Virus record (IMG/VR): IMGVR_UViG_3300047299_000127
Location: 1 to 56,894 of that record
Direction: 5' to 3' (one strand)
Length of the DNA stretch: 56,894 nucleotides
Origin: a virus
Position 1 is the stretch's first letter. Every line of letters starts with the position of its first letter. The notes under the pieces are model-generated. The model ran no database searches and was not told the origin of the DNA. It was given only the letters and a program-made list of their open reading frames with translations. The position numbers and the translations under genes were made by a program. Below are positions 1-56,894 of this stretch, piece by piece.

Positions 1-127
1 CGGCCTGCGCGACCGACTTGATGAGGCTCCAAGCTGCCGACAGGCTGATCTTGGCGCTGTCAGCCTTGAGCTTCATGCAATGTCCTCGCGCAGCTTGAAC
101 TTGAGCAGTTCGTAGACGGTCTGGCGC
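1..127. repeat. 127-bp terminal direct repeat, left copy
   Basis: These bases are identical to the last 127 bases of the window (56768-56894). The repeat covers the end of the baseplate-like gene that ends at 73 and the first codons of the 352-residue repeat protein that begins at 56843. An exact 127-base overlap is what a de Bruijn assembler with k=127 leaves when it closes a circle, so I read it as an assembly overlap on a circular or circularly permuted molecule. A true short terminal redundancy is the alternative. Confidence 0.95.
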
Positions 128-408
128 AGGCCTGCGCTGTACACCACCTCGACCTCGCCCTCATAGTCGCCCTCGGTGCGGTCCAGATCGCCCTCGTTCC
201 ACTGCACGATGGCCACGCCCGTGGTGGCGGTCTGGGGGTTGACGTAGACCTGGCGAGAAAACAGCGCCGTGGGTGCGCCTGCCTCGCGGAAGTGCAGCGT
301 GACGGTTGCGCCCGTGAGATCGAGCGGCAAGCCGGTGATGTCATCGGTCAGGGTCAGGCGAATCTGTGGGCCGGTGTCGCCTCGAACCAGGCGGATCTTT
401 TCTGTCAT
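73..408 (-). CDS. Baseplate/tail protein, BppU N-terminal-like
   Basis: 111 residues, starting at an ATG preceded by AAGGAG. The N-terminus (RGDTGPQIRLTL, then a Pro-Leu-Asp-Leu-Thr-Gly-Ala stretch) resembles the beta-sandwich domain found at the start of BppU-type upper baseplate proteins. These attach receptor-binding parts to the tail. Its TGA overlaps the ATG of the next gene (ATGA, 73-76), which is the 352-residue repeat protein read across the circle junction, so the two are probably translated together and may form one tail substructure. Family assignment rests on a short pattern and is moderate. Confidence 0.6.
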   Translation of the reverse strand: MTEKIRLVRGDTGPQIRLTLTDDITGLPLDLTGATVTLHFREAGAPTALFSRQVYVNPQTATTGVAIVQWNEGDLDRTEGDYEGEVEVVYSAGLRQTVYELLKFKLREDIA

Positions 409-411
409 GGG

Positions 412-1071
412 TTACTCCTTGGCCACAACAGCCTTGGCGGCGGGCTGCTGGATGCCCACCAGTGCGTTGAACTTGGTCAGGTAGCCGCCAGACAGTGCGG
501 CGTTACCGGCATCCGAGGCGTCCTTGGCCAGGGCGCGGTGCAGGCAGTAGCACAGCAGCGCCTCGCGCCACTGGTCGGCCAGGCCGATGTTTCCGATCAC
601 GGTTGAAAAGGCGCGGCCATTGCCAGATGGCGCGGGCACCTCAGCGGGGTACAGCGCCCCCACCAGCTGCACCTTGGTACCGGCCTTGGCGGGCGGGTAG
701 GACAGGATGGCTCGCGGGTCCTTCAAGTCGTAGCAGTAATGCTCGATCTCGCTGGCGCTGGCCATGCCGTACCAGCCTGGCGCGCAGGCGTCCAGATCGT
801 CCTGATCCACCTTGCGGATGGCCAGGCGGCGGCCTTCGGTGTTGCGCGGAATGTCGATGAAGGCGGCGAACTTGGCCGGGAGCGTTTGGTCCGGGCCTTC
901 GACCAGCGTCAGGGTCTCGGTCGTGGCGGTTTGCTCGGGCCGGTTGACGACGATCACCACCTGGCCAGCGTTGAGGTAGCGCACCAAGTCGGATGCGGGG
1001 TAGCGGATGCCAGCAAGGTCCTGCAAGGCCTCTTGCGCATCCCGGACGATCAACTGAGCAGCTACGGTCAT
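412..1071 (-). CDS. Head-tail adaptor-like protein
   Basis: 219 residues. The sequence begins with a helical region (DAQEALQDLAGIRYP, then DLVRYLNAGQ) typical of DUF6682-type phage adaptor proteins, which sit between portal and tail in short-tailed phages. No catalytic motif is seen. It follows the 207-residue structural gene and precedes the BppU-like protein, placing it in the connector segment of the late operon. The role is inferred from position and N-terminal pattern. Confidence 0.6.
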   Translation of the reverse strand: MTVAAQLIVRDAQEALQDLAGIRYPASDLVRYLNAGQVVIVVNRPEQTATTETLTLVEGPDQTLPAKFAAFIDIPRNTEGRRLAIRKVDQDDLDACAPGWYGMASASEIEHYCYDLKDPRAILSYPPAKAGTKVQLVGALYPAEVPAPSGNGRAFSTVIGNIGLADQWREALLCYCLHRALAKDASDAGNAALSGGYLTKFNALVGIQQPAAKAVVAKE

Positions 1072-1081
1072 GGATCAGGCC

Positions 1082-1705
1082 TCAGCACCACTTGGGGCGC
1101 GCACGGGGGACGTTCTTGGTGTGGCCCCGATAGGCCTGGGTGGAGGCCTCGTTCATCGCCTGCTCGAACTTCTCGTTCGCCACAGCGGCCAACTCGGGGT
1201 TGAAAAATGGGGTCTCGGGCGTGAGCATCAGTTCCGACTTCGCGCCCTCGGCCAGCGCTTCGAGGTAGCGGCTGGCCAGTTCGTCGGGGATGCCGGTGGC
1301 GGTGGCCGAAGGAATCAGCACCACCTGCACCTGCACGCGCTCGGATGCGGGCATGCCGCCCGTCAGCACGAAGGTCTGGAGGTCACGCGAGACCAGGCCT
1401 TGGCCTTGGTCTGCGCCGAACTGGGCGGGGTCACTGGTGCGATGGCGAAACGACTGCACCGGGTAGGGCCTGCCGCCCTGGGTGGCCTGCTCCAAAGCGA
1501 AAAGCTCGCTGTCGGTGGGCAGGTCAAAGTCGTACTCGGAGCTTGCGCGGCCCGTGGTGCGCACAGGATCGAGCCACTGCACCCAGGCGCGGGTGCGGCG
1601 GAAGAACTTGCGCGCAGCGGTGCGCAGCGCCTGAGCGATCAGCGGATTGGGTGCGCCTGGCACATGGACCAGGACTTGGGGGTACCAGTAATCCCACTTG
1701 GCCAC
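1082..1705 (-). CDS. Structural protein, probable connector or tail component
   Basis: 207 residues beginning with GTG at 1705, preceded by AAGGGG at 8-nt spacing. The N-terminus (WDYWYPQVLVHVPGAP, LIAQALRTAARKFF) looks like a phage gene product that caps or extends the connector. I recognise no enzymatic motif. It lies just upstream of the adaptor-like gene within the late operon. Function is inferred from position only. Confidence 0.55.
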   Translation of the reverse strand: MAKWDYWYPQVLVHVPGAPNPLIAQALRTAARKFFRRTRAWVQWLDPVRTTGRASSEYDFDLPTDSELFALEQATQGGRPYPVQSFRHRTSDPAQFGADQGQGLVSRDLQTFVLTGGMPASERVQVQVVLIPSATATGIPDELASRYLEALAEGAKSELMLTPETPFFNPELAAVANEKFEQAMNEASTQAYRGHTKNVPRARPKWC

Positions 1706-1717
1706 GGCGCGGACCCC

Positions 1718-2134
1718 TTACTTCTTGGACTTGGGCTTGCCGCCAGCTTTGGCGTCAGGCAGGGGTTTGAGCGGGCTGTTGGCCTCGACCGGCAAAGCAG
1801 CGCCAACTGCGGCCTCGTCGTCGGCTTCATCGTCCTGCTCGTCGTCGGCATCGCCATCGGTTTGGCCAGCGTCAGGACCTTCGCCCTCGCCTTGACCTTC
1901 ACCGGAGTCGTCGCCATCACCCTCGGCGGCCAAGCGCAGGGCAGCGTCAAAGTCCTCGGGGTTTTCGGGGTAGAAGTTGCCAGTGCCCAGCAGGTGGGCC
2001 ACGGTCGCCTCATCTTCCACTTCACCCGTCAGAACGCCATCGGCGTCCGTGGTGAACTTGTAGGCCTTGCTATCGAGGCCTTGAACGGTCAGGGTGCCAT
2101 CGCGGCGCGCCGGGATCGAGGTTTGCAGTTTCAT
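1718..2134 (-). CDS. Acidic structural protein
   Basis: 138 residues from the second of two adjacent ATGs (2134), which lies 6 nt from GGAG; the first ATG (2137) is only 3 nt away. The N-terminal third is a small beta-like domain. Residues about 70-115 are almost entirely Gly, Asp, Glu and Ala, and the C-terminus is basic (GGKPKSKK). The gene begins directly after a Rho-independent terminator, so its expression is probably lower than that of the capsid genes upstream. It could be a minor head or head-tail protein; I do not recognise a family. Confidence 0.55.
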   Translation of the reverse strand: MKLQTSIPARRDGTLTVQGLDSKAYKFTTDADGVLTGEVEDEATVAHLLGTGNFYPENPEDFDAALRLAAEGDGDDSGEGQGEGEGPDAGQTDGDADDEQDDEADDEAAVGAALPVEANSPLKPLPDAKAGGKPKSKK

Positions 2135-2143
2135 CATGGTCTC

Positions 2144-2180
2144 CAAACAAAAATAGGGGGCGCAAAGTCGGCCCCCTATT
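2144..2180 (-). terminator. Rho-independent terminator after the capsid/decoration genes
   Basis: A 10-bp stem (AATAGGGGGC with GCCCCCTATT, 2152-2161 and 2171-2180) closes a 9-nt loop. On the minus strand it is followed by TTTGTTTG. It sits between the 148-residue decoration-like gene and the 138-residue acidic protein, so it should set a step down in transcription after the high-copy capsid genes. Confidence 0.8.
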
Positions 2181-2233
2181 ACCTTTGGCGCTTGCGCGCC
2201 GACACGTCACCGGCCACAGGGGCCGGATCTGGC

Positions 2234-2680
2234 TTAGGCGGCGCGGTAGAGCAGCGTCACGCCCACTTCACCAGCGGCCTTGGTGGCAGCGCCAGCAGTG
2301 AACTTCATGCCGACCTTGCGGTCGCCAGCGGCGGCGGCAGTGCGCGCCAGTTCCTTGCTCATCACAGCCACTTGGCCACCGGCCTGGCAGACGGTCAGGC
2401 CGGAGCCCCAGACCACTTCCAGATCGGTACCGGCTGCGTTGAGCAGGCCCACCGAAGCCACAATCGTGGGCGTGTTGTTGGTGTCCAGGTCGTCGCTGTC
2501 CACGTACAGAGCCACCGGCACGGAGCCAGCGGGCAAGATGCCCACAGCGCCGATGTCGTTGGCGTCCAGGTCAGCGGCCACCAGTTCCAGCGGGTAGCGC
2601 ACGGCGGCGACTTCGGAGCAGTCGCAGGTGATGGTTGGCTTGCGGCCATCCAGGTAGTCGTTCGATTTGGTGAAAGACAT
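2234..2680 (-). CDS. Putative head decoration/capsid accessory protein
   Basis: 148 residues; the ATG is preceded by AGGAG at 8 nt. It follows the major capsid gene at once and precedes a strong terminator, the usual setting for a high-copy head protein. The sequence is rich in Ala, Gly, Val and Thr with alternating hydrophobic residues, as in a small beta-rich shell protein, and has no enzymatic motif. Decoration or head-fibre function is inferred from position, size and composition. Confidence 0.55.
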   Translation of the reverse strand: MSFTKSNDYLDGRKPTITCDCSEVAAVRYPLELVAADLDANDIGAVGILPAGSVPVALYVDSDDLDTNNTPTIVASVGLLNAAGTDLEVVWGSGLTVCQAGGQVAVMSKELARTAAAAGDRKVGMKFTAGAATKAAGEVGVTLLYRAA

Positions 2681-2715
2681 TTGTATTTCTCCTGTTCAGT
2701 TTGCGAATCGCCCGA

Positions 2716-3831
2716 TCAGCGGGCGGCTGCGGCGGTGTCCAGAGAGAACACACCGAAATCTTGGCTACCGGCCTCGGTATCGAAGCGAACCTTCTTGATA
2801 CCGAAGATGGCGGAGGTCGTGATGACCACCTTGTCGCCGTTGTCACGGGTTTCCTCGTGCCAGTCGTAGCGCAGGTTGGTGCCCGGCGAGCCGAAGGCGA
2901 CCACGGCAGCCTGGGAGCCCAGGAACAGACCGCGAGCGGCTTCCACGTTGCCGCCAGCGCCAGCGTTGGCGAAGCGGATGACGTTGCGGTGGCTGTGCAG
3001 GATCACGCCGCGATACATGCCCAGCGAGCCCTTGAACAGCGGCGAGTTGCGGCCTTCGGCGGCAGCGGCGGCCTTCTGGATGTCCATCCACTGGCCGGTC
3101 TGCGTGTTGGCGCGCAGATCGTCCTCTTGGAAGGTGTGCATCACGCACACGAAGGTCTCGTTGCCATCGATCTTGCAGGGCTGCAAAACGGGAATGTTGG
3201 TTGCGCCGCCGCCTTGGCTGTCAGCCTTGGTCTTGGCACGATCCACCAGGCGCAGATCGAACTTGTCGGCTGCGTCGATGTTGTTGAAGGCCGTGGCGTC
3301 ACCGCCGAACAGGTTGTGGTTGCTGTCCGGATTGGTCAAGCCGTTGCCTGCGCGACCTGCGTAGTTCAGGGGCAGCAAGAAGTTGGGGTTCACGCCGCGA
3401 GCGCCCGACAGGTAGATGAACATCAGTTCATCCATCAGGCGAGCCCACCAGCTGGACTGCTGGCGCTTGGCTTTTTCGCGCAGATCGTGCAGCGTGCGCT
3501 TGCGGGTCATGCGACCGCCAGTGTTCACACCGCAACGAGCCTGATCGATGTAGATCTGGTCGGTGTAGAACTTCTGGCCTTCTTCCTTGCCCTCCAGGAT
3601 GTCCTCGCCTTCGACGGGGGCCATCTTGAGTTCGGCAAGCAGGTCGTAGCTGATCTGTTCGCCAGCGTCCGATTCCAGATCGGTCAGGATCTGAACGGGC
3701 ACTTCGGCCTCAGCGCCACGCGCCATGAAGCGCTGGTTGAAATACGACTTCTGGGAAGTGTCGTGGGCAAGCAGACCAGCCCAGCGCTTGACTGCCTTGG
3801 CGTCATTGACGCCGATGATGGTACGAGCCAT
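2716..3831 (-). CDS. Major capsid protein, N4-gp56 family
   Basis: 371 residues with AAGGAG before the ATG. The opening (ARTIIGVNDAKAVKRWAGLL, later KSYFNQRFMARG) and the segment RCGVNTGGRMTRKRT match the N4-gp56 capsid family known from N4-like and Bcep22-like podoviruses. These proteins take an HK97 fold and build the icosahedral shell. The gene lies downstream of scaffold and the CsrA-like gene and upstream of the decoration protein. An 84-bp leader separates it from a late-type 16-bp motif at 3915-3930. Confidence 0.88.
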   Translation of the reverse strand: MARTIIGVNDAKAVKRWAGLLAHDTSQKSYFNQRFMARGAEAEVPVQILTDLESDAGEQISYDLLAELKMAPVEGEDILEGKEEGQKFYTDQIYIDQARCGVNTGGRMTRKRTLHDLREKAKRQQSSWWARLMDELMFIYLSGARGVNPNFLLPLNYAGRAGNGLTNPDSNHNLFGGDATAFNNIDAADKFDLRLVDRAKTKADSQGGGATNIPVLQPCKIDGNETFVCVMHTFQEDDLRANTQTGQWMDIQKAAAAAEGRNSPLFKGSLGMYRGVILHSHRNVIRFANAGAGGNVEAARGLFLGSQAAVVAFGSPGTNLRYDWHEETRDNGDKVVITTSAIFGIKKVRFDTEAGSQDFGVFSLDTAAAAR

Positions 3832-3889
3832 GGAAATACTCCTTCAAGGTTGAACTCAAAGGGAGCACTTCCTGCGCACCCGAATCACA

Positions 3890-3903
3890 TGGCCGATAGG
3901 CCA
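3890..3903 (-). other. Small hairpin in the capsid-gene leader
   Basis: A perfect 5-bp stem (TGGCC/GGCCA) with a 4-nt loop lies between the CsrA-like gene and the capsid ribosome binding site. No T-tract follows, so it is not a terminator. It may stabilise or structure the capsid mRNA leader. Confidence 0.35.
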
Positions 3904-3908
3904 CGTTC

Positions 3909-4106
3909 TTACTCTGTCATGCTTGGCACGCCATCAGCGTCCTTGCATGGCTGCTTTTCGATCTTCACATCGCGAGGGGCAGTGACGCGCAACCGCGCCA
4001 ACTGCCCGCTCTTTTGCACAAGCTCGACCGTGACCACATCCGACAGCGCCAGACGCTCGCCTGGGCGCACGTCAATGATGAGACTCGACAGTCTGGTGTT
4101 TGCCAT
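3909..4106 (-). CDS. CsrA-like RNA-binding regulator
   Basis: 65 residues, starting at the ATG whose A is shared with the scaffold stop (TGATG at 4104-4108). An upstream in-frame Met exists, but the coupled start gives the usual CsrA size of 60-70. The pattern PGERLAL-x-DVVTVEL, then ARLRVTAPRDVKIEK, follows CsrA (VGETLMIGDEVTVTV, then VRIGVNAPKEVSVHR) strand by strand. CsrA dimers bind GGA motifs in mRNA leaders and block or stabilise messages. The RNA-contacting Arg that ends VSVHR is Lys here, and the N-terminal strand is altered, so binding may differ. Lying between scaffold and capsid genes, it could tune late translation or host carbon storage. No search was run. Confidence 0.7.
   Translation of the reverse strand: MANTRLSSLIIDVRPGERLALSDVVTVELVQKSGQLARLRVTAPRDVKIEKQPCKDADGVPSMTE
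3915..3930 (-). promoter_or_regulatory. Late motif, degenerate copy before the capsid gene
   Basis: On the minus strand it reads CGTGCCAAGCATGACA, which is 14 of 16 identical to the motif found before other late blocks (5341, 9429, 46840). It overlaps the last codons of the CsrA-like gene and lies 84 bp upstream of the capsid start. Because it is coding DNA, the match could be partly coincidental. Confidence 0.4.
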
Positions 4107-5083
4107 CAGCGGCCTCGTGCCCACTTCTCCCGCTGTGCGGGCGTCATCTTGGCAATGGCCGATTCAAGGGCATCGCCTTCGAGCGCATCGATGTCGGCAA
4201 ACTCACCGGCCACATCGCCAGGACCATCGCCACCGGGCACCTGCGCCAGCGTGGCGGGCGCGGCAGCCACTGGGGGCTTGCGGGCATCGTTGGCGGCCTT
4301 GGCTGCGGCAGCGGGGTCAACCTTGGGCGCGGGCGCGGCATCGGCAACGCCGTGCAGTGCCTTCACGCGCTTGTGGGCCTCGGTCAAGAACCAATCCATG
4401 GGCTTGTCCGAGTTCTCTTCACGTGCGGCCAGCACGCGCACGAACTGATCGAGGTCGGCTTGCTTGGCCAGGTCCTTGCGGTAGTCGATGCCGCCATCTT
4501 CCTTGGCCGCCGACAGCACGAAGCGGTCAACCGTGTTCTTCCACTGGTTTTGCGCGGTCTGCTGGGTCATCTCCTGGGAGATCTCAGCCTTGATGCGGGC
4601 TTGGTTCAACTCGTCGCGGCGCGTGAGCAGTTCGCCACGCTGCAACTCGAACTCGTCAAAGTCGATCTCGCCGGACTTGAACTTGGCTTTGAGGTCGGCT
4701 TCCTGAGTGGCCAGTGTCTTGACCTGATCGTCGTAGTCGCTGGGCAGCTTAGCGTCATACGTGGCCGTGACCGCGCTGGGCGGCATGGCGGGCTCTTCGA
4801 CTGCGGCAGATGCGGCGGGGGCATCAGCGGGTGCCGGGTCGGTGTTGGGGGCGGCAGCGGCGGCTGGTGCTGCGGGTTTGTTCTCGGCGGCGGGCGGTGC
4901 GTCCTTGCCTTCTACGGGCGGGGCGCTGGTGTCGTCATCATCGCCATCATCATCACCGTCATCGTCTGCGATGCGGCGCATCGCTTCCAGTTCGGCCTCG
5001 CTGTGCTCGGGGTCGTTGATGGCCGCGAGTTCTTCGGGGGTCATGGTGTCCAGGATGTCCTGGTCCAGAGTTGCAGCACTCAT
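4106..5083 (-). CDS. Capsid scaffold protein
   Basis: 325 residues, very acidic. An Asp-rich run and an Ala/Pro-rich spacer fill residues about 40-110. A charged helical, coiled-coil-like middle (about 110-190) and a second Ala/Pro spacer follow, and a helical C-terminus (MTPAQREKWARGR) ends the protein. This make-up, and the position directly before the capsid gene, fit an internal scaffold that guides shell assembly and then leaves. AAGGAAG precedes the ATG. The stop overlaps the start of the CsrA-like gene. Confidence 0.75.
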   Translation of the reverse strand: MSAATLDQDILDTMTPEELAAINDPEHSEAELEAMRRIADDDGDDDGDDDDTSAPPVEGKDAPPAAENKPAAPAAAAAPNTDPAPADAPAASAAVEEPAMPPSAVTATYDAKLPSDYDDQVKTLATQEADLKAKFKSGEIDFDEFELQRGELLTRRDELNQARIKAEISQEMTQQTAQNQWKNTVDRFVLSAAKEDGGIDYRKDLAKQADLDQFVRVLAAREENSDKPMDWFLTEAHKRVKALHGVADAAPAPKVDPAAAAKAANDARKPPVAAAPATLAQVPGGDGPGDVAGEFADIDALEGDALESAIAKMTPAQREKWARGR

Positions 5084-5111
5084 GCGCGCTTCCTTTCGGG
5101 GGGTTGAAAAA

Positions 5112-5300
5112 TCAGTCCTGGGTGCCGCCTGCCACCTTGGCGGTTTCCATCATTCGTTTCTTGGCCATGGCCTGCACCTTGGCGTAGCGCTTGGCGTCCT
5201 GCTTGATCGCCTCGGCTTCAATCATGGTGCGCAGGTCAGACTCGACGCGCCACTCTTCATCGGCCTTGATGGAGACTTCAGCGGTTTTGTTCTTGGCCAT
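5112..5300 (-). CDS. Small charged protein ahead of scaffold
   Basis: 62 residues from the ATG at 5300, which has AAGGA 7 nt upstream; a longer reading frame upstream lacks a ribosome site. The protein is mostly charged helix (KADEEWRVESDLRTM, KQDAKRYAKVQAMAKKRM). It is the first gene after a terminator and a late motif, so it opens the capsid block. No family recognised; a capsid assembly helper or regulator is possible. Confidence 0.6.
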   Translation of the reverse strand: MAKNKTAEVSIKADEEWRVESDLRTMIEAEAIKQDAKRYAKVQAMAKKRMMETAKVAGGTQD

Positions 5301-5340
5301 GGTGTTTCCTTGTGGGGTGGGTGTGTTGATCGGGCAAATC

Positions 5341-5356
5341 TGCCATGCTTGCCACG
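5341..5356 (-). promoter_or_regulatory. Late regulatory motif heading the capsid block
   Basis: The minus strand reads CGTGGCAAGCATGGCA. It lies immediately after a Rho-independent terminator and 41 bp upstream of the first gene of the capsid block, where a promoter or activator site is needed. Identical copies occur at 9429-9444 and 46840-46855 and a 15/16 copy at 43600-43615. The exact function is inferred. Confidence 0.6.
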
Positions 5357-5358
5357 CC

Positions 5359-5393
5359 GAAAAAGAGCCCCGGCGCTTGCGGCAACCGGGGCT
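5359..5393 (-). terminator. Rho-independent terminator after the lysis genes
   Basis: An 8-bp GC-rich stem (AGCCCCGG/CCGGGGCT, 5366-5373 and 5386-5393) with a 12-nt loop is followed on the minus strand by CTTTTTC. It separates the lysis cassette from the capsid block. Confidence 0.8.
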
Positions 5394-5425
5394 AAGGGCG
5401 GCTCGCGCCACCTTGGAGACAACTG

Positions 5426-5920
5426 CTATCGGTCCTCATTCACTGCGCGCTCGGCGGCTTGGTATCGGGCTTGGCACTGGGCAAGCTCGACTCGGATGAG
5501 ATCGGCTCGGGCAGCTTCCCCGACAAGAAAAGCAGCATCCGGTCGGTAAAGCTGGACTCCAGTACAGCCTGAGGCACTGGGTCCAGGCTGGGCAGGCGCG
5601 GCGGCTTGACTGGGGGCATCGGCTGGGCGGTCGGGGCGCTGGCGCAGGCTGTCAAGAGCAGCATCACGCTGGCGAGTAAGGCGAGCAATCTCACGGTGTT
5701 TCTCCTGTCGGTCTTGGTCTGCCTGGCGCTGAAGGGTTTGTTCACGGGCACGGGCGCGGGCTTGTTCGTCGGCATGGGCCCTGGCGGTCTTGGCGCGCTC
5801 CTGGTCCCACATCTGAGCCACCTCGGCGCGCCCATCGCTGCGGCCCACCACGTAGCACTTCCAGGCACCGGCCAGCAATACCAGGATGGCCACGATCACG
5901 GCAACGATGCGCACGCTCAT
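5426..5920 (-). CDS. Rz: Inner-membrane spanin (Rz-like)
   Basis: 164 residues from the ATG at 5920, which overlaps the endolysin stop (ATGA); a longer frame upstream is antisense-like and rejected. Residues about 4-20 form one N-terminal membrane anchor (VAVIVAILVLLAGAW). A long charged periplasmic coiled coil rich in Arg, Gln, Glu and Ala follows, the hallmark of Rz i-spanins. With the nested Rz1 it would fuse inner and outer membranes in the last lysis step. Confidence 0.85.
   Translation of the reverse strand: MSVRIVAVIVAILVLLAGAWKCYVVGRSDGRAEVAQMWDQERAKTARAHADEQARARAREQTLQRQADQDRQEKHREIARLTRQRDAALDSLRQRPDRPADAPSQAAAPAQPGPSASGCTGVQLYRPDAAFLVGEAARADLIRVELAQCQARYQAAERAVNEDR
5440..5694 (-). 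CDS. Rz1: Outer-membrane spanin lipoprotein (Rz1-like), nested in Rz
   Basis: 84 residues in a different frame wholly inside the Rz gene. It begins at GTG 5694 with AGGAGA 6 nt upstream. The N-terminus (VRLLALLASVMLLLTAC) is a lipoprotein signal with lipobox L-T-A-C, Cys17 being the lipidated residue. The mature part is proline-rich (APTAQPMPPVKPPRLPSL), as in Rz1 proteins. Complete nesting of Rz1 in Rz is known from lambda. Confidence 0.85.
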   Translation of the reverse strand: MRLLALLASVMLLLTACASAPTAQPMPPVKPPRLPSLDPVPQAVLESSFTDRMLLFLSGKLPEPISSESSLPSAKPDTKPPSAQ

Positions 5921-6390
5921 GGCCGGGCACCCTCGCCCATGCACTGGGCGTATTCGGACTGGCGGCGGATGGTCAGGCCGCGCAGCGGCTGGCCCTTGAA
6001 CCTGTCCCATCGCAAGATCTGGCGGCAGGCGTCCTCGTACTGCTCCTGGTTGAGCAGGCGCACCAGCGTGGAGGCACAAAAGGCGGATGAGCCGATGTTG
6101 TAGGCCAGGCTCACATAGGCGTCATATTCGTGCTGGTGCAAGGGCACGCGCACACACTGACGGATCGCGCCCTCGAACTTCTGCACATCGGACAGCTTGC
6201 GTGCCAGGGCTTTGGGTGGCGTGGTTCGGTCGCCCAGCTTCACGCCATCGGTCGTGCCAAAGCCAAGCGTGGGCACATCGCCCGGTACCGGGATGATGGC
6301 CTGATCGGTGTAGCCCTCCTTGAGCGCAATGCCCACCAGGGCGGCGGCGCTCAAGACCAGGCTGGCAATGCTGGCGCGCCGGATGCTCAT
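5917..6390 (-). CDS. SAR-type endolysin, lysozyme GH24 family
   Basis: 157 residues, a muramidase that cuts peptidoglycan. The N-terminal weakly hydrophobic, Ala/Gly-rich segment (about 6-22) fits a signal-arrest-release anchor. It is followed at once by the catalytic Glu25 (KEGY) and the PTLGFGTTDG motif carrying the active-site Thr41. Cysteines at several positions could serve disulfide switching. Lysis then depends on membrane depolarisation by the holin. It overlaps both neighbours by 4 bp (ATGA), giving the order holin, endolysin, spanins. Confidence 0.87.
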   Translation of the reverse strand: MSIRRASIASLVLSAAALVGIALKEGYTDQAIIPVPGDVPTLGFGTTDGVKLGDRTTPPKALARKLSDVQKFEGAIRQCVRVPLHQHEYDAYVSLAYNIGSSAFCASTLVRLLNQEQYEDACRQILRWDRFKGQPLRGLTIRRQSEYAQCMGEGARP

Positions 6391-6611
6391 TCGTAGAGCC
6401 CCATGCGCCGGTCATGCTCGGCCTGCTGGCGCTTGTCCTCTTTGTGCCGGTAGTACCAATTCACGAAGAAACCGCCAACAGCCACAAGCAGGCCAATCAG
6501 GATGGTGAATTCACTCGATAGCACCCAGCCCATGACGCTGGTGCCTGCGCCCGTGTACGTCGCCTTGCTGGCGGCGGCGCTGATCGTGGCTTCAAGGGTT
6601 TGTTCCTTCAT
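6387..6611 (-). CDS. Holin
   Basis: 74 residues from the ATG at 6611 with AGGAAAG upstream; an in-frame Met nine codons earlier lacks a good site. One clear transmembrane segment (FTILIGLLVAVGGFFV, about 39-54) is preceded by a weakly hydrophobic, Gly/Ala/Thr-rich stretch. A charged C-terminus (RHKEDKRQQAEHDRR) follows. Size, topology and the position before the endolysin point to a small holin, perhaps a pinholin partner for the SAR endolysin. It overlaps the end of the portal gene by 20 bp. Confidence 0.75.
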   Translation of the reverse strand: MKEQTLEATISAAASKATYTGAGTSVMGWVLSSEFTILIGLLVAVGGFFVNWYYRHKEDKRQQAEHDRRMGLYE

Positions 6612-8973
6612 TGGTCTTTCCTGCTTGATTGAGTTCATTGCGTGCCTCGATGGAGCGCATCACGGTGTCGAGTCGGTCTTGGAGGGCTTGGATCTTCTTG
6701 TCGCTGGTCGCCTGGATCTCGGCCACGCGCAGCCGGGTGTCCGCATCGATGCGGGCCACTTCCAGCTTGGTGTCGGCTTCCTTGTTCATGCGAATGGTCT
6801 GGTTGGCCAGATCCGCCTGGGCCTTGCGCAGTGCCTCGGTCATGCGGTCGATCTCGTCGTTGGCCTGCTGGCGCACCTGCATGAGCGCGCCCTGCACGTC
6901 CTCGCCAGGCTGGCCACCACCGGCAGCGGCTTGGGCTTCGGTTTCGAGCTTGGCGGCGCGGGCGTTGAGTTCGCGGATCTTGGCGGCCTGCTCTTCCAGT
7001 GCCTGCATGGCCTGCTGGCGCTGCATCTGCAAGGCCTCGGCCTGCTGGGCGGCTTGCTCCTGTGCCGCCTGCTCTTCCTCGGGCGTCATTGGCTTGTTCG
7101 GATCGCGCTCGCCTGTGAGCTTGCGGATCTGGTCGGCCACCTCGTCCTTGTTGGGCAGGTCCGAAAACTCCATGGCGATGGTCATCAGGCGCAGAGCCAC
7201 CTCGGGCGGCAGTCGCGTGGCCATCTGGTTCAGGGCCTCGAACATCACCTGGCGCAAGGTGCCCGAGTAGTCCTGCTCAGACACCACAAAATCGGCAGCG
7301 CTGGCCGTGATGTCGTTGATGAAGCGCACGGACCCATCGGCTTGCACCTCGGGCACGTTGATCTTGACCCACTCCAGCGCGCCCTTGGAGCCGGTCAGGC
7401 GGACCACTTTTTCCTGGGTGTAGAACTGCTCGGTCAGGGACAACTGCTTTTCGCCCTGCACCTGAGTGGCAAAGCGCAGGTTGTCGAAAGGCTCGGTCGT
7501 GACCACGGAGCCCTGCAACTGGCGGGCTTTGATGGCCTCGCCTGAGACCGCATTGGTCTGGCGGCCTAAGTTTTCCTGGCTCACACCGGCTGACTTCTGG
7601 ATGCTCTGGGCATCCATCGCCATCATCTGGATCTGGCCGGTGGCGGCATCGGTGTCGCGGCGGATCTCGATGGACTTGCCCTGCTTCTTGACGATCAGGC
7701 CATCGGGACGGTCGGCCTCGTCGCGCAGCACGTCCATGTCATCGACCGCGCCCTCGTCGGCAATGACCTGGTTGGTGTTGAGCATCCACAGGGCTTTGGA
7801 TGCGCGCTTGTTCAGATCCTGCTGAATGTCGCGCACGCGCCGGATGATCCCGTAAGGCAGGCGATCACGGCCACGGCGGTAGCACCAGACCGGCGTGAGG
7901 CTAAAACGGTTGTGCCGGAACATCGAGGGACCCATGCCAAGCATGTGGCTCTCGGTGAACACGGCGATGTGCACGCGCATCATCACCTTGTCCACGATGA
8001 AGCTGCCCGACTTGGCCACTGCATCGGCCATGGCCTGATCGCCCTGGTTGAGGATCAGGCCCTTGAGCGGACCATCGGCCACGATCTTGACGGTGGCGGG
8101 CTTTCGGTACTGGCACTCGATCAGCTTGACCCTGCGGCGCTTGGCGTCCGCCAGTTGGCCAACACCGCTGGCGTACAGGGTGCCGGTCTTGACGTTGTTC
8201 ATGTCGGCGGGCGAGTACCAGGTGTCCTCTTCCCATCCGTCCGTGGTGTAGTGGGCGGCCTCTTCCACGGCTGAGGCAATGACGTGCCTGCGCCCTGGGA
8301 ACATCATCAGAGCCACGTCCTCGTCCACCCAGCGCCAGCGAAACAGGTAGCGCGAGTCCGACAGGTCCAGCTCGTAGCCGGATGAATCCCAAATGACGTT
8401 GCGCCAGTCCTCGTACTTGCAGTACAGGATGTCTTGGGTCGGGTCATCGCGCACCCCGTCATCTATCCAGCCCACACCGGACTTCACGGCATCGGCAAAG
8501 GCGCGGGAGCGCACGAAGGGCACACGGTTGATGTCGCTGACGTACTTCAAGACCTTGGTCTTGGTGTCGGCCATCTCCACATCGTCCTCGGTGCGCGGCA
8601 GCACGCGCCAATCCACACGGGTGCGGCGCTCGGTACCGATCACCCAGTCCACCATGGGCGCGACCTCGTTGTAGACCAGCGGCATCTGGCCGCGATCACG
8701 CAGCACCTGGGCATCGTCCGGGTCCCACTGGAGGTTGTCGTAGAAGTCGGCATCCATCGCCATTTCCAGGCGGTTGAGCGACTGCTTTTCCTTCTCGTGA
8801 TAGAACCACTCCAGCAGCTTGCGAAGCTCGGAGCGGGCCTCGTCGCTGTCCAGCGGGTTGCCCTTGGGGTCCATGACCTCGCGGCCTTCGCTGGCCATGG
8901 TCTGCGCCTGGCGGTTGAAGTAGTCCTCACCAGGTGCGGTGTTGCGCTTGACGCGCACATCGAGATCAGCCAT
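6592..8973 (-). CDS. Portal protein, P22-like
   Basis: 793 residues, the size of large podoviral portals. The N-terminal part has ALMFP-type portal features (MPLVYNEVAPMVDWVIGTER, then KYEDWRNVIWDS). The C-terminus (about 640-780) is a long Gln/Ala/Glu-rich coiled coil (EEQAAQEQAAQQAEALQMQR), as in P22-type barrels. Twelve copies form the DNA entry ring at one capsid vertex. It follows the 143-residue gene with an 8-bp overlap. Unusually for its class, the lysis cassette lies between portal and scaffold. Confidence 0.85.
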   Translation of the reverse strand: MADLDVRVKRNTAPGEDYFNRQAQTMASEGREVMDPKGNPLDSDEARSELRKLLEWFYHEKEKQSLNRLEMAMDADFYDNLQWDPDDAQVLRDRGQMPLVYNEVAPMVDWVIGTERRTRVDWRVLPRTEDDVEMADTKTKVLKYVSDINRVPFVRSRAFADAVKSGVGWIDDGVRDDPTQDILYCKYEDWRNVIWDSSGYELDLSDSRYLFRWRWVDEDVALMMFPGRRHVIASAVEEAAHYTTDGWEEDTWYSPADMNNVKTGTLYASGVGQLADAKRRRVKLIECQYRKPATVKIVADGPLKGLILNQGDQAMADAVAKSGSFIVDKVMMRVHIAVFTESHMLGMGPSMFRHNRFSLTPVWCYRRGRDRLPYGIIRRVRDIQQDLNKRASKALWMLNTNQVIADEGAVDDMDVLRDEADRPDGLIVKKQGKSIEIRRDTDAATGQIQMMAMDAQSIQKSAGVSQENLGRQTNAVSGEAIKARQLQGSVVTTEPFDNLRFATQVQGEKQLSLTEQFYTQEKVVRLTGSKGALEWVKINVPEVQADGSVRFINDITASAADFVVSEQDYSGTLRQVMFEALNQMATRLPPEVALRLMTIAMEFSDLPNKDEVADQIRKLTGERDPNKPMTPEEEQAAQEQAAQQAEALQMQRQQAMQALEEQAAKIRELNARAAKLETEAQAAAGGGQPGEDVQGALMQVRQQANDEIDRMTEALRKAQADLANQTIRMNKEADTKLEVARIDADTRLRVAEIQATSDKKIQALQDRLDTVMRSIEARNELNQAGKTNEGTNP

Positions 8974-9397
8974 AGGTCACGCCCTCTTTTTCGACACGGA
9001 TGTCCTCGCCAGCCAGGGCCTGGCCATCTGCGCGCAACTCCATGTGGCCAAAGCTCGCCCGGTGGTACTCCTTGGGCGGCGATGAGGGCATGCGGATCAG
9101 GTCGGGCAGTGCGTCAATGACGATGCCCGCGATGCGGCGGCAGTTGGTGGGGGTTGGCTCGATGCCCAGGACTTCGCAGGCCTTCATGGACTTGCGCACG
9201 ACCTCGGGCACGTTGCGGGAGTTCTCGTCATCCCAGGTGAATGCCGCCGACTCCATGACGATGAACCACGGCGCACCGGCCCGAAAGGTCGGCACCATCA
9301 CCATGGCCCGCTCGTCGTTGACCCAGGTGAAGATGGTTGTGATGTCGCCGTGCTGGCGCGTCAGGTGCGCTTTGCGCGTATCGATGGATGCAGACAT
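8966..9397 (-). CDS. Conserved phage protein upstream of portal
   Basis: 143 residues with no motif I recognise. The N-terminal half is beta-rich (DITTIFTWVNDERAMVMVP), and the middle is helical and contains two cysteines. It overlaps the portal start by 8 bp, so the two are translationally linked. A hairpin covers its GGGG ribosome site, and a late motif lies 32 bp upstream, so it heads the portal-lysis block. Possibly a packaging or connector accessory. Confidence 0.55.
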   Translation of the reverse strand: MSASIDTRKAHLTRQHGDITTIFTWVNDERAMVMVPTFRAGAPWFIVMESAAFTWDDENSRNVPEVVRKSMKACEVLGIEPTPTNCRRIAGIVIDALPDLIRMPSSPPKEYHRASFGHMELRADGQALAGEDIRVEKEGVTYG

Positions 9398-9400
9398 TTC

Positions 9401-9423
9401 GGCCCCAGAATGAACTGGGGTCC
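9401..9423 (-). promoter_or_regulatory. Hairpin containing the ribosome site of the portal block
   Basis: GGCCCCAG (9401-9408) pairs with CTGGGGTCC (9415-9423) around a 6-nt loop. On the minus strand the 3' arm carries GGGG, 6 nt before the ATG at 9397, so the fold hides the ribosome binding site. A parallel hairpin precedes the giant gene. Translational control is inferred. Confidence 0.5.
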
Positions 9424-9428
9424 AAAAA

Positions 9429-9444
9429 TGCCATGCTTGCCACG
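9429..9444 (-). promoter_or_regulatory. Late regulatory motif heading the portal block
   Basis: Exact CGTGGCAAGCATGGCA on the minus strand, 32 bp before the first gene of the portal-lysis block and next to the ribosome-site hairpin. The following TTTTTGGAC is shared with the intragenic copy at 56016. Confidence 0.6.
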
Positions 9445-9511
9445 GATCAGAGGCATGTCAGGCCTCGGTCAGGCGATCTCCGCATAAGACAATCTCGAAA
9501 AAGGAGTAAGC

Positions 9512-9745
9512 ATGAAGTCACCAAAAAACCTGTCCGTAATCCTCTTGGCTGCATTGCTGGCGGCCTGCGCCACGCCACAGGAACGGGCGGCCAAGGCAAT
9601 CGAGCGCCATGGACCATATTGCGAAGGCCTTGGTTACTCTCGCGGCACGGAATCCTTCATCAACTGCGTGCGTCAGGAGCAGGCGCGAATCGAGTACTTG
9701 GTGAACTCGTACCAGCAACCGGCTCAAGTCAAGGTCAAGAAATAG
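9512..9745 (+). CDS. Small lipoprotein, lone rightward gene (moron-like)
   Basis: 77 residues with AAAGGAG before the ATG. The signal peptide ends in lipobox LLAAC, so Cys19 would be lipidated. The mature part has a short helix and two further cysteines, suggesting a disulfide. It is the only plus-strand gene between the terminase and portal blocks and ends exactly where the large terminase gene ends, tail to tail. An isolated, oppositely oriented lipoprotein is typical of a moron expressed from the prophage, for example for surface modification or superinfection exclusion; that role is inferred. Confidence 0.7.
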   Translation: MKSPKNLSVILLAALLAACATPQERAAKAIERHGPYCEGLGYSRGTESFINCVRQEQARIEYLVNSYQQPAQVKVKK

Positions 9746-11320
9746 TCAAACAGCCATGGCCGAACCCCGGCGCTTGAACGCCCCGGAACCTGGCGGGCGC
9801 GGCGCAGCGATGGCGGTCATGAAGGCGGTACCGGCATCGGCGGCCTGGCCAAACTGGCGGAAGGCGTCAGAGCCGTGGCTGTTGTCGTCGTGTTCGTGCT
9901 GGTCAGACCAGCAGCCTCTGGTCTTGTCCCACTTCTTGCGGTAGTTGCCCAGGCGCTTGAGGCCCTGGGCGCACTTGCCCTCATCGAACCAGCAGGACGA
10001 AAACACGTTGCGCGTGGCCTGAATGCCTGCGGTCAGGACCGTGACCCTGGGCACCACCTCAAAGCGCTGGCCAGGCATCAGGTTCTCCAGCATTTCCTTG
10101 AGCGATCGGTTCGTGTCCGGTGTCTCGCCCATGCGCTTATGGTCGGCCTCGTGCGGGAGGTAGTGGCGGCCAAATGGCAGGCCCAGCCCCTGGAGGTAAG
10201 TGGTGTAGTGGATGAAGTCCTCGCCGCTGGCCTCGTAGTACCCGATGAAGCGGTTTTCAGGGCCAATGCGCTGGTGCAGCCAAATACAGGTCATGTCACC
10301 GCGCCCGATGTCCCAGAAGGTGTTGACCGGCACAGCCTCGACCGGCAGGTGCGGCACGATGCGCCCTTGCTTGCGGGCATTGGCCAACTGGGTGGCGTAG
10401 TAGCAGCCCTCGGTCGATACCTGGAAGGCCTCTTCCGGGTAGCTGGGGTATTCCTGCCACATCAGCGGGGCCTCGTCCGCGAAGTCGGCGCGCAGCGTGG
10501 TCACGTACCAGGCGCGCTGTCCCTCGGTCAGCACGCGCTTGATCTTGCCCTCGACCTCCAGGAAGTACTTGAGGTTGGCATCCGTGAACACCACGCCCTC
10601 GGGGTCAAGGGTGTAGTTCGGCTCTTCCCACCAAGGGAAGAAGTGAAAACGGTAGTCCTTGGCTGTGAGGCTTGAGCCCTGATCGTGCAGCGCCTTGGCG
10701 CGCATGGTCATGTCGTAGAAAGGCCCGTCCTGCCCTTCGGCGGTGGACTCGATCACGGCAATGCCGGTCTTGGGCACGGCGGGCAGCGAGCCCGTCACCA
10801 CTTCGCGGGCCTTGTCCGGGAACTTGGCGGCGATCTTGCCGAACTCGGACACGTGCAGCCGGTGGATGGTGCCACCGCGCACGGATGTGGCCACACGGAT
10901 GCTCGATCCGTTGTGCGCCCACAGCAACTCGCTCTTGTTCTCGCTCTTGAGCGGCATGGCCTCGCGTAGCGAGGCCTCAAGGTTGTCGTAGGCGAACTTC
11001 ACCTTGTCGCGGAAGATGGCCTCGGCGGTCTCCCGGTCTTGGGCAATGATGCCGCACCGGATGGGGTCCTTTGAGAACAGCGCGGTGTCCAGCCACAGGA
11101 TGGCGATCAGGGTTGTGAACCCCAACTGCCGGGCCTTGAGGATGATGTTGCGCGTGTGCATCCTGGCCATAAGGCGGCGCTGGGCGCGGTTGGGCTTGAA
11201 CTGCACCACCAGCCCAATGTCGGCATCGTCGTCGCCCTTGATGATGATCTTGTAGAGGTTGCAGATCCTCCACATCGGATCGTTCAGGCGCTCGGCCAGG
11301 GTGGCAGCATCCAGCCCCAT
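9746..11320 (-). CDS. terL: Terminase large subunit
   Basis: 524 residues from the ATG at 11320, coupled to the upstream stop (TGATG); a longer frame overlaps that gene and is rejected. The ATPase has a variant Walker A (KARQLGFTT, about 62-70) and Walker B (HVSEFG, about 156-161). The nuclease half shows DIGRGD (about 337) and a late SHGSDA (about 481-486), the acidic residues expected of the RNase H-fold nuclease. It pumps DNA through the portal and cuts concatemers. It works with the small subunit encoded 1 kb upstream. Confidence 0.9.
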   Translation of the reverse strand: MGLDAATLAERLNDPMWRICNLYKIIIKGDDDADIGLVVQFKPNRAQRRLMARMHTRNIILKARQLGFTTLIAILWLDTALFSKDPIRCGIIAQDRETAEAIFRDKVKFAYDNLEASLREAMPLKSENKSELLWAHNGSSIRVATSVRGGTIHRLHVSEFGKIAAKFPDKAREVVTGSLPAVPKTGIAVIESTAEGQDGPFYDMTMRAKALHDQGSSLTAKDYRFHFFPWWEEPNYTLDPEGVVFTDANLKYFLEVEGKIKRVLTEGQRAWYVTTLRADFADEAPLMWQEYPSYPEEAFQVSTEGCYYATQLANARKQGRIVPHLPVEAVPVNTFWDIGRGDMTCIWLHQRIGPENRFIGYYEASGEDFIHYTTYLQGLGLPFGRHYLPHEADHKRMGETPDTNRSLKEMLENLMPGQRFEVVPRVTVLTAGIQATRNVFSSCWFDEGKCAQGLKRLGNYRKKWDKTRGCWSDQHEHDDNSHGSDAFRQFGQAADAGTAFMTAIAAPRPPGSGAFKRRGSAMAV

Positions 11321-11697
11321 CAGTGCCCCCCAACTCCACGGGAAAGCACATCGAGCAGCATGCCAGCCAGTTTTTTGGTTTCGCTCTCGTACTGGTTGAT
11401 CTTGGCGCGCTGGCCTGGCAACCATGACGGGCGCAGCTTCAGGGCAAGCACATCGTTATCGACGGTCACGATCCAGCTTTGACGACCGCCAGGCATGTGC
11501 AAGCGATGAAACTCCAGCGTGACGACCGAAAATTGCAGTAACTCGATGCGTTGAGCCCGGTTGAGTGGGCGCATGTCAACCGGATCAGCGGCTTGAATGC
11601 GAACGCGCCCCATGCGCTCCGCATACTCCAGCGCCCACATCGGCAGGTCAAAGACCGTGATGGGCTCCATGTCTCGGGTGTACAGCACCACATTCAT
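11320..11697 (-). CDS. Conserved protein between 3'-phosphatase and terminase
   Basis: 125 residues from the ATG at 11697 (GGAGGG upstream; an earlier in-frame start overlaps the preceding gene). It is an alpha/beta protein with a short early motif DMEPITVFDLP and a mid-region RIELLQFSVVTLEFHRLHM. I recognise no family. Its stop is coupled to the large terminase start, so a role in packaging is possible. Confidence 0.55.
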   Translation of the reverse strand: MNVVLYTRDMEPITVFDLPMWALEYAERMGRVRIQAADPVDMRPLNRAQRIELLQFSVVTLEFHRLHMPGGRQSWIVTVDNDVLALKLRPSWLPGQRAKINQYESETKKLAGMLLDVLSRGVGGH

Positions 11698-11699
11698 GC

Positions 11700-12152
11700 T
11701 CAGAACCCTCCAGGTGCCACCTGAAAACAGGCCACCCCCCTGGCGCGCCACATGTCCACCACCTTCTGGCGGTCATCGAACACAGCCACCAGGCGGCGGC
11801 GGTCGTGCGCTTTCATGGCATCGAGCCATGAGGATTTCAGCTGCTCGTCCGGGGTGTAGTCGCCCTCCACGCGCATGCACAGCGGCACGCCATGGGCGCA
11901 ATCGCCCAGGTGTTCGGCCAGCCAGTCCTGGGTGGGTTGCATGACCTCGGAACTGCGGCCAGACCAGACCCAAACATCGCATCCGGTGTCCAGCAGGCGC
12001 AAGAGCGTGTCGATCACGGGCGTGTTGGGCTCATCGTCCACGCAGGCAGCGAAGAAGGCGCGCCAGTCCTTGGTCTCGCCCTCAACCAAGTGGCGGCGGT
12101 GTTCGATCAGGGCCAGGGTCCCGTCCAGGTCAAAGATGTAGAGCGGTTTCAT
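11700..12152 (-). CDS. HAD-family polynucleotide 3'-phosphatase (Pnkp-like)
   Basis: 150 residues, one HAD domain. The nucleophile motif is FDLDGTL (Asp8, Asp10), motif II is WSGRS (Ser64), a conserved Lys lies near 106, and motif III is FDDRQKVVDMWR (Asp126, Asp127). The last motif and the ending GVACFQVAPGGF follow the phosphatase half of T4 polynucleotide kinase closely, but the kinase half is absent. The expected reaction removes 3'-phosphate from DNA or RNA ends. Its place between the terminase subunits suggests repair of broken DNA or of host RNA cleaved by defence nucleases. Start is adjacent to the small-terminase stop. Confidence 0.8.
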   Translation of the reverse strand: MKPLYIFDLDGTLALIEHRRHLVEGETKDWRAFFAACVDDEPNTPVIDTLLRLLDTGCDVWVWSGRSSEVMQPTQDWLAEHLGDCAHGVPLCMRVEGDYTPDEQLKSSWLDAMKAHDRRRLVAVFDDRQKVVDMWRARGVACFQVAPGGF

Positions 12153-12707
12153 TCAGTCGTCCTCGTCGTCAATGGGTGGCAGTCCTTGCGCAGGCCCCAG
12201 CACGTTGCCGCTGAGGCTGGCCAGCAGATCCACCAATGGATCGGACTTTTGCTTGTTGTCCAGTTCGTAGAGGCCCAAGATCTTCCCGGCCTTGTCCAAG
12301 GCGGAGTTCTTGTCCCAGAACTTGTATTCGATGCGCCCGTACTCATCGATCTTGAAGCTGGCTACAGCGGCGCGGGTGGCCGGGTCCAGTTCGTGGGGCA
12401 GCTTCACGCGACCATCGTCGTGCATGATCCCGGCGATGTCGGACAGGGCCACGCGCTTGATCTCGCGCAGTACTTGGGAGGCTTCCAACTCGGCGCGGTC
12501 GGCGGCGGCGGCCTGGAGTTGGCGAACCCTATGGGTAATCTCTGGGTTGGCCATCAGCTTCGAGGCCGTGTCGTTGACGGTCTCGGGCTTCATCTTCGAG
12601 GCCTTGTAGGCGGCGCGGTAGGCCTCGCTCAGGCTCTTGCCCTTGGCCACTTCCTGGGCAAAGACCTCTTGTTGTGGCGTCAAGCCATGCTCATTCTTGG
12701 CGCTCAT
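12153..12707 (-). CDS. terS: Terminase small subunit
   Basis: 184 residues. The N-terminal helix-turn-helix region (LTPQQEVFAQEVAKGKSLSEA, AYRAAYKASKMKPETV) matches the Terminase_2 family. It recognises the packaging site and loads the large subunit. A central helical oligomerisation region (HRVRQLQAAAADRAELEA) and an acidic tail follow. Its ATG overlaps the stop of the DUF1064 gene upstream. Confidence 0.85.
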   Translation of the reverse strand: MSAKNEHGLTPQQEVFAQEVAKGKSLSEAYRAAYKASKMKPETVNDTASKLMANPEITHRVRQLQAAAADRAELEASQVLREIKRVALSDIAGIMHDDGRVKLPHELDPATRAAVASFKIDEYGRIEYKFWDKNSALDKAGKILGLYELDNKQKSDPLVDLLASLSGNVLGPAQGLPPIDDEDD

Positions 12708-13153
12708 GATCGAACTTCCTTCACTTCAATCCCGTGCCGCCACAGCATCAGCTTTCGCTTGAGCCTGAATTCAGGCGTCACGGCTCCCTTCACATCCTCG
12801 ACAACTTGGCACCCTTTCGCATCGGTGTAGACGAAATCGGCCAGGTAGACGGTGGGCCGCTCCTTCTTGCCGCTGGGGCTGACTTGCGCCGGGATCAACT
12901 CAAACGCCACTTGCAGGCGCAGGTCGCAGATCTCCCCTGCCCGCTCCAGCATGGCCAGGTACTGCCAGCGCTTGTGCTCGGCCTTGCTGTCAAAGCTCAG
13001 GCCCTTGTCCGTCACCTTCTCGTTCCCGTACTTCTGGGCGCGGCGCTGCTTCTCGGCTGGGTTGTCGCGCATGGCGGTGATCGAAGGCCTGCCAGCGATG
13101 CGGGCCTTGATGTCCACCAGTTGCTGGGGCGTCAGACGCATGGCTTTGCTCAC
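12704..13153 (-). CDS. DUF1064 phage nuclease-like protein
   Basis: 149 residues from GTG at 13153, overlapping the previous stop (GTGA) with GGAGG upstream; a longer frame runs antisense-like through the preceding gene. The order KYGNEKV, FDSKAEHKRWQYLAMLERAGEI, VYLADFVY and VVEDVKG is that of DUF1064. This family has the PD-(D/E)xK nuclease fold (E in FDSKAEH, D in ADFVY, E and K in VEDVK). It may resolve branched DNA before packaging; substrate is inferred. Confidence 0.75.
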   Translation of the reverse strand: MSKAMRLTPQQLVDIKARIAGRPSITAMRDNPAEKQRRAQKYGNEKVTDKGLSFDSKAEHKRWQYLAMLERAGEICDLRLQVAFELIPAQVSPSGKKERPTVYLADFVYTDAKGCQVVEDVKGAVTPEFRLKRKLMLWRHGIEVKEVRS

Positions 13154-13359
13154 AGCAGTGCGTCCTCCACGTCCACGGGCGCATTGCCGCCGTAGTACTT
13201 CATCGGTGCCAGGCGGCAGACCCGGCGCAGGAATGGCTCGGGCGGGGTCGGGAATGGCCAAAGCGGGACGATGATCGACAGGTACAGGTACTTGTCGTCG
13301 CGCCGGACCTCGATGCCCTCGCGCCCATCGGGCGTGATCCACTTGTCGCCCTGGCTCAC
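13150..13359 (-). CDS. Small conserved phage protein
   Basis: 69 residues from GTG at 13359, preceded by GGAGG. It starts SQGDKWITPDGREGIEV and carries a hydrophobic central strand (YLYLSIIVPLWPF). The junctions at both ends share nearly the same sequence (a GAGGAC box, then CTGCTGTGAGC), so coupled translation is likely. No family recognised. Confidence 0.55.
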   Translation of the reverse strand: MSQGDKWITPDGREGIEVRRDDKYLYLSIIVPLWPFPTPPEPFLRRVCRLAPMKYYGGNAPVDVEDALL

Positions 13360-13372
13360 AGCAGGTCCTCCC

Positions 13373-13615
13373 TCACGGCGTGGTGGACTTCGGCCCAACT
13401 GAGCGGCGTTTCTCCAGGCATTGGCGCACGGACTCCAGCACTCGCTCCCGGCCAGGGTTCAACGGGAAACGGTCGATGGCTGCCAGCATGGCTGACGCTT
13501 GGGCCTTGCTCGGGTAGGCGGACAACACCAGACGGGTGCAGCACTCCAGGCACTGGAAGCGGTACGCCCCACTGGTGGGCCGTTGCTTGGACGATTCGCA
13601 GGCTTGGCATGTCAC
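13373..13615 (-). CDS. Small zinc-ribbon protein
   Basis: 80 residues from GTG at 13615, which overlaps the stop of the P-like gene (GTGA). The N-terminus has CQAC followed 18 residues on by CLEC, a zinc-ribbon pattern. A helical tail (SKAQASAMLAAIDRFP) follows. An overlapping frame (13356-13610) lacks such motifs. The gene lies in the replication block; a nucleic-acid-binding role is likely but not proven. Confidence 0.6.
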   Translation of the reverse strand: MTCQACESSKQRPTSGAYRFQCLECCTRLVLSAYPSKAQASAMLAAIDRFPLNPGRERVLESVRQCLEKRRSVGPKSTTP

Positions 13616-14238
13616 CGACCCCTCTCCGTCATGGCGGGCATGACCTTGAGCCGGGCTTTGCATTCCTCGATGAGCTTGCGCACCTTCTCGGGGTCAGCGC
13701 TGCCTTGGCCGGGCGCTGGCAGTGCATCGCGGCGCGGCGGCACCTCGGGCAGGTCTTGCTGGGCCAGCTTTTCCGCAAGCAAGCGCGTCCATCGGCCCTT
13801 GGCGGTCTGCCAGGATGCGTTGCGCAGGTCCCAGGTGCCGAACTCCACGGCTGCCCAGTACACGGCGCGGTGGCTCCACTGATCGCGGCCATCCTCACGC
13901 AGGCGCATCTGCTCGCAGGCTTCGCTGAATGCGGCCTCGGCGTCCAGCTGCGGGGCGCAGGCCTTGAGGAATTCCGTGATCGATGGTGGCCAGTCGTACT
14001 GGCGGGCGCATGCCCGGATGCCATCGGCCACTTGCTGGGGCGTGATCCCGGCATCGATGAACGCATCGGCCCAGGCCTCGCGCCAGTTGCGAATGGAGTC
14101 CTCGCCGGGGAATGCGGCGCGCCAGCGCTGCGGGTACATCCCGTCCAGGCGATTGAAAAGGTGGTCCATCAGGGACAAGCGGCGGTCCCCGATCTGCCTG
14201 GGCTCAAGCCAGGCGCTGCGCTGCAACGTCAATGACAT
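13612..14238 (-). CDS. Replication protein P-like helicase loader
   Basis: 208 residues. The N-terminal half (LFNRLDGMYPQRWRAAFP, then AWADAFIDAGITPQQVADGI and WPPSITEFLKAC) has the form of phage replication protein P and related loaders, which bring the host DnaB helicase to the origin. The C-terminal half is polar and helical. It overlaps the end of the DUF1376 initiator gene by 35 bp, which repeats the O-P order of lambda. Assignment is by pattern and position. Confidence 0.65.
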   Translation of the reverse strand: MSLTLQRSAWLEPRQIGDRRLSLMDHLFNRLDGMYPQRWRAAFPGEDSIRNWREAWADAFIDAGITPQQVADGIRACARQYDWPPSITEFLKACAPQLDAEAAFSEACEQMRLREDGRDQWSHRAVYWAAVEFGTWDLRNASWQTAKGRWTRLLAEKLAQQDLPEVPPRRDALPAPGQGSADPEKVRKLIEECKARLKVMPAMTERGR

Positions 14239-15121
14239 CGGCTTGCTCCTTGTGGGCTTGGTTGACGAATGCCACCGGGTCGAACTTGGTCGGTCGGTAG
14301 CTGCCTGCCGGGTTGTGCTGGCCCTTGGCCAAGTTCTGGGCGTCCTGCAACTGCCCCTTCACGATGCCGATGGCGTAGGCGAAGCTCTTGCCCTTCTCCA
14401 CGGCCTGGCGTGCGGCCTGCTCAAACATGCCAATCTCGGCTCCGCGCTCGATCAGGGCGGCCAGGTCCGGGTGCGAAGGGTTGACGGTGGGCAGGCCTGC
14501 GGCGCGCATGGCAAAGCAGATGGCCGTGGATTTGGACACGGGCCTGGGTTGCTCTGGCGGATCGTTGGACCTGTCCCCAACAGTGGTTGAACTGTGTGTG
14601 TCTTTAACTACTGGTGTCTGGTGACTGGTGTCTGGTGTCTGGTTAGCCGTGTTGTCACGCGTGACAGGTGGCGTGACAGGTCCAGACGAAAGCCGTGACA
14701 CCATGGCTTGTAGCTGTTCGGTCGATGCGTCCCATGGCGCGGTGTAACCGTGCTGGCGCAGGGTGTCGAAGAGGGCTTTGCGCCTCTCGCGGGATCTGCG
14801 CTGACGCTCGCGGTCGTTCTCTCGCTTGGCCTCGGCGCTGGGTTGCTTTTCTTGGTACCGAGCGATTTCGGCATCACAGCGCTTGTGCCTCCAGCCATCG
14901 GTGGACTGGACGAAAAACTCTTCCAGCACGACCTTGACCGCATCGCGCTCGGGCTTGGTGATGGCTCTGGCCAGGCGGCAAACCTCCTTGAGGTCGCCGG
15001 GCAATGGCCTCTCGCGGGTGTAGTAGGCGTCGATCAGGCGGCGGTAGGCCCCGTCCTCAACCATGGACAGGTGCGCCGTGTCCCGAACGTAGTCGCCCAG
15101 GTGATGCTCGTAATAGTTCAT
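14204..15121 (-). CDS. Replication initiator with DUF1376 domain (O-like)
   Basis: 305 residues from the ATG at 15121, coupled to the preceding stop (ATGA). Residues 1-100 carry DUF1376 (MNYYEHHLGDYVRDTAHL, GAYRRLIDAYY, LPGDLKEVCRLA), a winged-helix domain found in phage replication proteins. A basic region follows (ENDRERQRRSRERRKAL). A Ser/Thr/Pro linker and a helical C-terminal domain complete it. The origin may lie within this gene, as in lambda O, but I see no clear iteron array; the repeats in the Thr-rich linker (ACTGGTGTCTGGTG type) are the best candidate. Confidence 0.75.
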   Translation of the reverse strand: MNYYEHHLGDYVRDTAHLSMVEDGAYRRLIDAYYTRERPLPGDLKEVCRLARAITKPERDAVKVVLEEFFVQSTDGWRHKRCDAEIARYQEKQPSAEAKRENDRERQRRSRERRKALFDTLRQHGYTAPWDASTEQLQAMVSRLSSGPVTPPVTRDNTANQTPDTSHQTPVVKDTHSSTTVGDRSNDPPEQPRPVSKSTAICFAMRAAGLPTVNPSHPDLAALIERGAEIGMFEQAARQAVEKGKSFAYAIGIVKGQLQDAQNLAKGQHNPAGSYRPTKFDPVAFVNQAHKEQADVIDVAAQRLA

Positions 15122-15471
15122 CCAACCCACACCCACACTGTCTTTGGACACCCGTGACTCATGGGGTCCTTCACCGGGGCGTAGCCCACCCGAGAAATCA
15201 GGCGTGACCTGGAGGCCTTGACGATGATTGCGCCCCATGCGCGGGGCTCGGGCGGCTCGGGCACGATGCCCTTGGCGGCGTGGCGCGCGTCCTCACCCAG
15301 GAAGGGCTGGCCCTGGCGGGCCTTGGCCCAGCGGACAAAGAACTCCCAGGCCTGGCTGGTCCACTGGCCCTGGCTCTTGCGGTCGGCGGCCTCGGCGGCG
15401 CTTTGCGCGGCCAAAAGGCCCAACTGCTGGCCAATGTGTGCGGGGTGACGGTTGTGGGTGGCGGTCTCCAT
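15118..15471 (-). CDS. Replication-block protein of unknown function
   Basis: 117 residues with AAGGAG upstream. The sequence ends in a compact region (GAIIVKASRSRLISRVGYAP, KTVWVWVG) seen in small phage proteins next to replication genes. The rest is helical. No catalytic motif seen. It is coupled to the DUF1376 gene by ATGA. Confidence 0.55.
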   Translation of the reverse strand: METATHNRHPAHIGQQLGLLAAQSAAEAADRKSQGQWTSQAWEFFVRWAKARQGQPFLGEDARHAAKGIVPEPPEPRAWGAIIVKASRSRLISRVGYAPVKDPMSHGCPKTVWVWVG

Positions 15472-15489
15472 GGTGGCTTACTCCTTGTG

Positions 15490-15804
15490 TTATGTGGCTC
15501 GGTAGCGCAGGTACCGTGAGTTGCGTGCCGTGTCGGGCACGCACTCCACCAGGCGTTGGGACCGCAAGAACAAGAGCGCCCAATCAACGCTCTTGGCACT
15601 GCGGCCTGTGCCTTTGACGATCTGCGCGTGTGTGAGGAACATGCCGCGCTTGGCCAGCAAGAAGGCCAGCACAGCGGCAGTAGCGCTGCCTTCGCGGATG
15701 ACGCCGGGAGGGCGCGGGTTGTAGCGGGGCACTTGCAGGCCCAGGCCATGCTGGCGCTTCTCAGCTATCAGGGTCAGCTGGGCGACCATCCACGACGAAC
15801 TCAT
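15490..15804 (-). CDS. Winged-helix DNA-binding protein
   Basis: 104 residues. The middle (AVLAFLLAKRGMFLTHAQIV, KGTGRSAKSVDWALLFLRSQ) reads as a winged helix-turn-helix with the recognition helix near SAKSVDWAL. It overlaps the ribbon-helix-helix gene by 4 bp. In an early leftward operon it is probably a regulator or replication helper. Confidence 0.55.
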   Translation of the reverse strand: MSSSWMVAQLTLIAEKRQHGLGLQVPRYNPRPPGVIREGSATAAVLAFLLAKRGMFLTHAQIVKGTGRSAKSVDWALLFLRSQRLVECVPDTARNSRYLRYRAT

Positions 15805-16052
15805 CCGAGGTTTTCCCGAGATTCGTCGGATGGACCCATGGTGAGGGGTCGTGTCATCCTTCGCACCATGGACAATTCACCGAACACGGCCCGCTCGATC
15901 AGCATGCGCACGTACTCAGCCTTGGGTACGCCCATGCTCACGGCCATGGCGATCACCGCCTCGTTGAGTTCCTCGCTGACGGGGATGTCCAGGCGCGCAA
16001 CCAGCTTGCCATCGGGGTTTGATCTGCCAGATCGACTGAGCATCGTGTTCAT
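15801..16052 (-). CDS. Ribbon-helix-helix protein
   Basis: 83 residues with AGGA upstream. The strand RLDIPVSEELNEAVIAMAVS followed by VPKAEYVRMLIERAVF is a typical ribbon-helix-helix (Arc/MetJ-like) DNA-binding unit. It is the second gene of the leftward early operon and may regulate it. Confidence 0.65.
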   Translation of the reverse strand: MNTMLSRSGRSNPDGKLVARLDIPVSEELNEAVIAMAVSMGVPKAEYVRMLIERAVFGELSMVRRMTRPLTMGPSDESRENLG

Positions 16053-16068
16053 GGTTTGGGGGTCCTAC

Positions 16069-16305
16069 ATGTCTGAAAACTTTTGGTGGCAGGCAGCCGC
16101 GCTCTTTTGGGCGGCTGTCTGCTTCTTCCGGGTGGGCGCGATGACAAAGGGCATTGCGATGAACCGCCGCACGTGGCTTGAGATCGGGCAGGCAGCGTTC
16201 ATCGTTGTGGTCCTCTTCGCCTTACTTACCGAGGGCCGTGGCTGTCGCAGTGCGGGCACGTCGAGCCTTGAGCCCGCCTCGTGCGTTGGGGATGCGCAGT
16301 GCTGA
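16069..16305 (+). CDS. Possible small membrane protein
   Basis: 78 residues on the strand opposite its surroundings, with GGGGG 6-10 nt before the ATG. Two hydrophobic segments (FWWQAAALFWAAVCFF, about 5-20; IGQAAFIVVVLFALL, about 39-53) separated by a basic stretch look like a two-pass membrane protein. It fills the 169-bp gap between two leftward genes but overlaps the end of the Cro-like gene antisense by 84 bp. No promoter is evident. Confidence 0.35.
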   Translation: MSENFWWQAAALFWAAVCFFRVGAMTKGIAMNRRTWLEIGQAAFIVVVLFALLTEGRGCRSAGTSSLEPASCVGDAQC

Positions 16306-16497
16306 TGTCCGCTTGTCGTGCTTCTCAAACCAGTCGAGCAGCGGCTGCACGGTGTCCAGGCGTGGCGAGCACTGGCCCGCATGGATGCGGCTTACGGTGG
16401 CCTGTGGCACCCCGCTCTCCTTAGCGATGCGGTTGTGCTGGCCAGCGAGTTCAGACAAGCGCCTGCGGAGGTAGTCGTAGATCGGTTCTTTGTTCAT
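16222..16497 (-). CDS. Cro-like helix-turn-helix regulator
   Basis: 91 residues with GGGGG before the ATG. The N-terminal half is an Xre-type helix-turn-helix (NRIAKESGVPQATVSRIHAG). The C-terminus is basic and probably disordered. It starts divergently from the CI-like repressor across a 75-bp region with paired operators, and its own promoter contains one of them, the arrangement of cro in lambdoid switches. It heads the leftward early/replication operon. Confidence 0.75.
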   Translation of the reverse strand: MNKEPIYDYLRRRLSELAGQHNRIAKESGVPQATVSRIHAGQCSPRLDTVQPLLDWFEKHDKRTSALRIPNARGGLKARRARTATATALGK

Positions 16498-16506
16498 GGC
16501 CCCCTG

Positions 16507-16548
16507 AGTGTATCCGTATCCGGATATTTAATCAACCACATCCGGATA
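16507..16548 (-). promoter_or_regulatory. Leftward early promoter with paired operators
   Basis: On the minus strand, TTGATT (16530-16535) and TACACT (16507-16512) are separated by 17 bp. The operator TATCCGTATCCGGATA (16511-16526) overlaps the -10 and spacer. A second copy CAACCACATCCGGATA (16533-16548) starts 22 bp further, two helical turns away. Repressor bound here would shut the leftward early operon. The distal copy overlaps the -35. Confidence 0.75.
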
Positions 16549-16572
16549 TCCATTTATGGAATCATTGGAACC

Positions 16573-17055
16573 ATGGAATCTCTACGACAACGACTTGCCC
16601 GCTTGATGCGGGAACTGATGGGCACAACGCTCGTGGACACACAGACCAAGGTGTCCGCGAAGGCGGGTGTGTCGCAATCCACAGTTCAGCGGCTGCTGTC
16701 GCTGGAACAGGCCGCGACCGTGGACCTCTTGGAGTCGTTGGCCAAAGCGTTTGGCGTCAAAAATGCGCAGTACCTGCTGCTTGAGCGTGAGGAAGCAAAA
16801 CTCTTATCACTTTGGTCGGGTCTCAATGCCGAGGACCGGCAGACCGTTCTGGGCTTTATTCAGATGAAGGCCCAGGTCAAACCCGTGCACGATCTACCAG
16901 CGCAACTCAGCTTCGATTCCGGCACGCCGGTGTCGCCCGAGTTGCGCGCTGCGTCGAAGCGGGCATCGGTGAGGAAGCCGGGAACAGACTCCCTGAGCAA
17001 CCAATCAGATGACAAGGCAAGATCCACCACACCACGCGCACGGCGCAAGGCTTGA
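16573..17055 (+). CDS. CI-like repressor, no peptidase domain
   Basis: 160 residues from the ATG at 16573; the ribosome site is weak (GGAA), as for many repressors. Residues about 25-65 form an Xre-type helix-turn-helix (KVSAKAGVSQSTVQRLLSLE). The rest is a helical middle (LWSGLNAEDRQTVLGFIQ) and a polar tail. There is no LexA/S24 autopeptidase motif, so induction must work without the classical cleavage. It faces the Cro-like gene across paired operators and is the natural binder of the TATCCG-N4-CGGATA sites genome-wide. Which of the two regulators binds which site is inferred. Confidence 0.7.
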   Translation: MESLRQRLARLMRELMGTTLVDTQTKVSAKAGVSQSTVQRLLSLEQAATVDLLESLAKAFGVKNAQYLLLEREEAKLLSLWSGLNAEDRQTVLGFIQMKAQVKPVHDLPAQLSFDSGTPVSPELRAASKRASVRKPGTDSLSNQSDDKARSTTPRARRKA

Positions 17056-17338
17056 CACCGTTCACAGCTTTCAACCCCACCCCGAGCGCATCAAGCGCAT
17101 CCGCGACTGGCACCAGGCGCAAGCCACCGCCGAGCAAGTCCCTGTCGCGCTCTTGTCCCTGGGCATCACCGACTGCGGGCAGGTCAAGACCACCGGCCTG
17201 GCCATCGAGCCAGAGCACGCGCTGATCTTCCTGGCTGAGTTGGAGTCGGTATCTGTTCGCCTGCGCGCCTTTGTCCAGGCCAAGCGCACGCCGACCGTCC
17301 CACCGGCAGACATCCTCCCTTTCGAGCGCAGGGCCTAG
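17009..17338 (+). CDS. Hypothetical protein after the repressor
   Basis: 109 residues overlapping the repressor end by 47 bp in another frame. No ribosome site stands out, so the start may be further in. The region HPERIKRIRDWHQAQ and a helical EHALIFLAELESVSVRLRAF look protein-like. It lies before the repressed early promoter and so is probably cotranscribed with the repressor in the lysogen, which would make it a lysogenic accessory gene. Function unknown. Confidence 0.45.
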   Translation: MTRQDPPHHAHGARLDTVHSFQPHPERIKRIRDWHQAQATAEQVPVALLSLGITDCGQVKTTGLAIEPEHALIFLAELESVSVRLRAFVQAKRTPTVPPADILPFERRA

Positions 17339-17388
17339 CGCCCTACCCCCTCGATCAAGCGTTGCCGTGGAGACACGGCGGCGAAAAA

Positions 17389-17422
17389 TATCCGTTGACG
17401 AATATCCGGATACGGATATACT
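17389..17422 (+). promoter_or_regulatory. Early rightward promoter 1 with two operators
   Basis: TTGACG (17395-17400) and TATACT (17417-17422) are 16 bp apart, a strong sigma-70 promoter. The operator TATCCGGATACGGATA (17403-17418) fills the spacer. A second, TATCCGTTGACGAATA (17389-17404), covers the -35. The leader that follows (TCAGGAACTT, then GGAGTCAGGAA) recurs after promoter 2 at 22.1 kb. Confidence 0.85.
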
Positions 17423-17455
17423 TGGACACATCAGGAACTTTCAAAGGAGTCAGGA

Positions 17456-17716
17456 ATGGAAAAAGTGCCCTACCTCTACCGCCCCATCGCCATGTACGGC
17501 GGCAAGGTGCTCAAGTGCTGCGGTATCGCCACCGAAATCAGCCGCGCCATTGTTTCGGACCAATCGGTCGGCCTGGGACTTGTGAAAGACGATGCCCTCA
17601 TGACCAACGGCATCGTGGTCGAGACCAGCGAATACAAAGGCGACCGGATCTATGCGGAAAGCCTGGAGCCTTTCATTGCAGGAAGCCTGCAACCTTTCGT
17701 GGAGCAAGCAGCATGA
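17456..17716 (+). CDS. First early right-arm gene, unknown
   Basis: 86 residues, with AAAGGAG 8 nt before the ATG. Contains KCCGIATEIS and otherwise alternating strands and loops; no known motif. As the first product of the strongest repressed promoter it is expected very early in lytic growth, where host takeover or anti-defence proteins are common. It is coupled to the next gene by ATGA. Confidence 0.6.
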   Translation: MEKVPYLYRPIAMYGGKVLKCCGIATEISRAIVSDQSVGLGLVKDDALMTNGIVVETSEYKGDRIYAESLEPFIAGSLQPFVEQAA

Positions 17717-17949
17717 GGAACTTCACCAACACCGCCCCCGCCTTCCAGGCTCAGATCAACGCCCTCGGCATCGTGGCCAACATGACAGGCGAGGAAGTCT
17801 TCGCACTCTGGCGCAAGTACAGCGCTCAGTGCACAAACTACGACCAGTCGCCCGTCATGTTCGAGTTTGTCCAGTGGTACGCCGCCGAGCTTGGCGGAAA
17901 CCAGCGAGCACTCCAAGACGCTCTCGATCAAATCGAAGCAGTGCTTTGA
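17713..17949 (+). CDS. Early small protein, helical
   Basis: 78 residues from the ATG overlapping the preceding stop. Mostly helical (FQAQINALGIVANMTGEEVF, ALWRKYSAQCTNYD), with no membrane segment or known motif. Second gene from early promoter 1. Confidence 0.55.
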   Translation: MRNFTNTAPAFQAQINALGIVANMTGEEVFALWRKYSAQCTNYDQSPVMFEFVQWYAAELGGNQRALQDALDQIEAVL

Positions 17950-17961
17950 CTTGCCCACCAA

Positions 17962-17977
17962 TAACCGCATCCGGATA
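17962..17977. promoter_or_regulatory. Operator TAACCG-CATC-CGGATA
   Basis: This 16-bp site differs from the perfect form at one base. It stands 6 bp before the next start codon. A good -35/-10 pair at normal spacing is not visible, so it may act on readthrough or be a weak promoter site. The flanking CAATAACCGCATCCGGAT recurs at 22951. Confidence 0.6.
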
Positions 17978-17983
17978 TTTGCC

Positions 17984-18112
17984 ATGAACTTTGAAGAACA
18001 AATGAACCAAGGCGGCCCGCTCTTCTGGGCCGTGACCGTGGCCAGCGCCAGCGTGGCGTACCTGGCCTTGTGGGCTGTGATGGCCCTGCCTGATGTCCTG
18101 GGGGTCGCATGA
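17984..18112 (+). CDS. Tiny single-pass membrane protein
   Basis: 42 residues. One transmembrane helix (FWAVTVASASVAYLALWAVM, about 14-33) after a short polar N-terminus. Coupled to the next gene by ATGA. No family recognised; a membrane-acting early effector is possible. Confidence 0.5.
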   Translation: MNFEEQMNQGGPLFWAVTVASASVAYLALWAVMALPDVLGVA

Positions 18113-18330
18113 GCCTCGAAAACAGACAACCGGGCCAGGACGTGTACCTGGGCGATGGCGTGTACGCCAGCTTCGATGGCTTTCAGATCTGGCTGGCAGT
18201 CAATCACCACGAGAACCGGGTGGTGGCCATCGAGCCCAAGGTGATGGAGAACCTGGTGCGTTACGCCACCGCCTTATGGCCCGAGGTCAAGCGCCTTCCC
18301 GCTGATGACACAGAGGGGGGTGCGACATGA
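18109..18330 (+). CDS. Small phage protein (YLGDGVYA type)
   Basis: 73 residues. The start GQDVYLGDGVYASFDGFQIW is a pattern seen in small beta-rich phage proteins of unknown function. It sits in a chain of genes that each overlap the next by 4 bp. Confidence 0.6.
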   Translation: MSLENRQPGQDVYLGDGVYASFDGFQIWLAVNHHENRVVAIEPKVMENLVRYATALWPEVKRLPADDTEGGAT

Positions 18331-18524
18331 CCGATCAGCACTTCAAGTTCATTGAGTTCAACCCACGGCGCGCAATGCGCGGCGCAGAAGCGGCGCGAGT
18401 TGAGGTTGACCAAGATGGTGAATGGCTCTGGATGAGCAAGCGAGACATCAAGGCCAACATGAAAGATTTTGGCGCTCATCCAGAACTACAAAAGGCGCTC
18501 GATGCTTACGGGGCGTTTGCATGA
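18327..18524 (+). CDS. Small acidic/basic helical protein, unknown
   Basis: 65 residues; helical with WLWMSKRDIKANMKDFG in the middle. Overlaps both neighbours by 4 bp. No motif recognised. Confidence 0.55.
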   Translation: MTDQHFKFIEFNPRRAMRGAEAARVEVDQDGEWLWMSKRDIKANMKDFGAHPELQKALDAYGAFA

Positions 18525-18712
18525 GGCAATACGACGACGCCCTCCACATGATGGAAGTACTTGGCGGCTCTTTCGTCAAAGCGCTGGCCGACCTGTACTA
18601 CATGGCCGACAGCACGAACAAGCCGCGCGTGCGCGCAGCCTTCCCCGAGTACTTCGAGAAGTACGAGGCCATGTACCGCCAACACCGTGAGCAGGTGAAG
18701 GGGCAAGCATGA
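18521..18712 (+). CDS. Small helical protein, unknown
   Basis: 63 residues from the ATG coupled to the previous stop. Nearly all helix (DDALHMMEVLGGSFVKALAD, FPEYFEKYEAMYRQHR), soluble. The chain of coupled starts supports it as a gene. No motif recognised. Confidence 0.55.
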   Translation: MRQYDDALHMMEVLGGSFVKALADLYYMADSTNKPRVRAAFPEYFEKYEAMYRQHREQVKGQA

Positions 18713-18957
18713 CCGAGATCTCTACCCGAGTCGCAGGCATCCCCTGCATTGCCAGGGTCACGCACTTCTACCGGCAACGCCCGTGGCGTGGGTGTGCCTC
18801 TACATGCCCCAGCGACATGGACTGGTACGGCTACACCGAATGCGAGTTCGACATCCTGGATCGGCGTGGCCGCCCTGCCCCATGGCTTGAACGCAAAGCC
18901 ACAGATGCCGACCGCGAGCGCATCACCGAAGAAATCGAAAACCAACTTGGAGACTGA
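18709..18957 (+). CDS. Small protein with two early cysteines, unknown
   Basis: 82 residues. Contains IPCIARVTHFYR, CASTCPSDMDW and GYTECEFDILDRRGRPAPWL, which read as a compact beta-rich domain. Cysteines at about 13, 29, 33 and 44 might bind a metal. Coupled by ATGA to the preceding gene. Confidence 0.55.
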   Translation: MTEISTRVAGIPCIARVTHFYRQRPWRGCASTCPSDMDWYGYTECEFDILDRRGRPAPWLERKATDADRERITEEIENQLGD

Positions 18958-18958
18958 C

Positions 18959-19189
18959 ATGCAACGAGTCACACCCTACGACACCGGCAAAGTGAAGATC
19001 GGTTGTCACTACCAGCCGCAACCGCGCATCGACATGAGCGCCGACATGGAGCGCCTGCAATCCGGCCTGCTTCGCTATCGCGGGCCACGGATCGACATCG
19101 ATGTGCGCCAGATCCTGGAGCGCACCAGCTACGCCGCATCGGCCTGCATCGCTTTCATCTCCCTTCTCATCATCTTCAAACCCCAGTAA
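18959..19189 (+). CDS. Small C-terminally anchored membrane protein
   Basis: 76 residues. A polar N-terminal part (PYDTGKVKIGCHYQP, then GPRIDIDVRQILER) is followed by a hydrophobic C-terminal segment (ASACIAFISLLIIF, about 60-73) suitable as a tail anchor. Starts 1 nt after the preceding stop. Confidence 0.5.
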   Translation: MQRVTPYDTGKVKIGCHYQPQPRIDMSADMERLQSGLLRYRGPRIDIDVRQILERTSYAASACIAFISLLIIFKPQ

Positions 19190-19194
19190 TCGCA

Positions 19195-19533
19195 ATGGCA
19201 ACAAAAACAAGAATTGCAAAGGGGGCTGCCTGGCCCCACAAGACGCCCGTCAACAAGCAGGACGTGAACCTCGACGCAGTGCAGAAGTGCACCGACCCCT
19301 ACCGGCCCGAGCGCATCGTCCAGCGTCACAAGTACGACGAGCTTTTCGCCAACGTCAAAGAGGGCGACTGCTTCCGGTGCCCAGACGCCAAGACCACGGC
19401 AGCCGTTGCGCGTGCCCTGCGCATGCACTTCAAACGCAATGGCTTGGATGGCGTCATCCGCCAGAACGTCAAAACTGATGACGGTGTGTGCCGTGTTTGG
19501 GCGGTCAAGGTATTCAAGGAGCAGCGCGCATGA
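19195..19533 (+). CDS. Early basic protein, unknown
   Basis: 112 residues. Basic throughout with FRCPDAKTTAAVARALRMHF and a strand-rich end (VCRVWAVKVFKEQ). This could be a small nucleic-acid-binding fold, perhaps winged-helix. Five bp separate it from the preceding gene; the next gene overlaps it by 4 bp. Confidence 0.55.
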   Translation: MATKTRIAKGAAWPHKTPVNKQDVNLDAVQKCTDPYRPERIVQRHKYDELFANVKEGDCFRCPDAKTTAAVARALRMHFKRNGLDGVIRQNVKTDDGVCRVWAVKVFKEQRA

Positions 19534-19859
19534 ACTGCTGCGACGAGTATTGCTCCAGCCATGGCTGCAACCAGGGGCGCGACTGCCCTGCGAGGGGGCC
19601 TGCGAAGGTGGCCAAGGTCAAGAGCAGTAAACCCCGGTACGCCAGCACGCCAACCCAGGCGCAGCACACTGCGCGCCTTCGCATCTTGGCCAAGTGGATG
19701 CTGGCGGTCCTGGCCATGCTTTTGATCTTTGCCATCGTCGTGGGCATCGCGCCCAGGTCCAAGAGCATGCGCGTGCCCTGCGACCTGGCCGAGATCAGCC
19801 CGGACCTGACACCGCAACAGCGCGAACTGTGCCGGGGCATGCGGAGGTTGAGCGTATGA
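19530..19859 (+). CDS. Cys-rich N-terminus, single-pass membrane protein
   Basis: 109 residues. The first 20 hold six cysteines (NCCDEYCSSHGCNQGRDC), a probable metal-binding knuckle. A transmembrane helix follows (WMLAVLAMLLIFAIVVGI, about 56-73), then a short periplasmic-type tail. A zinc knuckle on a membrane anchor is unusual for such a small phage gene. Coupled by ATGA on both sides. Confidence 0.55.
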   Translation: MNCCDEYCSSHGCNQGRDCPARGPAKVAKVKSSKPRYASTPTQAQHTARLRILAKWMLAVLAMLLIFAIVVGIAPRSKSMRVPCDLAEISPDLTPQQRELCRGMRRLSV

Positions 19860-20047
19860 CCGCCCTACCCTATGACGTGACCCGGTGCAGGCCTCAAGCG
19901 GCCAGCATCCAGTGCGCCAACTGCAAGCGCTGGGCAGATCATCCCGAACAGGTTTTCGGGAGCATCACGCCCCTTGTCAACGCAACTGGTCCGCGAGATC
20001 CAGCATGCGTGTACGTGCCCATCAGCCTGCTACCGGAGGCTGCATGA
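19856..20047 (+). CDS. Small protein with CANC motif
   Basis: 63 residues. Contains CANCKRWAD after RCRPQAASIQ and a later Cys, resembling half of a zinc ribbon. Coupled by ATGA. Function unknown. Confidence 0.5.
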   Translation: MTALPYDVTRCRPQAASIQCANCKRWADHPEQVFGSITPLVNATGPRDPACVYVPISLLPEAA

Positions 20048-20223
20048 GCTTTGTGAAGAACCCTATTGCCATGCGCGATACACCCCGCAACGCTAGGCCG
20101 TTCAAGTTGTGCGACTGGTGCGAGACCAGGCGAGCACCCGAGGGGGGCATGGACATGGGCAGAGGCCGGTGGATGTGCGCCGAGTGTTGGAACCGTAGGG
20201 CAATCAAGAGGGCTGGCAAATGA
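20044..20223 (+). CDS. Small zinc-finger protein
   Basis: 59 residues. CDWC and CAEC separated by about 20 residues form a four-cysteine zinc ribbon. Basic residues flank it. Coupled by ATGA to both neighbours. Likely nucleic acid or protein binding. Confidence 0.6.
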   Translation: MSFVKNPIAMRDTPRNARPFKLCDWCETRRAPEGGMDMGRGRWMCAECWNRRAIKRAGK

Positions 20224-20417
20224 GCGCAGGTATCAAAGCGTGCCCACCCGACACGCCAGAGCACCACATACGCATGGCGCGCATCTTCATCCATCAGGCG
20301 CGCGAGACCATTCACCGAGATTGGTTCTTCACGCTCATGGCCTGGGCGGCGGAACGCCGCAGGCGTGCAGCACAACTCAAGGCTGCTGGCCCAGCACAAA
20401 AGGACCTATTTGCATGA
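20220..20417 (+). CDS. Small helical protein, unknown
   Basis: 65 residues; His-rich N-terminal helix (TPEHHIRMARIFIHQARETI), Arg-rich helix (WAAERRRRAAQLKAAG) and a conserved-looking end (PAQKDLFA) that resembles a short interaction tail. Coupled by ATGA. Confidence 0.55.
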   Translation: MSAGIKACPPDTPEHHIRMARIFIHQARETIHRDWFFTLMAWAAERRRRAAQLKAAGPAQKDLFA

Positions 20418-20854
20418 GCCTCGATACCGACATCCGCAACTTGTCCAAGTGGCTAAACGAGGAACAGGCTGCGCCTATCGACCGCTCCGCCCTGGCCAGG
20501 CTGATGGCCTGGGCGCAGTTGGCCAACAAGCCCGCCGCCTGGGTCTATCCCGAGTTCTTCGAGCGCATCGAGGAGGCCGGGTGCTGGACCGCCTACGCAG
20601 GTGATGGGGTTGGCCAACACCCTGACGGGGTGGAGCGCATCCCACTGTTTCGCGGCCCGCCCAAGCCTTCATCGTTTCCAGCCGAAGCCGCAGCCTTCAA
20701 AGCCTGGTTCGATGCCTGGTATGTGGGTGATGGCGAGCAAGGCGAAACCATCCCAGGGCAGTCAGACCCGCATTTTCTGACCTACCTGGATCAGTACACC
20801 CTGGGCTTTGGTGCCTGGATGGCGGCCAAGCATGCGGCGAGGGCGGGTACGTGA
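20414..20854 (+). CDS. Early protein, unknown
   Basis: 146 residues. Helical N-terminus (ALARLMAWAQLANKPAAWVYP), a central aromatic stretch (FKAWFDAWYVGDGE) and FLTYLDQYTLGFGAWMAAKH. No catalytic motif seen. It ends overlapping the GTG start of the next gene. Confidence 0.55.
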   Translation: MSLDTDIRNLSKWLNEEQAAPIDRSALARLMAWAQLANKPAAWVYPEFFERIEEAGCWTAYAGDGVGQHPDGVERIPLFRGPPKPSSFPAEAAAFKAWFDAWYVGDGEQGETIPGQSDPHFLTYLDQYTLGFGAWMAAKHAARAGT

Positions 20855-21165
20855 ACGCCAGCGACCCAGGCAGTAAGGACTGGTGGCGCGTGGTGCAGAC
20901 CATGCCGCCCGAAGAGGCCTTGATCTGCCTGAACGACTACCGCGCAGCGCTGGTCATCTACAACATCGGCCACCCCCAGTACGTCACCGCCGCCGCGATG
21001 CTGGTCAAGGTCAACGCCGAGATCAAACGATTCAACCGAATCATCGACAGCGGACGCTGGTACCGGGCATGCAAGAACGTGCTGCCGCCCGAACAGTTTG
21101 ATGCCGTGCTAATTGAAAAGCGCCTCCTGGAGGACCAGGAGCGCGGACCTGTGAGGACCGTATGA
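20851..21165 (+). CDS. Early protein, unknown
   Basis: 104 residues from GTG at 20851. The sequence has WWRVVQTMPPEEALICLNDY and a long helix (AAAMLVKVNAEIKRFNRII). Coupled by 4-bp overlaps on both sides. No family recognised. Confidence 0.55.
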   Translation: MNASDPGSKDWWRVVQTMPPEEALICLNDYRAALVIYNIGHPQYVTAAAMLVKVNAEIKRFNRIIDSGRWYRACKNVLPPEQFDAVLIEKRLLEDQERGPVRTV

Positions 21166-21287
21166 GATCCCTTCTCGCTTACCTTGCCATCGTCGCCGCC
21201 ATCTTTGGCGGCATCTACATCAAGTCTTGGCAGTGCCAAGAACTTTTCCCGCACGCCAACCAGGTGGCGTGCCTCTTCTGGAAGTGA
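21162..21287 (+). CDS. Tiny membrane or secreted protein
   Basis: 41 residues. N-terminal hydrophobic helix (LLAYLAIVAAIFGGIYI, about 4-20), then a short Cys-containing part (SWQCQELFPHANQVACLFW). The two cysteines could pair in the periplasm. Coupled by ATGA and followed 3 bp later by the glutaredoxin gene. Confidence 0.5.
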   Translation: MRSLLAYLAIVAAIFGGIYIKSWQCQELFPHANQVACLFWK

Positions 21288-21290
21288 CCC

Positions 21291-21530
21291 ATGCACATCA
21301 TCATCTACACCAAAGACCACTGCCCCAACTGCACAACGGCCAAGCAGCTGCTGGCCGCCAAGGGCATGCAGTTTGAAGAGCGATACATCGAGGTGCCGCT
21401 CTGGTTTGAGACCTTGAACATGCTGTACCCCGAGGCGCGCCAGATGCCTCAGATCTTCATCGATGGCCAGCGCGTGGGTGGGCTGGCTGGTCTCCAAGCC
21501 GCGCTCAAGCAACTGGAGGCGCAGTCGTGA
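21291..21530 (+). CDS. Glutaredoxin (NrdH-like)
   Basis: 79 residues. The redox site is CPNC (Cys11-Cys14) after the strand MHIIIYTKDH. The cis-Pro motif is MPQIF (about 51-55), and a GGLAG turn precedes the last helix. These are the glutathione/thiol-binding features of glutaredoxins. Phage glutaredoxins usually reduce ribonucleotide reductase, but no reductase gene is seen here, so it presumably serves the host enzyme. Confidence 0.85.
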   Translation: MHIIIYTKDHCPNCTTAKQLLAAKGMQFEERYIEVPLWFETLNMLYPEARQMPQIFIDGQRVGGLAGLQAALKQLEAQS

Positions 21531-21616
21531 TCGCTTTCATTGCTGGCTTGTTCATCGGTGCCGCGCTGGGCATGTTGACCGCTGCCCTGTGTGTGATCTC
21601 CAAGACCGACGACTGA
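21527..21616 (+). CDS. Tiny membrane protein, DUF3789-like
   Basis: 29 residues from GTG overlapping the glutaredoxin stop (GTGA). The sequence AFIAGLFIGAALGMLTAALC followed by a short polar tail (ISKTDD) is the pattern of DUF3789 micro-proteins common in phages. Single transmembrane helix; function unknown. Confidence 0.6.
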   Translation: MIAFIAGLFIGAALGMLTAALCVISKTDD

Positions 21617-21682
21617 CGCCCATGACCAGGTGCCAAGCTGCGCAAAATCATGCTCATCCCAGCGTGACGCACCGACCAACTG

Positions 21683-22087
21683 ATGTACCGCAGACCGCCC
21701 AAGAAGAACCCTTACGGCAACCCCATTGCCAAGGCCATCATCAAGCAGGAACTGACCAGCCAGATCCTGAACCACAAGATCCGCCTGTACATGATGCAGG
21801 CCGGAGAGCCGTGCGATGCCCTGATGGAGGCCACGGGCAGTTCTATGGCCATGGTGGGCTACGCCGCCGAACTGGAGGCCGCAAAGCCTGGCAGCACGTT
21901 CAGCCGCGAGGACCCCAAGCTGCGCATTCTTCGCGGCGGGCTGTCCGCCTGCCAGCAAATGCTGCTGGCCAACCGCTGGGACCCATTGCAGGCCACGTCC
22001 ATTGCCATGGGCATCGATGCCACCGTCGAGCTTGTCCCCCTTGTGAGCCCCGAAAGCCTGGCCAAAGCCATCAAAGCCCTGTCGTAG
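21683..22087 (+). CDS. Early protein, unknown
   Basis: 134 residues. Basic N-terminus (YRRPPKKNPYGNPIAKAI) and helical remainder (SACQQMLLANRWDP, ATSIAMGIDATVELV). It begins 66 bp after the preceding gene and closes the first right-arm operon before early promoter 2. It could be a small regulator; no family recognised. Confidence 0.55.
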   Translation: MYRRPPKKNPYGNPIAKAIIKQELTSQILNHKIRLYMMQAGEPCDALMEATGSSMAMVGYAAELEAAKPGSTFSREDPKLRILRGGLSACQQMLLANRWDPLQATSIAMGIDATVELVPLVSPESLAKAIKALS

Positions 22088-22120
22088 TCCGGCGAGGCGC
22101 AAAAAAAATTTGCACCTGAA

Positions 22121-22162
22121 TATCCATATACGGTTGCATTGTTATCCGTATGCGGATATGAT
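22121..22162 (+). promoter_or_regulatory. Early rightward promoter 2 with paired operators
   Basis: TTGCAT (22134-22139) and TATGAT (22157-22162) are 17 bp apart. The operator TATCCGTATGCGGATA (22143-22158), a near-perfect palindrome, fills the spacer. A weaker copy TATCCATATACGGTTG (22121-22136) lies 22 bp upstream. Architecture and leader match promoter 1, so both arms of the early region answer to the same repressor. Confidence 0.8.
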
Positions 22163-22199
22163 CGAGGCGTGTCAGGAACTTAAACAGGAGTCAGGAACC

Positions 22200-22466
22200 A
22201 TGAACCAAGCCCAGATCGAAGCAGTGGCAAATGCCAATGCCTTCCTCAACAACGCAGGCCTGCCGCTTATCGAAGAGCGTGTCTTGCAGGTCCAAGTCAA
22301 GAACGTGTACGGCAAGGCCACCGTCTACCCGGCCAACGAAACCGCCGAGTTCTTCGCGGCGATTGCTGGCACCAAAACCCTCGCGCCCGTTGTCCTGGCC
22401 TATGCCAGACGGTTGGGCTTCGACATCAAGCAAGTCGAGGCCTACCAGATTCCGGGGGTGCAGTGA
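22200..22466 (+). CDS. First gene of early operon 2, unknown
   Basis: 88 residues with CAGGAG upstream. Alpha/beta mix: helical start (QAQIEAVANANAFLNNAG), strands (VLQVQVKNVYGKATVYP), helical end. It holds the same first position after promoter 2 that the 86-residue gene holds after promoter 1, but the two sequences are not alike. Unknown function. Confidence 0.55.
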   Translation: MNQAQIEAVANANAFLNNAGLPLIEERVLQVQVKNVYGKATVYPANETAEFFAAIAGTKTLAPVVLAYARRLGFDIKQVEAYQIPGVQ

Positions 22467-22726
22467 TGTGGGGCGCACGCAGCAACAAGGGCGCAGCCCT
22501 TACCCGCAAAGCCAACAAGGCCCTCAAGGGCCTGGTTGAGTCTGTCAAGGTCAAGAGCGGCGGGTACACCAACATGGAGTGCGGTGAAGTCAGCGGTCCC
22601 GAGATCGAGCCTCTGATGTTCGCTCGCCAGATCCTGATCGATGCAGGCATCGAGTGCAGCGAGATCCAGACGTTCAAGAACATCGGGCCTCGCTTCTACA
22701 TCCAAAACGCCAAGGTGGCCGCATGA
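22466..22726 (+). CDS. Early protein, unknown
   Basis: 86 residues from the ATG overlapping the previous stop (TGATG; a GTG one codon earlier is possible). Basic N-terminus (WGARSNKGAALTRKANKALK), then an alpha/beta part (EPLMFARQILIDAGIECSEI). Coupled to the next gene by ATGA. Confidence 0.5.
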   Translation: MWGARSNKGAALTRKANKALKGLVESVKVKSGGYTNMECGEVSGPEIEPLMFARQILIDAGIECSEIQTFKNIGPRFYIQNAKVAA

Positions 22727-22956
22727 CGCTCATTCAACGCCAAGACCGCATCGTGCGCGCATTGGAAAGGATCTATCGGCGCGCCCGGCAAAACCCCGGC
22801 CAGCGCTCCAAGGCCGTGCGCCTGCTGATGGAGTTCAACGCCAAGCGCATGGCCTTCGCGGGCTATTCCGCCATCGAGGCCCGCGCCAGCTTCAACCAGT
22901 GCGCCGACATGGCGCGCCTCAACAGCATGTGCGGGCCTTCGCTCGCCCAGCAATAA
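22723..22956 (+). CDS. Early basic helical protein, unknown
   Basis: 77 residues, Arg-rich helices (RQDRIVRALERIYRRARQNP, SKAVRLLMEFNAKRM). It ends 2 bp into the operator before the YqaJ gene. Possibly nucleic-acid binding by charge. Confidence 0.5.
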   Translation: MTLIQRQDRIVRALERIYRRARQNPGQRSKAVRLLMEFNAKRMAFAGYSAIEARASFNQCADMARLNSMCGPSLAQQ

Positions 22957-22969
22957 CCGCATCCGGATT
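22954..22969. promoter_or_regulatory. Operator TAACCG-CATC-CGGATT before the recombination genes
   Basis: This 16-bp site is two bases from the perfect form and shares the CAATAACCGCATCCGGAT context of the 17962 site. It lies 29 bp before the YqaJ start. A promoter is not clear around it. Confidence 0.5.
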
Positions 22970-22997
22970 TTTCAACCCAACGTCAAGGAGTGACGCA

Positions 22998-23984
22998 ATG
23001 AACGCAGTAACGCAAACCGAAGCCCAGGCCCTTGAGGTCATCGAGCAAGGCCACGACCGAAGCAAGTACCTGGGCGGCAGCGACATCGGCGCTGTCCTGG
23101 GCATCAGCCCATGGAGAACGCCCATCGACCTGTGGAAGGACAAGACCACGCCGCGAGTCGAAGGCCCGCGCAAGCAGGTTTTCACGCGAGGCGTGCGCTG
23201 GGAGTCCGTGGTCGCAGAAATGCTGGTCGAGCGCCTGGAGGCCGAGGGCAACAAGGTCCAGATCGTCAGCAGCAACAAACGCTACAAGGACCCGGAGCAT
23301 GCGTTCATGGCCTCGGAGATCGACTTCGAGATCATCCTGAACGACGACACCGAAATCACCAACGTCGAACTCAAGACCGTTCACCCCTTCAAGATGCGCG
23401 AATGGGGCGAGTCGGGCAGTGACAACCTGCCCATTCACTACACAGCGCAGGTGATGTGGGGCTTGGGCCTGACGCGCCGCCAAAACGGCATCCTGGCCGC
23501 TCTCTTCGGTGCTGACGAACTGCGCACCTACCCGGTGGCCGCCGACCAGGAAACCATCGCGGCGATCCGCGCCCGTGGCTTTGAGTTCTGGACGCGCAAT
23601 GTCCTGGGCGGTATCGCACCCGACCCGATCAACCTGGCGGACCTGGCCAAGATCTTCCCCAAAGAGGTTGACGACCGCCCTGCCCTGCTGGCCGACGAGC
23701 AGCTGGCCGCCAAGGTCATGCGCATGCGCGCCATCAACACCGAGATCAAGGCACGCGAGGCCGAAGCCGAGGCCTTGGAGTTCGAGATCAAGTTGGCCAT
23801 GCGCGATGCCGGTGAACTGCTCATGCCCAACGGCAAGACCGCCATCAACTGGGTCAACAAGTCCGGCAAGTACCTGGACGAAGCCACCTTCAAAGAGCAG
23901 GACCCCAAGGGCTACAAGGCCCTGCAAAAAACCTGGGAGAAGCGTGTTTTCACGCTCAAGCAGTTCAGCACCGAAGGCCTGTAA
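22998..23984 (+). CDS. YqaJ-family recombination exonuclease
   Basis: 328 residues with AAGGAG upstream. The N-terminus has the YqaJ signature (YLGGSDIGAVLGISPW, then TPIDLWKDKT), and the catalytic Asp, Glu and Lys lie in ASEIDFEI and ITNVELKTVHP. It digests one strand from double-stranded DNA ends, giving single strands for the RecT protein encoded 36 bp downstream. The C-terminal helical part (ARLLADEQLAA to FKEQDPKGYKALQ) is usual for the longer phage members. Confidence 0.88.
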   Translation: MNAVTQTEAQALEVIEQGHDRSKYLGGSDIGAVLGISPWRTPIDLWKDKTTPRVEGPRKQVFTRGVRWESVVAEMLVERLEAEGNKVQIVSSNKRYKDPEHAFMASEIDFEIILNDDTEITNVELKTVHPFKMREWGESGSDNLPIHYTAQVMWGLGLTRRQNGILAALFGADELRTYPVAADQETIAAIRARGFEFWTRNVLGGIAPDPINLADLAKIFPKEVDDRPALLADEQLAAKVMRMRAINTEIKAREAEAEALEFEIKLAMRDAGELLMPNGKTAINWVNKSGKYLDEATFKEQDPKGYKALQKTWEKRVFTLKQFSTEGL

Positions 23985-24020
23985 GCCCGACAGATTAACC
24001 CACCCAAGAAAGGAAGCTCC

Positions 24021-24941
24021 ATGAGCACTCAAGCCCTCAAACAAGTCGCTACCGGCAAAACAGCCGTAGCGCAACGCCGACCCGACACCATCGCGGGCCT
24101 GCTGGGAGACCCCAAGGTCAAGCAGCAAATGGCCCTGTGCCTGCCCAAGCACGTCACCGCAGACCGCCTGGCGCGCATTGCACTCACCGAGGTGCGCAAG
24201 AACCCGAAATTGGGCGAAGCCGATCAAGGCTCATTCCTGGGGGCGCTGATGCAGTGCGCGGCCCTGGGCATCGAGCCCGGTGGCGCACTTGGCCACGCCT
24301 ACCTCCTGCCGTTCGACAACAAGCGCAAAGGCATCACCGAAGTGCAGTTCATCCTTGGCTACAAGGGCATGCTGGACCTGTCCCGCCGCTCGGGCCAGAT
24401 CATGAGCATCGAGGCTCGCGCCGTGTACACCGCCGACCAATTCCACGTGTCGCTGGGCCTCAATCCTGATCTGACGCACGAGCCCAACTGGGACGCTGAC
24501 GACCGTGGGGACCTGCGCTTTGTGTACGCCGTGGCCAAGCTCAAGGACGGGGGCACGCAGTTCGAGGTCATGAGCCGCAAGGAGATCGAGAAGATCCGCA
24601 ACGAGTCTCAGGGCTACAAGACCGCCGTGAAGTACGGCAGCTCCAACCCTTGGATCTCGCACTTCGAGGAAATGGCCAAGAAAACCGTGCTGCGCCGCCT
24701 CTTCAAGTGGCTGCCAATCAGCATCGAACTGGCCACCGCTATCCATCAAGACGAGGCCGTGGACATCGGCATGCCGCAGGACAACCCGCTCACCATCGAC
24801 CAGGAAACCGGCGAGATCACTGGCGGCACGCAAGAGCAGCAGCAGGTCCTGGCCAACGAGCCAAGCCAGGCCCTCCAGCCTGCAACCAACGAACACGCCG
24901 ACTTTGTGGCCGCCATGGAAGGCGAAGAGCAGAAGGCGTAA
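24021..24941 (+). CDS. recT: RecT single-strand annealing protein
   Basis: 306 residues with AAAGGAAG upstream. The core follows RecT closely: FLGALMQCAALGIEPG, then GHAYLLPFDNKRKGITEVQF and LGYKGMLDLSRRSGQI. It coats single-stranded DNA and anneals complementary strands, working with the YqaJ nuclease in phage recombination and genome circularisation. The C-terminal 60 residues are Gln-rich and poorly conserved. Confidence 0.9.
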   Translation: MSTQALKQVATGKTAVAQRRPDTIAGLLGDPKVKQQMALCLPKHVTADRLARIALTEVRKNPKLGEADQGSFLGALMQCAALGIEPGGALGHAYLLPFDNKRKGITEVQFILGYKGMLDLSRRSGQIMSIEARAVYTADQFHVSLGLNPDLTHEPNWDADDRGDLRFVYAVAKLKDGGTQFEVMSRKEIEKIRNESQGYKTAVKYGSSNPWISHFEEMAKKTVLRRLFKWLPISIELATAIHQDEAVDIGMPQDNPLTIDQETGEITGGTQEQQQVLANEPSQALQPATNEHADFVAAMEGEEQKA

Positions 24942-25036
24942 CGAATTGGCCGAAAGCGGATGCTGTTGGAGCGATTAGCGATCTACCAATGGACGCAGCG
25001 AGTAGGCCACCCATCACCAACCACCAGGAGCAAACC

Positions 25037-25402
25037 ATGCACCCATCCCGTCCCGAATCGGCAGCCACAGACGTGCCCGAGTTCATCACCGACCTAGAGG
25101 GCGGTCTCTTTGAGATCGTTCTGTCCAAAGCCCTGAGCGATACCGCCGCCGCCGCAGTGGATCACAACAAGAAAGGCGAGGTCATCGTGAAATTCAAGAT
25201 CGAGCAGATCCTGGGCACTCACCAGGTCCGCATCCAGCACGACCTGAAATTCAGCAAGCCCACCAGTATGGGCCGTGTGTCCGAAGAAACCAGCGGCGCG
25301 ACCGTGCTGCACGTTGGCAAGTACGGCGCGCTGTCCCTGGCCCAGCCTCCCCTGTTCAGCCAAGACCAAAGCCAAAACCAAACCCGCATCCCCGGCGCTT
25401 GA
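25037..25402 (+). CDS. Phage protein of the recombination block, unknown
   Basis: 121 residues; CCAGGAG upstream of the ATG. A beta-rich middle (KGEVIVKFKIEQILGTHQVR) and a predicted surface loop. It starts 95 bp after recT; that gap holds no gene I can see. Often such proteins neighbour RecT and SSB. Function unknown. Confidence 0.55.
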   Translation: MHPSRPESAATDVPEFITDLEGGLFEIVLSKALSDTAAAAVDHNKKGEVIVKFKIEQILGTHQVRIQHDLKFSKPTSMGRVSEETSGATVLHVGKYGALSLAQPPLFSQDQSQNQTRIPGA

Positions 25403-25434
25403 TGCCGCAGATCAACCCATAAGGAGAACCCAAC

Positions 25435-26265
25435 ATGTTCGACAAAGAGGCCATCGAAGCGATCAACGAAGGCACCGGTATCTACCAGGCAGTCAACGCC
25501 GTTGCCAAGGCGTTCAAGGACAACAAGGCCGCCGTAGCCCTGCCCGAGAAGTACAAGATCCATGACCTGGAGCCCTACCTGGATAACCGCCGCCGTGCCC
25601 GTGGAACGATGACCACCGAATCGGTGGCCGACTTCGCCAAGTACGTGCGCGAGCACAAAGAGGCCGGAGCCAGCGTGTTCGTGGAGGCCGATAGCATGCA
25701 GGCCGTGGCCGTACTGAACCTGGGCACGCCCACGACACCGGGCCACACCGACAACCGCGCCAAGCTGGTCATGCGCAAGACCGCCGCCTACACCGCGCTC
25801 AAGGCGCATGCCAGCGGCCAGGGCATGACCCAGGCCAAAGCCGCCGAGTTCATGGAGGACTGGCAAGACCTGATCGAGTGCTACGCAGACAGTGAGGCCA
25901 TGGGCACGCACAAGGCCATTGCCGCCGTGCGCGACATCACCATCGAGGCCGCCAAGAAAGTCGAAAGCCAAGAGCAGCAACTCAGCGCAACCCGTAGCGC
26001 GTTGGAAAGCGTCAAGGCCAGCAGCAAGCACACCCTGCCCACGCACATCTATTTCAAGTGCGAGCCTTTCGCAGGCCTGCAAGAGCGCACTTTTGTGCTT
26101 CGCCTGGGCATCCAGACTGGCACCGACAAACTGGGCGTGGTGCTGCGCATCGTCAAGCAGGAAGCGCACGACGAAGAAATGGCCAACGAGTTCGCCCGCA
26201 AGGTCGATGACGCCCTGTTGGGCTGGAGCGTCCCGGTACTGGTCGGCTCCTACGCAAAGGCATGA
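25435..26265 (+). CDS. DUF2303 family (YfdQ-like) protein
   Basis: 276 residues. The order LPEKYKIHDLEPYLDNRRRA, GTMTTESVADFAKYV, and a late SSKHTLPTHIYFKCEPFAGL matches DUF2303/YfdQ, a family common beside phage recombination genes with no proven activity. It may be a single-strand DNA or recombination helper. Preceded by AAGGAG and coupled to the next gene. Confidence 0.8.
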   Translation: MFDKEAIEAINEGTGIYQAVNAVAKAFKDNKAAVALPEKYKIHDLEPYLDNRRRARGTMTTESVADFAKYVREHKEAGASVFVEADSMQAVAVLNLGTPTTPGHTDNRAKLVMRKTAAYTALKAHASGQGMTQAKAAEFMEDWQDLIECYADSEAMGTHKAIAAVRDITIEAAKKVESQEQQLSATRSALESVKASSKHTLPTHIYFKCEPFAGLQERTFVLRLGIQTGTDKLGVVLRIVKQEAHDEEMANEFARKVDDALLGWSVPVLVGSYAKA

Positions 26266-26579
26266 CGGACATGAACAACGAACAGCAAATTGAGCAAACC
26301 CTCCAGGACAAAGGGCTCAATGCCCCACGCCTGAGCCCTGACGACATCAACGCAGTGATCGTGCACGAGCAGTATTACGTGTTCCCCGGTACCACCGTGA
26401 CCGTGTGCTGCCTGACACTGCGCAACGGCTTCAACGTCATTGGCCAAAGCGCCGCCGCCAGCCGCGAGAACTTCGACGCCGAGATCGGTCGGTCCATCGC
26501 TTACGGTGATGCCCGCGAGAAGATCTGGCAACTGGAGGGCTATCTGCTCAAGCAGCGCCTGGCAGGGGGTGAGGCATGA
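26262..26579 (+). CDS. Phage gp49-like protein
   Basis: 105 residues. APRLSPDDINAVIV, then QYYVFPGTTVTVCCLTLRNG and AREKIWQLEGYLLKQRL match the gp49/gp66 family (PF13876) found with early genes of many temperate phages. The fold is small and alpha/beta; function is not known. Coupled by 4-bp overlaps on both sides. Confidence 0.75.
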   Translation: MTDMNNEQQIEQTLQDKGLNAPRLSPDDINAVIVHEQYYVFPGTTVTVCCLTLRNGFNVIGQSAAASRENFDAEIGRSIAYGDAREKIWQLEGYLLKQRLAGGEA

Positions 26580-26977
26580 GCGACTTCACCCTCAACCCCG
26601 ATCTGATTGTCCAGGCCGCCGAGGTCTTGCAGCGCCAATGTCACGGTGCTGCCGATGCCGCTGGCTGGTGGCATGACCTTCAAACAGGCGAAAGCATCAC
26701 AACAAACCCGTACTGTTTCAGCAACAAGCTGTGCTTGATTCACAGTGAAGTCAGCGAATCCATGGAGGGTGACCGTAAGGGCCTGATGGATGACAAGCTG
26801 CCACACCGCCCCATGCGTGAAGTTGAACTAGCAGATGCAGTCATCCGCATCTTTGACCTGGCGGGCGCTTACCGCATGGACCTGGCTGGTGCCATTGCCG
26901 AAAAGATGGCATTCAACGCCAGCAGAGCAGACCACAAGATCGAAAACCGCGCCGCAGAAGGCGGCAAGAAATTCTGA
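26576..26977 (+). CDS. MazG-like nucleotide pyrophosphohydrolase
   Basis: 133 residues. The MazG pattern is visible: CLIHSEVSESMEGDRKG (the E-x-x-E helix) and REVELADAVIRIFDLAG (the second acidic helix, E-x-x-D), separated as in single-domain MazG proteins. These bind Mg and cleave NTPs or dNTPs to monophosphates. Phage MazG may clean modified nucleotides or affect the alarmone response; substrate is unknown. Confidence 0.75.
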   Translation: MSDFTLNPDLIVQAAEVLQRQCHGAADAAGWWHDLQTGESITTNPYCFSNKLCLIHSEVSESMEGDRKGLMDDKLPHRPMREVELADAVIRIFDLAGAYRMDLAGAIAEKMAFNASRADHKIENRAAEGGKKF

Positions 26978-26986
26978 AAGAAAACC

Positions 26987-27208
26987 ATGAGCGCAACACG
27001 CCCCTACATCGTCACCGACAAAGCCGGTGCAACCCGCTTGGTGCAAGCCAGCAACCAAGCCCAGGCCCTGCGACACGCAGCCATCAACCAGTTCACGGTA
27101 CGCGCCGCCACTGCCAATGAGGTCCTGGAACTCATGACAAGTGGCGTCCAACCCGAAGTGGCCAGCCAGGAGGTGGCCACCCAAGACAAGGAGCAACCCG
27201 AATGCTGA
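26987..27208 (+). CDS. Small protein upstream of SSB
   Basis: 73 residues; YIVTDKAGATRLVQASNQAQ, ALRHAAINQFTVRAATANEV reads as a small alpha/beta fold seen in phage/plasmid proteins with no known role. It overlaps the SSB start by 7 bp, so expression is linked. Confidence 0.6.
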   Translation: MSATRPYIVTDKAGATRLVQASNQAQALRHAAINQFTVRAATANEVLELMTSGVQPEVASQEVATQDKEQPEC

Positions 27209-27702
27209 ACAAGGCCCAGCTTATCGGCAGGCTGGGCCGTGATCCGGAGGTCCGGTACATGCCCAGTGGCGAGGCGGTCTGCAACTTCTCGATGGCCACC
27301 ACCGAGAAGTGGAAGGACAAGGCCAGCGGAGAGGTCAAGGAAGAGACCACCTGGCACCGCATCACCGCCTTCGGCAGACAAGCCGAGATCGTGGGCGAGT
27401 ACTTGAAGCAGGGCTCGCTGGTGTTCATCGAAGGCAAGATGACCCAGCGCAAGTACCAGGACAAGGACGGGGCCGAGAAAGTCTCGCACGAGATCCGCAT
27501 GCAGGACATGAAGATGCTCAGTAGCCGCGAAGGCGGGCAAGGCGGGCAAGGCGGGCAAGGCGGGCAAGGTAGCAGCGGCAATGCTGGCCAACCTGCGCAG
27601 CGCCCTGCTGCTGGCCAGGCATCCGGCCAGGCGCGCCCTGATCGCCCGCCCGTGCAGCGCAGCGGCTTTGACGACATGGATGACGACATCCCTTTTGACT
27701 AG
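27202..27702 (+). CDS. ssb: Single-stranded DNA-binding protein
   Basis: 166 residues. Residues 1-105 are the OB fold (MLNKAQLIGRLGRDPEVRYM, TWHRITAFGRQAEI). The flexible linker contains four Gly-Gly-Gln repeats coded by a 9-bp tandem repeat. The end is the acidic tip DDDIPFD that recruits partner enzymes. It protects single strands during replication and YqaJ/RecT recombination. Confidence 0.93.
   Translation: MLNKAQLIGRLGRDPEVRYMPSGEAVCNFSMATTEKWKDKASGEVKEETTWHRITAFGRQAEIVGEYLKQGSLVFIEGKMTQRKYQDKDGAEKVSHEIRMQDMKMLSSREGGQGGQGGQGGQGSSGNAGQPAQRPAAGQASGQARPDRPPVQRSGFDDMDDDIPFD
27532..27567 (+). repeat. Four tandem 9-bp repeats in ssb
   Basis: GGCGGGCAA occurs four times in a row, coding Gly-Gly-Gln units in the SSB linker. 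Such a repeat can change length by slippage without breaking frame. Confidence 0.9.
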
Positions 27703-27761
27703 GTGGCGCGTGCCCACCCTAAAAACACGCAACCATCCAGCCCACCCACCGAGACCCATCC

Positions 27762-28040
27762 ATGAGCGAACAAGACCAGCAACTCACCTTCACCGGCAGC
27801 CCAACAACGATTGGCACCGACATCTTCATCCAGTGCGTGATGCCCATCATCAAGCAGGTGCAGCAGCAACCCACGGCCAACGCCAAAAGCGTTGCGCAGT
27901 TCTACTCCGGGTTCATGGCCGCCCTCAGCGGCTGCATTGCCGCCGACTTCGACAAGGGCATCGCGGTGGAAATGCTGCGCGGCACCGCCGACCGGCTGGA
28001 GCGCACCGACCTACCAGGAGAGGAAGCTGTGCCTCACTGA
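27762..28040 (+). CDS. Right-arm protein, unknown
   Basis: 92 residues; helical with GTDIFIQCVMPIIKQVQQQP and SVAQFYSGFMAALSGCIAAD. No known motif. Last protein before the operator and the excisionase; 59 bp of non-coding DNA precede it. Confidence 0.55.
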   Translation: MSEQDQQLTFTGSPTTIGTDIFIQCVMPIIKQVQQQPTANAKSVAQFYSGFMAALSGCIAADFDKGIAVEMLRGTADRLERTDLPGEEAVPH

Positions 28041-28061
28041 GGCATCGGCTTGTCATCAAAT

Positions 28062-28077
28062 ACCCGCATCCGGATAA
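28062..28077. promoter_or_regulatory. Operator TACCCG-CATC-CGGATA before the excisionase
   Basis: This 16-bp site, one base from perfect, ends 3 bp before the excisionase start codon and would cover its ribosome site region. This would tie excision to loss of repression. Confidence 0.6.
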
Positions 28078-28080
28078 ACA

Positions 28081-28305
28081 ATGACCAGACTCATCAACCG
28101 CAAAACTCTTCTCGGAATGATCCCGCTGTCTGAGCGGGCGATCTACGACATGGAGCAGCGCGGCGACTTCCCGCGCCGCATTGCCCTCACCAGTCGCAAC
28201 GTGGCGTGGCAGTTGGACGAGGTGGAGGCCTGGATTCAGCAGCGCAAGCTGTCTGGCGTCCAGGCCATGCGCCCAGGCATCACGCCGCAGGCTGTGGCCG
28301 CTTGA
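28081..28305 (+). CDS. AlpA-family excisionase/regulator
   Basis: 74 residues. RLINRKTLLGMIPLSERAIY followed by RGDFPRRIALTSRNVAWQLD and EVEAWIQQR is the AlpA (MerR-like winged helix) pattern. AlpA proteins act as excisionases or regulators of integrases. It is the last right-arm gene and overlaps the integrase end by 26 bp tail to tail. An operator lies just before the start, and no ribosome site is evident. Confidence 0.8.
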   Translation: MTRLINRKTLLGMIPLSERAIYDMEQRGDFPRRIALTSRNVAWQLDEVEAWIQQRKLSGVQAMRPGITPQAVAA

Positions 28306-29488
28306 GCGTCCACCCGTCGATCATGTCTGCCCAGTCCTGCAACATGGCCGTGCGCTGCTCGCGGTACTCGGCCTTGTTGTACACCGCCCTCACCCCCTTT
28401 TGTTCGTGGGCCAGGGCCTTCTCGATCCAATCCGTGTTGTACCCAGCCTCGTGCAGCAACGTGCTGGCCGTGCGCCGCAAGTCATGCGGCCCGAACTTGG
28501 CCAAGGCCTTCCCGTCCTTCTGTGCATTGGTGTAGACCACCTCCAGCACCCGGTTGAGCGTGGCCGAACTCATCGGCTTGTCGATGTCGTAGCGCGATGG
28601 CAGCACATAGTCTGAGCCCCCCGCAAAGGTCTTGAGCGCGATGAAGAAATCCAACGCCTGCCTGGACAAATAGACGTTGTGCGGATTGCGCCGCTTCATC
28701 CGCTCCTTGGGGATCGTCCAAACCCCCTCAGTGAAGTTGATCTCAGACCACTTGGCATCGGACAGTTCTGACTTGCGCACCAGGGTCAGCAGCAGCAGCT
28801 TGGCTGCCGCCCTGAACTGAGGGCCGGTGCCCACCGTGTCCAGGTACTGGTACATGATGCCGATTTCCTCGGGCGACAGCGCCCGCTCCCTGGGCTTGAA
28901 CTTGGCGATGGCCGAAGGTCGCACCAGGTCGGCGGGGTTGTCCACCTTCTTCCCGCGCTCAGAGGCCCAGCGGTAAACCTGCATCACGATCTCGCGCACG
29001 TGCACAGCGGTGGCCGGTGCGCCGCGCTCCACGATGGTGTCTGTCAACAGCCGCAGATCCTCGTGCGTGATTTCTTCGAGCAGCTTGGCCGCGAACTTGG
29101 GCTTCAACTCGCGCTCATAGACCGAGCGGCGCATGTCGCGGGTGGAGTCGGCCATCTCGTAGCCGCGCAGCCACTTCTCAGCCCATGCGCCAAAGGACTT
29201 GGCATCCTTGACCCGCGCCTTGTCGCGGGCCTTCTCTCGCGCCGGAGATCTGCCATCGGCAATCATCCGCTTGGCCTCGTGCAGGCGCTCGCGGGCCTCA
29301 GCCAGCGTGAGCCCGCCCGTGCCGTATCGGCCAATGGTCAAAGTCTCCTGGCGACCGTTGATCGAGTAGTTGTAGCGAAAGGACACCGCACCGGCAGGCG
29401 TCACCGCCACATACATGCCATCGCGGTCGGGCACCTTGTACAGCGACTCCTTGGGCTTGAGGTTGCGCAGCTTGGTATCGGTCAGCAT
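28280..29488 (-). CDS. int: Tyrosine integrase, P4-like (DUF4102 arm-binding)
   Basis: 402 residues with GAGGGG upstream. The N-terminal arm-DNA-binding domain (MLTDTKLRNLKPKESLYKVP, YNYSINGRQETLTIGRYG) is of DUF4102 type. A core-binding helical domain follows. The catalytic residues are Arg in TLVRKSEL, HDLRR (His335, Arg338), LAHEQ (His361) and Tyr370. It would integrate the phage by recombining attP with a host site, often a tRNA 3' end for this class. Repeats upstream are candidate arm sites. Confidence 0.9.
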   Translation of the reverse strand: MLTDTKLRNLKPKESLYKVPDRDGMYVAVTPAGAVSFRYNYSINGRQETLTIGRYGTGGLTLAEARERLHEAKRMIADGRSPAREKARDKARVKDAKSFGAWAEKWLRGYEMADSTRDMRRSVYERELKPKFAAKLLEEITHEDLRLLTDTIVERGAPATAVHVREIVMQVYRWASERGKKVDNPADLVRPSAIAKFKPRERALSPEEIGIMYQYLDTVGTGPQFRAAAKLLLLTLVRKSELSDAKWSEINFTEGVWTIPKERMKRRNPHNVYLSRQALDFFIALKTFAGGSDYVLPSRYDIDKPMSSATLNRVLEVVYTNAQKDGKALAKFGPHDLRRTASTLLHEAGYNTDWIEKALAHEQKGVRAVYNKAEYREQRTAMLQDWADMIDGWTLKRPQPAA

Positions 29489-29581
29489 GGCGCACCCCTC
29501 AAATCAATGCCCAATACCATGATTTTTATGGTCACTCCAGGAACTCCTTTCCTGTTCAAAATCAACGACTTACGCCGTTTC

Positions 29582-29618
29582 AATACCATGCGCCTGTGGA
29601 TAAGTGCCGCATGGTATT
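29582..29618. repeat. 11-bp inverted repeat in the integrase upstream region
   Basis: AATACCATGCG (29582-29592) and CGCATGGTATT (29608-29618) are exact complements with a 15-nt spacer. The ATACCATG core occurs elsewhere nearby, so this may be an integrase or excisionase binding pair. Confidence 0.6.
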
Positions 29619-29723
29619 CCGAAAATGGATATGGTATCAGGTAAGCGGTACCACGTGCCATGCCATCGGCAGGGCCTGCTTGGTGGGTCAAGTTGCTGCC
29701 AGTCAATGCCGAACAGCGGACGC

Positions 29724-29749
29724 AAAAAAGCCCGCTGTGGTGCGGGCTT
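29724..29749 (-). terminator. Rho-independent terminator of the leftward late operon
   Basis: Stem AAGCCCGC/GCGGGCTT (29728-29735, 29742-29749) with a 6-nt loop is followed on the minus strand by a six-T run (29724-29729). It would stop giant-gene transcription before the integrase. Confidence 0.8.
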
Positions 29750-29986
29750 AGGGGTGTTTTGCGCCTTTCAGTGCCTGGCGCTGCCAGACATAAAATCATT
29801 CCCATTCAATTCTCAATAGCACCGCTAAGTGCTTGAATTGCTTGGTTTTGTTGCAGTGCAACACAGGGCGATACCATGAATGATGCCATGCTCGGAAGTC
29901 CTCTACAAGACAAGGGCGTGCATCATTCGGACACGATCTGCACGAGATAACGAGATTCTATCAAGCGCGAAGATCAATTAGGTGGA

Positions 29987-30005
29987 CGGGCGCGCAGTGC
30001 GCCCG
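29987..30005 (-). other. GC hairpin after the giant gene
   Basis: CGGGCGC pairs with GCGCCCG around a 5-nt loop, 11 bp after the giant gene stop. No T-run follows, so it is more likely an mRNA 3'-end stabiliser or pause than a terminator. Confidence 0.45.
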
Positions 30006-30015
30006 CCCTCCCCCG

Positions 30016-33000
30016 TCACTTCACCTTCTCGGCCAGGTCTCGCATGATCTTGGTCTTTTTCTGGACCTCGACCTGCACGGCCTCCTGGAACTCATCTTGG
30101 GAGATCCGGTTGGTCTGACGCTGGCGCTTGAGTTGGGCGATGTTCTTCTCGACCTCAGCGATCTCGGCCTGGGCCTTGGCGTTGAGGTTGCGGCGCAGAA
30201 CGTCAGCCGGGTAGCTGCCCAGCTTCACCCCGAAGGATGAAGCCACGGCCTGGGCCACCGACATTTCACGCCCAAACGGATCGGTGCGGCCCTGGGTGGC
30301 CTCCACCACGCCCGTGGTGGCGTAGGTGCCCGGCAGGCCCAGCACATTGGGCGCAAAGGCCTTGTACAGGTGATCGGCCACCTTCTCGGCCTTCTGCAAC
30401 GGGGTGTCGGTGTCCAGGGTAATCGGTTTTCCGGTGAATGCCGACTTGTTGAACACCACTTCGCCAAACAGCACCAGCGGACCGCCAGGCATCATGCCCG
30501 GCAGGACCGGCACGGCAGCTTGGCCAGCGCCCACGTCAAACACATCGCCTACCGGGATGAAGCGGCGGATGTCCAGATAGACCGGCGAGCCGTGCTGATC
30601 GTTCCAGGGCATGCGGATGAGCTTGGGCACCATGCCCCAGATCTTCCCGGCCTTCTCTTCGGGCAGCAGCTTGCGCTCTTCATCGTCGCCATCGCCACCG
30701 GCCAGCATGCCGCCCAGCGCGTTGAGCGCACCGGCCAGCATCATCAGCTTCATGAGCTTGTGCGGCTTCTTGCCCGCGATCTCGGCCAGCATGGGCACAG
30801 CGCGGTAGGTGAAACTGATGAACGGCCAGGCCGACTGGCGCATCGCCTGAATCCACGGGGCATTGATGTGGTAGTCCAGGAATGAGCGGCGCGAGGCCTT
30901 GCCTGCATCGATGTCGGTTGCGCCTTCTTCCTTGGCCTTGAGCCAGGCAGCCAGGCGGAAAACATCGTCCTCGGCCTGGTACAGGTCGATCAGGCTGCTT
31001 GCCTCGGTACCGATGGCCTTGCCGGGCTTAGATCCCTTGAAGGCCTCCCAGGCTGTCGGGAAACGCAGCATCAGCGCGTTTTGCAGCGCCGACATCACGC
31101 CCACCTCAGCCTGGGCGGACTGCGCACCAGTGGCGGCCAACTCCTGCTCCAGCTTGGCCAACAGGGGCTCCAGCTGGTCCTTGGCGATCTCGTTCGTCAC
31201 CCATGAACCCACATCACCGCCCGAGTCGGTGTAGCGGTTCAGGATCTCGCGGGCGGCCTCGCGGTCGGCAATCCCGGCCTTGGCCAACTGGTTGCCCAGG
31301 TTGCCCAGCGCGCCCTTACCCTCACGCTGGCTGGCGGCCAGGATCAGGCGCAGGGACTTGGCCACGTGAGCCGCGCCCACGTCATGCCAGTCGGCCATGA
31401 CGAAGTTGGACATGACGTTGTTCATGTGCACGGCAGGCGACAGTGCGGTCTTGGCGGTTTTCCACATGCTCAGGATCTGGGCATAGGTGTCACCGAAAGG
31501 CTTGAACTGGCCATTGACCACCTGGCGCAGGTCATTCCAGACCGGGCCAGGCAGGTAGCGGCCAGCGAGCTTGCCGTACTTGGCCACGTTGGTGCCGCCG
31601 ATCTTGGTGTCGGGCACGCGCACCCACTCGCCGGGCTTGAAGGTGTCGCGGTACCGCTCAGAGGCCTCCACCACCTCGCCGGGGATGGTCTCACCTTCTT
31701 TCATGGCGTAGCTGTGCGCCATCCACTCCAGATAGCGGCCCACCTCCACGTCATGGATCATGCCGTGCAGTGTCTTGGCGATGGCAAAGCGGGCCTCATC
31801 GATCTCGCCCATGGATTCGCGCTCGTCCTTGGTGAAGTCGCGCCAGAAGATGACGTTCTCGCCCTTAACGTCCCGCACCTCGAACGTGCCAGCCTTGGAC
31901 CATTCCGAGTACTGGCTCGGGATGGTTTCACCGGCTGGCCAGTACGCCACCTCCAGCAGCTTGCCCAGGGCCTTGCCTTCCATGCCTTCAAGCGGCTTGG
32001 TGCCCTCGCCCGATGCGGCGCGGCGCTCCAGGCGCACGAACTTCTCGCCCTTGAGACCTGCATCGGCCTTGCCCTTGACCAGCTTGCGGCCCCACCACTC
32101 GGGCGCTGTGTTCTTGAGCTTGGCCATGGTGGCGGCCTCGGTCAGGCCCCGGCCCTTGTACTGGTCGCCCAGGATGGAAATCACACGGGCGCGCTTGGCT
32201 TTCTCGCCAGCGGTCTGCTCCAGGATGTGCTTGGCGTAGCTGCGGCGCAGGTAAGCGAACTTGTTGGCCTCGTAAGCCTCTGGGCTCAGTTGGCCAAGTC
32301 GGACAGCCTCACGCGAGAGCTGATCGATCATCTTCTGCACGTCCTGCAACACCTTCACCGATTCCTCGGGCAGGCCTTGCATCATGGACACATAGGCCTT
32401 GGGGTCGGCACCGTCCATGTTCATCCACTCGTAGGCCACGCGAGACTCTTCGCGGGTCAGGGTGGAGAGCTTTTCGATCAACTCGCCAGCCTTGCGCAGT
32501 TGGACACGCTGGCGGCCTTGCAGCAGCACGCGCTGATCGATCACCGCCTGGGGCACGCCATAGTCGGCAACCACGCCCGCCTTGATGGTCTCGGGGGTGT
32601 AGCGGTCCAGCAGGTAGCCCGCCCGGTCGTAGATCGCGCCGGTCAGGCGCTCGATGCCGGTGATCCGGGTCAAGCCCTTGGCCAAGGCATCCAGCGGGGC
32701 GCGGCTGCCTGCTTTCTGGCTCAGGATCTCGTCGGCGCGCTCGCGGGCATCCTTGCGGCGCGAAAGCATCACGCCACCCTCTGCCGGGTTCTTTTCGCGC
32801 CACTTGGCGGCCAAGCGCTCAAACAGCGGGTAGTCCTTGGCCAACATGTCCTCGACATCAGCAAAGCCTCGGGCGCGGGCCTCGGTTTGCAGCCACTTCT
32901 CCTGGCGCTCGATGTCATCCTTGAGGGTTGTGGACAGGCGGGTGTCGCCCATGTACCCCACTCGGCGCTCGGGGCTCTTGCCCGCCACGTACTCGCGGGC

Positions 33001-36000
33001 ACCGCGCACCAGTTCAGCGACAAACAGGTCGGCACGCTGCTGCTGGGTCAAACTGCCTTCCAGCAAGTCGCTGAGTTTGTTGGCCAGGTTCGTGAAACCA
33101 TGCTCCAGCAACCAGTCGCGCACCATGACCGTGACCTTGCGCCAGCCCTTGAGCTTGGCCAGTTGGGCGGTCGGGATGTCCACAATAGCCTCTTCCACGG
33201 CCTCGGCAGTGGACATCTTGTTGCCGCGCTTCTGAATGTCGAAGGCTGCCCGGCGCACGTTGGCGTTGTTGGCGTACACCAGCGCCATGGCGGTCTTGAG
33301 GCTATCGCCCAGCAAGGCGCGCAGGCCATAGTGAGCGGCCTCATGCTCAAGCAGCACGTGCTCTGCGCGGTTCATGTCAGAAAGACCTGATGCGAACAGG
33401 TACAGCGCGCCCTCGTGGAATGCGCCTTCAACGTCATCCCAGGCGTCCTGGCGGATGATGTACTCGCGCAGGCCCTTGGGTGCTTTGCTTGGATCTGCCA
33501 GCACCGTCACCTTGGGCATGTTGGGCATCTTGGCCTTGACGCCGCGCACCATGGCATCCAGGGCATCGACGCTCACGCTGCCAGAGGCTGCGCCAGCGCC
33601 GCGAGCCAGTCGGGTGTCCTCGGCGGGCTTGACCTCTGACGCCTCGGTGGCCATCCAGTCCTCGGCAGCCCCGCCATTGGTAGAGACTGCCTTGGTGATG
33701 GCCTCATCGGCGCTGGTGGCCTGCACATCGAAGCCCAGGCCAGAGGCCTTGTTTTCCACGCGCCAGGTCTTGGGCTTGGAATCGAGCGCGATCATGGTTT
33801 CCAGATCGTTGGCTTCCTTCACCTTGTCGGCCAGCATGCCAGCCATGGGGAAGGGCGACTCCAAACGGCTGGCCAGCGCATCGATCTGGGCCTTGGCCTC
33901 GGTGATGCGCTCGCGCATCTTGGCGGGCAGGCGTGCCACATCCGCCACCGCGTTTTGCGCACGCATGGCCACGCCGATGGCGCTGGTACCGGCGTCAGCG
34001 ATCAGCAGCAGGGGGTCAGGCGTGCCCAGCATCACCTTGGTCATGAACTGGCCTGCAACGGTCTCGCCGCCGAAAACGACAGGGAAACCGGAGATCTCGC
34101 CAATGGTCATGGGCTTGGTCTCGCCCTTGGCGGTCAGGTCCTTGTACTTGGCGATCAGGACTTCGGCCCAGTCGGCGCGCTCGGCCAGGGTCTTGCCCAT
34201 GACCTTGGCGCGGAACTTGTCGCCAGACAGGTCCTGCACCATGGCGGCCATCTTCTCGGCCTCGGGCATGCGCTTTTCGTTGAACTCCACGGTTGTGCGC
34301 GCCATGTCGTACTGGGACTTGAAGCGGGCGCGCTGGTCCTCGTGGGCGCGGTACAGGCGCTGGAGTTTTTCGATCTCGGCGCGAGCCCCTGCCAGTTGCA
34401 GGATGCGCGGATCTTCGGCCACCATGGCAGCGGCCAGGTCGTACTGGCTTTGGCTGTCCAGATCCTCCAACTCGCGCAGGTTCGCGTCACCGCTCAAGGC
34501 CTGATCGATGAAGAACTGTTTGGATGCGAGCATCTTCCACATGTTCTCGTCGTAAGTGCCCTTGGCGGCGTAGGCGTACAGCTGCACCAGCGGGTTCTTG
34601 TTGCCCTGGCGCACGATGCGGCCTTCGCGCTGCTCCAGGTCAGCCGGGTACCACGGCGAATCCAGGTGGAACAGGGCTTTGAGGCGTTGCTGTGCGTTCA
34701 CGCCCGTGCCCATGTTCTTGCTGGAGCCCACCAGCAGGCGCACCCGGCCAGCGTTCACGTCCTTGAACAGCTTGAGCTTGTCCGCCGACTTCTTGTAGTC
34801 GGACATGAAAGCCACCTGATTCATGGGCACACCAGCATCGCGCAAGCGCTTCTCGAACCAGGCGCGTGCATTGAAGCCGCGATTGGCGGCCACGCCCTCC
34901 CCAAAGCCCAGGTCAGAAAACACCATCGTGGCCGCGCCCTTGTTGGGCTCGACGTTGCCCGCCTTGTCTCGGTACTCCATGTCCTTGGTCTCATCCAGGA
35001 CACGAATCACGTCATCGATCATGCGGTTGAGCTTGGAGTCCGGGTCACTGGGCAGTGTCGGGTCCATGAAACGCATGTCGATGGCCGCCAGGCGGCCATC
35101 GCCAATGATGCGGATCATCGGGTCAGGGTTGTTCGGCTCGTCCTTGGTCGGCTTCCAGGCGCGGGACTTCTCCACACGGGCAGAGAGTTCAGACTGGTAC
35201 CCGTCGTAGGCCTCGGTCTTGGGCGTGACGATGATCCTGCGAGATCCACCCTCCACTTTCGGGCGCTTGTCGCCCAGCAGTGCGGCCAAGGTGTCCGAGG
35301 TCAAAACGTCCGCATACTCGCGGAACATCTGGGTCAACTCGGGCACGTTCACAAACTTGCTGAACCGGGTCACGGGCTCATACTTGCCAGCGGCATTGGG
35401 CTCCAGCACCGTGCGCTCGCGCCCGAACATCGAGGCCCAGGAATCGAAGTCCTCAATGCCGCGATCTTCCAGGGCCTGGCGGTCCATGAACTTCTGCACC
35501 GTGTACAACTCGGCCAGGGTGTTGGTCACGGGCGTGCCCGATGCCAGGACCAGCGAGCGGCCCGGATTTTTCTGCTCCAGGTAGCGGGCCTTCATGAACA
35601 GGTCAAAGGAACGGGCAGAGCCTTGCGGGCTGATGCCCTTGACCTGGCGCGAAGTCGTGAAATCGAGCTTGCGGAACTCGTGGGCCTCGTCCACGTAGAG
35701 CATGTCCACGCCCAACTCATCGAATCGGACGTTGGTGTCCTTGCCGGTCGATGCCATGGCAGCTTCCAGCTTTTGCTCCATGTTCTCGATCTGCTTTTCG
35801 ATCTGCTTGATGCGTGGGGACTTCTTGCCGCCCTTGCCATCCTCGGCCTCGGCCTCTTCTAGGGCAGCGCGCATGTAGTCCAGCTGCTCCTCGATCATCT
35901 GGCGCTTGAATTCGGGGTCCAGGTCCAGCAGCTTGAAAGCGCTGTGCGTGATGACCACGCCATCGAGGTCAGACAGAGCCACACGCGAGACAAAGCGGCG

Positions 36001-39000
36001 GCGGTTGTCGGTGTGGAAGTTCTTTTCGTCGGCCACCATCAGGCGGGCAGCCGGGTAAAGCATCTGCCACTCGTGCGCAAACTGCTTGAGCATGTGGTTG
36101 GGCACCACGATCATGGGCTTCTTGATGAGGCCAAGGCGCTTTTGCTCCATGGCCGAAATGACCATCTGGAAGGTCTTGCCCGAACCCACGGCGTGCGCCA
36201 GGTAGGTGTTGCCGCGCTGGATGATGCGCCAGGCCCCGCGCTTGACGTGATCGAACACGCTGAACGCCTTGGAGGTGCCCGGCAGCGTCAGGTGGCGACC
36301 GTCAAAGGATCGCGGCACCGTGGTGTTGAAGGTGTCGTTGTAGATCCGCACCAGGCTATCGGTGCGCTCGGCATCCTTCCAGATCCAGTTGCCGAAGGCC
36401 TCGCGCAGCGCTTCGAGCTTTTGGTTGGCGGCTTCGGTACCGGCAGCATCAAAGACCGTGGTCTTGTCCTTGCCGTAGCCCTGGCTCTTGGTGATGCGGA
36501 TGGGCCTGCCGGTCAGGGCATGCTCCATGATGTCCGTCACGTTGCGGTCAGCCGTGCCCCAGTCGGCGGTGGCCTGCATGGTCTTGCCGCCACTTGTCTC
36601 CTGAACAGACCATTGCTTGGTGCGCTCATTCCAGGACACCTCAGCACGCACACCGGCCAACTCGCGCAGGAATTGGCTGTACACAGCGCCGGGCACCCAG
36701 TTCATGCCAATGCCCACGTTGATCTGGCTCGGGGTCTTGGGCGCGGGCTGGGCAGCTTCCAGGGCGGCCACATTGCGCTCAAAGCGCTTGTCGGTCTTGG
36801 CAGCCGTGCGGGCTTCATCCAGTTTGCGCTTGACGTTGCCGCTCAAGTACTCGTCGGCAGTCACCCACCCAGCGGCAGGGTCCTCATAGATGGCAGAGCC
36901 CAGGGCCTCGATGGTCTCGGCCTCGGTCAACCCCACGCGCTGGGCGATCAGGGGAATGTCCACGTGCCCCACATCGTTGAGCGATGACAGCATCGCATCG
37001 ACGGGGGTGTTGACGCTGGCGGCATCGGGCTTGCCCAGCACGCGCTCGGTCAGGAAGGCGCTGGGCTTGATCTCGCCCGTGTCCTCGTTGATGGTCTCCA
37101 GCGCCGCGACCAGGGTGTAATCCGGGTCATCCTCCAGCTTGCGCAGCAGGGTGTAGACGCGCACCTGGGTTTCATCGGTGTAGGTCTCGCCCGTGTCCTC
37201 ATCGACCACCTTGGACTTGACGGACTTGAGCGTGAATTGGTTGATCTGGCCGTGCTTCTTGGTGAAGTCGGCATAGGCCTTTTGCAGCGCCTTGATGCTG
37301 GTTTCCCAATCGCCCTCGTTCAACTGGTCGTAGTGCGCCTGCTTGAGGGCATCGCGCAGCGGCACGAAGTCCTTGACCAGTTGCACATCGGCCTGCGAGC
37401 GCAGTTCCACGCGCTGGCCCACCCCACCCTCGCGCACCATCAGCGCGCCGGAGTCGCTGACGTAGTAGTTACCCTCTTTCTTGGCCTTGGGGTTGAAGTC
37501 GATCTCGCGGACCTTGGCCGCTTCGGCGGAAGATCCGCGCTCGGCGGTGTAGATGCCCTCGGGCAGGCGGTTGATCGCCTTGTCGAACAGGGCCTCGATG
37601 TCGCCATCGAGCGGCGCGACCGTGTATTCGCGGTCCTTGTACATGGAGCCCGCATCGGAGTGCGTGCCCAGCACCATGTCAGGGTTGGCCACGAAGTACT
37701 CGTTGATGTTGTAGTCGTTGCCGTTGACCTTGAGCGGCACCGACTTGCCCCAGGACTGCGCGCCCTCAAAGGTCTCGCCGGGCACTTTCTTGCGCAGGAA
37801 GATCACATCCGTGACCACCTCGGTACCGGCGTTTTGCTTGAAGGCGGTTTGCGGCAAGCGAATCGCGCCCACCAGGTCCGCCCGGTCGGCCAGGTACTGG
37901 CGCGCCTTGTCGTCGAGCTTGTCCATGGTGTAGCGGCTGGTGACGTACACCACCAGGCCGCCCGGCTTGGTGCGATCAATCGACTTGGCAAAGAAGTAGT
38001 CGTGCAGGCTGAATGCCCGCTTGGCGTACTCTGGATCGCTCAGGATCTTGGTGCCGGAGAACGGCGGGTTGCCGACCGACACGTCATAGAAGTTCTTGGG
38101 CAACTTGGAGTCCACGAACGACTCAACCAGGATGCGCTCGTCGGGAAACAGTTGCTTGAGGATTCGGCCCGTGAAGGAGTCGAACTCGATGCCGGTGTAG
38201 ATCGAGTTGGCGGCCATGGCGGCAGGCATGAGGCCTGGGAACACGCCAATGCCAGCGCCCGGCTCCAGGATGGCCCCACCCTTGAAACCCATGCGGTCCA
38301 AGGCGCGCCACATCGAGCGCACCACTTCCTTGCTGGTGTAGTGGGCGTACTGGGTCGAGCGTGAGGCCTCGGCCCATTCCTTCTCGGACATGGACGCCTT
38401 GAGGCGGTTGCGCAACTCCACCCACTTGCGCACGCTGGGCTCGGGCTTGGCCTTGTCCAGCATCTCGCGGGTGATGTTGCCCGCCGTGTACCAGGTCAAC
38501 TGCGGGTTGCGGTATTGCAGGACCCGGAAGGCAGGCGCGTACTCGCCATATCGGGCGTTTGTCAGGAACGGGCGATCACCCAGGGCGGCAATGGCCTCGT
38601 CGTAGTTGGTCAGTGCTTCGGCGGCCTTGTCCAGCTTGTCGCCAAACAGATTGTTGGCGATCTCAGACGCGCCCCAGCCAATGAACTTGGCCAGCTTCGC
38701 CTGCTCTTCACGGGTGGCCTGGCGGCCATCCTTCTCCAGCGACAGCAGCAGTTCAATGGCTTCGAGGTTCTGCTCGGCCTTCTTGAACCAGCTGCCCTCG
38801 TAGGTCAGGTCGGAGGCTGAGAAGGCGTAGTTTCGTCCGGACTTTGCGGGGATGTCCCGTCCTGCGGGAACTCCAGCATTTCGGCCAGCACGATCTCGCG
38901 GTTGAGGCTGCTTGCCGTTCGCATCCTGGCCGCGCACTCCATCGGCCCCAGCTTGTCCCACCCCTCCTTGATCCGCTGCGTTTGCGTCAGCGTCACCACC

Positions 39001-42000
39001 TGCGAAGAGATCTGATCCGCCAGGTCCTGGGCGTACTCGTTGAGTTGGCCGCTTGCCGCCAGGCTGCGATACAGCGCGGGTGCCTTCTCCTTGATCGCGT
39101 CCTTGACCAGCGTTATCGTTTGCATCTTGATCTCCAGGTTTCTCGCCAGTATATCCATTTCCGGATAATTGTGGTACAGTTGTGTCGAGAGGTGTTGAAA
39201 TGAGAATCCCAGACGAATTCCCGGACGGTTGCCGTTTCGTACCGACCTTCGGCGGTGACTGGTTTGTTGAATTCCCTGATGGCAGGGTGTTCAAACTGGC
39301 CGACGATGGCGTGTCGCTTGCCCCTGCACGCGAGCTACCGGCTGGCGGCATATCGGTCAGCGCTGATCCGGCTGGCTTCTTGGCCGCCGCTGCAAACGCT
39401 GCATCGTAGAACTCGGTCATCGACTGACCAATCTCGCGCCCAAGTGGTGATTCCTTGGGCGCTTCTCTTTGTGCCTCGTACAGCTTGTGACCCTGGCCCT
39501 CTTTGGCAGCCAGCATCTGCGGCACGTTGATCTGGATCTCACCGATCACGCCGTTAGGCATCACCACGTTGACCAGCACATCGGCATAGCCTCCGTAAAC
39601 CTGGCGATCTTCGGCGGGCAGTTCGCCGCCACTCCAGGTCATGGCAAATTCGCTGGTGCGGTTTTTTGGCTTGCGCAGGAGCTTGAATTCTTTTTCGATC
39701 TCGTCAAGCACCTGCTGGGCCTCGGCGTAAGACTGCACAACGATGGTTGATCGCAGCATGTCCTTCATGCCGCCAACATCGAAGTTTTCTTCAGTGACCA
39801 GCTTCTCCACAGACCGCTTCAATCCCTTGATGGGCGCGATCATTTGGCCGATGGCATTGGTGCGACCAGCGATGTCGATCACCTTCTGGTCATACTCTGC
39901 CTTCACATCCTCAGCCTTGCGAATGATTGGCGTCAGCATGCCCTCTGCGCGCTGACGCTCTTCATTCGTGATCGCAACGGCGGGGCGATCCTTGTAGTAC
40001 TTCTCGACGTAGCCATCGGCACGCTCAAGCACACCGGCATCCATGAAGGTGTCAACGCTGGGCGGGGTGAAGTTGTCCCGCTTCATGTCATACGGGCGGC
40101 CATCGATCATGGCGGCCTTGGGCTTGTCTGCCAGGTTGGCCAGCGCATCACCGAACAGGTCTTGCTGGCCCATGCGGGCCTCGGCAGCGGCAAACAGATC
40201 GTCCACACGCTGGGCCGACTCGCGGGCCATGGCCTGCTCGGCAGCCTTGCGGTACAGATCGGTGCCGATCTTGTTCCAGAAGGTCTTGAGCTTCGGATCG
40301 TTCTTGAGCGCCTGCTTGACGTAGGCCACCAGGTCCTTGAGGCTGTAACCCACTTCCTTGATACCGGCCTCCATCAGGCGGATCAGCGTGGGCATGAGGT
40401 CCGGGGTCTTTTCCGGGACCATCATCAAGCGTGTGTGCTTGGTGGCGATCATGGCCAGATCAGCCATGGCGTCCTTGAAGTCTTGGCGGGCCTGGGCACG
40501 CGCCTGGTCGGGCGCAGCACCCTCGGAGCGCTTGACACTCGGAAACTGGAAAGTGGCGGCCATCAGGTCACGGATGGGAGCGTCGAACTCGATCACCTTG
40601 ACCGGCTCATTCATGGCCAGAGCAGCCACCCACTGGTGATGCCCGTCCAGCACGTAGCCATCGGCAGAAGCCAGCACGGAGCGGTCAACGCCATCGCGCA
40701 CCTCTTTCCAGCGCTCGGCTTTCTTGCTTGAAAACTCGGCCTGGGTGGGCTTGAGGTCAGACGCAGAGCGCTCGACTGTCTTGTGCTCGATGCCCTTGCC
40801 TTGCAGGAACTGGATCAGCGCGCCGCGATGCTCGCCCTTGACCTGGGGCATTTCGGCGCGGGGAATGCCGATGGTGCCCGTGTCGGGCGGGAACATCACC
40901 CATTCGCTTTGCTCGCCTGCTTCGGTTGCGGCAGCGGCGCGGGCAGCCCCATCGCCTTGATCGCCGCCGCGATTGCCCGGCGCATCTTGGGATTGCTGTC
41001 CACTTGGCGCATCAGCTTGCGCACCTTCTCCAGGGTCTCGCCGCTGGGTGTCTTGGGCATTGTTGCCATCGTCGTTTCCTTGTGCAGATTTCAGGAGGTC
41101 GGCGCGTGCCGGTGCGGTGTCGGTGTCGCCAAAGATCGAGCCTTGGCTGGGGTCTCCAGCAGCTTCCAGGGCCTCGTAGTAGCGCTGCACGAACTCAGCA
41201 ATGCGGCGCGGGCTGCGGATGTTGTCGGCCAGCAGGGTCAGCAACTGGGCAGCCTCGGGCGAGTACTTCGCGCCCGTGAGGTCGCCTTGGCCAAGTTCGT
41301 CGGCCACGCTCCAGCCCTTTTCCTTGAGGGCGGACAGACCTTCAACGGCAGACAGCAGATCCGGCGCGATGTCGGCCTCGTACAGGGTCCCGGCCTGCAT
41401 GCGCTCGCGGGAGGCGGCAATGGTCGGGGCCACACGCACCAGCGCCTTGGTGACGTTGCGCAGGTTGTCATCCATGCTCTCGGTCATGCGGCGCAGCGTG
41501 GGCGAGTCGCCGTAGGCCTTGGCCAGCACGGCGTTTTGGATGCGGCGATAGCCGAACGTGGACAGGCGGCCATCGGACTCCACCATGTCCGACTGCTCAG
41601 TGATCGGCAGCATGGCCATGAACTGGCGGATGAAGTCGTAGGAGGTGGCAAAGTCACCGGCATCGTCGGGATTCAGCCCCTCCAGGGAAGCCAGGCGCTT
41701 GGAGTCCGACAGGGCCTGCTCGCTGGGGCTCATGCGCTGCACGGTCGAGGCGTTGGCCTGGCGTGCAAACTCGGCACGATTGACTTGTGTTGAGCGAACC
41801 CGCACCAACACAGGCTTTTCCATGGCATCGACGGATTCGGGTGTGATACCAAACTGGGCGGAGTTCTCGCGCAGCCAGGCCTTGTAGTCCTCGGCCTTCT
41901 GGCCATTGGCCTGATACACGCGCTTGAGGGCGATGGTGCGGGCGTTGCCCGACTCCACCAGGCCATCAGCGCCAACAATCGGCGCGCCAGTGGCAGCGTC

Positions 42001-43566
42001 AGCAGACAGGCCCAGGCGTGCTGGGTCGAGCTTTTGCACGATGCTGGAGACCTGCAACTCGCTGGCCGAACGGCTGCGGTCGCGGGGCTGCAACTCCTGG
42101 GGATACAGACTGTTGGGGCGCAGGCTCTCGTCGTGCGAAGTCACCAGGTCAGCGGCATTCATCAGAGCGTACTGGCCATCGAGCTTGACGCCTGCCTCGG
42201 TCGAGAAGCTGGTAGATGCGCCGGGCTGGGCCTTTGGCCAAGACTGGGCGATGCTGGCGCGCTCGCTGGCCAACTCCTGGGCTTTGGTGGCCAGTTCGGC
42301 GCGCTCCTGGTCGAAGGCGGGACCGTAGCCGTTCTCGGCGGTCAATTCCTGGGTGCGCTCGGCAATGCGCGAGATCTCACCATCGATCTCGCCCACACGG
42401 TCCAGGGCAGTGAGCGATACCGGCGTGCGCAGGGCTTTCTCGGCCTCGGTCGAGTCCCCTACCCCAACGGCTTCCACGCTGGTGGCGGTTCCTCGCGCTG
42501 GGGTTGCTCCATCGACTGGGCTTGCTGCGCCAGCAGGTCCTGGCGCTTGCGTTGTTTGACCTTGCGGGGTTTGTCCCTGGTCGGTTCCTTGCGTTGGGTC
42601 TTGCTCATTGATTCGATTGGGCAGTGCGTTGCGGGCAGCCGAATACGTGTTCATGCCGCCGCCCATACCGGCACCGGCCACCATGCCCTGGGCAGCGGCC
42701 TCGGCCACACCCTCGTCCCACGGCTTGCCCAATGCCAGGTTGGTGAACACCTGTTCTTGGGCGGACTGCGGCAGTTCCTCCAGCACGCCCTCTTTGAACG
42801 TGCCCTTGGCGATCTCTTTGCCAGCCTGCACCAAGCTCTGGCGCTGCGCGCCGCCCATGCCTGCAACGGCTGCGCCGACTTCGGCATCGCGGAAGCCAGG
42901 AATCTTGGACGTGACCAGGCTGATGGCCGCTGTGCCCAGGCCGCCAGCAACGGCGGAAGGGGCGGTATCGGTGTAGTCGCGGCCAGCCTGGCGGCCAGCC
43001 TCCTGGATGCTGCCTGCGGTCATCGCGCCTTCGGAGGCTGCGCCAATGCCTGTCAGCTTGGCGATGGTTGCGGGCTTGGCCAAGAAAGCGGCAGCCTCAG
43101 CGGTACCGGCCTTGATGCCAGCTGAGGCCAGCATCTTGGAGGCGGCAGCGCGCACGGCAGCAGCACCGCCCAACATCATTGGAGTGGACTCAACAATGGA
43201 GCCCACAGCGGCGCTGGGGTTCTGCACCAGGGCCTTGGTCGTGTCCACAAAGCCCTTGGCCCCAGCAACCTCACGATTGGCCTGCTGGCGCGGATCGCTG
43301 TAAAAGTCGCTCAGGATCTGCTTGGTTTGCTCTGGGTCGTAGCCAATGGCCCCCAGGCCCTTGCCCACCAGGTTGCCGGTGGCCAGATCTGCCAGGCCTA
43401 CGGCAGACTCTCCCAGCCCGACAACGCCTTTGGCCAGATCGATGCCGGAGTCGGCAATGGCCTCGCCCCAAGTGCGATCGCGCTGCTCTGGTTTTTTCTT
43501 CGACTGCTCTTGGTCCGGAACAAACCGACCACTAGACTCAGAATTTTCGTCCGGTACAAATGCCAT
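30016..43566 (-). CDS. Giant polyvalent ejection protein (4,516 residues)
   Basis: One uninterrupted frame taking a quarter of the genome. Domains by rough residue number: 1-330 Ala/Gly-rich, amphipathic, ejection-like; 455-640 ParB-like (SGNARTIAL near 539); 890-1010 a second ParB-like part ([10 protein letters not shown] near 975); 1185-1390 RelA/SpoT-like synthetase fold ([25 protein letters not shown]); 1390-1590 low-complexity linker; 1700-1920 N6-adenine methyltransferase (EPGAGIG, NPPF); 2440-3030 SNF2-type helicase ([19 protein letters not shown]); near 3409 a zincin motif HEAAH; 3700-4516 a C-terminal region with [12 protein letters not shown]. Such polyvalent proteins are injected with the DNA and counter host defence. 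Bcep22-like phages are known for a protein of this size. Its ribosome site lies in a hairpin. Confidence 0.85.
38805..39125 (-). CDS. Nested early gene inside the giant gene, unknown
   Basis: 106 residues in another frame on the same strand as the giant gene, lying in its linker-coding part (giant residues about 1480-1588). The ATG at 39125 has CTGGAG 7 nt upstream. The protein is well formed: [20 protein letters not shown], then helical segments with [15 protein letters not shown] and [12 protein letters not shown], and a Pro/Ser/Thr tail. A -10 box TATACT (39148-39153) with the phage operator lies just upstream. Function unknown; the operator suggests early lytic or derepressed expression. 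Confidence 0.6.
   Translation of the reverse strand: MQTITLVKDAIKEKAPALYRSLAASGQLNEYAQDLADQISSQVVTLTQTQRIKEGWDKLGPMECAARMRTASSLNREIVLAEMLEFPQDGTSPQSPDETTPSQPPT
39148..39167. promoter_or_regulatory. Operator and -10 box between the nested divergent genes
   Basis: TATCCATTTCCGGATA (39152-39167) is one base from the perfect operator. On the minus strand its end merges into TATACT (39148-39153), as at early promoter 1, where the same 20-base window matches at 18 positions. No good -35 is visible. A divergent plus-strand promoter may use GATAAT (39164-39169) or TACAGT (39175-39180). Confidence 0.7.
39200..39409 (+). CDS. Nested antisense gene inside the giant gene, unknown
   Basis: 69 residues on the strand opposite the giant gene; the ATG at 39200 has GAGAGG 8 nt upstream. 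The N-terminal half is a compact beta-rich sequence ([20 protein letters not shown], then [13 protein letters not shown]), repeating a FxPDG-type turn, and the C-terminal half is Ala/Gly-rich. It covers giant residues about 1387-1456, where the giant protein is low-complexity. Divergent from the 106-residue gene across the operator. Function unknown. Confidence 0.5.
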   Translation: MRIPDEFPDGCRFVPTFGGDWFVEFPDGRVFKLADDGVSLAPARELPAGGISVSADPAGFLAAAANAAS

Positions 43567-43573
43567 TGCGCAA

Positions 43574-43598
43574 CCTCATCAGAATGTCTCCGATGAGG
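43574..43598 (-). promoter_or_regulatory. Hairpin containing the giant gene's ribosome site
   Basis: CCTCATC (43574-43580) pairs with GATGAGG (43592-43598) around an 11-nt loop. On the minus strand the 3' arm GATGAGG supplies the ribosome site of the giant gene, and the loop begins GGAGACA, a possible CsrA-type GGA site. This echoes the hairpin before the portal block. Confidence 0.5.
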
Positions 43599-43599
43599 G

Positions 43600-43615
43600 T
43601 GCCATGCTTGCCACC
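43600..43615 (-). promoter_or_regulatory. Late regulatory motif before the giant gene
   Basis: GGTGGCAAGCATGGCA on the minus strand, 15 of 16 identical to the other copies, 34 bp before the giant start and next to the ribosome-site hairpin. Confidence 0.55.
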
Positions 43616-43617
43616 AA

Positions 43618-45258
43618 TTACTGCCAGGTGCCGGACTTGCCGCCAATGGTGATGCGGTCGCCCTTCTTGATCTTGCCCTCTTTGGCGGCCTTCTCTGCAT
43701 CAGCCTCGCTGGCAAAAGACACCCCGGCAGCCTTGGGCGCTGCGGGCATGGCCCAGCGGCCATTGGCCTTGGCATAGCCCATGGTCTCCATCACCTTGTC
43801 GGCGGACGCCACGGCATCCTCGGGCTTGGCCATGTTCTTGATGCCAGCGGCCACAAATTCTTTGTGCAACTCGCCGGGGTCCTGGGTTTTCTTGGTCAGG
43901 GCCATTTCGAGCCCTGAGCGCATGTCGGGCGCAAGGCCTGCATTGACCATGGCCTGCGCCAGCTTCACCTCGGAAGGCGCGTTCTTGCTGTCCGGGTTGA
44001 TGTCGATGACGCCACGGCGCACAGCCTCCAACTCGGCAGCGGTCGCGTTCGGGTTGCGCTGCTTGAACAGTTCCACGGCAGCGGTAGCCTTGGCTGTCTT
44101 ATCGTCCTTCTCGGTCGTGGCAGCGGTGGCGGCCCGTGCATCGGCGTTCTTGGACAGTTGCAGCTGCTCATTGCCGCGCCGGTTGGTCTCGCTCTGGTAG
44201 AAGCGATTGAACACCTCACCGGCTTTGCCCAGCGAGTCCAGTTCGGCCACGGTGTTGATCGTGCGGGTGTTGCCCTGGCCATCCTTGAACTGAATGACAC
44301 GGGTCTCCACGCCATCCTTGTTCTTGACCATCTTGTCAGAGATCACGTTGGCCGGATCAAACTGCACCTTGCCGGTAGCGTTGAAGGACTTGGCCACCTC
44401 CTGGATCGAGCCGCCAGACTGGGCCAGGCGCAGGGTCTTTTCGTAGCCCTCGCTTTGCACCTTGTTGAGCAGGTCGGTGAACTCGCCAAAGGCTTTGGCA
44501 TCGAGCTTGCCGAAGCGGGCATCGTGGTCGATCAGCGCGGCGCGGTCGGCCAGCGCATCGCCCACCGAGTACTCGGGGCGGGCAGGTGCCACAGGGGCCA
44601 GGCCCAACTCGGGGCCAGTCTTGCCGGAGGCCTTCGCGCCCTCGTAGTCGGCTAGGCGCTTTTGGTAGTCGGACATGGCCTGGTTGTAGGACTGCTGGTT
44701 TTGGCCAAAGCGTGAGGACGAAAACAGGCCCTTGCGCCCTTCCTCGTATTCCTTTTGCTTGGCCACTTCCTCGTCCTGGCGCTCCCAGTTCTTTTGTTCG
44801 CGGCCAAAGCGCTGCTGTTCCTGGGTGAAACGTGCTTCGTCGCGCTGGCCAGCAATGGCTTGCTGCTCCATCTGCATGCCGCGCACGGGGTCAAACTTCT
44901 TGATGACACCGGCCATGGCCATGGTCTTGGCGTTGTTGGCCTGGCTGGGCGTCATGGTGCCAGCCGTGCGCTGGCCCATGAAGTCGGTCACGCCCTGCTG
45001 GGCGATCACGCCAGTCTCGCCGCCTGCCTTGGGGGTGACGGTATAGCCCTTCTTGCCCTCGTCATAGGCGATGTCGTACTGGCCAGACTCGGCGGCAGCG
45101 CGCAACTGATCGCCCTGCTCTGCCGTGAAGCCTTCGCTTGTGGTGGGCTGCTCGCTGGCGATCTTGCGCAACTCGGCGTCCTGCAAGACTTTGCTCACAG
45201 TGCCGTAGCCCTGATTGAAGCCCTCGAAAAACTCTGCAACTCGGTTTCGACGTGCCAT
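43618..45258 (-). CDS. Internal virion/ejection protein
   Basis: 546 residues from the ATG at 45258, coupled to the preceding stop (TGATG). The sequence is almost wholly polar helix rich in Gln, Ala, Glu and Lys (REQKNWERQDEEVAKQKEYE), with no catalytic motif. In podoviruses, such proteins stored inside the head leave with the DNA to form a trans-envelope tube. Its position directly before the giant ejection protein supports that role; it is inferred, not recognised by family. Confidence 0.6.
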   Translation of the reverse strand: MARRNRVAEFFEGFNQGYGTVSKVLQDAELRKIASEQPTTSEGFTAEQGDQLRAAAESGQYDIAYDEGKKGYTVTPKAGGETGVIAQQGVTDFMGQRTAGTMTPSQANNAKTMAMAGVIKKFDPVRGMQMEQQAIAGQRDEARFTQEQQRFGREQKNWERQDEEVAKQKEYEEGRKGLFSSSRFGQNQQSYNQAMSDYQKRLADYEGAKASGKTGPELGLAPVAPARPEYSVGDALADRAALIDHDARFGKLDAKAFGEFTDLLNKVQSEGYEKTLRLAQSGGSIQEVAKSFNATGKVQFDPANVISDKMVKNKDGVETRVIQFKDGQGNTRTINTVAELDSLGKAGEVFNRFYQSETNRRGNEQLQLSKNADARAATAATTEKDDKTAKATAAVELFKQRNPNATAAELEAVRRGVIDINPDSKNAPSEVKLAQAMVNAGLAPDMRSGLEMALTKKTQDPGELHKEFVAAGIKNMAKPEDAVASADKVMETMGYAKANGRWAMPAAPKAAGVSFASEADAEKAAKEGKIKKGDRITIGGKSGTWQ

Positions 45259-46379
45259 CACTTCACCTCTTCAAATTCGATGCCCAGCATCTGGTAGTTG
45301 ACCGAGGCAAAGCCCACGTCGTCGTACACCACGGCATCCGGGAACCGGGGCTCAACCTCATCGGCCATGACGCCACGGAAGCGGGTTGGGTTGCCGGTGT
45401 AGTTGAACTCGTACAGGTTCAGGCCCGTGGCCTCGTCCTTGCCCACCAAGACGATGTTTTCCTTGAGGCGGCGGTCGGAGAAGGCGGTGTACAGGCTGGC
45501 AGCGCCACCCAGCACAGAACCCACACCACCAAGGCCGCTGTCCATGTCGGCCACCGCCTTGGCGTAGTTGCCCTGGGCGTTCAGCACGCCAGTGAGGCCC
45601 GTCATGGCGATCTGGCGGCCATTCATCGTGGTGTTCGCGCCGGTGGTCATGCCAGACATCAGAGCCCCGCCTGGGGCCATCTGGTTGGTCATGGCGCTGT
45701 TGCCGCTGTTGGTACCGGCAGAGTAGAAGCTGGGCGCGCTCGATGCCATGCCCGAATAGGTGTTGAGCGTGTCGCCCATGCGCGCATAGGACTTGTCCAC
45801 AGCCTGCGTGCGCCCGGTGTTGGCGGCACCTGCCTTGGCCGTTGCTGCGCCCAGGTCCATCACGCCCTGCATGGCGGCAAAGCGCCCGCTGTTGGGGTTG
45901 ACGCTCATGCGCGTCATGGATCGGTTGGTCTGCTGGCGCTGGTTGTCCAGGGCGGCGGACACATCGGCCACGTTTTCCGTGGCCGCCTTATCCATCTGGG
46001 TCTGCAACTCTGGCGAGACCTTGCCCATGGCGATGTCGCGCATGGCCTGCTGGAGCGGTCGGCCTTCGGTCTTGAAGTTCTCGAAGCTGTAATTGCCCTG
46101 CTCGTAGGCCTGGTCCATGTTGCGCTTTTGAGCGTCAACGATGGGGCGGGCAATCTCGATGTTTTGCTCGTACTGGCGGCGCGACTCGGCCATCTGTTCG
46201 CGGCCAAGCTGGGCAGAGATCTCGGCGGCTTCCTTGGATGCCTGGGCTACGGGGGTGTAGTCCGGTGGCGGTGGGGCATCGCCGCCCATGTCCAAATGGC
46301 ACACGTTGCGCCAGTTGTGGCCGTGAAGCTCGCGCAGCGTCTGCTGGCGTTCTTCAAATCGTTCGCGCTTGCTCTTCAT
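45258..46379 (-). CDS. Structural protein with C-terminal S74 autoprocessing domain
   Basis: 373 residues with AAGGAG 8 nt before the ATG. The first 250 residues are helical and Ala/Gln-rich, like an ejection or internal protein. The last about 73 residues form an intramolecular chaperone (peptidase S74): SDRRLKENI (Ser301 the expected nucleophile), LYEFNYTG, FRGVMADEVEPRFPDAVV. S74 domains trimerise and then cut themselves off, usually from tail fibres. Finding one on a protein of the internal-protein block is less usual. Overlaps the preceding gene by 26 bp. Confidence 0.75.
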   Translation of the reverse strand: MKSKRERFEERQQTLRELHGHNWRNVCHLDMGGDAPPPPDYTPVAQASKEAAEISAQLGREQMAESRRQYEQNIEIARPIVDAQKRNMDQAYEQGNYSFENFKTEGRPLQQAMRDIAMGKVSPELQTQMDKAATENVADVSAALDNQRQQTNRSMTRMSVNPNSGRFAAMQGVMDLGAATAKAGAANTGRTQAVDKSYARMGDTLNTYSGMASSAPSFYSAGTNSGNSAMTNQMAPGGALMSGMTTGANTTMNGRQIAMTGLTGVLNAQGNYAKAVADMDSGLGGVGSVLGGAASLYTAFSDRRLKENIVLVGKDEATGLNLYEFNYTGNPTRFRGVMADEVEPRFPDAVVYDDVGFASVNYQMLGIEFEEVK

Positions 46380-46854
46380 TCAAATGCTCCTTCACGTAGT
46401 CGGCCACGCGCTCGGGGATCATCACGGGCATGGCCTCGGCCACGATCTCAGCGCCCTTGTCCAGGCCGTTGAGGGCACCGATCAAGAACACGGCGACATT
46501 GGCCACGGCGTAGCGCAGGAAGTGGGCAATTTCGACCTTGTGGCCATCCCCCGACTGCTCCATGCGATTGGCTGCCAGGTATCCAACCATAGAGGTCATG
46601 AAAATGGCCCGCAGATCCGCCTCGAAACGGCGGTACACGGGATTGGCCGGTAGGTACAGCAGCAAATTGGCCATCAGGCCATTCACGTCCACCGGCTTGT
46701 CGCGGTCGATCAGGTCATCCCAGGCATGGGCAATGAACACCACCCGCTCGTACAGATCGAGCGCATCACGGTCGCCAGCGAACCAGCGCAGGCGATCAAT
46801 CGGCAGGGGTCGGGCAGCATCCAGCATGGCAAAGAAGGTTGCCATGCTTGCCAC
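46354..46854 (-). CDS. Conserved structural-block protein, unknown
   Basis: 166 residues if it starts at GTG 46854; ATGs at 46845 and 46827 are alternatives and none has a clear ribosome site. The motif FIAHAWDDLIDRDKPVD is striking (DDxxD with flanking aromatic residues, as in isoprenyl-synthase-like folds), but the rest gives no support for an enzyme. The C-terminal helix (VAVFLIGALNGL) is hydrophobic. A late motif overlaps the first codons. Confidence 0.5.
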   Translation of the reverse strand: MASMATFFAMLDAARPLPIDRLRWFAGDRDALDLYERVVFIAHAWDDLIDRDKPVDVNGLMANLLLYLPANPVYRRFEADLRAIFMTSMVGYLAANRMEQSGDGHKVEIAHFLRYAVANVAVFLIGALNGLDKGAEIVAEAMPVMIPERVADYVKEHLNEEQARTI

Positions 46855-46855
46855 G
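46840..46855 (-). promoter_or_regulatory. Late regulatory motif
   Basis: Exact CGTGGCAAGCATGGCA on the minus strand, next to the end of the 70-residue gene at 46860. If it is a promoter, the 166-residue gene more likely starts at the ATG at 46827. Confidence 0.5.
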
Positions 46856-46859
46856 GGGG

Positions 46860-47072
46860 TCAGGCAGCTTGCAGCCGCTCCTGAATGGCCAGAAGCAAGT
46901 TGGGGTCGGTCGGGCCGCCGTAGATCTGGTCAAAGCTCATTTCAAAGCTGGCCACCACCGTGCGCATGCCAGTGGCTTTCTCTTCCAGCACGTCCACATC
47001 AACAATGGTCTCCATCGGAATGGAGATCGATGAAGTGCGGGTAATGCGAATCTGTCGGTTGGTCATGTCCAT
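46860..47072 (-). CDS. Small structural-block protein, unknown
   Basis: 70 residues with AGGTGA before the ATG. Beta-rich (RQIRITRTSSISIPMETIVD, MRTVVASFEMSFDQI). No motif recognised. Confidence 0.5.
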   Translation of the reverse strand: MDMTNRQIRITRTSSISIPMETIVDVDVLEEKATGMRTVVASFEMSFDQIYGGPTDPNLLLAIQERLQAA

Positions 47073-47076
47073 GGGT

Positions 47077-47541
47077 TCACCTGTAACTCAAAACAATCAG
47101 GGTCCAGTCAAAAGAGACTGACGAAGAGGTCACACCAATCTGCCCATACGGGTAGCCAAGGTGTTCAAAGCGAAGCACCGAAGAGGATGAATCGCCAATC
47201 ACGGCGGCGGTCAGCATGTCCCAAGCTGTCACGGCTACGCTTGTGGTCGAGTGCGTGAAATGTGTCAGCATGGAAAAACTCAACTGAATTGTTGAGCCAA
47301 TCACCTGATTCGACACATTTCCGCTTGCTGCCGTGATCTTCACGAACACCAGTGCGATGTCATTGCTCGGGTTAAACGCACCGACCAAGCCAACGTCCGT
47401 TTGAGCCATCACACCAGAGGCAAATGACAGGGACCCAGACTGCGAAAACTTCCGATAGAGCAGTTTGTTGTCGCTTCGGAACTTCTCTGAACCGTCAGCG
47501 TTGTTGATGATGATGCCGTTGGCGTCTACCTTGATGCTCAT
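47077..47541 (-). CDS. Tail-associated protein, unknown
   Basis: 154 residues. It opens with SIKVDANGIIINNADGSEKF, like the 230-residue gene before it (ERISITPQNMTVRDAGGGVA), and is otherwise Ser/Thr/Val-rich beta. The two are probably related tail-tip parts. The stop of the upstream gene overlaps its start. Confidence 0.5.
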   Translation of the reverse strand: MSIKVDANGIIINNADGSEKFRSDNKLLYRKFSQSGSLSFASGVMAQTDVGLVGAFNPSNDIALVFVKITAASGNVSNQVIGSTIQLSFSMLTHFTHSTTSVAVTAWDMLTAAVIGDSSSSVLRFEHLGYPYGQIGVTSSSVSFDWTLIVLSYR

Positions 47542-48230
47542 GCTGTCACCCTGAGCCCAATGGTGGACGTGCCGGAGTTAAAGAAAAAGCGCAAAGCCCC
47601 TCGCTCTATAACGGTGTAAGAGGCAAAATTTAAAGGGCCGCTTCGGTACAGGCGCAGCTTTTCGCCTCTGTACACGGGCACTGAATGGATGATCCCGGTG
47701 TCGTTGTAGTACGACTCAGAAGAGCGCATGTAGGCGGTCCATCCAATGCCCTGCTGCTGCCCGCTCGATGGGTTAAAGATTGGATGCGTTGTTAGTCTGA
47801 TGGTGCCGATGTATCGCCCACCAGAATAGGCAGTCGCAAAAATAGGCTGGCTTGCTGGGTCCGTGTTGTTGCCTTCGGATGGACCTGCTGGGTTGCCAAC
47901 GGTGTAAAGAAATCGCGGTATAGGGCCAAGAATCAGGTTCCCGTCAGCCGGAAACGCATATGGCGCATACAGGTCCATGCCCTGGGTTCTATCCCCCAGC
48001 GCAGACAACATGGTCACGCCAGAATGGCTTTCAATGATGATCTGGCTTTGCGATCCTGGTGCCCAAGAGCCGTAGGCGTAGTTGATCGGGCTTGCTGCTA
48101 CTGGCGTCAGCCGCATGTTTCCAGCTGGATCAGTCTTGATGTACTTGTAGTCAGTCGAGAACGCCACGCCACCGCCCGCATCGCGGACGGTCATGTTTTG
48201 GGGCGTGATGCTGATGCGCTCAGTTGCCAT
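47538..48230 (-). CDS. Tail-associated beta-rich protein, unknown
   Basis: 230 residues with many Gly, Tyr, Ser and Pro (INYAYGSWAPGSQSQIII, YSGGRYIGTIRLTTHPIFNP). The make-up suits a surface-exposed tail spike or receptor-contact part. No catalytic motif. Overlaps the next gene by 4 bp (ATGA). Confidence 0.5.
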   Translation of the reverse strand: MATERISITPQNMTVRDAGGGVAFSTDYKYIKTDPAGNMRLTPVAASPINYAYGSWAPGSQSQIIIESHSGVTMLSALGDRTQGMDLYAPYAFPADGNLILGPIPRFLYTVGNPAGPSEGNNTDPASQPIFATAYSGGRYIGTIRLTTHPIFNPSSGQQQGIGWTAYMRSSESYYNDTGIIHSVPVYRGEKLRLYRSGPLNFASYTVIERGALRFFFNSGTSTIGLRVTA

Positions 48231-48233
48231 TCA

Positions 48234-48494
48234 TCACTCCGCCACGTAGACCTTGACGCTCACCGTGACAGCCGGGAGATCGCTTCCATACACCTGGCCC
48301 ATGGCCATGATGTAGACATTCCCGTTCACAACCTTCGGAAAAATGAAGCGCACGCTGTTGCCTGCGCGTTGAACCACGTGACTGCTGGCCGCTGGAACGC
48401 CATCGACCTCCAGCATGAGAATCGGGTTTGGGATGCTGGTGTAGCCCACATAGATGTTCTCTATGATCCCGGCGACGATCTCTGCGCTACCCAA
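48234..48494 (-). CDS. Small tail-block protein, unknown
   Basis: 86 residues, beta-rich (SAEIVAGIIENIYVGYTSIP, VNGNVYIMAMGQVYG). It overlaps the CFI-box gene by 8 bp. No known motif. Confidence 0.5.
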   Translation of the reverse strand: MGSAEIVAGIIENIYVGYTSIPNPILMLEVDGVPAASSHVVQRAGNSVRFIFPKVVNGNVYIMAMGQVYGSDLPAVTVSVKVYVAE

Positions 48495-49041
48495 TTTCCA
48501 CCCCCGCAGCGTCAGCGGAGTACTTCACCCCCAGGGTGTAGATCTCCATCGCCCGCTCGTAGTCCATCGACTCAATGGCAGATACAGCGGGCAGTACAAA
48601 CTCATTGAACATGCGCTCATAGATTTGGCGCGCATCCTCACGCTGGCCAATCGCCTCAACGATTCGCGGAGCCATCAGGTAGTAGTCCGCCACCTTCATG
48701 CACCGCTCCACATCGGCCAGCATGTACTTGTCGCGGAAGTAGCGCAGCGTGGTCAGGATGTGGCCATCATCCTCAAGCCCCATGGTTTCCACGCAAGCCT
48801 GGGTGATGAAGCAGCCGCCACAACCACCATCGGACCAGGTGTAGTACTCGCGTGCCTTTGCCGACAGCGTGACGTTCGTAGGTCCAATGGTGCCCTTCAA
48901 CTGGAGGTATGGCAGCGAAGTGTGAAAGTACACATCGTCCAGGTTTCCGCTCGGATTGGTCCGGGCGTTGCTCGCATTGCCATAATTGACAATGCTCACC
49001 GTCCCGGCATTCCCATCGACGTAAAGCTGCTTACTGGGCAT
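48487..49041 (-). CDS. CFI-box-containing tail-block protein
   Basis: 184 residues. The centre has DGGCGGCFITQACVETMGLE followed by a basic helix (DGHILTTLRYFRDKYMLAD). The C-x-x-C-F-I-T-x-A-C motif (Cys74, Cys77, Cys83) with this following helix is the CFI-box, known in phage and bacterial proteins but of unknown action. It may be a thioester- or metal-based unit. The rest is beta-rich N-terminally and helical C-terminally (RQIYERMFNEFVLPAVSAIE). It overlaps the NlpC/P60 gene by 11 bp. Confidence 0.6.
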   Translation of the reverse strand: MPSKQLYVDGNAGTVSIVNYGNASNARTNPSGNLDDVYFHTSLPYLQLKGTIGPTNVTLSAKAREYYTWSDGGCGGCFITQACVETMGLEDDGHILTTLRYFRDKYMLADVERCMKVADYYLMAPRIVEAIGQREDARQIYERMFNEFVLPAVSAIESMDYERAMEIYTLGVKYSADAAGVEIG

Positions 49042-49552
49042 AGCGGTACACCTTCAAAGCCTTGGACTGGTCTAAGTCATCGATACAAGAAAACTTACCG
49101 TTTGGGTGGTGAAGAATCCTAGTGCCATCGATGCACACGCCAATATGGCCCATGCGCTCGTAAAAGATCAGGTCGCCGTGCATTGGCTGACTCGCTTCGA
49201 CAAAGCCAAACTCGCGCACAACATCCTCATAGCCAAATCGGTTGAGTTCCTGGTACCGGCGTCCAACAAGCTGGCGCAGCTGGGCAACCATGCTGGTTCC
49301 GTAGTTGCGGTCCATCCACTCAACCACCAAGCCCGCACAGTCGGCGCGCATAAAGCGGTACGCTCTTCCCCGGTACTCTTCGGGCGGACATACTGGAATA
49401 GCCTGCCTCTCCTGGATGAGCAACGTGTAGGGCGCAACGGTCTTGCTGACAGTTAAAAATCCGTCAGGAGACAGCACGACATCGCCAGCAACGATGTCCG
49501 CACGTTGGCCAATGTTGGCATCCCAGTTGGTTGGTTCATCGAATTGCGTCAT
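49031..49552 (-). CDS. NlpC/P60 cysteine peptidase, tail lysin
   Basis: 173 residues. The catalytic Cys72 is in RADCAGLVVEWMD and His136 in GDLIFYERMGHIGVCIDGTR, with a later His near 148, the NlpC/P60 (gamma-D-Glu-diamino acid peptidase) triad. Proteins of this type sit at phage tail tips and open the peptidoglycan during entry. Linked by overlap to the DUF1983 tail protein, as in lambda K and J order. The N-terminal 60 residues form an SH3-like or linking part. Confidence 0.82.
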   Translation of the reverse strand: MTQFDEPTNWDANIGQRADIVAGDVVLSPDGFLTVSKTVAPYTLLIQERQAIPVCPPEEYRGRAYRFMRADCAGLVVEWMDRNYGTSMVAQLRQLVGRRYQELNRFGYEDVVREFGFVEASQPMHGDLIFYERMGHIGVCIDGTRILHHPNGKFSCIDDLDQSKALKVYRYAQ

Positions 49553-51135
49553 ACCGAGATCGAGATGTACTTGTTGACCGTATCGATGATGAAAAGGCCA
49601 TCGGTGCTGCGCACAACGCCGCGCACGGTTGCATTCTGGAACTCAGCAGATCCGTCCTTGGTGATTTGCCAGCCACTGGAGCCAGACACAAAGTTGTTGG
49701 ACTGGATGACGTTGCCGATCTTGGCGTTGGAGATCGAGCCATCAGCAATACGCGCCACGTTGATGTAGCCGTAGGTGATGGCCGCCGCATCGACGTTGAG
49801 CAGCTTGGCGTCCAAACTACCGGTCAGGATGCGGTCTGCGCTGATGTAGCCCGCATTGATCTTGCTGGCGTTGAGGTTGGCCACCTTGGCGTCATCGACC
49901 GCCAGGTTGGCGATCTTTGCGTTGGTGATGGTGCCGTTCTGGATGAAGGCATCGCTCATGTACACGCCCACCGGCACGTTCACGCCGTTGATCGTCACGG
50001 GCGTGGTGCGCACGATGAAGGGCATGGCCGGGGCCACGCCTGGGCCTTCAGGGCTGGCGATGTAGAACGAATCGGAGCGGATGGCGAAAGCACTGGTGGG
50101 TGTTGCGCCGTTGGCCGTGGATGCCAGGCCAAAGCCCGACACATAGCCGTTCACATCGGTCTTGACCGTGTACCTGGCAAAAAGCTGCCCAGTCTCGGAG
50201 ACCCGCACAGTCTGCTCGGTCTGGATCGCTGCCGTGTTGGAGTTGACCGTGGCGGCCAGGGTCTGGCGTGCCTGGGCCTCGGCAGTGTCGGCATTGGCCC
50301 GCGCTGTCGCCTCGGTCTGAATGGAAGCGGCCAAGTTCGCGTCCGCCGTATTCACAGCGGCGGTCAAGGTCGTGATCTGGCTGGCCAAGCTGGTGTCGGC
50401 ACCTTGGCGCGCAGTCTGCTCGGCCAGGATCGCCGCGCCGCGAGCGTTGGCCTCGGCCAGCAAGCGGGCGTTGACGCTACCCGCGCCGTTTCCGTCCACC
50501 AGGTTGATGCGCTCGGCCAGGGACTGGTAAAGTTGGCTCTCGGTGATCTCGCCAGTCAAGGCAGCAAGCAGCGTGGCCACATCTTGGCCAGTCACTGCCT
50601 CCAGGCCATTGGTGCCGCCAGCGGGTGCCACGCTCAACACCCCGTCATTGGTCTCCCACTTGATCCACAGCCGCCAGGTCGTGGCAGGATTGCTGGCCAG
50701 CGCCCAGATGGTCCCCGAGAACTGGCCAAGCTCGACTGCATTGTTGAACGTGGGCAGAGGCTGGCCAGCCGTGTGCGTCACGCCGTACAGGCGCGTGCGC
50801 AGGTGCCCGTGGCCCATCAAGTAGCCCGGTTGGTCATGCTCAATGAACACATGGCTTATCGCCGCGCTCACGGCAAAGCCCGTGGGGGTGGGTGGCGGGG
50901 TCAGGTCGGGCTCATCACCCTGGGCCACGGCGTCACCAGGCTCCAGCAGCGGAACACCTCCACCAGGCCGCCAGCCCTTGGCCAACTTGATGATGCCGTT
51001 CTCGATCAGGTCGCGCAGCGTCAGGCCTCGGTCCAGGGGGTTGCCCTGCTTACCGAGGTAGGTCATCAGCGTTTCGCGCACGCGCTGGGGAAAGTTCCCG
51101 GCTGATGGTGGCGGCAGATCGTTGCGGTTGGTCAT
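49549..51135 (-). CDS. Tail-tip/host-specificity protein with DUF1983
   Basis: 528 residues. The middle is a long Ala/Thr coiled region (LAEANARGAAILAEQTARQG, LASQITTLTAAVNTADAN). It is followed by the DUF1983 pattern of J-type tail proteins (YTVKTDVNGYVSGFGLAS, DSFYIASPEG, then DAFIQNGTITNAKIANLAVD). These proteins sit at the tail tip and contact the host. Overlaps both neighbours by 4 bp. Unusual in that a J-like end occurs with a podoviral head. Confidence 0.75.
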   Translation of the reverse strand: MTNRNDLPPPSAGNFPQRVRETLMTYLGKQGNPLDRGLTLRDLIENGIIKLAKGWRPGGGVPLLEPGDAVAQGDEPDLTPPPTPTGFAVSAAISHVFIEHDQPGYLMGHGHLRTRLYGVTHTAGQPLPTFNNAVELGQFSGTIWALASNPATTWRLWIKWETNDGVLSVAPAGGTNGLEAVTGQDVATLLAALTGEITESQLYQSLAERINLVDGNGAGSVNARLLAEANARGAAILAEQTARQGADTSLASQITTLTAAVNTADANLAASIQTEATARANADTAEAQARQTLAATVNSNTAAIQTEQTVRVSETGQLFARYTVKTDVNGYVSGFGLASTANGATPTSAFAIRSDSFYIASPEGPGVAPAMPFIVRTTPVTINGVNVPVGVYMSDAFIQNGTITNAKIANLAVDDAKVANLNASKINAGYISADRILTGSLDAKLLNVDAAAITYGYINVARIADGSISNAKIGNVIQSNNFVSGSSGWQITKDGSAEFQNATVRGVVRSTDGLFIIDTVNKYISISV

Positions 51136-52811
51136 GACTCGGCCAGTTCCTTCATGCTGGTGGCCAAGCTCGCCTCCTGCACTGGGGTGGCGCTCTCGAT
51201 CTCGATCTGCCAGTCAGGCGCAGCAAAGCCATCGGGCAACCGGAATCCATTGCGGTCGTTCACGGTGGCCGTGTAGCGCAAGCTGGTGGGGGTCGGCGCA
51301 GTCAGCAGGTCATTGACTGCCAACACCTGGGCCACCTGGTCGGCAGTCAGGCCCAAGGCATCGACGCGCAGCGTCACGGGGTAGGTGTCGGCCACCACCT
51401 CGGCGCAGTTGAAGCTGATGGCGCTGGGGGCCTGGTAGACCTTGCTCTTGAAGCGTGCAGTCAGGAACGTGACCCCGGCATCCCAGCGCTTGACGTTGGT
51501 CCCGTCCAGCACGTACAGCTGGTCCTGCAAGTCATCGAAGTGCATGCCCTCGTAGCCCGTATCCAGGAAGAACATCCCGGTCGGGTTCATCGGGTCGATC
51601 ACAAAGCCCTTGCGGCCCGTGCCATCGTCGTAGCTGCCAAAGTACAGGCCCTCGTACATCTGGCCGACCACGGTCGAGGGGCGCAGGGCCTGCCAGTCCT
51701 CGCGGGTCATGACGCCCGCCGTGAGGATCTTGGGACCGTTGGAGCCATACCAGCACAGGCCATCGTCAGAGGACCAGGCCACACCCGCGCCCATGCTCAC
51801 GACAGACTCGGCGCTCACGCAGGACTGGGGAAGCTCCAGCGGGGCCTGATCCATGGCGTCCGGGCTTGAGCCGCTGGCCAGCAGCGGGCGGCCCGTGGTC
51901 AACACCAGGATCGACTGGCCAAAGTGACCAATGGCCACCGGCTTGGAGTCGGGCGGCACCAGGTCATAGGCCGATGGCCAGGCGTAAGGGGTGTAGGGCT
52001 CGCACAGGCGCACAGCGTTGCCGCTGATGCCCGCTAGCATCCCGTTCCAAAGGGCAGTCAGGCCGTGCAGGTCAGCAGGCGGCATCGCCCAAGTGGCCGT
52101 GGGCAGTACTTCGCCCAGGTCCCGGTTGTCGTCGCTCGTGCTGGCCGTGCCCAGCGCAATCTCGCGCAGGAAGAAGAACTCGGTACCGCCAGAGGTGCCG
52201 GTCTGGGTGCGGTAAATCCGGATGCGGTTAATGCCGTAGTTGCCAGCAGGCACGGCAGCGAAACCGGACAAGCTCACAGTGGCATCGGTGGGGCGCACCA
52301 CCTCCACGCTCACGGGGCCTGGAGCGCTCTCCCAACCCCAGTCATTCACGTAGGTGTAGACGTAGTAGTAGGAGTTGTCCAAGCCGGTCCAAGATCCCGC
52401 ATTGACCGAAGCGATCAGCGCCGTGGCCGGTGCAGGCACACCCAGGGGGCGCGATGCAGTGGGGTAAGGTGCAGCGGCCAGCGCCAGGATGTTGTCCGTC
52501 ACCTTGGGCGCGCCATCGCCTGTGAAGAAGGTGCGCTCGGTCGTGTCCTCGGAATCAAAGCCGCGCACGGCATGCACGCGAGTGGTCCAACTGAGCCAGT
52601 AGCTGGCATCGCTGGCCACGTCCCGACCCATGCGGTAGATGGTCTTGCGCCCAGCGGGCACGCTGGCCACAGTCAGGGGCGTGCGCCAGGGGCGCAGATC
52701 TCCACGGCCAGGCTTTTGGTTGCGGCTGACCGTGCCCACGGTCTCGGGCAAGGCCTTGGGGTGCAGTGCGCGGTTTTCACCGCCGAATCCCAGATGACGA
52801 ATGCGCGCCAT
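51132..52811 (-). CDS. Large tail structural protein, stopper-like
   Basis: 559 residues, beta-rich with fibronectin-like stretches (YYYVYTYVNDWGWESAPGPV, GNYGINRIRIYRTQTG). The opening and middle (RHLGFGGENRALHPKALP, VLTTGRPLLASGSSPDAM) resemble tail tubular B-like proteins of podoviruses, which form the lower tail nozzle. It sits between the 103-residue gene and the J-like protein. Confidence 0.6.
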   Translation of the reverse strand: MARIRHLGFGGENRALHPKALPETVGTVSRNQKPGRGDLRPWRTPLTVASVPAGRKTIYRMGRDVASDASYWLSWTTRVHAVRGFDSEDTTERTFFTGDGAPKVTDNILALAAAPYPTASRPLGVPAPATALIASVNAGSWTGLDNSYYYVYTYVNDWGWESAPGPVSVEVVRPTDATVSLSGFAAVPAGNYGINRIRIYRTQTGTSGGTEFFFLREIALGTASTSDDNRDLGEVLPTATWAMPPADLHGLTALWNGMLAGISGNAVRLCEPYTPYAWPSAYDLVPPDSKPVAIGHFGQSILVLTTGRPLLASGSSPDAMDQAPLELPQSCVSAESVVSMGAGVAWSSDDGLCWYGSNGPKILTAGVMTREDWQALRPSTVVGQMYEGLYFGSYDDGTGRKGFVIDPMNPTGMFFLDTGYEGMHFDDLQDQLYVLDGTNVKRWDAGVTFLTARFKSKVYQAPSAISFNCAEVVADTYPVTLRVDALGLTADQVAQVLAVNDLLTAPTPTSLRYTATVNDRNGFRLPDGFAAPDWQIEIESATPVQEASLATSMKELAES

Positions 52812-52831
52812 GTCCCCTGCCCTCCATCGAA

Positions 52832-53143
52832 TCAGGAAGCAGTGGCAGGCACGCGCACAGGGTCAAGCACCTGGGGCTTGTCCTCGGCTGGCTTGTTGGC
52901 CTCTGCGATCTGTGCGTTGACCTGGTTCTGGATGTCAAACACGTCCTGCACCACGTCATCGAACTTGCAGCGGCCCAGGCAGCGCAGAACGCCCTGCACA
53001 CCAGCAAACGGCAGTGTGACCTCGGCAGGCGCATCAAGGGCCTCGTCGCTCAACTGGCCAAGGATGTGCTTGAGCCGGTGCAGGTTCATCTTGAGCGTGG
53101 CCTGCTCGGGCATCTTCTGGGGTTGCTGGGTCATGTTGTTCAT
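52832..53143 (-). CDS. Small tail-block protein, unknown
   Basis: 103 residues, with a helical central part (KMNLHRLKHILGQLSDEALD, GVLRCLGRCKFDDVVQDVF) and a polar tail. Possibly a chaperone for a tail protein. No motif recognised. Confidence 0.5.
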   Translation of the reverse strand: MNNMTQQPQKMPEQATLKMNLHRLKHILGQLSDEALDAPAEVTLPFAGVQGVLRCLGRCKFDDVVQDVFDIQNQVNAQIAEANKPAEDKPQVLDPVRVPATAS

Positions 53144-53178
53144 GCGTTGTCTCTCAATCGTTCAGTGAGTAAATCTGC

Positions 53179-53559
53179 TCAGACTTGGGCAGCGGGTTCG
53201 GTGTTTTCCTCGGCCACGGGCGGAGGTGCCCAGGGCAGCGGCGTGGACACCAGCGAGGCCTTGGCGATCTCGCGGTCCAGCACCATCTGAATGTGCTGCT
53301 TGATCGACAGCAAGCGGCCCTCGGGCTCATTGGCCTCGATCCACTCCACCACCTGCACGGGCGTGACGCTGGCCAAAGGCGTGAAGGCATCGGGCTCAGG
53401 ATCTGCCAGGGTCGTGGTGCCGGGAAGCTCAAAGGTCTGACCGGTGTCCTCCCCGACCAGGGTCCAGTCCACCTCTTTGATGGCCTGTGGCAGGCCGCCA
53501 ATGGTGCGCGTGCGGATGTCGCGGACAATGAAGCTGAAAGTGGCGCGAAGGTCGCTCAT
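53179..53559 (-). CDS. Tail-block protein, unknown
   Basis: 126 residues. Starts SDLRATFSFIVRDIRTRTIG and ends acidic; a helical part (VVEWIEANEPEGRLLSIKQH) lies in the middle. The size and position beside the fibre gene suggest a fibre-assembly or tail-completion role, inferred only. Confidence 0.5.
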   Translation of the reverse strand: MSDLRATFSFIVRDIRTRTIGGLPQAIKEVDWTLVGEDTGQTFELPGTTTLADPEPDAFTPLASVTPVQVVEWIEANEPEGRLLSIKQHIQMVLDREIAKASLVSTPLPWAPPPVAEENTEPAAQV

Positions 53560-53562
53560 GAG

Positions 53563-53775
53563 TTACTCCTGGGTGGGTTTTGGATACTTGGCTTTGACTG
53601 CCAAGCACTTGTCGATGTAAGCCTGCATTTGTGCCTGATCGCCTTTAACTAAGCCATCTAGGTACTCAGTAAGTGGTGGATACTCGGCGCGCCGCTGGCA
53701 AACATAATGAGGATCAGGCGCATGCAATGGCATCCCAATCAAATCAGGTATCAATGGTGTTTGATCCGTACTCAT
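53563..53775 (-). CDS. Small fibre-adjacent protein
   Basis: 70 residues. YPPLTEYLDGLVKGDQAQMQ AYIDKCLAVKAKYPK is a pattern typical of small phage proteins coded directly after tail fibres. Overlaps the fibre stop by 4 bp. Function unknown, perhaps a fibre chaperone. Confidence 0.55.
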   Translation of the reverse strand: MSTDQTPLIPDLIGMPLHAPDPHYVCQRRAEYPPLTEYLDGLVKGDQAQMQAYIDKCLAVKAKYPKPTQE

Positions 53776-55292
53776 AAGATGCTTTGTGAGTCAAAAATAA
53801 TTTGCAATTCGCCGGGATAAATGACGTCACCATTTCCGGCCTGAATAGCATCAACGACGAAAGTCGTGTAGTACCTATTAGACAGATAGAAACGACATAC
53901 ACCTCTGGAATACGTGTTGCTGTAATAAGCTGTTGGCGAGTATTGACCAGTAGCATCCCAGACGCTGATCGCATTGATTGGGCCGCCATTAGCTATGGTG
54001 GTTACATAACCTGAAATCATCAGGTTAATGTTTCGATTTCCAGAGACATCAAGGGCGTAACCCTGAATGCAGAGCTGGAACATCTTGTTGTTAAGGCTGT
54101 TGTATCTTGCAGGCAAAAGAATATGGACATAGCTCGCTCCACTTGACCACGACTCTCCTGATGCAACTGCAAATGATTTTTGTGAGTAACTGTTCGCTGG
54201 AGATCTAACGCTAATTCCTGCGTTAAATACTGTTAATCCGGAAATGGTTCCGCCAGAAAGTGGCAATGCGTAGTTTGCGTAATTGCCTGCGCTGAAAGCT
54301 ATATTTCCATCCAAACGAATGCCGTTGCCATCGGTAACGCTGATTGAATTTGATGTGTACCCTGCTCTGTGCAAAGCTATACCGACAGTTCCAGCGTCAG
54401 TATTCTTGATTTCAAGCTGCGCGTTGTTCCACGATATAGCGGTTGCGCCAATGTTTCCGCCGATACCATTTAATGCAGAGCGGCCAAGGCCTCCAGCCAT
54501 TAACCCGCCATTGATGTCAAAGTCAAGGTTGAATGACGCGCTGCCCATTCTGATATCAAGAATGGCGGATGCTGTGCGTAATCTAAGGCCGTAATATCCG
54601 GCTACCTGCATCTGGGTCGAACCACTTCCGTAAAAGTCAGAATTAGCTCTTCCTATCCCATACCACGACGAACCATTGACGTTATCGCCAACTAAGCCCC
54701 ACGTCAGTGGGCCAGTCATTGAGGACCCGCCACTTAAAGGAAGAGCGTAAGCGCCGTAGTTCGCAGAATTCAGGACTTGGTTTCCATTTGCGTAGACTGA
54801 CCCACCAAGCGGGTTTAGTTCAAGTGGCTCTATCCCGTGTCCATCTCCCCCGTTGTCATAACTAGCCTGTATCCAAGCGGCATAGTTGCCTGAGCTGCGG
54901 GTGCCAAACTGCAATCTAACCAGCGCATTTGTGGCGCGCAGACTAAGGATTGAGTTGTCCGTGCTGTCTGAAGTCGTTGGATTGAGAACACCAAGCCCTT
55001 GAATCTTGGAAGCGCCCGTTATCGTTCCACCAGCAACTGAAAAAGGCGTGTACCCCAGCGCACCCGTCACGTTGCCCGAGGTCAACTCCCCGCGAATCGT
55101 GGCGCTCGACTTGTTCTCCACGTTGCCAAGGCCAAGGTTCGAGCGAGCCTGAGCCGGGTTGGGCAAATCCAGCAGGTTCAGGGACGCGACCAGCTTCTGT
55201 CCCAACTCCAGGTTGAGCGCGGAGAAGTTGGCATCGACCTCTGAATTGGTCAGAGGTCGGCCAACGGCAGAGCGAAGAGTGATCGAAGCCAT
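53772..55292 (-). CDS. Tail fibre protein
   Basis: 506 residues. The N-terminus (SAVGRPLTNSEVDANFSALN, then ARSNLGLGNVENKSSATIRG) is the common virion-attachment region of phage fibres. The middle holds fibre repeats (NYGAYALPLSGGSSMTGPLT, NYANYALPLSGGTISGL). The C-terminus (VVDAIQAGNGDVIYPGELQI) is presumably the receptor-contact part. Base composition of the middle and C-terminal coding DNA is visibly AT-richer than the neighbours, a sign of exchange by horizontal transfer. Confidence 0.85.
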   Translation of the reverse strand: MASITLRSAVGRPLTNSEVDANFSALNLELGQKLVASLNLLDLPNPAQARSNLGLGNVENKSSATIRGELTSGNVTGALGYTPFSVAGGTITGASKIQGLGVLNPTTSDSTDNSILSLRATNALVRLQFGTRSSGNYAAWIQASYDNGGDGHGIEPLELNPLGGSVYANGNQVLNSANYGAYALPLSGGSSMTGPLTWGLVGDNVNGSSWYGIGRANSDFYGSGSTQMQVAGYYGLRLRTASAILDIRMGSASFNLDFDINGGLMAGGLGRSALNGIGGNIGATAISWNNAQLEIKNTDAGTVGIALHRAGYTSNSISVTDGNGIRLDGNIAFSAGNYANYALPLSGGTISGLTVFNAGISVRSPANSYSQKSFAVASGESWSSGASYVHILLPARYNSLNNKMFQLCIQGYALDVSGNRNINLMISGYVTTIANGGPINAISVWDATGQYSPTAYYSNTYSRGVCRFYLSNRYYTTFVVDAIQAGNGDVIYPGELQIIFDSQSIL

Positions 55293-55315
55293 GGGCGCTT
55301 ACCTCCAGCCCAGGA

Positions 55316-55771
55316 TCAAACAGCTTGGACGGTGATGGTCCAGGTGATGGCCAGCGTGTCGTCGGCTTGCTTGTTGACGACCGGGAACACGGTGCGGCAG
55401 AGCATGTCGCCACCCACACCAGCGTTGAAGATCGCGGCCTCGGTCACAGCGCCAGTGGCATCACCAGCCTCGAAGCTGGCCACGTACTGGGCCTTGTTGA
55501 ATGCGGGCTTGCTGGAAGAGTCCAGGGCCTCGCGTGCGCCCAGCATGCTCACCAGGTCGGTCTGGCCAGCGGCGGCAGCCGTGGTGCCAGAGCCTAGCGC
55601 CATGTGGCTCATCACGGCTTTTGACGTGTCCAGCATGCGCGTGATGATGAATTCCAAGCCGGTGTTGACCACCAGGTTCTTGATGTCGCGCTGGTCTTTG
55701 ACGTTGCCGTGCTTGTCCTTGAGGACGATGCTCACTTCGCCAGTGATCTTGAGTTTGTCGTTTGCTTGCAT
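55316..55771 (-). CDS. Tail protein (fibre-associated)
   Basis: 151 residues from the ATG at 55771 (AAAGGG upstream); a longer frame runs into the preceding gene. The start DKLKITGEVSIVLKDKHGNV, followed by KNLVVNTGLEFIITRM, is a common small phage tail protein pattern. Function within the tail is not known; likely a collar or fibre-network part. Confidence 0.6.
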   Translation of the reverse strand: MQANDKLKITGEVSIVLKDKHGNVKDQRDIKNLVVNTGLEFIITRMLDTSKAVMSHMALGSGTTAAAAGQTDLVSMLGAREALDSSSKPAFNKAQYVASFEAGDATGAVTEAAIFNAGVGGDMLCRTVFPVVNKQADDTLAITWTITVQAV

Positions 55772-55784
55772 GGTTTGCACCCTT

Positions 55785-56843
55785 TCAGAAAGTTCGTGAT
55801 TCGCCCACGTAGTCCTCAGCGAAGTAGGAAAACTCGCAGTAGCCCTGCATGCGCAGAGACCCCGAATCACCCACACCGGCAGCGTCTTGCGCGCCCTTGC
55901 CCACTTGGACCTGCTTCACGTCACTGAACCCAGCGGCATCGTTTGCCTGCTTGGCCAGTGACAAGGCCTTGGAATCGGACACGCCAGCCACATCAGCCAC
56001 GCGCTTGTCCAAAAATGCCATGCTTGCATCGAAAACCGATGCACCCTCGCTGATTGACTTGCCAACATCGAGCGCGGTCTGGTCCGTCAGGCTCGCGGCG
56101 TCCTCGAAGCGGCGCACATACGCCACCACCCGCTCGAACAGGTCAGACACGCCCGACACATCGCCCAGCACCTTGAAAAAGCTGATCTCCTGGTCATCCA
56201 GGATCGAAGCGGACCCGTCCAGGTCATCGGTGACGGTCACGGTGTCGTGCAAGTACTTCACCAGGTAGGCGGCGGCCTGGTCGGTCACGCCTGCGGCATC
56301 CACGATGCCCTTGTCCATGCTGGCCGCGACCAGATCGCTCACGCCTATGGGGTCAGCCAGGCCTTTGCCGACTGCCTTGGTGTCGATCTGATCGCTCAGG
56401 GCTGCATAGTCGGTGGCGGCCTTCTTGAACACCACCTTGGCCAAGTCCTCGATGGTGGCCAGCTGGTCCTCCAGCGGCTTGTGCACAGCAATGGCGTGCT
56501 GCTCCAGCACCCCGGCCAGGTCGGTGATGATCTTGCTGATGTCGGCGTGGATCTCGTCGCTCACGCCCGCGCTGTCTTGGCGGTCCTTGCCGAAGCTGGC
56601 CACGTACTCATCGACCGCGGCAAAGGCATCGCGTGACACCTTGGCCACATCGATGCTGGCGTGGTCGGTGAAGGATGCGCGGTCCTCCTTCTTCAACCAG
56701 ATGAGGAAGATCCCCACCTCGGAGACCAGGCGGATGTAGGCAGCCTTGGCCGCCAGGGAAATGGTTTCGGCCTGCGCGACCGACTTGATGAGGCTCCAAG
56801 CTGCCGACAGGCTGATCTTGGCGCTGTCAGCCTTGAGCTTCAT
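55785..56843 (-). CDS. Tail protein made of 18-residue tandem repeats
   Basis: 352 residues; starts inside the terminal repeat with ATGA overlap to the gene ending at 73, read across the circle junction. After about 50 helical N-terminal residues almost the whole protein is a regular array of about 16 units, most of exactly 18 residues, of the form D-x-A-G-V-S-D-x7-K-x3. Clear units include DAAGVTDQAAAYLVKYLH and DVAGVSDSKALSLAKQAN; a few carry 2-10 extra residues. Such an array suggests an extended fibrous or beta-solenoid shaft. It ends in a Cys/aromatic segment (QGYCEFSYFAEDYVGE) that may cap it. Confidence 0.7.
   Translation of the reverse strand: MKLKADSAKISLSAAWSLIKSVAQAETISLAAKAAYIRLVSEVGIFLIWLKKEDRASFTDHASIDVAKVSRDAFAAVDEYVASFGKDRQDSAGVSDEIHADISKIITDLAGVLEQHAIAVHKPLEDQLATIEDLAKVVFKKAATDYAALSDQIDTKAVGKGLADPIGVSDLVAASMDKGIVDAAGVTDQAAAYLVKYLHDTVTVTDDLDGSASILDDQEISFFKVLGDVSGVSDLFERVVAYVRRFEDAASLTDQTALDVGKSISEGASVFDASMAFLDKRVADVAGVSDSKALSLAKQANDAAGFSDVKQVQVGKGAQDAAGVGDSGSLRMQGYCEFSYFAEDYVGESRTF
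56016..56031 (-). promoter_or_regulatory. Late motif, intragenic partial copy
   Basis: The minus strand reads CGATGCAAGCATGGCA inside the 18-residue-repeat gene. It and the downstream TTTTTGGAC match the copy at 9429 over 21 bases without a gap. It lies about 245 bp before the 151-residue tail gene. Because it is coding DNA, its regulatory role is uncertain. Confidence 0.35.
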
Positions 56844-56894
56844 GCAATGTCCTCGCGCAGCTTGAACTTGAGCAGTTCGTAGACGGTCTGGCGC
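56768..56894. repeat. 127-bp terminal direct repeat, right copy
   Basis: Exact copy of 1-127. Counting it once gives a 56,767-bp circle. Confidence 0.95.

What the first reader, a model, noticed from the sequence alone, without database searches (positions are those of the whole stretch)
38805..39409. Operator-controlled divergent gene pair nested inside the giant polyvalent gene
Two small frames (106 residues, minus strand, different frame; 69 residues, plus strand) start back to back around a 16-bp operator. The operator is that of the early promoters, and merges into a -10 box in the same arrangement. Both have good ribosome sites. They lie exactly where the giant protein (residues about 1387-1588) turns into Gly/Ser/Asn/Pro low-complexity sequence between its RelA-like and methyltransferase domains. 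The likely reading is overprinting: an early pair under repressor control embedded in a late gene, with the linker sequence being the by-product. Transcription of either gene would also run with or against giant-gene mRNA, which could time its expression. What is seen: frames, ribosome sites, operator. What is inferred: expression and function.
Basis: partly seen in the sequence, partly recalled or inferred. Interest (0 to 1): 0.88.

Follow-up and report, generated by a model that had tools for sequence, protein, structure and literature searches.

The report
Two genes nested inside giant gene
Inside one very long phage gene for a multi-domain anti-restriction protein sit two smaller protein genes written in other reading frames, one of them an old, undescribed gene-within-a-gene found in the same place across many phages and several bacterial phyla, and in this phage's relatives the pair also carries the phage's own repressor site.

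Summary
A (38805-39125, minus, 106 aa) lies in frame +1 of the 4516-aa DarB-like gene (30016-43566). B (39200-39409, plus, 69 aa) is antisense. Between their starts lies an operator (39152-39167) matching the phage's lysogeny-switch operators. ORF length alone is not significant, but homology and substitution patterns are. A matches Pfam TnpV above cut-off. An iterative search seeded only with A recruits 78 of 23,855 six-frame ORFs from relatives; 62 of the 63 with a mapped methylase domain are in frame +1 upstream of it. In 20 independent pairs, substitutions inside A peak at A's wobble base, not the giant's (383/214/199 by giant codon position, against 940/637/2486 in the flank). Nested A occurs in Bcep22, BcepIL02, JC1, DC1, BcepMigl, Itty13, Klebsiella and Erwinia phages, and in Bacillota elements; the records I opened do not annotate it. 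B, with a TAnnnT hexamer exactly 19 nt before its start in 10 of 11 phages, occurs only in the window's clade. Three relatives share the operator type at the nested pair and elsewhere. Expression and function remain untested.

The parts
30016..43566 (-). giant DarB-like polyvalent gene, 4516 aa, uninterrupted; host frame of the nested pair
   Evidence: ddrB-ParB, Eco57I, SNF2, Helicase_C by Pfam; 67-68% DNA identity to DarB-like genes of Burkholderia phages
38805..39125 (-). gene A, 106 aa, frame +1 of the giant, TnpV-like; possible longer form from ATG 39158
   Evidence: Pfam PF14198 TnpV E=2.5e-7, 31.1 bits vs cut-off 27; conserved nested homologues; wobble pattern
39131..39135 (-). Shine-Dalgarno GGAGA of A
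   Evidence: sequence; duplex -7.1 kcal/mol
39148..39153 (-). -10-like box TATACT for A, overlapping the operator
   Evidence: sequence; GGATATACT/GGATATAGT kept in L014, L016, L028, L020, L013
39152..39167 (.). 16-bp operator TATCCATTTCCGGATA
   Evidence: matrix rank 6 in window, 0 in 20 Markov windows; relatives
39175..39180 (+). -10-like box TACAGT for B, 19 nt before the B start
   Evidence: TAnnnT at exactly 19 nt in 10 of 11 phages
39187..39193 (+). Shine-Dalgarno GAGAGGT of B
   Evidence: duplex -9.7 kcal/mol
39200..39409 (+). gene B, 69 aa, antisense to the giant, predicted four strands plus a helix
   Evidence: homologues in L014, L020, L017, L028, L019, L016, L013; AlphaFold2 pLDDT 91.3
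16573..17055 (+). Cro/CI-type repressor, HTH_3, likely owner of the operators
   Evidence: Pfam HTH_3 E=1e-7
16222..16497 (-). divergent cro-like gene (by position and by similarity to the cro-like genes of L218 and L219)
   Evidence: no Pfam hit; position and sequence
16511..16526 (.). operator between the divergent repressor and cro-like genes
17403..17418 (.). early operator merging into TATACT, same layout as at A

Best explanation
The window holds two genuine overprinted genes inside the linker of the giant gene. A is a TnpV-like four-helix protein gene in frame +1. It belongs with the methylase-helicase half of the polyvalent (DarB-like) protein and is inherited with it. In most relatives it would be made from its own Shine-Dalgarno site on the giant's mRNA (inferred). 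In this phage and its close relatives a second layer was added: an antisense partner B and a divergent control region with the phage's own lysogeny operator, so A and B could also be made early or on induction, when the repressor lets go (inferred). The low-complexity linker of the giant is what the A-coding DNA happens to read as in the giant's frame. The likeliest role of A is as a partner of the giant protein, for instance guarding or assisting the methylase-helicase before it is packed into the virion; I would put this role alone at about 0.3. Shown: the frames, homology, selection on the A frame, and the operator match. Inferred: expression, timing, partner role. The stated confidence is for two genuine nested genes with operator control, not for the partner role.
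For: A: Pfam TnpV above cut-off. Seeded only with A, an iterative HMM converges on 78 of 23,855 six-frame ORFs; of 63 with a mapped methylase anchor, 62 are +1 upstream of it and one (L139) is stand-alone. Unmapped recruits checked are also nested +1 in long open frames. No +2-frame ORF of 60 aa or more occurs at the same place in any locus. A Shine-Dalgarno of at least 4 nt precedes 77 of 86 nested starts (starts were chosen partly by that criterion). In 20 independent pairs, substitutions in A fall 383/214/199 on giant positions 1/2/3 against 940/637/2486 in the methylase flank; 18 of 20 pairs agree, p=4e-4. Shuffle-corrected similarity is higher in the nested frame (mean Z 6.4, against 1.9 giant and 1.3 for the third frame). 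A and methylase distances correlate (r=0.48, permutation maximum 0.12). B: homologues at the same antisense place, Z 15.7 against 8.2 in the giant frame, pLDDT 91, hexamer at fixed 19 nt. Operator.
Against: No transcript or peptide data. No full sigma-70 promoter. Openness of frame A alone is not significant. The third codon positions of B and the giant fall on the same base, so the codon-position test cannot separate them for B. Nothing here tests the partner role; fold searches of A gave no significant match.
Confidence: 0.8

Rival explanations
1. A and B are chance open frames of a GC-rich gene; only the giant is expressed.
For: The window has hundreds of such ORFs; with the giant's residues fixed, a frame as open as A arises in 76% of synonymous resamplings.
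Against: A matches a curated family; substitutions track A's wobble base; the similarity search finds A only at one place and frame; low-GC relatives have it too; stand-alone TnpV genes show no long frame across them.
Confidence: 0.04
2. A is reached by programmed frameshifting from the giant, giving an N-terminal giant-A fusion rather than a separate protein.
For: In the PBC5 record, orf33 runs in frame into A.
Against: The A frame is open for only a median of 23 codons upstream of its start, and a start codon with Shine-Dalgarno is kept. No slippery site was searched for. The PBC5 split may be a sequencing error or a real frameshift; relatives POI1126 and Atu_ph08 are intact.
Confidence: 0.07
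3. A is real but made only from the giant's late mRNA; the operator is a roadblock or decoy and B is not made.
For: No full promoter; most relatives with A lack B and the operator.
Against: The operator varies with the phage's own switch operators in relatives; the B hexamer is at a fixed 19 nt; B folds confidently.
Confidence: 0.18
4. A recent cassette (moron) inserted in frame into the giant gene.
For: TnpV-like genes also exist alone in Bacillota mobile elements; B and the operator are limited to one clade.
Against: Same frame and site in very diverse relatives, and A co-diverges with the methylase, so the nesting of A is old.
Confidence: 0.05

Closest known systems
TnpV family (Pfam PF14198; tnpV of Tn4451 and of C. 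difficile elements)
   Same: A matches above the curated cut-off over the last 80 of the model's 111 positions; 22 of 76 nested relatives match.
   Different: Described as an ordinary transposon gene, postulated to act in excision by likeness to lambda Xis (PMC3158075); here it is nested +1 in a polyvalent gene. 10 of 35 Bacillota TnpV loci examined are nested too.
Polyvalent / DarB-like antirestriction proteins (PMC5512222; P1 DarB)
   Same: The giant host gene is one: ddrB-ParB, methylase and SNF2 helicase domains.
   Different: A text search of the 2017 polyvalent-protein paper found no mention of TnpV, overlapping or frameshifted genes.
Nested overlapping phage genes such as Rz/Rz1
   Same: A whole gene inside another in a different frame, each with its own start.
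   Different: Here one same-strand and one antisense gene share one host gene, with a repressor operator between them, and A spans several phyla.
Lambdoid divergent repressor/cro control region
   Same: Operator in the gap between divergent starts, overlapping a -10 box.
   Different: Here the divergent genes are not regulators by homology and lie inside a late gene.

Membership tests
TnpV (PF14198) | score above the curated cut-off | tested here: met
   31.1 bits vs 27
TnpV (PF14198) | lies in a transposon as an ordinary stand-alone gene | tested here: not met
   nested in a phage giant gene; so A is filed as TnpV-like, a sequence relative
TnpV (PF14198) | role in excision | not tested
   only postulated in the literature
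Overprinted nested gene | complete frame wholly inside another uninterrupted frame | tested here: met
   same in relatives
Overprinted nested gene | selection acts on the nested frame | tested here: met
   A. B: only by similarity
Overprinted nested gene | translation shown | not testable with these tools
   no ribosome or peptide data
DarB-like polyvalent protein (giant) | methylase plus SNF2 helicase with ParB-like domain in one chain | tested here: met
DarB-like polyvalent protein (giant) | carried in the virion | not testable with these tools
   shown for the JC1 homologue gp69 by mass spectrometry (PMC9144972)
Repressor-controlled early promoter | operator of the phage's own switch | tested here: met
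Repressor-controlled early promoter | recognisable -35 and -10 boxes | tested here: inconclusive
   -10 boxes kept; no full sigma-70 match
Toxin-antitoxin pair | similarity to known toxins or antitoxins | tested here: not met
   no Pfam, PHROG or NCBIfam toxin match for A; no significant Pfam or PHROG match for B

The most novel reading that the evidence does not exclude
TnpV-like A is a hard-wired partner or safety catch of polyvalent methylase-helicase proteins: it is encoded inside the gene of the protein it serves, so it cannot be lost without damaging it. The nesting is old and crosses phyla. In this phage clade the pair gained a second, repressor-controlled early promoter and an antisense partner, so the small protein can appear before the giant.
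Probability: 0.3. Interest if true: 0.92.

Novelty: new variant of a known kind. Interest (0 to 1): 0.83.

Why it matters
Gene callers discard fully nested frames, so a small gene kept in many phages, and in elements of several phyla, has been missed inside some of the largest phage genes; apart from PBC5, it appears in none of the phage records opened here. It offers a clean natural system for overprinting, with stand-alone, N-terminally nested and fully nested states, and a possible handle on how anti-restriction proteins are controlled before they are packed. It also explains the odd low-complexity linkers of these proteins.

Tried and rejected
Frame length as evidence: rejected, because synonymous resampling gives frames as open as A in most GC-rich relatives. 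Codon-position test for B: not informative, because third positions coincide with the giant's. Raw alignment scores were misleading because giant linkers are low-complexity, so shuffle-corrected Z scores were used. Searches of A or B against phage and plasmid records by tblastn found nothing close; the IMG/VR and GTDB scans did. Fold searches of A gave no match better than E=1.6, the top viral one being an unnamed segment Q8W6J4_2; B gave only weak Sm-like matches, E of 0.2 and above. I first took JC1's features inside gp69 for promoters; they are annotated terminators.

Full report
WHAT IS THERE. The giant gene 30016-43566 (minus, 4516 aa) is uninterrupted and is DarB-like: ddrB-ParB, Eco57I methylase, SNF2 helicase, 67-68% DNA identity to DarB-like genes of Bcep22-type phages. 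Nested in it are A (38805-39125, minus, frame +1, 106 aa) and B (39200-39409, plus, 69 aa), with a 74-nt gap between starts that holds the operator at 39152-39167. Both have Shine-Dalgarno sites.

IS IT MORE THAN CHANCE. Frame length is not evidence: with the giant's residues fixed and codons resampled, a frame as open as A appears in 76% of trials. The decisive tests are evolutionary. A search seeded only with the window's A, against 23,855 six-frame ORFs of all fetched relatives, converged on 78 ORFs. Of 63 with a mapped methylase anchor, 62 are in frame +1 upstream of it; the exception, L139 (cyanobacterial), is stand-alone. Recruits without an anchor that I checked are nested +1 too. No +2-frame ORF of 60 aa or more lies there in any locus. 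In 20 independent pairs, substitutions inside A fall 383/214/199 on giant positions 1/2/3, position 1 being A's wobble base; in the methylase flank they fall 940/637/2486. A relaxed linker would give even counts. Between the window and L014 the giant's wobble base changed at 1 of 90 sites in A against 47 of 400 in the flank (p=7e-4).

HOW WIDE. Nested A is present in Bcep22 (L035), BcepIL02, DC1, BcepMigl, JC1, Itty13, Klebsiella SopranoGao, Erwinia PEp14, Vibrio VvAW1, Agrobacterium Atu_ph08, Ochrobactrum POI1126 and a Microcystis phage. The Bcep22, DC1 and BcepMigl labels for L035, L025 and L036 rest on contig lengths and on my knowledge of those genomes. The GenBank records opened here annotate only the giant at this place, PBC5 apart. 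Pfam TnpV itself is nested +1 in 10 of 35 Bacillota loci, in open frames of 870 aa or more; the other 25 are stand-alone, with the alternative frame under 100 aa. In Verrucomicrobia A sits in the N-terminal linker of a separate methylase gene, and in a cyanobacterium it stands alone just upstream of the methylase. This series suggests that the methylase frame grew upstream through an existing A; that direction is inference. A and methylase distances correlate across 75 loci (r=0.48, permutation maximum 0.12).

B AND THE OPERATOR. B homologues lie at the same antisense place in L014, L020, L017, L028, L019, L016 and L013, and weakly in L011, L012 and L018, always beside A. Similarity is higher in B's frame than in the giant's (mean Z 15.7 against 8.2; 42 of 45 pairs). 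A TAnnnT hexamer lies exactly 19 nt before the B start in nine phages, and in L019 if its TTG start is used; L018 differs. B is predicted with high confidence (pLDDT 91.3). The operator scores 6th in the window by a matrix that excludes it. In the records of L014, L020 and L013 the same operator type occurs both at the nested pair and elsewhere, and in L020 and L013 beside repressor/cro-like genes. No full sigma-70 promoter was found.

MECHANISM. Shown: two conserved nested frames, selection on A, a fitting operator. Inferred: A is made from its own start on the giant's mRNA everywhere, and in this clade also from an early, repressor-controlled start together with B. The role of A is unknown by homology. 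TnpV was postulated to act in excision (PMC3158075), which does not fit a methylase-linked position well. A partner of the giant methylase-helicase fits co-inheritance and nesting, but is untested.

KNOWN OR NEW. Nested phage genes are known, and so are TnpV and polyvalent proteins. The combination was not found in the papers searched, and a text search of the polyvalent-protein paper (PMC5512222) gave no mention. The library holds only open-licence papers, so absence there is not proof.

Noticed in passing
window 52215-52230 and 22954-22969: Operator-like sites scoring 18.0; the one at 52215 lies inside the gene 51132-52811.
   Followed up: no
L131, L136, L137, L152, L166, L017, L020, giant frame just upstream of or beside A: QLDLF-like motifs (QLDLF, QLNLF, QNDLF, QSNLF) resembling sliding-clamp binding motifs.
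   Followed up: no
L170 (phage PBC5 record AF448724), 5732-6309: orf33 runs in frame into A; its length (2185 aa) equals the model length of PHROG 938, which is named endolysin. The giant is split by a frameshift in this record, natural or sequencing error.
   Followed up: partly
L124 3647-3982: Cyanobacterial A stands alone, about 9 nt upstream of the methylase frame.
   Followed up: partly
L099, L100, L102, L116, L127, L134, L160, L163: Methylase-bearing long frames in which no nested A was found near the domain; A may be absent, further upstream or too divergent.
   Followed up: no
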